A DNA stretch of 64,000 nt, taken from NCBI GenBank assembly GCA_963377175.1, contig CAUJNA010000502.1:1208216-1272215 (forward strand), read 5' to 3'. This document shows, piece by piece, positions 1-64,000 of the stretch (positions are counted from its first letter, which is position 1; every line of letters begins with the position of its first letter). A program made the position numbers and the translations under genes. The DNA comes from Effrenium voratum. Taxonomy: Eukaryota > Sar > Dinophyceae > Suessiales > Symbiodiniaceae. Under the pieces are notes generated by a model. The model saw only the letters and a list, made by a program, of their open reading frames with translations. It did not search any database and was not told the DNA's origin.

Positions 1-887
1 AATGAAAAGCCCGTGCCTGTTTTTTGTTTCCCGGTTTTATCAGTTTTGTGGTGGCGCTCTGACCTCGAAAGGGACCCCCAAGACCATGTTCATTTCGGGA
101 TACTTTTTCAGGTTCATGATTATTTTGCAGGGTGCCTCCCATAAGATCAGCTCAACCGCAACCAAAGGTGATGTGTAAAACCACCCAAGGGGACTCACTT
201 TCTCAGTGGATTGGCCAAGGAATACGCTTCTAAGTGCCTGGAACTCGGGCAAAGAGCTTGTTGGCCGCCTTTGAAAATTGCTTTGAGTCGGACGGTGAAT
301 CATTGCTGGTTTGTGTGGGAGACTGCTTGAGAAATGGAACCGGCGAGAGGGCTTCAGGTCAGGCGATCATGCCGGCCGCCCTTTCAAGCCCAGAACAATT
401 TTCCATTTTTGAGACATCCCCACATGCACCGGCTTCCGCTGTGGCAAAGAGTGGCCGCTAGATTGCATGCCGTTTCTTCCAACCCACCTAAATGATGTCC
501 ACCACGAAGAATGCTCTCAGAGAGATTCTGAGACTGCTTGCATCTCACCGCTAACATCGTCTTGGTCAATGCAGCCTTGGTCACCAGTCATCCCATTGGC
601 TAGAGAGCCGCGAGCACCGAATGCCCAAAGCAAAGCATCGTCTCTTTTTAACGGTCCCCCGCGTGGTTTTGGAGAATCGGATGCAAGATCTCCAAAATTT
701 GCGGCATGGCTTTGCAAACCAAACCTGGGCTCGTTTTTTTGAGAACCCCCCAAAATGGTTGGTGTCCTTTTGGTGTCTGTTTTGAACCAGGTCCCTCAAA
801 CCCCTACCAATCCAAACCACTCGAGGGGCACGATGAGTTGGCCCGAAAACCCCTCGAAAGCCGTGCGTCTCTTGTTTTGCGGGCGGC
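1..887. other. Intergenic or intron DNA, no gene recognised
   Basis: Mixed-composition DNA without a convincing exon. The short open frames here overlap on both strands, and I saw no protein motif or splice-phase support for any of them. It lies 3' (minus strand) of the last recognised piece of the second ABC-transporter copy, so later exons of that gene could be hidden here. Confidence 0.4.
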
Positions 888-929
888 CTCGAACAGCCCT
901 CGCACTTCCGCGAGCCGCATCGGCTCCAC
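888..929 (-). CDS. Probable exon of second ABCD-like transporter copy (membrane domain)
   Basis: Reads VEPMRLAEVRGLFE on the minus strand between a possible acceptor (AG before GTGGAG) and a GC donor (GAG|GCCGCC). The spacing P-x-R-L-x-E-V-x-x-F resembles the conserved N-P-D-Q-R-L-x-x-D-V-x-x-F segment after the second membrane helix of ABCD-family transporters. It should follow the exon at 9545-9644, with one small exon between them that I could not find. The viral element 2398-9471 lies in that gap. The start is uncertain; acceptors near 934 and 949 are also possible. The assignment rests on a short motif. Confidence 0.45.
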
Positions 930-1407
930 CTCGCTTCCGACCGGCACTCCCAGTGCGGGTTGCGGGTTGGGGGCGTTTTTTTTTTTGGGGGGGGGGGGAC
1001 TGGCATCCGGCTTTACCCTAGGTGTCCGAAAATAGGAATGGCCCTGGGGTGAGGTTCAGGTAAACCAGGAATCGCCCTCGAGTTTTGAACCGGAGCAACC
1101 AGGACAGCTATGGGCTTTACGGGGACACCGACAAGCAACCAGGCAGGGGATGCCTTGAGTTTCACGTGGATGTCACAAGAAGCACGTGCAAACTTATCCT
1201 GCGCTGGAGCTCGGTCACATTGGATCCTCATGGCTACCAGCAGCAGCCAGAAATCACAGCTAGCACCCCGCTCAAAAACCGGCAATCGGTCAATCCACCC
1301 AAGGCCTCCTAAGTTTCGGCCTTCCGATGCCAGTGTGCCAATGCGACCGGTGCTTCTGCTATGTAGTGTTGCTTCCGATGAGTGCTTCCCAGATACATGT
1401 TCCTACC

Positions 1408-1506
1408 TACCTGCCTACCAACCAAGCAAGCAACCAACCAACCCACCAACCAAGCCAGAAGCAAGCAAGCCAAGCAAGCCAGCCAAGCCAGCCAAGCCAG
1501 CCAACA
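1408..1506. repeat. Tetranucleotide repeat (ACCA/AGCC)n
   Basis: Degenerate array of ACCA, AGCA and AGCC units that keeps several frames open and so produces low-complexity reading frames, which I do not treat as genes. Confidence 0.8.
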
Positions 1507-2183
1507 AAAAGTGCGACACCCTTGGCCCAGAGTGAAAATCGCCCCTGGGGCCAAACGGGAACCCAGGGGAAGTAAACGAAAAAACCTACGCCCAAGGAGC
1601 CGGAAGCCTAACCGAAACCAGGAACCAAATGCAACCACAGCCGGAGACCCCAGAAAGCCTCCAAACCCGACAGGCCTCTCCACTTCCTCGCAATTCTCCC
1701 CTTGAGATGCCACCACCAAGGGAAATTCACCTCTCCACTTGAGACGCCACTATGAAGGTAAATTCACCTTGGGCCCAGAAGGGTGAGTGATGTTTCAAAC
1801 CGAGGTAATCAGAACAGAACATGACCTTCCAACCCCAAAAAAAACAAAGCCCAAGAGATGACGTTTCAACCAAAAAGGAAGGTAGTGGGCCCCGTTCGCA
1901 AACTGGCAAACCCCGCCCTCGCAAACCTCCACATCTCATCTCTTCAGGAACTTTCAGGTGACCCCAAAAACCAAAAAGACGGGGTTTGGCAGCCAGGGGT
2001 TGTGAACCCCCGCAGAAGTACTGGTCACCCCCATAATGGATTCATTTCCCTTTCCAAACCAAAAAGAACAAGGGGGTATTAGTATATACCCAGCCACCCC
2101 CCAAAAAAAAAAAGTGACCCAGCCACTCCCCCTCCCAGTGGTGCCTCCCCCCACCCATCCCCTCCCCCCCACCACCTCCCTCC

Positions 2184-2322
2184 CCCAGTAACTAACCAAC
2201 CAACCAACCAATCACCCACCCACCCACCCACCAACCAAGCAACCAAGCAACCAAGCAACCAAGCAACCACCCACCCACCCACCCACCCACCCACCCACCA
2301 ACCAACCAACCAACCAGGGGAC
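2184..2322. repeat. Degenerate (ACCC)n/(AACC)n tract
   Basis: Alternating aacc, accc and aagc units next to the left edge of the viral element. No coding sense. Confidence 0.85.
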
Positions 2323-2397
2323 CAGCCCCAGTTAAATTAAAAAAAGAAACGCACGCAAATTAAAAAAAAATCGGATCCCCCCTCCCCTCCCCTAAAA

Positions 2398-3027
2398 ATA
2401 GCAAAGCATTTATTTATAGCACTCCTGCAACCCTTCTTTTAGAATATTACTGTCACGAAGATTTCATAAATATCCACCAAATATTATATAAGGTTAACAA
2501 GTTTTATTGCATATTAACACGATACAATTTTATGTCGAACAATGTCTGGTAAAAATGATATCAAGCTTCTTCAACTGTTTCATTTCTAAGTTTATTTCAT
2601 GCTTCTTTGTTTGGCTATGTGTTGTTTTAAAAAAATGCTCTTGTCTCATAGAACAATTACAAACATCACAACTAACAATTTTTAGAGACCTTACATTATT
2701 TTCAGCCAGTTTCTTTTTTCTATACTCCCCATCTTCTCTAAATCTTATTCTTTGTGCTTCATTATATCTGTCCTTATGCCTCGCTCTATGATTTACATTA
2801 TATTCATTACATTTTCTACAACATAACCTACCTTCTTCAAATTCATCTAAAGGTTTTGTCTTTCTACATTTATCGCAAAATTCAGTTTTTATTCTCTCCT
2901 ATAATCCTGAATATATAATGCCTACAATCCTTTGAGTGGTTTTCCTTTCGTCAATATTCCTTGAAACTAAAAACCCTTGAAATTTACAATATAAATCTTA
3001 CAGTTTAATTTTATTGTAAGGTTTATG
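2398..3027. repeat. Left terminal inverted repeat of the viral element
   Basis: Pairs, inverted, with about 8880-9471. Similarity runs from the outermost atag through tatagcactcc, the zinc-finger gene, the segment 'tagtttcaaggaatattga' and the inner 'cttacaataaaa'. The arms have diverged by substitutions and small indels, so the insertion is not recent. Confidence 0.85.
2530..2898 (-). CDS. Zinc-finger protein encoded in the left inverted repeat
   Basis: An open frame of about 122 codons without an ATG start: it opens after a TAG and ends at TAA. Near the N-terminus are paired cysteines, C-D-K-C and, 14 residues on, C-C-R-K-C. A basic middle follows (NVNHRARHKDRYNEAQRIRF). The C-terminus has C-D-V-C with two later histidines, like the C-terminal finger seen on the GIY-YIG gene in this element. 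An inverted, frameshifted copy lies at 8970-9305, so the gene is part of the terminal repeat. The function is unknown; nucleic-acid binding is inferred from the fingers. Either the start codon is lost or an upstream segment is missing. Confidence 0.65.
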   Translation of the reverse strand, partial: ERIKTEFCDKCRKTKPLDEFEEGRLCCRKCNEYNVNHRARHKDRYNEAQRIRFREDGEYRKKKLAENNVRSLKIVSCDVCNCSMRQEHFFKTTHSQTKKHEINLEMKQLKKLDIIFTRHCST

Positions 3028-3061
3028 CGGTTATTCCTTTTCGGGTTTTCTGGTGGCACCA

Positions 3062-3184
3062 CCTAACCTTGGGAGTCAAATCCCCTAACCTTGGGGGTCA
3101 AATCCCCTAACCTTAGGAGTCAAACCCCCTAACCTTGGGAGTCAAATCCCCTATCCTTGGGAGTCAAATCCCCAAACCTTGGGA
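3062..3184. repeat. 22-bp tandem repeat, about 5.5 units
   Basis: Unit cctaaccttgggagtcaaatcc, with single-base variants between units and no spacer. It lies just inside the left inverted repeat. It is not CRISPR-like because there are no unique spacers. Confidence 0.9.
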
Positions 3185-3260
3185 AACATTTCCCTCATAA
3201 ACTCATATTAATTATCAGAACAATTTAGAAAATATTCTTCCATAAATACCAATAACCAAA

Positions 3261-3516
3261 TCACCACCACTTTTTCTTAATATTTAAATCTCTATCTGAC
3301 TTTGTATATGAAAACATACAAGGAACACAACTAACCTTACCACTACCTTTTTTTATCTACTGTCAATTCATTCTTAAAATTCATAACGTGATTACATTTA
3401 TCACATTTTATAGCTTTACGTTCTCCCATTGATTTAACACTTTCTGTTGTTATAATTCTTTCTTGAACCTCTGGCATTGGTCTTTCTTTGCTTTTACTCT
3501 TTTTCTTTTTTGGCAT
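3261..3516 (-). pseudogene. Small viral zinc-ribbon protein, one frameshift
   Basis: Starts at ATG 3516 with MPKKKKSKSKERPMPEVQER, a lysine-rich N-terminus. It then shows C-D-K-C-N-H, and, only after a one-base shift in a run of seven A (about 3347-3353), C-V-P-C before the stop at 3261. The two CxxC pairs suggest a zinc ribbon. It lies on the same strand as the small gene at 3569-3769. It resembles small zinc-ribbon proteins of NCLDV/Polinton-like viruses in general shape; I cannot name a family. Confidence 0.5.
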
Positions 3517-3568
3517 TTATATTACATTTCGTATTAATTCTAACGAATAACAACATTTTTTAGTTTTA

Positions 3569-3769
3569 TTATCCGCTATTACAACTTCTATTCATATAAG
3601 TAATAAGATAAATTACTGCTTCATTTCTTTCATTTCTTTCATTCCTGTCTTTGCTAGTTTTTCTATTCCATCTATATTCTACAATATTCTGATGATGGTT
3701 TATATTTAGATGTTCAAATAAATGCTTGTCATCATAAGTTTTACCACAACTACAATGAACGATAGTCAT
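3569..3769 (-). CDS. Small C2H2-type zinc-finger protein
   Basis: 66 codons, intact. The N-terminus shows C-S-C-G-K-T-Y followed by H-L-F-E-H and H-H. The tail is rich in R, N and E (DRNERNERNE). The sequence 'gtcttactatttat' just upstream of the ATG resembles the AT-rich motif upstream of other genes of this element. The function is unknown; binding of zinc and nucleic acid is an inference. Confidence 0.5.
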   Translation of the reverse strand: MTIVHCSCGKTYDDKHLFEHLNINHHQNIVEYRWNRKTSKDRNERNERNEAVIYLITYMNRSCNSG

Positions 3770-3959
3770 ATAAATAGTAAGACAAAATAATCATAAATAT
3801 TTATCTAATCTGAGTATTTTAGCATAATCGGGCTCAGCAATGGGGTTTTCTTAGCACTGTATCAACCAAGTATCTTCAACGCTTATTGATTGAAGCAATG
3901 GAAAACCTGGTCGCGTTAGCACGCGAGCCTCTGGCGAGGCGTCCATTATGCTGTTGCAC

Positions 3960-4330
3960 CACTCATAACATAATGATGTTCCATTTAATATTGATTATAA
4001 CTATTTATTTAAATCGGCTATCTTTATTAAATGTCATTGCTGCTAGTTCATCAACATCTAGTATTATTATTACTGACTTCTTCTACAGCATGTATCATTT
4101 CGGTTTTTTCTATCGGGATAATCTTTCATAAAATTTGTTTACTTTCTGAAATTTTAGTTTACCATCACTTTCAACTGATGGTTTAGGTAAAATTATACTT
4201 CTGTTGTTGATGAAAGTCAATAACCTAACGTTGAACCAACACATTTGGTTAGTCCAAGGTATCCTGAGATCACCAAATATATATGTGCTACCTACATAAT
4301 ATACATCGCTTAGATCAATTTACGCTCTTT
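3960..4330 (-). pseudogene. AT-rich viral remnant without an intact frame
   Basis: On the minus strand, fragments such as KIIPIEKTEMIHAVEEV and DVDELAAMTFNKDSRFK can be read in different frames broken by stops. Base composition matches the viral element. It ends where the GC-rich patch at 4335 begins. No family recognised. Confidence 0.3.
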
Positions 4331-4334
4331 GCAT

Positions 4335-5137
4335 TACTATATGGTTACAGCCCGGAAAGCCCTTTGCACCTGCGCTCAAGACTGCAAGAAGCAGAACCCG
4401 GGCTCCAGGGGCGCCTGAAATGGCAGCACCGCCTCGCGCACTTGCTGAAGCTCCGCAACGGCATCCATGATCTGACCAGGTCGTGCGCGCACATGGCCGA
4501 CACGCAACAAGCCCGAACCTCAAACTGCTCCATGGTTGCCCAATGCTTCGGGAACATGCGCGCCATGGCAGCCTGGCTCCAAATCAGTATCAACATGATC
4601 AGAATTGCAATGGCGGGGCTTTTCATTGCGCGCCTTGTTGGCGTCGCGGGAGCACTCCCACGAGTACCACGACATGACACTGGTGTGATACGGGGAAACA
4701 AGAACGGCGATGAACACAGCTGAAAAAATAAAGGCTGGGCTGGGCAAGCGCCCCACCCCCCAAATATGTGGCAAGCGCTTGCTAACTGCTAATCTCTGCC
4801 AACGGGCTTCAGGCACCACATTGGCAAACCATGGCGAACCGCTGGGCGCAACTCGCAAGATTTGTGGGCCATTGTTTGTCTCCAGGTGCCCAATCCCCTC
4901 ACTAAAAGAGCCTGCATGCCTTGACTCTGCCCAGAAGTGTTTTGACAAGTTACGTGTTTGATCATGAATAAGGCTAGAATGCCCTGGCAACAGCCCTGAG
5001 AACTACGCTCCAGTCAATGGGGCGAAACCTGGCAATCTGCGGTAAGCATTTCATAAGTTTCCATACGCCCGTCGGGGTTTCCTTGGAAGAGCGGTTGGCG
5101 GACGCGGCCACACAAGCTACGCTTGAGCAGCTGTCGG
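4335..5137. other. GC-rich insertion inside the viral element, origin unknown
   Basis: Base composition jumps from strongly AT-rich to host-like at about 4335 and back at about 5137. Long but overlapping frames are open on both strands, none with a motif I recognise. A 3' stretch reads VSLEERLADAATQATLEQLS on the plus strand, which looks protein-like. It is either host DNA or a retroposed piece inserted into the provirus. Confidence 0.45.
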
Positions 5138-5183
5138 TGTGAATCTATTCTTACTTTATATGTAATTATGATATTACTTTATT

Positions 5184-5865
5184 ATGCCTGATGTAAAACC
5201 AAATGATGAAAGCAAATATGACTTTAAACAAAGTATGCACGAGGTTGTCCCTAAATTGCCGATGAGAGCGATGATTGTAGGCCCGTCAGGTTCTGGCAAT
5301 CAACTTTGCTTGTATCAATGATACTTGATATTTATAGAGGAGCGTTTGAAAGAGTTTATATCTGGTCGCCACCAGAAAATTTGGATAGTATGTGCTTGCC
5401 TGTTAAAAAATACATTAAAGAAAGTCTAAAAATAAAATAACTGAATATCAGAAAAACAAGGAATGAAGAAGTTATTTAATATATTAGTTATATTGGATGA
5501 TGTATCTGATAATCCAGCAGCAGCAAGCAAGAACAAATGGTTAATTTCTGTATTTGTAGAGGTCGTCATAGTGGAATATCAACGCGTGTCAGTCTTCAAA
5601 AATCATCAACCGTGCCACCAATTATTAGAGTAAATATAAGTCATTTGTTGTATTACAAAGTTAGAAACTTCAAAGACATTGAAATATTGCAAGATGAATT
5701 CTCAGCAATTGTTAGAAGCGATAGTTTACACGAAAGCAAGAAACTAATTTATAAAATATACCAGACCGCCACTGATGAACCACATTATTGTTGTTCCAAA
5801 TGTTTCATCTGCTACTCTAAATGCTGTGTTTGTTGTTCTGAATATTACATGAATTGTAGATAAAT
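5184..5865 (+). pseudogene. FtsK/HerA-type genome-packaging ATPase (A32-like), frameshifted
   Basis: Begins MPDVKPNDESKYDFKQ. A P-loop GPSGSG follows near residue 37, but a one-base loss at its lysine codon shifts the frame. In the next frame come LLVSMILDIYRGAFERVYIW, then the Walker B segment LVILDDVSDNPAA, and, after another shift, GRHSGISTRVSLQKSS, VNISHLLYYKVRN and TDEPHY. These are the ordered landmarks of the DNA-packaging ATPase of Polinton-like viruses, virophages and NCLDVs, which drives DNA into the capsid. At least three disruptions make it non-functional. It converges with the minus-strand structural gene (5744-6340), and the 3' ends overlap. 'cttactttatatg' upstream resembles motifs before other genes here. 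Confidence 0.8.
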
Positions 5866-6340
5866 TGGCTCCATCATAATAAGTTGATATTTCACTTGTT
5901 CCCAGTAATATATCTGTTCCAGTAGCTAATGAAATAGTATCTAAAAATGAAACCGTTGTTAAGTCAAATGATTGAATGGTACTAGTTGCTAAATAAGCAT
6001 TTGGAAATGCTAAACTAGTATGAAAGGATACTAATGTGCCACCATTAGGCGCTATATGAGTACTTCTTCATGCTCCACCAGTTTTAACATAAACATCATC
6101 AGCAAATAAATTTCCAATAACATCAGCAGTGGCAGTGTTAAAAGTCCATCCGGTAGAAATATCAACAGCTCCAACGTCCAACGATATTAGACTGAACGGC
6201 AGGGTCTCCACAAATGAACCTAATTGAGGAATTATCAGTATTTCTAATATCAAATGATAAAAAGCACTAACATTTCTGTATAATTCACAATTCGTACCAG
6301 TTGTTAATTTACCATCAGTAGCAATATTAACATTATCACA
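5744..6340 (-). pseudogene. Possible viral structural (capsid/fibre-like) protein, truncated
   Basis: Two blocks separated by a stop: one includes VETLPFSLISLDVGAVDIST and DDVYVKTGGA; the next reads APNGGTLVSFHTSLAFPNAY and TDILLGTSEIS and ends GGLVYFIN. The composition, small and beta-prone residues with T/S/G richness and few charges, is that of a virion structural protein. The 5' part is cut off by the GC-rich cDNA insertion at about 6343. I cannot assign it to the major or minor capsid family. The 3' end overlaps the convergent ATPase gene. Confidence 0.45.
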
Positions 6341-6342
6341 AA

Positions 6343-6706
6343 CAGTCTGGCCTGCGCCGCAGCGGCCTGGTCAATTTGCGGGTGGTACACCTCGAATGCC
6401 TGGCGTGCTCCGACATGCGGTACTGGGTCCGGACCATGTGCTCCCTATCCTGGCGAACAGCCTCATCGTCGGCCTTGGGCGGGAGCCGGGGCTCCGTCTT
6501 CGACACAAAGAAAACCAAGAGGCGCGGCTGCCCTCGAGCTCCATCTCCGCTAACGCAGTCTCCTCCTCCGAGAGGCGCTGATCCTCCACCAGCCCGAACG
6601 AAGTTGCCGAGGTAGAAGAAGCCATGGCAAGAGAGGGGGAGTGGGTACTGAGGCGATAGCTTTATCAAATCTCAGACCAGTTGGTCCGAGCTTGAGCCAA
6701 AATGGC
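6343..6706 (-). pseudogene. Retroposed host cDNA with spliced-leader relic, frameshifted
   Basis: A GC-rich island inside AT-rich viral DNA. On the minus strand it starts with the spliced-leader relic (6691-6706), then about 65 bases of leader, then ATG at 6625 and MASSTSATSFGLVEDQRLSE followed by EETALAEMELEGSRA. After that the best frame changes, continuing as SKTEPRLPPKADDEAVRQDR in the next frame, so the copy is broken. The island ends at about 6343 with no poly-A that I can see. Insertion of processed, leader-bearing mRNAs into the genome is known for dinoflagellates. The parent protein is not recognised. Confidence 0.7.
6691..6706 (-). other. Dinoflagellate spliced-leader relic
   Basis: The minus strand reads GCCATTTTGGCTCAAG, identical to the last 16 bases of the conserved dinoflagellate trans-spliced leader, and stands upstream of an ATG-initiated frame at the edge of a GC-rich island. 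An exact match of this length in the right place marks a reverse-transcribed mature mRNA. Confidence 0.85.
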
Positions 6707-6787
6707 ACATGCCATGTTGGTCAAGCATTCCTCACACAAGCCATGTTTCCACATGTTCCAACATTAGCAAAGAATAGGTGATATATT

Positions 6788-7444
6788 ATGGTAAATAGTG
6801 GTATGAATAGGTATGAAAATGGAAAGAGTTACAAAATAGTTGATAAAGGTTGTAACCTTTGTTATGTAGGTTCTACTTGTGAGAAATTAAGTAAAAGAAT
6901 GGAAAGGCATAGGGGCAGATTATAAAAAATATAATTACTTCATATATAATCTTAAAAATCAGTATGGAGTTGAAAATTGTAAGATAGAACTAATTGAAAA
7001 TTTCCCTTGTAAAAGTAAAGAAGAACTTTTAAAGCAGGAATGCATTTATATTCAGAATAGAGACTGTGTAAATCGCTGTGTGTCAGGAAGAACACCAAAA
7101 GTATGTAAAGACATGTATAATATTAATAACAAAGAAAAGATTAAGCAAGGGTTAAAGGAATGGTATGAAAGAACAAAAGAAGAAAGAAAAGACAAATACC
7201 AAGAATACAGAGATAATCATAAACCAGAAATGAAAGAATACTGTAAAGAATATAGAGATAAGAATAAAGAACAACTAAGGAAAAGTAAGAAAGAATATTA
7301 TTAAAGAGAAAACAACAACAATTCTAGCAAAACAAAAAACTAAAGTTTGTTGAATGTAAAGTATGTAATTGTATAATTAAGGGTAATCTAGCGAGACACA
7401 ATAGAACTACAAAACATATTAACAATTCTTTAAAAATGACTTAA
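6788..7444 (+). pseudogene. GIY-YIG endonuclease of giant-virus/PLV type, frameshifted
   Basis: ATG 6788 opens a frame with KSYKIVDKGCNLCYVGST (a GIY-YIG core variant) and SKRMERHRG. An extra base in a G run near 6914 shifts the frame, which then reads IELIENFPCKSKEELLKQE and CVNR, as in this nuclease family. A tail of repeated lysine/glutamate/tyrosine units follows (EYCKEYRDKNKEQLRKSKKE), and after another shift a small finger C-K-V-C...H...H. The order GIY-YIG, conserved E-N-F-P-C/E-E-L, KE-repeat tail and CxxC-H-H end is that of nucleases common in algal giant viruses and related elements. At least two frameshifts make it inactive. Confidence 0.8.
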
Positions 7445-7476
7445 AGGAATAATGACTTAATATATATTAGAGAAAA
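7430..7476 (+). promoter_or_regulatory. Repeated AT-rich motif upstream of a viral gene (copy 1)
   Basis: The block atgactta-a-ggaataa-gacttaatatat ends just before ATG 7477. Nearly the same block precedes ATG 8323. It is a candidate viral promoter. Confidence 0.5.
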
Positions 7477-8193
7477 ATGAGTGATACTGAAAGCGATGTA
7501 AGTTTATATAAAATCAATACCTATGAAGATTTAGACAAAGGAAAACAATCAGTATTAAGTAATTATATGTCTATTTCTGTAAGGAATGTGCTAAACAACT
7601 GTCAGACTACAAATGACATCCAAATCATTACCATTAGATATTATCAAAAACATCGACCAATTACAGGTGTGAAAAATGTGAAGAAATGATAATGATTTAT
7701 AAATCATAGAAACTGATATGACAACTTTGATTTACATAGTATCAAACTGGCATATTACTTTGATTTGAAGGGTGATGACAATGTACCAACACTGAATGAG
7801 TTGAGTTAAGACGAATACCAAAATTAGCTAATTTGAGCAACAGACATCACCAACTTTTACAAATTTTATATTGGAGCATTAAACAAGAGAATCAATGGAA
7901 ACATCGGAAAAGAAACACTATAAATTATTTATGGGAGATGAATGGAGAAAACATTGAACATGCCTATGATGAATTAAATAACTTGTTAAAAATATATATA
8001 TATAAACATTCATATTCTACATTATATTGATATAAATGAAGATGAACATCATAATCATCTTTGTGGAGAAAGCTTTGGAATTGAAATAGCAGATAAGTTA
8101 AATGAAGTGCTATTCAATGAAGACACTGATACTGAAAGTGAAACAGATGAACTAATAGTAACATTTCAAGAGATGGATGACTTTTACTTATAA
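7477..8193 (+). pseudogene. Acidic zinc-ribbon viral protein, multiply frameshifted
   Basis: Begins MSDTESDVSLYKINTYEDLD. Reading across frames it shows C-K-E-C-A-K and then Y-R-C-E-K-C-E-E, two CxxC pairs, followed by LAYYFDLKGDDNVPTLNEL, FYIGALNKRINGN, and an acidic end (LFNEDTDTESETDELIVT, then FQEMDDFYL) with a stop at 8191-8193. Whether this is one gene or two is unclear. The family is not recognised. Confidence 0.4.
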
Positions 8194-8278
8194 GCCATAA
8201 TTCTCACAACAACAAAATATAAATTGTAAGATTTATGGTTTAATGCCATAGAATTGAAATATGTATGCTTAAATGTTT

Positions 8279-8322
8279 GAAAATGACTTAAGGAAATAAG
8301 GACTTAATATATTCGTGAGAAA
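8279..8322 (+). promoter_or_regulatory. Repeated AT-rich motif upstream of a viral gene (copy 2)
   Basis: atgacttaaggaaataaggacttaatatatt, closely matching the block at 7430-7476 and placed at the same distance from an ATG (8323). Confidence 0.5.
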
Positions 8323-8658
8323 ATGAACGGTATTGAAATCAATAAGTAGATTAATAAGAAATGCTATGACTGTTGCCACTTCAAAAAAGAAAATGTGTAA
8401 CTATACAAATTGAATTTACCTAATGGAATAGTTAATAATATTATTGGTTATTCAATGGGTAAAGATGATGAATGTGATGATTGTCAGGAATGGAGAGATA
8501 ATCAAGAATCAATCAAGTGTTATTTGAACATTAACAGAAGATACAATGGACATGTTGAAGACGATAGTATAATAGTTCTTACTGTTTACAAAATCCCACC
8601 GTATGATTATGGTAATCATTTTCTTTATTGTAAATCAGTAAGAGAAAGTATGAAATGA
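8323..8658 (+). pseudogene. Small viral zinc-ribbon protein with internal stops
   Basis: MNGIEINK is followed by a stop, then C-Y-D-C-C-H-F, another stop, then NLPNGIVNNIIGYSMGKDDE, C-D-D-C and a stretch ending at the stop 8656-8658. The CxxC pairs suggest a zinc ribbon related in layout to the gene at 7477. It is broken by two stops. Confidence 0.4.
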
Positions 8659-8671
8659 TAGACCGCATATT

Positions 8672-8908
8672 ATGGATGTTGGTTTATCATCAAAAGGAGG
8701 GAGAAGTTTGAAAAAAACAAAAAAACTATTTATTGAAGGTAAAAAGTTTGATATTAAAAATACAGTTAGAGATACAAATGCTATTATTAAAATGATGTAT
8801 GAAAGAAGTAAGGAATATCGAACTTTATCTCGTCATCAAGTTTTGTTTTTTTTTTTTATCCTGAACTTAAGTTATAAAATATCCATAAAGCTTACAATAA
8901 AAAAATAA
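8672..8908 (+). CDS. Small basic hypothetical viral protein
   Basis: 78-codon frame starting MDVGLSSKGGRSLKKTKKLF, lysine-rich. The last third runs through a T run at 8846-8857 into the right inverted repeat, so the true end may be earlier. No family recognised. Confidence 0.3.
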   Translation: MDVGLSSKGGRSLKKTKKLFIEGKKFDIKNTVRDTNAIIKMMYERSKEYRTLSRHQVLFFFFILNLSYKISIKLTIKK

Positions 8909-9471
8909 TAATAATGTGTTGAACCTATTTTCAGTGATCTTAGTTTCAAGGAATATTGATTGTAGGATTGTGGGAGAAAATAAAACTGAATTTTGCGATA
9001 AATGTAGACAATATAAAACATTAGATGATTTTGAAGAAGGTAGATTATGTTGTAGAAAATGTAACGAATATAATGTAAATCATAGAGCAAAGCATAAAGA
9101 CAACTATAATGAAGCACAGAGAATAAGATTTAGAGAAGATGAGGAATATAGAAAAAAACAAACTGGCGGAAAATAATGTAAGGTCTCTAAAATCGTTAGT
9201 TGTGAAGTTTGTAACTCTACAATGACACAAACACGTTTTTATATACATAACAAAACAAAGAAGCATCAAATAAATTTAGAAATGAAACGGGCTGAGGAAA
9301 ACTAGTATTACTTTTTATTATTAAATACTTTACATAAAATTGTATAAGGTTAATATGTGATATAAACTATTAACCTTATATAATATGTTGATGGATATTT
9401 ATGAAATAGTTTGTAAATTATTATTTTAAAAAGAAGGGTTGAAGGAGTGCTATACATGTTTGTTTTACTAT
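8880..9471. repeat. Right terminal inverted repeat of the viral element
   Basis: Inverted partner of 2398-3027. It ends with aagaagggttgaaggagtgctata and a looser outer 17 bases. Host GC-rich DNA with the exon at 9545-9644 starts within 75 bases. Confidence 0.85.
8970..9305 (+). pseudogene. Zinc-finger protein in the right inverted repeat, frameshifted
   Basis: Same protein as at 2530-2898: EFCDKCRQYKTLDDFEEGRL, C-C-R-K-C and NVNHRAKHKDNYNEAQRIRF. An extra base in an A run near 9160 shifts the frame to a stop at 9176. A compensating loss near 9193 restores it for S-C-E-V-C-N and H-N-K-T-K-K-H, with a stop at 9303-9305. The left copy is open over the same stretch. Confidence 0.65.
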
Positions 9472-9544
9472 GTTTCTCCTTCGCCCCTCCCCCCAAATCC
9501 CCCCCCCCCTTCTCCCAGCCGCTTCCCCCCGCCTCCCCTCCCGC

Positions 9545-9644
9545 CTCCGGGCGCAGCAGCGGCTCCCGGTCCCGCAGCATCTTGCGCTGCAAGTGCGCCA
9601 CGGCGCCACTCCAGAGCTCAACGGTGGCCAGCTTCGCCTGGTAC
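9545..9644 (-). CDS. Exon of second ABCD-like transporter copy (membrane domain)
   Basis: One base plus 33 codons: YQAKLATVELWSGAVAHLQR, then KMLRDREPLLRPE. The acceptor is CGCAG|G and the donor GAG|GCGGGA (GC type). Y-x-x-x-L-A...W...HL matches the segment after the second helix of ABCD membrane domains. The split codon joins the exon at 11347-11505 in phase. Confidence 0.65.
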
Positions 9645-10449
9645 CTGCGGAAGTGCGGAGAGCAGCGCCGGGGTTTTTTGTTGCGCTTGCGAACGCGTGG
9701 GTTTGGGGGGATGGGGGGGGGGTGGGGGGTGGGGGGTTTTGGGGGGGTTTTTGGGGGGGGGGGGTTGGAGGGGGGGGTTTGGGGGCCCTGGTAAAATCCC
9801 TGGCAAATGGGGCAGAAGACCCATCTAAGCGCCGACGATGTCGAAACTGACCTCAAAGGACACCTGTGTTTGCGTCCGAAACGCGCACGCAGGGATGAGG
9901 GATGGGATGGGATGCCTCGCCAAAGGCCCCAGCCCGAAGGGAAGCGAAGGGAAGGAAGGAAGGGAAGCAAAACCGGGGTTGACAGGGGTTGAAGGGGAGG
10001 TGGGTTGTGGAGCGCGCCTTCTTGGATGGTGCGGATGGTGAAATAGAAGGAAAACTTGAAGACATCGCCACTCAGGAGGAAGTTTTCCAGATCTTTAAGC
10101 AAAGAACGAGAAACAGGCCCTGCAGCCGAGTGGCAAAGCCGAGCCTGTATGGGGCTGGGTGTGGTTTGAGCGCTGGACCAAGGGAAATCAAAAGGCGACC
10201 ACTGTTTGTTTTGGGGGCAATCACTCCAAACATCAAGGTTCAGTTTGGTTAATTTCTTCGCCATGCCAGAAAGGGCCCCTGGTTGGGCAAATACCCCAAG
10301 GCCCATGCGTCTGGAAAAACTCCTCGCTCTTTTGCAATGGATCTGGGCGCTTCTTGCTGGCCGAACTGTACACTGCACAGGGGACGCCACGGCCTCTTTG
10401 CAACTCTCTCGAAAAGGGGCAACTTGCCCAAAACTGCACAGATTCAGAT

Positions 10450-10995
10450 CTACTTCTGAGTGACACGCACATATCCCATGCGCAGCTTGCGCATGACCTC
10501 GTGATTCTCCAGCTCGGCCTTGGTCTCCAGCTTCTTCTGTTGGAGCACATCCAGACATGCGCCCTCCGCACTCTTCTGCTCCAAGGCTCCAATCTCGCGC
10601 AGCTTCTTCTCCAACTTCCGCGCCTCACACGACTCCTCCTCACTGAGGAACTTGACTCGCGGCCTTGCCTGCCATTCCTGCCATTCCTTCCATTCCTTCG
10701 ACGTCCACTTGGAATCCGTGTCGGCGCTTCCCAGTGAAGTCGCGCTCACAGTAGTCGCAGTAGCCGTGCTCACTGAAGCCACGCTCCGGGAATCCTCCCT
10801 CTCCCTCTCCCGCTTCTCCAACCTCGCCGTGAGTTGCTTCTCCTTTTCCTGCAGCCTTGGGCAGGCCGAGACCCGGTGACCCAGCTCCTTGCAGTACTTG
10901 CACTGCAGAATGAAGGACTCCTTGCACATGGCCGCAATGTGTCCGCTGCGCTTGCACCGGGTGCAAACACTTGCATTGGCTGTCACAGCTGCCAT
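10450..10995 (-). CDS. CCHC zinc-knuckle protein with charged coiled-coil region
   Basis: Intact single-exon frame of 181 codons from ATG 10995. Two C-x2-C-x4-H-x4-C knuckles lie near the N-terminus: CTRCKRSGHIAAMC (about residues 11-24) and CKYCKELGHRVSAC (about 32-45). A glutamate/lysine/arginine-rich, probably coiled-coil stretch follows (LQEKEKQLTARLEKRERERE), then a serine/threonine-rich linker, then a second charged helical part ending in RVTQK. Such knuckles bind single-stranded RNA or DNA; the exact role is unknown. It lies on the same strand as, and inside an intron of, the second ABC copy (between exons 9545-9644 and 11347-11505). The lack of introns in an intron-rich setting suggests a retrogene or a retroelement-derived gag-like gene. 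No spliced-leader relic is seen upstream of the ATG. Confidence 0.75.
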   Translation of the reverse strand: MAAVTANASVCTRCKRSGHIAAMCKESFILQCKYCKELGHRVSACPRLQEKEKQLTARLEKREREREDSRSVASVSTATATTVSATSLGSADTDSKWTSKEWKEWQEWQARPRVKFLSEEESCEARKLEKKLREIGALEQKSAEGACLDVLQQKKLETKAELENHEVMRKLRMGYVRVTQK

Positions 10996-11172
10996 GACCG
11001 AAAGGCTAAGCGCAAACGGCTGGGATCAAGCGCAACACTGCAGGCATATTCCTTGACCCAAACCAGTTTGCCGGAACTGTGCTTTGCCATGCAAGGTGCC
11101 ATATCAAATCGCTCCCTTCCTTTGCAGACCAAAAACCTATGACCAATTGCCAAGAAGAAAAAGCCGCTCACA

Positions 11173-11297
11173 TGGCCATGGGTCAAAATCCCGTACCCCC
11201 AGTGAACGTCCCAATCCCCACTAAAGTAGGTAGCCTAAAACGGGTGGTGCATTCACCTACCCCAAAATGGGATCCCAAAACGGTTTTGACAACCAGA
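11173..11297 (+). mobile_element. Miniature element, family A (GGCCATGGGTCAAAA ends)
   Basis: Left end ggccatgggtcaaaatcccgt is intact. The core 'ccagtgaacgtcccaatccc' matches other copies. The right end (ttttgacaacc) is decayed. Confidence 0.8.
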
Positions 11298-11346
11298 CGA
11301 CCTCCGACGCCTCTAAAAAACTGGCGCGAACCGGCCACCGACTCAC

Positions 11347-11505
11347 GCGTGCCGGCGCCTCAAGGCCTGATCTGCGAAGCCGCCGCCCAGCGACAGCAGC
11401 GCCGCCAAGAAACCCCGCCGCGCCAGCTGCGCCAGATCCCGCGCCACCAGCGAGTGCAGAATGCCTCCATGGGCAGACGCTTCGAAGCGCAGATGAATTC
11501 GATCC
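11347..11505 (-). CDS. Exon of second ABCD-like transporter copy (membrane domain)
   Basis: One base + 52 codons + two bases: DRIHLRFEASAHGGILHSLV, ARDLAQLARRGFLAALLSLG, GGFADQALRRRH. The acceptor is CAAAG|G and the donor is a perfect GTGAGT. It includes a likely membrane helix (GFLAALLSLGGGF). Splice phases agree with the exons at 15141-15243 and 9545-9644. ABCD similarity is by pattern only. Confidence 0.7.
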
Positions 11506-12426
11506 CTTTGCAAACTGTTCAGTTCGATACAAAGGATGCTACATAAGTACTTGACCTGGAGATCCATCCATGGTTTAAGCATTTAAGACTCGGCTGTGCA
11601 TCTTCGAGGAACCACAAAGGTGGTTGGACACAAATCAACCAATGATTCCCACCAGTCCGGGTCCGGGTGGTTGGTCGTCAGCCATGGCCCATGTCTTGGG
11701 GGGAATCCATAAGACCAGTCCTCAAACTCCCAGTTTCGATCCTGGAATACACTGGATGTCTTCATCGGCGGAGGCTTCCCCCAAAAGAAAGGATTGCCTT
11801 TAGGGCACCGCTCAACAGACTCCCGCAGGGTCTGGCTGCAGGAACATGGTGCGCAAGCAAAATTGCGGAGCCTGCAAGGCTCTGGCAGAATCTCCAGTAG
11901 AGGTTTGTCCTCGCGTGCAGGAGCAGCAGCATCCTTGGTTTTTCCAGGAGAGGTCTGGTGAAACGACAGGTCCGAGACTTGGACACAACACCTGAGAAGT
12001 GACAAGAAAGATCCATGGTCAAGACGTGCTTTGTCTGCCCCTGCCCTTGAAGCACTTGCCCCACCCCACCCCACCGCCCTCCCAGGGGGTTTGGGGTGCG
12101 AAAGAAGACTGGTCTGGGACTTGGAACAGAAAGACACCTGTGAAATTCGGGGCCAATGCGATCTGCAGGCAAACAAAGTTGGAACCGTGCAAGCTGGCGC
12201 GAGCAGCTAAGGACAGTTCGACTGCCATCCAAGAGAGAGCCAGGAAGCCCCCGTTTCCCAGACTCACTCGGATGCAACCAACCTCAAGCGCAGTCTCCAG
12301 CTTCAGCTCACGTGGGTTCGGTTTGCCAGTTTAGAGGATAGGGTGCACATTCCCATGTTCTTCGCGAGAAACGGGGGTGCTCCAGATCCACAAACCAATC
12401 CAAACCAAGCCAAGGGGTCGTGTGAG

Positions 12427-12548
12427 TCACAATCAAAGCCCGGTACTAAAATGGTTGACCCGGAACCATGCAAGGAAATACAAAGGCGGCCGTTTCTGGC
12501 TGGGATCGTCCCTTACTAAGCTTCATCTACCCGAATCGGTTTTGAGGA
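12427..12548 (+). mobile_element. Miniature element, family F (CAATCAAAACCCGG ends), decayed copy
   Basis: Shares 'caatcaaa-cccggt', 'ggttgacccggaaccatg', 'ggcggc', 'ggatcgtc' and 'acccg' with the copy at 34936-35063, in the same order. Confidence 0.7.
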
Positions 12549-12712
12549 CGTGGCTCAGGGCCACTTGCGCCAGGTTGCAGCCCCACCTTCTGCAGGATCA
12601 TCCGGCGCCTCCCAGATGTCAGGAGCCCCAGCCTGATAGCACCAATCTTCTCAGGTCGCAGGGCTTAAAGCACGTAAATCCGATGATATGACTCTTAGCC
12701 TTTCGTTTCTTG

Positions 12713-12831
12713 TGGATGGAGGAAATCCATTTCGCACCGAATAAAGAAACCCAATGGTTCGATTCCTCTGCAGCAAACCATAGTTTCAACCGGTTTCAAA
12801 GTGGTGCGAAAGGATTTCGTCCACAGTACGC
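12713..12831 (+). mobile_element. Miniature element, family E (GGACGAAATCCATTTCGCACC ends)
   Basis: Left end tggatggaggaaatccatttcgcacc and right end ggtgcgaaaggatttcgtcca are inverted copies. A second copy lies at 15283-15392. Confidence 0.75.
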
Positions 12832-12999
12832 CTCCTATGTGACTTGCAAATCACAGTGCAGGTTTTGCTCGGGTGTTTCCCAAAAAGGCAAAGGAGTAAG
12901 TAAATTAAATTAGGATCCCATCCCAAAGAAGTTGCAATAAGCACCCAGGAAGGCGCCCTCCTCTCATCAGCTTTTGAGCAGTCGTGATGTTGCAGATAC

Positions 13000-14580
13000 A
13001 CTGGCACACTTGAAATATGTGTCAAGGGGTTGCTCAGTCCAAAGCTCGGCTGAGCGGTCGAAGAATATAAGGTATCTCCTGCACCAGGGCAAACTTGAAT
13101 CAATTGCTTGACCCTGGTGGACTTGATGGCATAGCCGCTACACCCGATTTGCCCTTCTCTTCCGCCTGAAAAACATCGCCCCGATGAGGAAGCTGGTGGA
13201 CAAGAGGCCCAAAAGCAGATGTAAGTCAGGGGAAATATAGGGGAACTGGACAATCACGCGATGCCAAATTTTAGCAGGGCGGGAAAGAAAAAACTCTCAT
13301 TTTGGGAGCCTCCCCAGAACTCGGCGGACCCTCCACAAAAATAGGCAGACTTCCCCCTATTGCCACTTTGGAACTACAGCTCTTACAGCGACCGTCACTT
13401 CAGCGAGCCTTGGGTTGTTCGATTTCATGGTGGCAAACGAACCCTTCAAAGGGTGGTCTCGTTGCCGGGTGCCATAAACTCAAAGAAGGCCATGAAAGGG
13501 GCAACTCGGGTTGATCTAATGCTTACATCTCCTTTGAACAAGCCCGCTGCCATTGGCTCCAGCGAATGCACAACATCCATCCTTTCCGTGCTGGACTGGT
13601 TTGTCAGCGCTCTCGTGTTCCGAACGACGCGCGAGGAATGGGCGTCGGATCATTTGTCTGCAAAATTCCGTGCGCCGATAATGGTTCCCTCACGGATGGC
13701 ATGAAGATTCGCCTGATTTCCCCACTAGCGCCGGGAAACATACCTAAAGTTTACTGTGTTCACAAGAAGGTGGCCCTTTTTAGGGTCCGTTTTGGGGCAG
13801 TGCAAAGAGTGCGAAAACCCCAGGTCCCGAAAGGAGTGTCGGATCGTGGGTTTGGCCCCATTTGGAAGACCAATTCTATTGCAGACCCAACAGTCCTAGA
13901 ATCCAGCAGCATTTTGTGGATTGTTGCGGGTTGCGTGGATTGGACCTATCCCACCAAAGGACAATGTGTGTAGCATCCTGCAACCCATTTGTTAGAGCCC
14001 ATTCAGAGCTACCCAATCTAAGTAAGTTTCCTTTTGGTGAGTGTTCAGATGCAAAATCTAGTCCAACCCTGCGGGGGGTTGTCCAAAATGGTGGCCCTTG
14101 TGCGGCCAAAGAGGGACCTGACTTTTGGTTGCTGTTTCGTTCTGGCTGTTTCAGGTCGAGGGAATGACAAGTTTCGGGTATAAAATCCTGCTGGGTTTTT
14201 TCGGGCACTGCCAAAGAAGGCACACCTTCTTCTGGTCGAACCTGTTTGCAGCCATGGGCAGGCTGCCCGTTCATCAGAACCCATTTAGGGTTCCCTGAGT
14301 AAACTTGGCAAGAAAACCGTGATGTTCCAACCACGCTGGGAGAACAAGAGAACCCTGCAGTGTCAAAGGCTCCCAATTCGGACACGCTCGTGTCTGGAAT
14401 GAGCTTCAAAATCATCGGACAACTCTGTTCGGGCCCTCTTTAGACTTTGCAGCACGACCGAATCCCAGAACTGGTCTCCATTTCTCGTCCGTTTGTGTTC
14501 TTCGGCCGTCCCAAGAGCCCGTCGCACATTGACACTTTGGACCTTAAAGGTACAGCCCAAGGAGCGCAATAGAGGCCCGG
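13000..14580. other. Non-coding intron-like DNA
   Basis: No exon or element recognised with confidence. Reading frames of 70-180 codons on both strands overlap each other and lack motifs. Confidence 0.4.
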
Positions 14581-14582
14581 GA

Positions 14583-14584
14583 AG

Positions 14585-14617
<33 letters not shown>

Positions 14618-14650
14618 CATACATACATATACATAGACATATATATCCCC
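14583..14650. repeat. (TA)n microsatellite
   Basis: Alternating TA with ATACATAC interruptions. Confidence 0.95.
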
Positions 14651-15140
14651 AGGTATTAAGTCCAAGTAACAATTACACAAAAACTCACGGAACTTGTGAA
14701 CTGGGAATATCCACTGACTATGTGGAGACATGAGGGTGAGGGGAGGGTGGAGGACCCTTCAAACATGGGTTCGTCTCAGAATAGGGGAACCCCCAAACCA
14801 ATGCCCTTTTGTTTCCGCCAATCCTTTTAAGAGGGACAATTTGAGTCTACTGTGGGGTCCAAAAATGGGGACCCACACCCAACTCCTCCTCCCAGACAAG
14901 TGCACCTTACAAACCAAGACCATGCTTGTATCCTTGTTGCTTTCCCCAAACCACAAGGAGGGGGTCCCCCCCAAACAAAAACGACAAAAATCGACCCCCG
15001 ACACACCCAGAAACCCAAACCCCTCCTACAGATCGACCCCCCCAGAAACCACACACCCCGAAACCGGTTTCCCGAAACCAAAAGGGTGGGAGGGGAGGAG
15101 GGGGGGATGGGGGATGGGGACCCGGGAGGGTCCCCCCAAC

Positions 15141-15243
15141 CTCCGGCCCCGGGCAAGCCCGAGGCGCTGCAGCATGGCCCAGATCCGCGCCCCTTGCTGC
15201 CAGCGCAGCGCCGGCAGCTCCGGAAGCTCGCTCCGCGCCGGGC
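15141..15243 (-). CDS. Exon of second ABCD-like transporter copy (N-terminal part)
   Basis: Two bases + 33 codons + two bases: PARSELPELPALRWQQGARI, then WAMLQRLGLARGR. The acceptor is CCGAG|GC and the donor GGAG|GTTGGG. The split AG|G arginine codon joins in frame to 11347-11505. An exon near 16.4-16.5 kb (ALEALEVSEEPASSS) may precede it. Confidence 0.6.
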
Positions 15244-15282
15244 CTCGGAAAGCCGAACGCCGAAAGCCCTTCGCAAGACACA

Positions 15283-15392
15283 CTGGATGGACGAAATCCA
15301 TTTCGCACCGCCTGGAAACCGGGGGAAAAACCCACTAGTTAGCATTCACAGGGGAATCATCATCTTAGGTGGTGCAAGGATTTCGTCCATTG
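15283..15392 (+). mobile_element. Miniature element, family E
   Basis: Left end ggatggacgaaatccatttc, then gcacc; right end ggtgcaaggatttcgtcca. The ends are inverted copies and match 12713-12831. Confidence 0.75.
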
Positions 15393-15902
15393 TAGCCTCC
15401 CTCCCACAAACAGAAAGGATGGTTTCCTGTTGGTCTCCAAAAAAGAAACTTCTTCAAAGGAAACGAGCCACTGGTTTCTTCAGAAACCTGCCACGGCAAC
15501 TGTGAGGTACCTGAAAGATCAGAAATCCCACTTGGAGGGACTCACACTGTCAGCCGTGTTGGTGAACGAGAGGGTATTCCTTCAAGTACTGGACTTCAAG
15601 TACTGGATTGGATACAAATATGATTTTTGCGTGAAAACCATATTCCCCACTTCCCAATTCCCCACAGTCTGTCTCAAAGTAAGATGATCCCAACAAATAA
15701 GTGGTATCCTTTTGGTTTCCCTCTAGAACCACCACAAAGGGGGACCCTCAAAAAAACACGCCCCTAGTTATTTTGGGTGAATACGAATATGATGCTCTTT
15801 GGAGTTGACGAAGTTTGTTGTTCAATGTTGAGTTCGCGAGGTGCCCAGCACCTGGGGAAGTGAACTCACAGCCGCCGAGCCCCGAGGATGTAAATCAAAG
15901 AT

Positions 15903-16021
15903 ATGGCCGGTCAAGACCCATGGGATCCCGTTTTGGGGTGGGTGAATTCACCACAAGTTTTAGGCTACCAATTTTAGTGGAGATTGAGATGTTCACTGGG
16001 AGGGAGTTTTGACCCATAGCC
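15903..16021 (-). mobile_element. Miniature element, family A, reverse orientation
   Basis: Ends ttttgacccatagcc. The core 'attttagtggagattgagatgttcactggg' is the reverse of the family core. Flanking tetramers ATAT and ATCT are nearly a duplication. Confidence 0.75.
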
Positions 16022-16255
16022 ATCTGGCGAGCCAATTGCTCACTCACTTGCCTGGTCAAAAGCCTATCAGCAGAGCCAAAACCAAACGGTCAATGTGAAT
16101 TCAAACAAACAACACCGGTTCCTTCAGAGTCTCCTGGCCGAACATCTGAGGATGCAGTTGTGCCAAACAGAGGTCCTGAAAAACTCGCCATGTACCTTCA
16201 AGCAACTGGCCATCAGCTACAGAGACACACCCTCCGTTCAAAGAGGCTAACAAAT

Positions 16256-16375
16256 GGCCATGGGTCAAAATCCCGTACCCCCAGTGAACATCCCAATCCC
16301 CACTAAAATAGGTTCTAAAATGGCTGGTGCACCCACCCCGAAATGGGTCAACCAAAACGGTTTTGACCCGTACCC
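16256..16375 (+). mobile_element. Miniature element, family A, with AAAT target duplication
   Basis: ggccatgggtcaaaatcccg at the left and ttttgacccgtaccc at the right, flanked on both sides by AAAT. Confidence 0.85.
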
Positions 16376-17165
16376 AAATGATCAAAACTCGGGTGAAATG
16401 CGCTTGGACCCCACCTCTCGCACCCCCCGGCAGCCCCCCCCCTCGGCCCTGGCGCCGGAGGAAGAGCTGGCCGGTTCCTCAGAGACCTCCAGCGCCTCCA
16501 GCGCCTCATGTCCGACGAACCCACGAGTTTCCCACGGTTTGCCTGGATCAAAGGGTTTGGCTACAGGAAATGCGACCGGAAACAGCTCATCTAGGGTGTT
16601 TTTTTGTTGCCGTTTCCTGTGGATTTTCCTGTAGCCAAACGCTTCGACTGGTAAACCCACCGGGTTCTCAGCATGTGCCTAAGGGTTTTCTAAGGCGTCG
16701 GTTGATTTCCTGGGCTTTCCAAGGCTTGCGGCAGGTGTCCTTTTGGAAAAGTAGATGCTGGAGAATGATTTCTTGACGCAAACTGAAACCGCGGCCGTCC
16801 CTCCCGAACTGACCAACCTTGGACGCCACGTTCGGTATCCTTTGTGCCTTCAGGGAATCCACGCGGCGACTCCACGGACACAGAGATTGCGGCACCCAAC
16901 TCTTGTAAAGAGACCCCCTGGAGCCTTGCCAGGGCTTGGAATGGAAACCCCAAAGACACAAAGAGGTGGCTTCTCAACATGGAAGTCTGTTTTTGAGGGT
17001 ACCCCTTTTTTGGTACTTGTGGGAAACCAACAGGAAAACCTTCCATTTTTGGTGATGCGACCTACAAAATACACCATGGACTTCGTTTCCGTAAGGGCCC
17101 ACTGAATTCCACCTCTTCCTCCCCCGGTCCCGATGAACAGCGCGAGCCCTCAGGCGAACCAACAT

Positions 17166-17245
17166 TGGCCATGGGTCAAAAGCCCGGAAAGCCCCACAGT
17201 GAACATCCGATTCAATCCAACCACTAAAATCGGTGCGATGGGTGG
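17166..17245 (+). mobile_element. Miniature element, family A, truncated
   Basis: Left end tggccatgggtcaaaagccc and core 'cagtgaacatcc' are present. The right end is replaced by another repeat (ggtttccttttggttgcc). Confidence 0.65.
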
Positions 17246-18000
17246 TTTCCTTTTGGTTGCCTTTGGCCTACCAGCAAATTAAAAAAAAAAGAAGGGTCAC
17301 CCAATTAAAATCCATGCAAAACCAAAATCCGGCAATCCACATCCAACCCTCCAACCATCCAACCAAATCCGGTAGAGGTGTTGTTGCCTTTTCCTAGGCC
17401 TGTGTTTTCGTAGCGCCGGTTTTTGTTGGGTTGGCAACATCCCCAGAATCACCTGCTTTAGTGTGTTCTGGCTTGGAAGAGGCGGCATCCTCAATTTTCT
17501 GCTGGGAGCCATTTGGAAAATTGGCCTCATCCCCAGCATCACCAGCCTCACTTGCACATGCGGTTGCATGTTGGCTCTGATTGGGTGGCAGTTGGGAGTT
17601 TCGGTGCCTTTCGGGTTGCTTTCGGGATGCCGTTACGTGAATTGTGGGCTAGTTTTGGTGGCAACAAACCAATCTTAAACGAGACCTAAACTCACTTAAC
17701 CACACCTCAAAGCAACCTAATTAAAGCGGCTGCCAAACCAAGCAACACGAAAGCCAAACCCACCCAAAGTCAAAGCTAAACACGCCCAACAGCCCAGATG
17801 TCAGCCCCGTGCGCCTAAATCAACAAACCAACCCAAGACACGCCCTCATGAGCCTGCGCCGAGCCATTCCCAATCACCCAACCAGAGCCAATATGCAACC
17901 CCAGGGCCAAGTGACGCTGGTGATGCCAAGCATGCGGCCGACCAACCAACCAACAAACCAACCAACCAGCCAGCCCACCGAGCAAAAAAGGAAGAAAAAC

Positions 18001-18080
18001 AACTCCTCATCCCCCCACCTACATTCACCCCCCCACCCCACCCCCCCACCCCCCACCCCCCACCCCCCACCCCCACCCAC
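18001..18080. repeat. Poly-C tract (CCCCCACC)n
   Basis: C-rich run with single A interruptions directly 3' (minus strand) of the last exon of the ABC gene. Confidence 0.9.
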
Positions 18081-18087
18081 CGTTTCC

Positions 18088-47804
<29,717 letters not shown>

Positions 47805-49155
47805 CTGACAAGAGCGACGAGAAACGGCTGGCTCAAAAATATGACTCCCGAAAGTGGCACAAGCGGTATTATGGAATCCCCAAAAAAATGGAATCCCAAA
47901 AATGGGATCCCAAAAATGTGTGTGTGTGTGTGGGCTCAAAAAATGGAATCCCAAAATGGCCCAAAAGGTATATGAAAAAACAAAGACCACCTGCGTCACC
48001 CTGACTCCGATTTGCTTTTGAGCCACACCCAAATTGCGGAGAGTTGGCGTTCAATGCGATCCCAAGGGGGCCTTCCAAGTGTCAAGCTGAGTAGTTGCGA
48101 AGTGAACGTGGCCAAAACGCTTGGCAAAAGTCGGAAAGAGTAGCCAAAGGTTTTGGGGACCTACTTCGAATGGTGGCCTTTTGGCTTTCTTTCATGAACA
48201 CTGTCTTACACAAAGCAAAACGGAGGGCTCCCCGTTGCTGAAGGAGTAACAGTGGCCGTCATCTATTGACTGCTTTCCTGGCAAAAGTGCTGCTTCGCTA
48301 AGAGACTGCAGGAGGCAGCAGGAGTCATAAACTTTCAGTCTGCAGGATCCGCGGGAACAAGCATGTGAAGGACAATACATTCAATTGAAGTTAAACCAAC
48401 CAGCCAGCACACTGCAACAAGTAACCTCGAGCTGAATAACTGAAATTATTTGTGCGTCTCTTTGCACCAAGTGCCGACCGTATTAGGAGCAGCATTGTCT
48501 GGCAGTGCGTCTGGCAGTGCGTCTGGCAGTGCGTCTGGCAGTGTGCAGGAGGCCTGTGACTTTGATCACTCTGTCCAGTCGCTCAGAACCACTCGTCTGG
48601 TGCAGCTTTGATTGATGCTACTCAAGCAACCACGAGTAGGGGGAGGCGCTCTCTCAAAAACATCCCCAAGAAGTCCTTCTCTCATGACATCGTGCGCGCC
48701 TACGAGCTCGGTGACGCCAGAGTCGCTGCTCTTGTTTCCCAGCAACCTTGGCTGACACTCACTGCATGGTGATCCGAACTCCTCTGCAAAAATGTGTTTG
48801 ACCATTGCACTGGTTGGCACACACATCCAAGCTTGTGCTCCCTTGGTTGATGCCACATCTAAAACAACTATACACCAAAGGGTTGCCAACGCAACGCGGC
48901 TGAGAAAACCGAACGATTGGTTGATATCTCAACTTGGCTGCCCCCGTGTGGAGCCTTGCTGAAGGCTCCCATTGGCAGTGCGTCCGAGTTCGTGCCGGAC
49001 GGAGCTGCCATTCGTCCTTGGTCCTATGCCAGGCCCCGATTGTCCTGACTTCCAGCGCAGCTGATTCCCCCATGGTCGATCAAGAAATGGTAGGTAAGCT
49101 GGTTACCTGGTTACCAACTCACGGATTTTTGGGGGGGGGATCCGGGATCCTTGGG
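47805..49155. other. Upstream intron-like DNA without recognised exon
   Basis: Holds a family B-like element end near 48005-48030 (ttttgagccacaccc) and a short tandem repeat at 48498. Frames of 60-107 codons on the minus strand lack motifs. Confidence 0.4.
48498..48543. repeat. 12-bp tandem repeat (tctggcagtgcg)x4
   Basis: Four direct units without spacer; the last ends gtg instead of gcg. Confidence 0.95.
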
Positions 49156-49275
49156 CATTTGAGAAGCCGCAGAAATCCCAGGGGCAGCTCCAAGGTGGCC
49201 GGCTGCCTTGGCTTCTCCAAGTCCATGGCCGAAAAGAGGAGAAAGGCCAGCCACTTTTGGAGGGAGGCGAGGTGC
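49156..49275 (-). CDS. Possible exon, maybe upstream part of the ABC gene
   Basis: The minus strand reads LASLQKWLAFLLFSAMDLEK and ATLELPLGFLRLLK, with a hydrophobic core and good coding texture in a GC-rich island. I could not find splice sites that give the phase needed to join exon 1, so membership is only suggested by position and strand. Confidence 0.35.
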
Positions 49276-49499
49276 TGGGCTTTGTGGGCTCTCATGTGTA
49301 GCCCAAAACCCAAAACGAGAGATGGAACGGGTTTTTGGTTTCTGGTTTTCTGGTTTCCAACTTTGCAGTGATGGAACGGCTCCGGAGCTGAAGAATTTCG
49401 GTGCGCACGAAACACCAGAAGGCCCCAAGTGCTCGGAAGTAGCTTTGCCGCATGAGGTGTCCAGATCGGTGTTCGGCAATGTGCTTGATGACCAGGACT

Positions 49500-51450
49500 A
49501 AGATTGGTCCAAGTTGCCTGACAATTTTGATCTGATTTCGCTGAAATTATTGTTACTCCCGGCCAACTGAAGCAACTTGGGTGTCCTTGGATTTTGTGGT
49601 TGCTCTCCTCCTTTCGTTGCATGTGTTTGGTGTTTTTGTTTCCATGGAGCACATGTCGTCGGACAAGGCGCGCCCTCTTTGGCCTCGACTTAAGGAAACC
49701 ATTGATCTAACAACAGCTGCGCGGCGGAAGCTCGTTGCATGCGAGGTGTGCGCGTTTCGAGAAAGATGAGCGGCCCTGGCAAGAAAATCCGCCTCCCCAG
49801 TCTAACCATAGACTAATAGACGGTCAGTTAGCTGCTCACATGGAACGATATCTTGGCCATCAAACCTGTAACCCCCGGTACAACAGGGGCCAACTTCTAC
49901 TAGCTGCTGCCAATTCTTCAAGTTTTGCTTTGGCATCCCCAACTTGGCCACCCTTCCTGCCAACCCCTTTTGTCGGGTTTCGTAGAAAACCGTAAAGCGG
50001 AGTAGATCAACGTGGAAGCGCGAGACAATACACCACGCACCCGCTGCCAGGACGTAATGTCCTATCTTCACTGATTCGCAATCTCCGAGCCCATCCCTCT
50101 TGGCCGCACGCTCCCAAAGGGCTTCGGACAAGAAGGGGTCGATCAGGTCTGCCCACATCATGTTCAGTACCTCAGCCCCAGAAGTGCAGCTAGGCCATCA
50201 CAACACCCAGAAAAGCATTCCGAGAGAAATGATGTCTACTACCCTCAAGTCACCAGTTGCAGTGGAATACAAAGATATGAGCCCTATACAACTACGACTT
50301 ACTTTTGCAGGGAAAGCAGAAACTTCTAAGACACTTTACAAGTGCATGTGAGGATCGGCCTGATTGCTAGCATGGTTTCTCGCAACGAAGCTGAGAGAAG
50401 AGTGATGAGCAGAGAAGCGCACCCTGGGTCCAGTGAAAATTGCTCCAACGCTGAGTGGATGCGACAAAATGGAAACCAAAATACAGTAAGCGCAAAGAAG
50501 GAGAAGCTGCTTGTTATTGGGACGTCAGCCTCATCCACGCACACCATGCGCGCGAGGACCACGTTGAACCACTGCGACCAGGAGTCCGCCCTGCGATGAT
50601 CCACGTGGCGCCATCTGCTTCGACAAATAAAGCCACGCGGCAGCTCCCCGCGCAAAGGGGCGACGCAACACAGGTCATGCCCTGGCGATCCTTCGAGCAT
50701 TGACGCAGCTAAACCGATCGGAGAAAATCATAGCCAGCCAAGCGCCGACTGTGAAGGCCAGCGGCGCAGACCCCATTAGACAATGACTCAGCTGAACGCT
50801 GCAGCGCAAAACAATAGGGCAACACTTGCGGGGCCACAATGCCCCTCCCCTCCCATAGCAAGCACGCCTCTGAGCAAAGCTTCTGTCGCCTCCCAGGCAC
50901 CAGGCTGCGCCGAGCTACATCGCCACGCAAACCGAAGACATCTCTCGCTTCATCTGCTAACATGAGGCCAGCGCTCTCTTATCTATCTGGACGCGCACAT
51001 TAAGCGCAGTCCGCGTGTGAGATCGGACCAGATTGAGGGGTTTCTCAGCTGTCTGCCTCACTGGTCAGGTTCATGGTTGCAACAAGAGAAGTATTTCTCA
51101 TAGTGTTCAATCAGAAACACAAGGGCCCGCACATTGTCCAAGATGATTCCGCCACACTTTGCGGTCGAGGGATCGGAGCTTTGTGCTCTATGAAGAGGGA
51201 ATTCGCGCGCTCTGTCTTTCCAGACATGCAGGCCCCTGAAGGCAGCGGGGGCAACGCCATCTCTGGCTTGGAACGGGTATCAAAACACAAAGGCGCTCAA
51301 AGCCGACTGCTCCACGCAGACCAGTCTAAAGTTGCCCACAGCCCCCGTGGTTTGCCGGCACCCCTCATACTGCCCCCCTCATACGACTACAAGCAGTACC
51401 CGGCCCAATCGTGGCCACTTTTAGTCAAGTAGCTGCCATACTTGGCCGGC
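49500..51450. other. Moderate-GC region with no gene I can support
   Basis: Several frames of 80-125 codons on both strands (for example 49802-50161 minus and 50342-50599 plus) overlap each other. They could be decayed retroelement sequence, but I recognise no motif. Confidence 0.35.
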
Positions 51451-51534
51451 GCCGAGCGCAGCGTTCTGTTCATAGAGTGGCGCCGTGGACCGCGATGGGG
51501 CAAGGTTTTGGATAAGCTTTGGCATTCAAGTTCA

Positions 51535-51760
51535 AGGTAGGGCTCGGTTTCAGGCTTCGGTTTCACTTTTGGGTTTAGGTTTCGCTTTAGGGTTTAGGTT
51601 TAAGGTTTGGGGTGTGGGCTTAGGATTTAGGTATTGAATTGGGTTTTAGGTTTAGAGTGTTAGCTTTCCGTTAGGTTCAGGTTTAGGGTATAGGTCTTGG
51701 CGTTGGGTTTGGGATTGCTGTTCCGGGTGAAGGCTTTAGATTTAGGGTGTAGCTGCTGGC
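51535..51760 (+). repeat. Degenerate telomere-like (TTTAGGG)n tract
   Basis: Many variants of gggtttaggtt, ctttagggttt and gggtttaggt, never perfectly regular. A weaker similar stretch is at 54925-55110. Dinoflagellate telomeres are of the TTTAGGG type. Confidence 0.65.
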
Positions 51761-52287
51761 GTCAGGTTCGGGGCGCAGGCAATCCATGGGGGCTGTGTGC
51801 GTAAGTTGCGTAAGCGGGAGAGGAGGCGGTGGAGGAGGAAGAGGAGGAGGAGCGAACGGGAGGGGCGAGAGTGCGGAGAAGCAAGAACCCCGCGCAAGAA
51901 TGTGGGCAACAAGCAAACTAACAAAACAACATTAAGACGAACAAACCGAAGAAGCCAGCAAGCAAACACACTGCACAAACCAAGCCAAAACACACAGCCA
52001 CACAAAGCACCCCCCAAATTCCCCCGTTCAATTCCCAGCACACACACACACACACACATACACAACACACAAAGGAGTGACCATGCTTTCTTTTCCCCCC
52101 CCCTTTGTGTGTGTGTGTGTGCGCGTTAAAACAGGGCACTCCCAGAAGGGTGGCTTTCCCTTTGGTCTCTCCCTTAAAAAGAAAAACAAAAACAAAAACA
52201 AGCACGCCACAAAAACGTTACCTTCCATCAGGAAGAAAGACAGAGAGGAGAAAAAAGAAGAAGAAAAAAATATGGAGCCGAGCCCGA

Positions 52288-52385
52288 GCCGAAGATCGGT
52301 TGAGAGCTCCGGCCCGGTGCCGGTTCTGCAGCTTGAAGCCCTGGGCCTCCGCAAAGTCGATGATCTTTCGGCACCTCAGAGGTCC
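52288..52385 (-). CDS. Possible exon of unrecognised gene
   Basis: CRKIIDFAEAQGFKLQNRHR then AGALNR on the minus strand, in a GC-rich island with an acceptor-like CTCTGAG|G before it. No family recognised. Confidence 0.35.
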
Positions 52386-52699
52386 CGGGGTTTGGCTCGG
52401 GGAAGTTGGGAAACTCGGGGCGGTTGTTGTTTGAAGGCCAGGGAAGAACCGCCGGGAACCCGGGAAACCTCCCCCGTTGCCAAGGAAACTCGGATTGAAT
52501 GGGGTCTTTTTGGGTGCTGAAACCCAAGCGAAACATCGTGAGCCCTGCTCCAAGAACAGATCGGGACGCTCTTTTTTCAGAGAGTGGTCGTTGGGATTTC
52601 TACAAAGAAGGTTGTCCAATGATACTTGCTCGTCAACTTGGTTTTGCATCATCTGGCAAGTCTGCTTCAACACCGCCTGCTATCAATCCCTGAGTTGAA

Positions 52700-53420
52700 T
52701 CATTTGGCAGCTCTGATTGAACAATACTGCATCCACTTCGATATCAATAATCGGAATGCGCTGCTTCAACAATACTGATCCGTTGCGATTCAGGAGGATT
52801 GTCATGTTTTAAATGCACCTTTAATAAAGACAGCATTCTAGTAGAAAGTCTAGCTTCAAATAGAATTTAACTAGGAGTTCCTTGCTAAACAGTTTTCAAT
52901 TCGGTTTTTGAGTAGATTCCTTCTTTCAAATGAGACCTTTAAGGTGATGTCCTGCCCAGGATTTTCTGTTTATTGTCATTAGTATCAAAATAGAGTTTGT
53001 TTGCTATAATGTCTACTTTTAACTAGAATTCGACTGCATGTCCTTTTCAAGATGATCTCAAGTATATGTTAATTAGAATTCATATTTCTAGTTACATTTC
53101 AAAGGTGATTACAAATTCTAGTAGACTGTCTAGATTCAATAATAATTTCAGTATGATGCTCTTTGTGACCAGGATTTCACTTGGACGTTAAGTAGAATCA
53201 TTGCTTCAAATTGGACTTTACAGGGTCCTGTCCCAGCATGGTTTATTAAATATGTTCATTCGCATTTAAATTGCATTTACTAAGGAAAGAATGCCAGCAG
53301 AATCTCTAGCTTCAGCTATGATAGAAAAATGTTTATTAAAGAGGATTTCATTTTCGAGTTTACATGGAATCCCGGCTTGAAAATTATGTTCAAGGTGATG
53401 TGCCTTCCTGGGAGATTTGG
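52700..53420. repeat. AT-rich, strongly diverged tandem repeat
   Basis: The phrase 'tctag(c/a)ttca' preceded by an 'attctagtaga'-like string recurs at about 52849, 53129 and 53305. 'gcttcaaatt--actttacagggt' and 'aggtgatgtcctgccc' variants recur between. No coding sense. Confidence 0.5.
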
Positions 53421-54019
53421 TTCTATAGTTAGAAACCAAATAGCAGAGTCTGCCGGAATCTTTTGCTTTGACACAGCGCGTGTTTTTGGGGTCTGGGCTT
53501 GTCCGGATCGTTTTGGGGAGACGAGCGGCTCGCATGTTCCGAGGCTGAGCCACAAAGGTGAACAAAAAGCTGCCAAGCGGTCGCAACAAGAATGAGCCAC
53601 GAAAAACATGACCCTAATCTGGAGGGTTGCACGAATGACTGGCCTTGAGGCCCCAAAATCCTGATGTGCCTAGGAGCATCCTAGGCATGACCACTCGCCT
53701 TCAGTCCAGGCTTCAGAGTCTCAGGCTCCGTTTAGGTTCAGGGGCCTAGGTGTCGGATTCCTGCTTTCATAGATTGTGCTTGACTAGGAGAGCAAAAATG
53801 CAGCAAAAAGGAAGCATGGTAGCTGTTCCCTGGGCTACCGGGCTCCTTCTCCGAAAGGAAGTTGGGGATTCCAACCTTGGCTTCTGCCTCTCTCAGCATC
53901 GGGTGGCAAGCCAACCTTCAATGCTTGATGTAAGGCTTGATCAAAAGGTCCTTTGCAAAGAAAGATGATAATTTCCACACAGGAAAAGTTACCCATGGTC
54001 AAAGCGGGGGGGCCTAAAT

Positions 54020-54140
54020 GGCCATGGGTCAAAATCCCGTACCTCCAGTGAACATCCCAATCCACACTAAAATAGGTTCTAAAATGGGTGGTGAATTCAC
54101 TTACCCCAAAATGAAATCCCCTTGGGTTTGACCCACAGCC
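54020..54140 (+). mobile_element. Miniature element, family A, with AAAT target duplication
   Basis: ggccatgggtcaaaatcccg ... gggtttgacccacagcc flanked by AAAT on both sides. This is the best-preserved copy in the window. Confidence 0.9.
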
Positions 54141-54649
54141 AAATGGAATATTTTCAGAATCTTGATCCACCCACTCATCTTGGTCGACCTAAAAAGAATG
54201 TGTCGAAAGCGCCTTGGACCCGATCCGTTCGCCAAAGCTCCCATGCCAGTGTGACCGTATGACGCTTTCCATCAAGCCCAGAAAACAAATCACTAAAGTC
54301 GAAGAAAAGTTTCAGAGGAGCAACCAAATGCAGTCACTAACTTGCAGTGACTCCTGCTCCCTGTCACGGCGACCTTCGATCAACCTCGTGAAACTTCACG
54401 CTCGGAGCTTCGTGCAGAGGCCGCGGCACAGTCCACGCTTTGGAAGTAGACCGGCCTGCGACGAGCTGCGACGAGCTCCAAACGCGCTGGTCATTTGGCT
54501 GCGAGCACCGATCTTTGCAAAAAAACTTGGGACCAGGTTTCGCGCACAAGTGTCTGTTGAAAAAATACGCGAGCAGCTTTCTGGGACAGGAAAGGAAAAG
54601 GGAAAATACCCGGCAAAAAGGATTCTAGGAAACACCCATCTCATGCTCA

Positions 54650-54735
54650 GGCAGGGGCTCGGGGTACTTCTGCTCTGTGAAGACGCTGCTCAGCATGGAC
54701 CCCACTCGCTGCGGCCTGCCGAGGTTGGGGCACCA
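54650..54735 (-). CDS. Possible exon of unrecognised gene
   Basis: NLGRPQRVGSMLSSVFTEQK then YPEPLPEHE on the minus strand in a GC-rich island; coding texture is good. No family recognised. Confidence 0.35.
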
Positions 54736-55297
54736 AATTGGTTGAATACCTGATGAGACAAAACATGGGCGCAAACCTTTCGACTTGAAATCGGAAGGAA
54801 GAACATGTGGGTGTGACTTTGTTGGACCCCTTGTTGGGGCTGGATTAGAGAAAAACCAAAGGAAAACCCACGCCCTTTCTCCCATACCCTCAGAAAGGTA
54901 TCCAGAATGAACGATGCGCTGATGGGCTTTAGGCTTGATTCTGTGTTGATTTAGATGGGCTGAATTGAGTTGGGTGAGGTCAGGGTTGTTTCAGGGTGGA
55001 TTTTGGGCAGGGTTTCGGCTGGGTATGTCAGGTTTGCACTGGTGTTAGGGTGAGGTAAGGATGGTTTAGCATGGGTTTTCGGTGCCTTTGAGTAGGGTTT
55101 AGGCTTAGTTTGGGACAGGGTCCGGGTGGGGACGGGACCAAAAGAGGTTTGGGGTCGGTTTGGGTCGGGGCCTTCAGAACGTAGGCTCGAACAGAAGACC
55201 AGGCCTGGGGACGGATTGGGAGTTTCGGTCGGCAGTTGGGTGGATTTGAACGGAGGAGAAAAAAGGCCATGTAGAACACCCAAACCAAATGCCATAT

Positions 55298-55411
55298 GGC
55301 TGTGGGTCAAAAACAGGTGCCCAAAACGGATTTCTGGTAGCGGTCCCCTGGTAAATGAAACCATGGACCAAAACCTGCGGTCCCCTGGTGGTTTAAGTTT
55401 GACCCAAACAC
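55298..55411 (+). mobile_element. Miniature element, family B, with ATAT target duplication
   Basis: ggctgtgggtcaaaaacagg ... agtttgacccaaacac flanked by ATAT. Confidence 0.7.
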
Positions 55412-56425
55412 ATATGGACAAAAGGCAAACAAACGCCCGAACTGCCAAAGAAGTCAAAACAAATCATGACTAGGGTATTTCTCTCTGAATCAAAGACTGT
55501 CGCAAAACTGGTGCGCACGAATACTTGGGCGGACACAATTCAAGATGAGGCAAACCAAGGCTGATGGCTCCAACCTCGAAGATAGACGTTGGAGCAACAC
55601 TTCCCCATCACAGCCGACCCGGCCTTCTCATCTCTGCTTTGCTCCTCGCCTTCTTTTCCTGTGCATAAAACGATGCATCAACCAGGTGGGCATTGCAGCC
55701 ACTGGAAAACTGTTCAAGACTCAAGAGAACGTGGTGGAGCAATACTCAGGACCAGTTCCTAAATCTTGCCCTGGTGATCAAAGCAAAAACTGCTATACAA
55801 ATGATACACCCTGGTGACAAACGTCCTTCTTTGGGAACTTGATCTCCATGTCGATTCGTAGGCTATCCTGGCAAGCTGATTGTGTGTGTGTGTGTGTGCA
55901 ATCCAGCCGCACAAGATCCACATGCCAATGCTTCACCCGGCTCGACAGCCATTTGCAAACCACAATTGTCCCACAGCCCCTAATAGTTATGATGAAGCCG
56001 GGCCCCAATTCTTAGATCTGGGTCCCTTTGAAAAAGCATCACAATGGCAATCTGACTCCTGTCCAAGCATCACAATGACCATCTGACTCCTATCCAAGTG
56101 TTGATTTCGATAGCTGCGTCCCGAAAAATTCGGGGCCCCCTTCGTAGCATCTGCAAGCAACACATATCATCTGGTAGCATCTTCTTGCTTTTCATTGTGT
56201 CAAGACCAGGTGCACCCTTGAAAGATCAGTGCCAGAGAAACATGTTGTTTGGGATCCTCCAACTCGGAACAAGGGTTTGCCTCCGTTGTTTGGATTCCGG
56301 GGAATCAATCCAGGGCTTCAGTGCAGCATCTTTGGCCTTCGTGCAGTGAGCGCGGAGAGGCACGGACCTCGAGGCCGATGTCTGACCCGCGACGTGGTTG
56401 GGACCCAACATCAAAGCTTCTCAAC

Positions 56426-56527
56426 TGGCCATGGGGCATAACCTATGGCTCCATTTTGGGGTGGATGAACATCCATTTGCCACCTATGTTGATGTTCACC
56501 AGCGGTACAGGGTTTTGACCCGCAGCC
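56426..56527 (-). mobile_element. Miniature element, family A, reverse orientation, diverged
   Basis: ggccatggggcataacc ... ggttttgacccgcagcc with core 'gatgttcaccagcggtac'. No clear target duplication remains. Confidence 0.7.
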
Positions 56528-56739
56528 AAATAAGGGTCGCGTGGAGGTGTGTGGGAATTGGAGCTGTGGATTTCTGCAAAGGGTGAGGGCCGTTTTAGCG
56601 CCACAATGGTCGACACGCAATCAAAAATGCCTGGGGCTGATCCTTGTGGGCTCCCGTATCCACCTTGAAAATCAGAACACTTTGCTAAGAACCCCCTTGC
56701 GTCCTAAGAACCTCGAACCTCTCCTGGGTTGTGGAGGGT

Positions 56740-56850
56740 TTTTTTTTGTTGCTTCCCGAATGAGCAACCGGGTGCGCTGCGTGGCTGCCCCATAAGTGAC
56801 ATCCGGAAGGATCACCTGGCTGCTTGGCTCAACTGGACGCATGGCGAATA
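56740..56850 (-). CDS. Possible exon of unrecognised gene
   Basis: MRPVEPSSQVILPDVTYGAA then TQRTRLLIREA on the minus strand. Good coding texture, no family recognised. Confidence 0.3.
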
Positions 56851-57807
56851 AATTACATGGTGATGCCCTAAGACCTTGACTGGACGGCACCCGTGCAAAA
56901 GCAAACGTGGCAACACACATCGCACGCCCATGCTGCTGAGCAGCCATGTCTCCATCTGGCGCCAACCTGCGCGAGTGGATCAAGAAAGCGAGAACAAGCG
57001 AAATGGACCACAAATACTTGTCTAGAAGTGCACAAAACAATCTGGAAATTTGGAAGGCAGAACAATGATATGTTCAAACAAAGATGGGTATGAGTCAAAG
57101 TAAGGGAAAACGGCGTTCTTTCTGGTTTCTTTTTAAACCAACCTCAAAAAGTACTTTCCAAAACCGCAAGCCAAGGTGTTCCCATTTCCGTGAAACTGTT
57201 GGATCAGTCGAAAACTCCGAAACGCATGCCAACTCTCGCAGCTGACCTGTCAGTCACTCGGCATTGGGGCTCCATATTCATGGCAAAAACACAACGTGTG
57301 ATACAAGAGGTCCCGCAGGTTCAAACATGCGCTGAAATATGAACATGATACTGGGTGCTGACACTGTGCATGATACTGTGTCAGCACCAGCAGCTATGCT
57401 ATCCGTCCTGTGATCCAAATGTTGTCCAAACACTGATTTCAGCAAGCAAACACAAACAAGAGGAAAGATGCGAAAACGCAAATAAAAGCACAAACACCAA
57501 AGCAGGACAAAAACGTAGAGCCGAGATCAGAAAAATAAAAAGGGGAAAAAAAAAACGACGAGAAAACAAACAAGAAATCAAACAAGCAAGCAACGAGCAA
57601 ACAAACAGTTTGTGAACCTGTCCCAGGTTTTAACCACGCCCTTCGACAAACAAAAACAAACAAGCTGCAAGCAAACAGGTAAACAAGGAAGAATCAAACA
57701 AACAAGCAAACACAACAAACAAACACAAGCTACACGAGATTGCATGGAGCAAACACCAAAGCAAATACACATACGCGCCAGCAAAATTGAAAACTCGAAC
57801 AAAACTG

Positions 57808-57965
57808 TTAAGGCCTGTTGCACTGCTCCTACCTTGAACCCAAACAACCCTCCAAATCAACGAGCTCCGCAAACCCAAAAGGCGCGCACTTCTTTTTCAC
57901 GGGTTGCTTGAAAGTGGCACTGCCTCCAGAGCACGCGGTGCACCTGGAGCAGGAGGTATCATTGT
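57808..57965 (+). repeat. Diverged copy of the 154-bp direct repeat at 60601 and 61119
   Basis: Shares gttgcactgctcct-ccttgaacccaaaca, ttctttttcacgggttgcttgaaagtggcactgc-tcca and ggagcaggagg with the two identical copies. Confidence 0.75.
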
Positions 57966-58183
57966 CCCCCCTGTGAAGCTAAAAAGGGCGCCAGACATGC
58001 GTGTCCTGGCTATTTGCAGCGCATTTGCACGGCGCGGCAGGCGTGCCCGCGCTTCTTTAACAAACAGCGGTCTGCGTCATTAAAGGGAGTACCGCGGGTA
58101 CAGCCCTAGAAAGCGAATGCAAGGGCAGGCGTGCCCAAGCTCGCTGTAGCCGCCTCGGAACCTGCCTTGCACCAGGTGGGAGG

Positions 58184-58708
58184 GTGGCTCTCTCTTTAGA
58201 GCGGATTCCCCAAACGGATTCTATTGCACCTGGGAGGGTTCTGACACTCGTCCGTGCGAAGGATTCGAAATCTAAAATGCTGCGTGCAGGCGTGTGGCTG
58301 CAACATAACGACCCCGAAAAAATAGGGTTCCCCGACCGACCGACGACCGAACGACCGACCGACGGCCGAACGACCGACGACGACGGCCGAACGACCGACG
58401 ACGACGGCCGAACGACCGACGGCCGAACGACCGACGGCCGAACGACCGACCGACGACCGACCGACGACCGAGGGTTCCAAAAAAAGGGTTTCCTTTGAGG
58501 GGGCTCGCCTTGCAGAAACGAAGGCAGCTGCGGGGCATTTAGCCAAACCGCATATCTAGGGGTTGTTATGTTGCAGCCACACGCCTGCACGCAGCATTTT
58601 AGATTTCGAATCCTTCGCAGGACGAGGTCGTTTCCTGGACGGACAAGTGTCAGAACCCTCCCAGGTGCAACAGAATCCGTTTGGGGGATCCCCTCTAAAG
58701 AGAGAGGT
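58184..58708. repeat. Long inverted repeat (fold-back) around a CCGA-rich spacer
   Basis: The left arm, 58184-58312, and right arm, 58565-58708, are reverse complements over about 110 bases: gttatgttgcagccacacgc ... ctctaaagagagag. The right arm has an extra stretch of about 20 bases. The spacer contains a tandem (ACCGACGGCCGA)n at 58332-58472. It could form a large hairpin and may be a fold-back transposon. Confidence 0.8.
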
Positions 58709-59179
58709 GCGATGTTCTATGTTCGCGCTTTCGCGCGGCGCAGTCTGCAGCTGTCGCTGCAGTTCGCTCCGCTGCAGTTCGCTGCTGCTGCTCCGCTGCA
58801 GTTCGCTGCTGCTGTCCGGGCTGTGTCAATATTGATCCAATGTTGCGCTTTCGTTGCTTCAAGACAACTCAATACTGCCTCAAGAATGGCCTGGTATCGA
58901 AGCCTCAACGCCAGCCTGCCGAGCCGCGCCACCCAAGGTCGGAATTCCGACTTCGCTCCCACTTCGTTTTTGCCAAAAAACACATCGCCGGGCCACTGCC
59001 GGTGCCACTGCCGGGCCGGGCATCGCTGTGCGCCAAAAAACGTGTGCTAAGTGCGCACCTTTTTTTTTGGACCGATACTTGTGAGAGCGGTATCCCTCCC
59101 ACAGCTTCCGGAGCATAGTTTTCAGCAAAAAAAGCCATCCACATGCCGCGATCATGCCCACACATGCCGCGATCATCTG

Positions 59180-59268
59180 TGCGCCGGGCCAGCGCCGGGC
59201 CACTGCCGGGCCACTGCCGGGCACCTGCCGGGCCACTGCCGGGCCACTGCCAGGCCACTGCCGATTTC
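59180..59268. repeat. Tandem (GCCACTGCCGGG)n
   Basis: Six to seven 12-bp units with variants. A related short run is at 58988-59022. Confidence 0.9.
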
Positions 59269-59459
59269 CGAACGCGTGCCGATTGCGTGCTTTCAACCAT
59301 ATCGACGAGACGATATTGTTGACGGAGCTTCCGCTGCATGGTTTTTAGCCAACAAACATCGCCGGCCTTGCTTTCCCAGCCGGCCTCGCTTTCCAAGCGA
59401 AGCCCGGCCTCGCTTTCCGCGCTTCCGGTGCCTGGTTTTCACCAAGAAAGTCGCCCCCT

Positions 59460-60030
59460 CCGACTTCGCTCTTCCACCAAGGCCGTGAAAAGCACAAGTG
59501 TTGCTTGTGCTTTAAAGGCCACCCACGGACTGTGTCACGCCGTGACACGTGCTTGGGGAAACTTGTCCAAAGTCCAAGAGTTGTCCGAAGTCGGGGCTGC
59601 TACCCCCCGCTTCGGAAAACTCCCAAACGCCGACGAATCGAGCGCAAGAAGCTGTGGAACCACTGGACCAACAACGGCGCACATGGGAACCCGGGTCGAT
59701 AGACTCGACATTCTGTCGAGACCACCATTGTCCGCAGTCAGTGCTGCTACCCCTCACTGCGGACAACTCCCAACGCCCCGTTCAGGCCTCCTCCGATCCG
59801 AGGAAGCCCGAACAGGCGGCTTGAGAGTTTTCTGCAGCGTGTCCTCCAACGACACACTGGATAACCGCACGTTTTCCGCAGTCGGGGCTGCTACCCCACT
59901 GGATAACCGCACGTTTTCCGCAGTTGCCTCTTCCAGGGGCAACTGCGGAAAACCGCACGTTTTCTGATGTCAGTCCTCCGACACTCACTTCATGATAACC
60001 GCACGTTTTCCGAAGTCGCCTCGGCAACTG
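59460..60030. repeat. Array of short perfect hairpins and 'cgcacgttttccgcagtc' repeats
   Basis: AAAGCACAAG/CTTGTGCTTT (59488-59512), GTGTCACG/CGTGACAC (59532-59549), TTGTCCGCAGT/ACTGCGGACAA (59727-59766) and cttcggaaaa pairs occur in a row. 'ataaccgcacgttttccg(c/a)agt' recurs four times up to 60017. Confidence 0.7.
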
Positions 60031-60600
60031 CGCGCAAGGACTCCTAAGAAAACATGTTTGAAGGACCAGTCACCGGCAACATCCCGGAGCTCCTGAGCAA
60101 CGGAGAGGTAACGGAAGGCGCGCGGTGGCTGAAGCTCTGCCCGTGGACACGTCTCTGACCTGGTGAAGTTCCGCGTTGGCCGTGTTGTTGATCGTCAGGG
60201 TGCTGCCGGTTAGCCCGGTGGCCGAGCTTGGCAGGCCCACGCAGGCGCCCCGGCCGCGCTGGGCAAGTCGGCTGAAGGGGCCAAACGACTGTCAACTTTA
60301 GCCAAGAACACCCGAGGAAGACCAGATGCGGTCTGTGGTCATGGACATCTTTACCCGGAAGGCTGCCGTGCCGTGGAGCCCCTGCAGAACAAGCAGAGAC
60401 GGTCGGCCGGGCCACCAAGCGTGCCACGCAGGAGCTGACGGGGGGCGACAATGCTAACTTTTCCTTGCGAACCGAAAAGCGCCTCATCGGTAACACATGG
60501 TCTGTTGCCAAGCGTTCCAACTGCAAACTTACAAAAGGTTCATCCTGATGTTTCACATCATGCACACACACGAGTTTGAGTGGGTGCTACAAACGTAAAC

Positions 60601-60754
60601 GTTAAGGCATGTTGCACTGCTCCTAGCTTGAACCCAAACATGGAACCTCAAAAGAACAAAGCTCGTCCGAAGCGGCCGCAGTTCTTTTTACCGGGATTGC
60701 TGAAAGTTGCACTGCTTCCAGGGCACTGGTGCGCCTGGAACAGGAGGCACATTG
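60601..60754 (+). repeat. 154-bp direct repeat, copy 1
   Basis: Identical to 61119-61272 as far as I can compare by eye (offset 518). Begins gttaaggcatgttgcactgc. Confidence 0.9.
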
Positions 60755-61118
60755 ACCCCCCGAAATGTGAAAAGGCAAGACAATGCGTGTCCTTGCGTGC
60801 GCATGCAGTGCTGGGGGGGGCGCGGCATGCGTGCCCACGCCCCAAGGTCCGGAGACCGAAGAGTCCGGAGACTCAAGGTCCGGAGACCAATGTGGGTCCG
60901 GAGACCTGGTCCGGAAACCAAAAGGCCCGGAGGCCACCAATGAAAGTGCAGAGTGTCTGCTACCTATCCTTGCAAAGCCTGGCATAGGGCAATGCAGGGT
61001 GGGTGGGTGGGTTTCAAGAAATGAAACCGCAGGTTTGGGTCAAGGCTAGGAGCAAAACGGCCAACGCATAGTTCGATTCACAACATGCCCTAAACACGAG
61101 GGAAAAGAAACCCTAAGC

Positions 61119-61272
61119 GTTAAGGCATGTTGCACTGCTCCTAGCTTGAACCCAAACATGGAACCTCAAAAGAACAAAGCTCGTCCGAAGCGGCCGCAGT
61201 TCTTTTTACCGGGATTGCTGAAAGTTGCACTGCTTCCAGGGCACTGGTGCGCCTGGAACAGGAGGCACATTG
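61119..61272 (+). repeat. 154-bp direct repeat, copy 2
   Basis: Identical to 60601-60754. It lies just 3' of the reverse-transcriptase gene (minus strand). Confidence 0.9.
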
Positions 61273-61519
61273 GCCCCCCCTTCAGTGTTTCAGGCAACCC
61301 GGTAAAAGCGAACCCGCTGGGCCGCAGGCCTCATCACCCGCCCTTCAGAGTGGGGTTGTACCTGGCAGGGCAGATGCTAGCGCGACCATGCACGCTGGGC
61401 TGTGAGCAGCTTGTTATGCAGCGACTGCACTTTTTCCGGTCGGCTGGCTGACGTCGCCAGTTGTTCTGGCTGACAGGGCAACGGCGGTCATTTGGTCGCG
61501 AGGCATGTCGGGATGCAAG

Positions 61520-64000
61520 TTAGGCTGGTGCAGCGGTAATGGCGGCTGCTGCCAAATGCTCTGGGCGCCAGGGCGCATGCATCGGACACAGTTGAATGCC
61601 TCGGCCTGACATCGCTAGGCTTGCAGGGCTGAAGCGTATACGACTTTCAGGGCGATGGCTGAATCGGGCCAACCGACCTCTGCTGAGATCGTCAGCCCAA
61701 TCATTACACCTTCCTGGAACGTGCGTCGGCTGCAGCAGCACATTGTGAGCGTGAGCCCAGAAGGCTGTTAATTGCACAAAGAGTTGCAACGGCCAGGAGG
61801 TCGTGAACAGTTTGTTAAGGCTTGCTTCCGTGGCGGAATTGTCTGTACCTGAAGGCATGCTAAACGAGTAGTGCCCACCACCAATGTGGCTGTGGGTTGC
61901 TTGCAGCAGTGCTAACTGTGCAAGAGTTTCGAAGCATGCGATGTACCGCTGTCCAGGCTTGACAAGGCAGGGCCACACAGCTCTTATGTCTTGCATGTTC
62001 CAGGTCTCGGCGAACCACACTACTTGGGAGGATGTGATTGCCCAGCCCCCGATCCCTACCAAATCATCTTCGGCACACGCATCCGCGGCAGCCAGAGCTT
62101 GCAGCTGGTGTGGCCGCGCCAAAGGCTGAATAGGCGAGCGCCGAAAGCACGACGCCAGCCAAGTAAGGCATTGTTGGCTTGACTTGGAAAGGCTAGTGTA
62201 TGGGTTGTTGGGGTCCGCGATGCGCACCCATGTGGGCTTGCTAGTGCCAGGCACTTGCGGGATGTCCTGGGGGCAATGCATGGTGCGGCCTGAAATTTCC
62301 AAGAATTTGGAGCCCACTGTGATCCACAAGCCCGGGAGGCTATGGCTAGTTTTGAGGTCCTTATTCAAGGATGTTCTAAAGGCTGACCACATTTGAGGCG
62401 GCATCGAGTGCCTCGAGCCTGGTGGGCTGTTGAGGTCCGCGTACAGCGGTGCTAGCCAGGACCTGAGATGTAGGGCAATGCTGGTGGCCCAAATAAGCAG
62501 GCCTATGCACTGCTCGAGTGTTTTGCGGGGCACCCGTCGATTCCCGAGAAGGGATTTGATCAAGGCGTCCAGCTTGGCTAGTTTAGCCGACACGAGCTGA
62601 ATGGTGTCGTGGGAGAAGTTGATCTCCCAACCGCACCAAACCAGGCTATCCTGGAATTGCGCCTTTTTCCACGAAATGGGCGCTGCAATGGCGCAAAAGA
62701 AAAGCACCACCAAGGCAAACATGTCTGGCGCGCTATCCCGGAAGAGTGCACACAGAAGGTCGTCCACAAAAAGTTTGTGGGGCTTCCAGGCTAGCAACCC
62801 ATGCACCTGACGAAGCAAGAATGCGCCGGTGCGCTGCCACCAGAAAGCCGAGAAACGGCCCCCAAAATGGCACACCCTGTAATGGTAGAGCTTTCCTTGA
62901 AAGGCGAAGAGTCACCTGTTTGTGTGCGGCTTTAAAGTCAACACTGGCGCCTATGAAGGCGCCTGGAGTGTCTTCTGGCTGCGTGGACAGCGCCAGGTCA
63001 GATGCCATTGGCAAGCTAAGGCGCTCTGGCAGATGGCATCTGGTATTGACTTGGCACACGGCGCTGTCCAAGACAAGGCGCGGCTCTTTGCATTTTACCC
63101 GAGCGTCGGCTATGCTGAGGCTGGTTTCAACAATCCAGTTGTTGGCAATTTCATTGCGCAGCAAGCCTTGCACGGTTTCTGGCTCGTCTTCGGCCATCTT
63201 CCAGTTGCCCTCGCAAACTTCCAGATCCGGCGGCAGCGCGGAGTCTGGCTTTTTTGCCGGCCATTGAAGGCTTGGTGGCAAGGCTGACACGGCTCCTGTC
63301 GGTACTCCGTGTTGCAGGAATGGCAAAAGGGCCATGTCTGGGTCACCCCAAGATTTGGCCAGGGCATGCAGCAGGTGGAGTCGGTATGGCTGTCCTGCCT
63401 CGGGGCTCATATCTGAAGGGCAGGGCAATTTTAGAGCGGTGTATGCTAGGGTTGCCACTTCCAGGCTTTCGGACGGCGAGATGTGTGCCAGGATACGTGG
63501 CACCAGTTTGCGCTCATGCATCCAGTGCAGCCAGGGCCTGGCGACTTGCAGCGGGTGTTCGGGTTTGGGGAGACACCAATCTGCGGATGAGTGCATTCCT
63601 GCTCCGTCGCAGGTGGGGAGCCTGCAAGGCGCCAGTGTGATGGGTCTGGAGGAGTTGGAGTGCAGCGGCAGTGCTTGTCGAAAGGAGCCTGTTTTACTCA
63701 CCCTTCCTATGCCTACCTGGGCCAGTTGCAGGGCCAGGGAAGGGGGGGTACTCTGCGGTCAGCGTGCTGAGGTATACCCCTTGTTCCTTCACTCCTGCAA
63801 TGCTTTGATGCTTGTATGAGTGATTGCAGCGAGCCTGCAGGGCCCGTATTTTCGAACTGTTGCAGCCAAACGCCCATGACTTAGAGAAAGCTTTGTTGTG
63901 CATGCAGGCGTCTACCCACACCAGGGCACACTGGTGATCGCGTAGCATTTGGAAGTTAGCCTCTTTCAGCCAGGACATGGCTGACGGCGGCTGCTCCCAA
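61520..64000 (-). pseudogene. Reverse transcriptase-RNase H of a dinoflagellate retroelement, two frameshifts, 5' end outside window
   Basis: Three overlapping frames on the minus strand form one protein. The first (63978-63694) reads SKSWAFGCNSSKIRALQARC and LSTLTAEYPP. After a shift near 63750 the second frame (to about 62895) has GNWKMAEDEPETVQGLLRNE, EPRLVLDSAVCQVNTRC and G-A-S-V-D-F-K-A-A-H-K (motif A, aspartate present). A shift near 62895 leads to CHFGGRFSAFWWQRTGAFLL and L-F-V-D-D-L-L (motif C). The RNase H part follows: A-A-A-D-A-C, C-F-E-T-L-A-Q-L-A-L-L, G-T-D-N-S and H-V-P-G-R-C-N-D-W-A-D-D-L-S-R, so all expected acidic residues are present. The stop is at 61520. It synthesises cDNA for a retroelement; this type is abundant in dinoflagellate genomes. 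No integrase or recombinase is visible before the window ends. Confidence 0.8.

Follow-up and report, generated by a model that had tools for sequence, protein, structure and literature searches.

What is the AT-rich block that lies near one end of a 64,000-nucleotide stretch of the Effrenium voratum genome (contig CAUJNA010000502.1; we call the whole stretch the window), and why is the same gene found inside each of its inverted ends? Our answer to the first question is that the block is an old, decayed and internally deleted copy of a highly amplified dinoflagellate Polinton-like virus, and we hold its identity as a provirus with high confidence. The second question raises further issues about how such viruses keep and exchange their ends. 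Taking everything together, we lean towards an amplified Polinton-like virus with mobile end cassettes, each bearing a zinc-finger gene.

The provirus in the window

An earlier note on this DNA, made from the sequence alone, placed the element at 2398-9471, which was nearly right; the arm alignment sets the true ends slightly outside, at 2394 and 9475. The note's statement that the ends are inverted copies over about 0.6 kb holds, as the arms align end to end: 2394-2908 matches the reverse complement of 8964-9475 at 82% over 522 bp (E 4e-127), a second block adds 79 bp at 75% identity, and the best local score between the arms is 718, whereas 200 shuffles reached no more than 222.5. The left terminal inverted repeat spans 2394-3045, with 2394-2908 as main block and a change point 512 bp from the end, and the right one 8860-9475, with 8964-9475 as main block. 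A tandem repeat of 5.6 copies of a 22-bp unit (3062-3184) lies just inside the left arm. Of the seven 1-kb bins between 2001 and 9000, five have a GC content of 27-39%; the two with GC-rich inserts reach 43-48%, and most bins in the rest of the window are near 50%. The length of 7.1 kb given earlier is the extent of this copy but not that of the virus, since most paired relatives are about 21 kb long and the window copy is internally deleted.

Does each arm carry the same multi-cysteine gene, as had been claimed? The zinc-finger protein P0001 matches both arms, at 8970-9302 on the plus strand (64%) and at 2889-2572 on the minus strand (66%). Both gene copies are broken. The right copy (8970-9304, plus strand) starts with GTG and is frameshifted; the left copy, of P0001 type (2562-2889, minus strand), has lost its start, which reads ATA, its frame being open from there on, and a frameshift is found in it as well.

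Between the arms, the identity of the A32-type packaging ATPase remnant (5184-5785, plus strand) is certain. It has a stop at 5319 and frameshifts and lacks its 3' end; 49 of 50 candidate homologues match, with identity up to 88% and many marked PF04665, and the ATPase of a relative matches PF04665 at 1.5e-15. With the terminal inverted repeats, this ATPase bears out the earlier assignment to Polinton-like proviruses. The GIY-YIG nuclease reading of 6788-7444 (plus strand) fared less well and is weakly supported. This frameshifted remnant, with a basic stretch and a C-terminal C2H2 finger at 7340-7444, is homologous to genes of relatives; its N-terminal piece reaches only 15.8 bits (E 0.017) against PF01541, where the curated cut-off is 22.6. 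Among further genes of relatives, L051:5350-5934 scores 4.7e-7, above the cut-off, and L050:7311-7802 scores 0.0015, below it; a relative of the remnant, L052:614-1381, has no Pfam match at E 0.01.

Several smaller pieces complete the inventory. A small-gene remnant at 3273-3540 (minus strand), whose counterpart adjoins the ATPase in relatives, shows short tblastx stretches to L050 and L053; a small ORF at 7477-7689 (plus strand) has an upstream motif in common with the gene at 8325; and 8275-8803 (plus strand) is a remnant of the gene adjoining the P0001-type end of the relative C609 (L049:146-673; 67% over 117 aa). Scans of IMG/VR with the terminal protein, the GIY-YIG piece, the fibre-like piece described below, the ATPase alignment A2, P0044 and A4 gave no relative, nor did prokaryote genomes scanned with A4; PDB sequences gave nothing convincing for the fibre piece, the GIY-YIG piece or A4, and Rfam gave nothing at gathering scores.

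Some features were absent from the earlier note. These are the fibre-like gene remnant at 5786-6340 (minus strand), whose relatives have a Peptidase_S74 domain near the C-terminus; the junction 5785/5786 between ATPase and fibre gene, where a deletion has removed about 2 kb that L050 retains; and two GC-rich, host-like inserts, one at about 4340-5140 (limits drawn by eye), recognized from its composition and the absence of viral matches, the other at approximately 6345-6780. The latter region includes a host retrogene fragment (6345-6706, minus strand, inner limit approximate) with the dinoflagellate spliced-leader sequence, a motif given in the available part of the printed source. Because its 16 nt match exactly (6691-6706), the host is a dinoflagellate, as the note had proposed.

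Relatives and their ends in the host genome

How common is this virus in its host? A genome search with the 174-aa ATPase P0003 gave 4210 first-look candidates, and all 150 that were scored cover the query to within a residue, 148 of them without a stop. The search with P0001 gave 2478 first-look candidates (150 scored), and neighbouring matches 5-45 kb apart face outward in 24 of 24 pairs, with a median span of 21.07 kb. Both arms were fetched for 16 of these pairs (the window, C580, C3111, C162, C609, C20, C1846, C449, C3344, C1059, C3167, C52, C149, C2031, C734 and C40); with C2645, C1051 and C949 from a DNA search they make up 19 elements, a non-random sample because all were found through the window arm or P0001. 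For C3054, C3690, C367, C890 and C758 one arm each was fetched, and these are excluded from the 19.

Long terminal inverted repeats and an A32/FtsK-type packaging ATPase, two hallmarks of Polintons and Polinton-like viruses, are both present. A candidate rve integrase is seen in C609 (PF00665, 1.9e-6; 28.5 bits, below the curated cut-off of 32.6) and was not seen in the window copy, nor was a double-jelly-roll major capsid protein seen in the window. The capsid candidate of the relatives, P0088, was picked by position and look; searches of Pfam, PHROGs and PDB sequences gave no match for it. A 1178-aa gene of C609 is a candidate for the protein-primed family B polymerase expected of the group, with an endonuclease VII-like stretch (PHROG, 2.1e-4) and a YTDTDS string, a motif which we take as a polymerase sign; it matched no polymerase profile, and PDB sequences gave nothing convincing.

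The insertion sites have a character of their own. A G4 or C4 run lies within 8 bp on both sides of 16 of the 19 elements, as against 612 of 7600 control 8-mers, and flanking repeats of at least 5 bp are found in 17 of 19 (mean 4.4 and at most 11 in 2000 partner permutations), a count that allows up to two terminal A/T and in which many repeats lie in G/C runs. The relatives thus show the 5-6 bp target-site duplications of a Polinton or Polinton-like virus. The window element has no exact flanking repeat; CCCCT (2389-2393) and CTCCT (9476-9480), adjoining its left and right ends, differ by one mismatch and may be the two partners of a target-site duplication. Insertion would proceed by an rve-type integrase acting at G/C runs and leaving duplications of 5-6 bp.

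At about 21 kb in length, the relatives have a zinc-finger gene that reads outward from one end or from each of the two, so that the duplication of the gene at the termini, as first described for the window copy, recurs across the host genome. The point at which arm identity breaks is bimodal, at 294-310 bp in nine of the 19 elements and at 512-800 bp in ten. In less diverged copies the outer 300 bp of both ends, which include the 3' end of the zinc-finger gene, are nearly identical; the longer repeat, of about 0.6-0.8 kb, takes in the entire gene if the two ends share a type. Six elements combine two gene types, P0001 at one end and P0066 at the opposite one, on near-identical 300-bp tips, and in three of the six the gene at one end is damaged (two stops in C449; C20 and C3344 cut short). 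C2645, C1051 and C949 have a complete or near-complete zinc-finger gene at one end only; two copies are therefore not needed for integration.

The capsid candidates are far more uniform than the ends. The genome search gave 3654 first-look candidates, and all 92 scored copies are 95-100% identical to that of C149, 87 of them without stops; among them are those of C609, C20, C3344, C949 and C1051, which have other end types. P0066- and P0065-type zinc-finger genes, in contrast, differ from each other at dS 2.29 and dN 0.62. Because near-identical capsid candidates sit on different end types, the ends appear to have been exchanged. The terminal cassette is very probably a feature of the lineage, and exchange of end cassettes between viruses seems probable. 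We infer that tip, palindrome (described below) and zinc-finger gene would move as a unit when, during replication, one end of a genome is copied onto the opposite end or viruses residing together swap their ends.

Possible roles of the terminal gene and palindrome

What might the terminal gene do? The earlier note suggested end recognition or copy-number control. Libraries do not name the protein: Pfam matches among 23 members were weak and scattered (best E 0.00049, no family in more than five members), and the best Foldseek hit had E 0.77, with partial resemblance to fingers such as that of U1-C. The model has two zinc-binding domains and a U1-C-like finger. Beyond the gene, by about 40 bp, lies a terminal palindrome, TATAAGGTTAA...TTAACCTTATA, at 9343-9380 in the window and degenerate in the left arm. 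It occurs at 82 sites genome-wide (82 per strand), while the backwards control has none. The 3' end of a zinc-finger gene lies within 400 bp in 35 of 50 listed sites, at a median of 40 bp; 35 of the 149 zinc-finger matches entered this comparison, namely those sharing a contig with a listed palindrome. C40, C580 and the left arm of the window element lack the palindrome, as do the unpaired arms of C3690, C367 and C758. A conserved palindrome adjoining the gene would fit end recognition, and the protein may plausibly act there. That the candidate protein binds the palindrome, and so would serve end recognition in replication, packaging or integration, is the most speculative step, and we put it forward tentatively. 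Several observations count against our reading: the single complete or near-complete gene in three elements, the damaged gene in three mixed-end elements, the arms that lack the palindrome, the chance that the palindrome is a hairpin at the end of a transcript, and the changes in the zinc-finger genes, with dN/dS of 0.58 and 1.34 in two comparisons with P0002 and, in two P0065 pairs, three nonsynonymous changes and no synonymous one.

The main rival to end recognition is that a terminal repeat that grew, or regenerated to varied lengths, merely happens to cover the outermost gene, whose product has a job unrelated to the ends. We give this somewhat less than an even chance. The available parts of two papers describe truncated virophage elements with repeats that 'must have regenerated' (PMC8547959) and pacmanvirus repeats that encode two ORFans each (PMC11788076), and the three elements with a single complete or near-complete copy point the same way. 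Against it, the outward gene recurs at both ends of many elements, with several end types, and a specific palindrome follows it at about 40 bp in most listed cases.

That same distance suits another reading, in which the palindrome is only the hairpin at the 3' end of the zinc-finger transcript, as in the hairpin rule of mimiviruses (PMC4402537, in the part available), and not a site for end recognition. Downstream inverted repeats of at least 10 bp follow ten of 36 internal genes, as against 12 of 720 shuffles (letters shuffled singly, and some of the 36 genes present twice). A hairpin function alone sits less well with a palindrome shared by end types that otherwise agree at only 57% over their outer 240 bp (52% on average and no more than 55% in shuffles), usually doubled in P0001- and P0066-type ends, and found only at ends in 260 kb of partly overlapping sequence from the loci and the window. 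We regard this reading as possible, if somewhat doubtful.

Were the two arms of the window element instead joined by recombination from two different viruses? Their differences favour third codon positions (5:10:21), with 17 of 36 synonymous where 21% is expected (p 0.0007; 15 of 34, p 0.0024, when realigned), and the ATPase-side arm is of P0001 type, yet the relative compared there, C1846, carries P0066. However, when C3111, C40, C3344, C609 and C734 were tested in the same way, a synonymous excess appeared only in C734, where it was weak, and because other elements differ in this way, the codon-position bias remains weak as a date for an arm split before insertion. Within the window arms, coding sequence has not diverged to a significantly different degree from non-coding sequence (p 0.11), and both arms are of one type. 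Such a chimera is unlikely.

A role as a regulator, each end type having its own repressor and thus defining an immunity type as in superinfection, we consider quite improbable. It would draw on the two-domain model with its U1-C-like finger and on zinc-finger paralogues that have diverged much further than their elements' capsid candidates, but one element can hold two zinc-finger types. A transpoviron-like 7-kb linear element with long terminal inverted repeats and zinc-finger genes, similar in size and zinc-finger content (PMC11788076, in the part available), is hardly credible and was rejected: the element is integrated, has packaging ATPase and fibre genes, no helicase was found among the window pieces scanned, and its relatives, at about 21 kb, hold candidates for an integrase and a capsid protein.

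We return to mobile end cassettes, and to their boldest form, in which the ends would be exchangeable address cassettes, each a palindromic site with a gene for the zinc-finger protein that reads that site. This we think rather unlikely. If it were true, viruses would tag their own ends, mixed-end viruses would arise by trading termini in one cell, and whether genomes are replicated, packaged or tolerated together would depend on the type of their ends and not on that of their capsids. A single genome that holds many copies, with two sharply distinct repeat lengths and with several end types combined with near-identical capsid candidates, offers a natural experiment: it opens to direct test the exchange of ends, the choice of target, and the candidate end-binding protein with its candidate site. 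Gene-bearing termini may shed light on how such viruses maintain, copy or recognize their ends.

Comparison with known systems

Where do these elements stand among known viruses? In the available parts of the sources (PMC10120064, PMC12220804), Maverick/Polinton elements and Polinton-like viruses in protists are described as insertions of 15-30 kb with deviating GC and terminal inverted repeats, with packaging ATPase, rve-type integrase, GIY-YIG and, in some, short target duplications; thousands of capsid genes are reported from the dinoflagellate Polarella glacialis. The E. voratum elements share the size range, deviating GC, terminal repeats, ATPase and target duplications, and have candidates for the rve-type integrase and the GIY-YIG nuclease. 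They differ in the outward zinc-finger gene at both ends, the two length classes of the terminal repeat, the different paralogues on nearly identical tips and the insertion at G/C runs, four features not found in the portions available of the literature searched on Maverick/Polinton and Polinton-like viruses.

OmPLV of Oxyrrhis marina (PMC12721341, in the part available) resembles the window element in its dinoflagellate host, low GC, A32 ATPase, terminal inverted repeats (232-858 bp) and decayed copies, and in GIY-YIG, for which the window element has a candidate. OmPLV is described as having a tyrosine recombinase and no target duplications, whereas E. voratum has an rve-type match and duplications; membership in the OmPLV type was rejected, as duplications are present and no tyrosine recombinase was found among 20 genes of relatives (parts of four elements) scanned with Pfam. 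Cafeteria EMALE virophages, of 5.5-21.5 kb, likewise have terminal inverted repeats (0.2-2.3 kb) and truncated elements still ending in them, but a virophage gene set, and 'zinc' occurs 0 times in the main text as available (PMC8547959). Pacmanvirus has genes inside its terminal repeats, and transpovirons have zinc-finger proteins in 7-kb elements bounded by such repeats, according to the available part of the source (PMC11788076); these are a large virus or its episome, in contrast to an integrase-type provirus.

The provirus and its decay

The earlier note had claimed a Polinton-like provirus of a dinoflagellate with a zinc-finger gene in each terminal inverted repeat (TIR), and it was right about both the object and the oddity; the terminal gene recurs across a large family of viruses in the genome. 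The inverted copies are arms at 2394-3045 and 8860-9475, which align at 82% identity over 522 bp (E 4e-127), with a score of 718 against a maximum of 222.5 among 200 shuffles. One small cysteine-rich protein is encoded in both arms, where the terminal zinc-finger protein P0001 is matched at 64% and 66%, and each gene copy is broken. GC between the arms is low, five of the seven 1-kb bins across 2001-9000 having 27-39%; GC-rich stretches break up this interior (bins at 43-48%). A 22-bp tandem repeat of 5.6 copies lies directly inside the left arm (3062-3184).

The outer 250 bp of the arms are about 17% diverged; none of the 17 further elements in the same comparison reaches this value, which argues for an old insertion. 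Within the zinc-finger gene, differences between the arms fall 5:10:21 by codon position, favouring the third, and the synonymous share is above expectation (17/36, p 0.0007; 15/34, p 0.0024, in a second alignment). This excess hints that the two copies may have diverged under selection before insertion. Counter to such a split, coding and non-coding divergence (36/320 and 43/271) show no significant difference (p 0.11). The synonymous share elsewhere is mixed: 3/21 in C3111, 3/16 in C40 and 10/24 (p 0.024) in C734, these being host contigs with related elements, and 13/56 and 5/34 in C3344 and C609, whose two ends differ in type.

The packaging ATPase and GIY-YIG nuclease remnants of the earlier note fared unequally: the ATPase (5184-5785) matches 49 proteins, many labelled PF04665, but the GIY-YIG match is weak. 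The ATPase has one stop, frameshifts and a missing 3' end, and a deletion of about 2 kb relative to L050, the locus of a relative, fuses it at 5785/5786 to a portion of a fibre-like gene, a relative of which carries Peptidase_S74 close to its C-terminus (PF13884, 1.5e-10). The GIY-YIG remnant comes after the fibre-like piece, and the gene at 8275-8803 is the counterpart of the gene adjoining the P0001-type end of C609. A 27-bp motif, TGACTTAAnGGAAnAAnGACTTAATAT, directly precedes two ORF starts (7437-7463 and 8284-8310); these are its two matches at up to three mismatches, where shuffles average 0.00, and it is a candidate viral promoter. Outside the element, an ORF whose translation has two CCHC zinc-knuckle-like motifs (10450-10995, minus strand) is perhaps a retrotransposon Gag relic.

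The string GCCATTTTGGCTCAAG, which forms the 3' portion of the spliced leader of dinoflagellates, has an exact minus-strand match at 6691-6706; by simple arithmetic, about 3e-5 exact 16-mer matches are expected by chance in 128 kb. With up to two mismatches allowed, 16 of 100 shuffles matched, and the 21-nt form of the leader gave no match at up to three mismatches. The GC-rich insert here has the match at its 5' end, the position expected in a retrogene carrying a spliced-leader relic (PMC12014239), and twenty-one papers that name dinoflagellates and the spliced leader contain the 16-nt string. The provirus thereby harbours a host retrogene fragment tagged by the spliced leader (6345-6706), and the virus seems to have been struck by retroposition once integrated.

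A family with probable exchange of ends

Are gene-bearing termini a single oddity? They are a recurrent trait of a large virus family in this genome (assembly of 1.156 Gb, 3699 contigs). A search with the 174-aa ATPase P0003 gave 4210 first-look candidates, and all 150 scored reach the query ends to within a residue, 148 of them stop-free. P0001 gave 2478 candidates, with 149 matches among 150 scored, or 144 genes once pieces are merged. Zinc-finger neighbours 5-45 kb apart are outward-facing (minus then plus) in 24/24 pairs, with a median span of 21.07 kb; the four remaining pairs are one ++ at <5 kb and three at >45 kb (++, --, -+). Two same-orientation zinc-finger genes with palindromes, 3.2 kb apart on C1107 (71232-74793), are perhaps a tandem end duplication. 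The two short elements are that of the window and C580 (6.7 and 7.3 kb spanned by genes), which have in common the arms, the nuclease and the end-near genes. Since no convincing ATPase or fibre match was found in C580, separate deletions are suggested. Near one end of the relative C52 is a C5-cytosine DNA methylase gene (L051:762-1376; PF00145, 6.6e-11).

One search found two relatives of the terminal protein, and an alignment search at E 0.01 found 38 proteins, those two among them. In 23 aligned members, cysteine pairs in the N-terminal region are shared, a charged helix, NEEQRxRYEEDEEYRKKK, is strongly conserved, and a CxxC...HxxxxxH finger stands at the C-terminus. Pfam gave scattered weak matches to these members (best E 0.00049). 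Foldseek, with an AlphaFold2 model of mean pLDDT 86.6 and pTM 0.47, gave nothing under E 0.001; among its partial matches are the finger of U1-C (4pjo_L, with a probability of 0.94 across 39 columns) and SBP DNA-binding domains. From the conserved finger, the model and these partial matches we infer the protein's function, which would be nucleic-acid binding. Within zinc-finger types dN/dS is 0.18-0.39 in eight comparisons, some of which depend on one synonymous change; two comparisons with P0002 gave 0.58 and 1.34, and two P0065 pairs, with three nonsynonymous changes and no synonymous change, leave it undefined.

The arms of 19 elements were aligned and the best change point in identity was located. 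Nine elements have it 294-310 bp in from the end (C162, C2645, C1051, C949, C609, C20, C1846, C449, C3344), with 97.6-99.7% identity outside it and 51-56% inside, and ten have it at 512-800 bp (C502, the window element, and C580, C3111, C1059, C3167, C52, C149, C2031, C734, C40), with 81.5-99.8% outside. Six of the first group have mixed ends, P0001-type on one side and P0066-type on the other. Both genes align full length and stop-free in C162, C609 and C1846; the P0001-type gene has two stops in C449 and lacks its start in C3344, and the P0066-type gene of C20 lacks its end in frame. The P0001-type end is on the contig left in all six, a same-way placement with a chance of about 1 in 32. In C2645 (one stop), C1051 and C949 one gene is complete or nearly so, and the opposite end retains no more than the common tip or the end of the gene. 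The 300-bp tip contains the last codons of the gene, so that P0001 and P0066 share terminal residues.

A capsid candidate, picked by position and look only, is a 458-aa gene lying upstream of that for the fibre; of 3654 candidates, 92 copies were scored and all 92 show 95-100% identity, 87 of them stop-free. Near-identical copies occur in C52, C149 and C3167, whose two ends are both of P0065 type, in C609, C20 and C3344, with P0001 and P0066 ends, and in C949 and C1051, where one end is P0066; a stop interrupts the C1051 copy. The zinc-finger types are strongly diverged (P0066 versus P0065: dS 2.29, dN 0.62). The simplest reading of these sequences is that ends may have been exchanged between viruses of one candidate-capsid lineage.

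Palindromes and integration sites

Most arms examined carry, within their outer 250 bp, an inverted repeat, AAGGTTA...TAACCTT. Across 260 kb of loci and the window (partly overlapping) it was found at ends only, and 1/4000 shuffled arms contains it. It is usually doubled, about 76 bp apart, at P0001/P0066-type ends and single at P0065-type ends; over their outer 240 bp the two classes have just 57% similarity, where shuffles average 52% and reach at most 55%. It is absent from C40, C580, the left arm of the window element and single arms of C3690, C367 and C758. Genome-wide, the strict form of the pattern occurs at 82 sites per strand and a backwards control at 0. For 35 of the 50 sites listed, a zinc-finger match points its 3' end at the site from no more than 400 bp away (median 40 bp), and the spacing is 19-24 kb for 15 of the 17 neighbours that share a contig. 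Are these special end sites, or the hairpin ends of transcripts? The latter is a live alternative, since 10/36 internal genes are likewise followed by an inverted repeat (10 bp or longer), against 12/720 shuffles, which suggests hairpin transcript ends there. Some internal genes in L049-L052 have AT-only inverted repeats just past the stop codon.

A G4/C4 run lies within 8 bp on both sides of 16/19 elements (control: 612/7600 8-mers). A flanking repeat of at least 5 bp, with as many as two A or T tolerated at the termini, occurs in 17/19, and is partly expected in G/C tracts, as 68/342 mismatched flank pairs have one; in 2000 partner permutations the mean was 4.4 elements and the maximum 11. 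The most specific are TCCCCT (C1846), TTCCCCA (C449), TAGGGGAA (C949), CCCCT (C1051), CGGGGA (C2031) and AACACA (C40, not in a G/C run). C502 and C580 have no exact flanking repeat.

Comparison with known viruses

Our full-text literature search, in the text of non-subscription papers it reached, returned neither a zinc-finger gene in the TIRs of Polinton-like viruses nor G/C-run targeting by them. TIRs containing genes are already known from pacmanvirus (PMC11788076), and the Cafeteria virophages (EMALEs) regenerate TIRs after truncation, according to PMC8547959. OmPLV, the Polinton-like virus of the dinoflagellate Oxyrrhis marina, is described in PMC12721341 as having a tyrosine recombinase, with target duplication absent; the elements here differ in their flanking repeats and in an rve integrase core match in a C609 gene (1.9e-6, under the curated cut-off).
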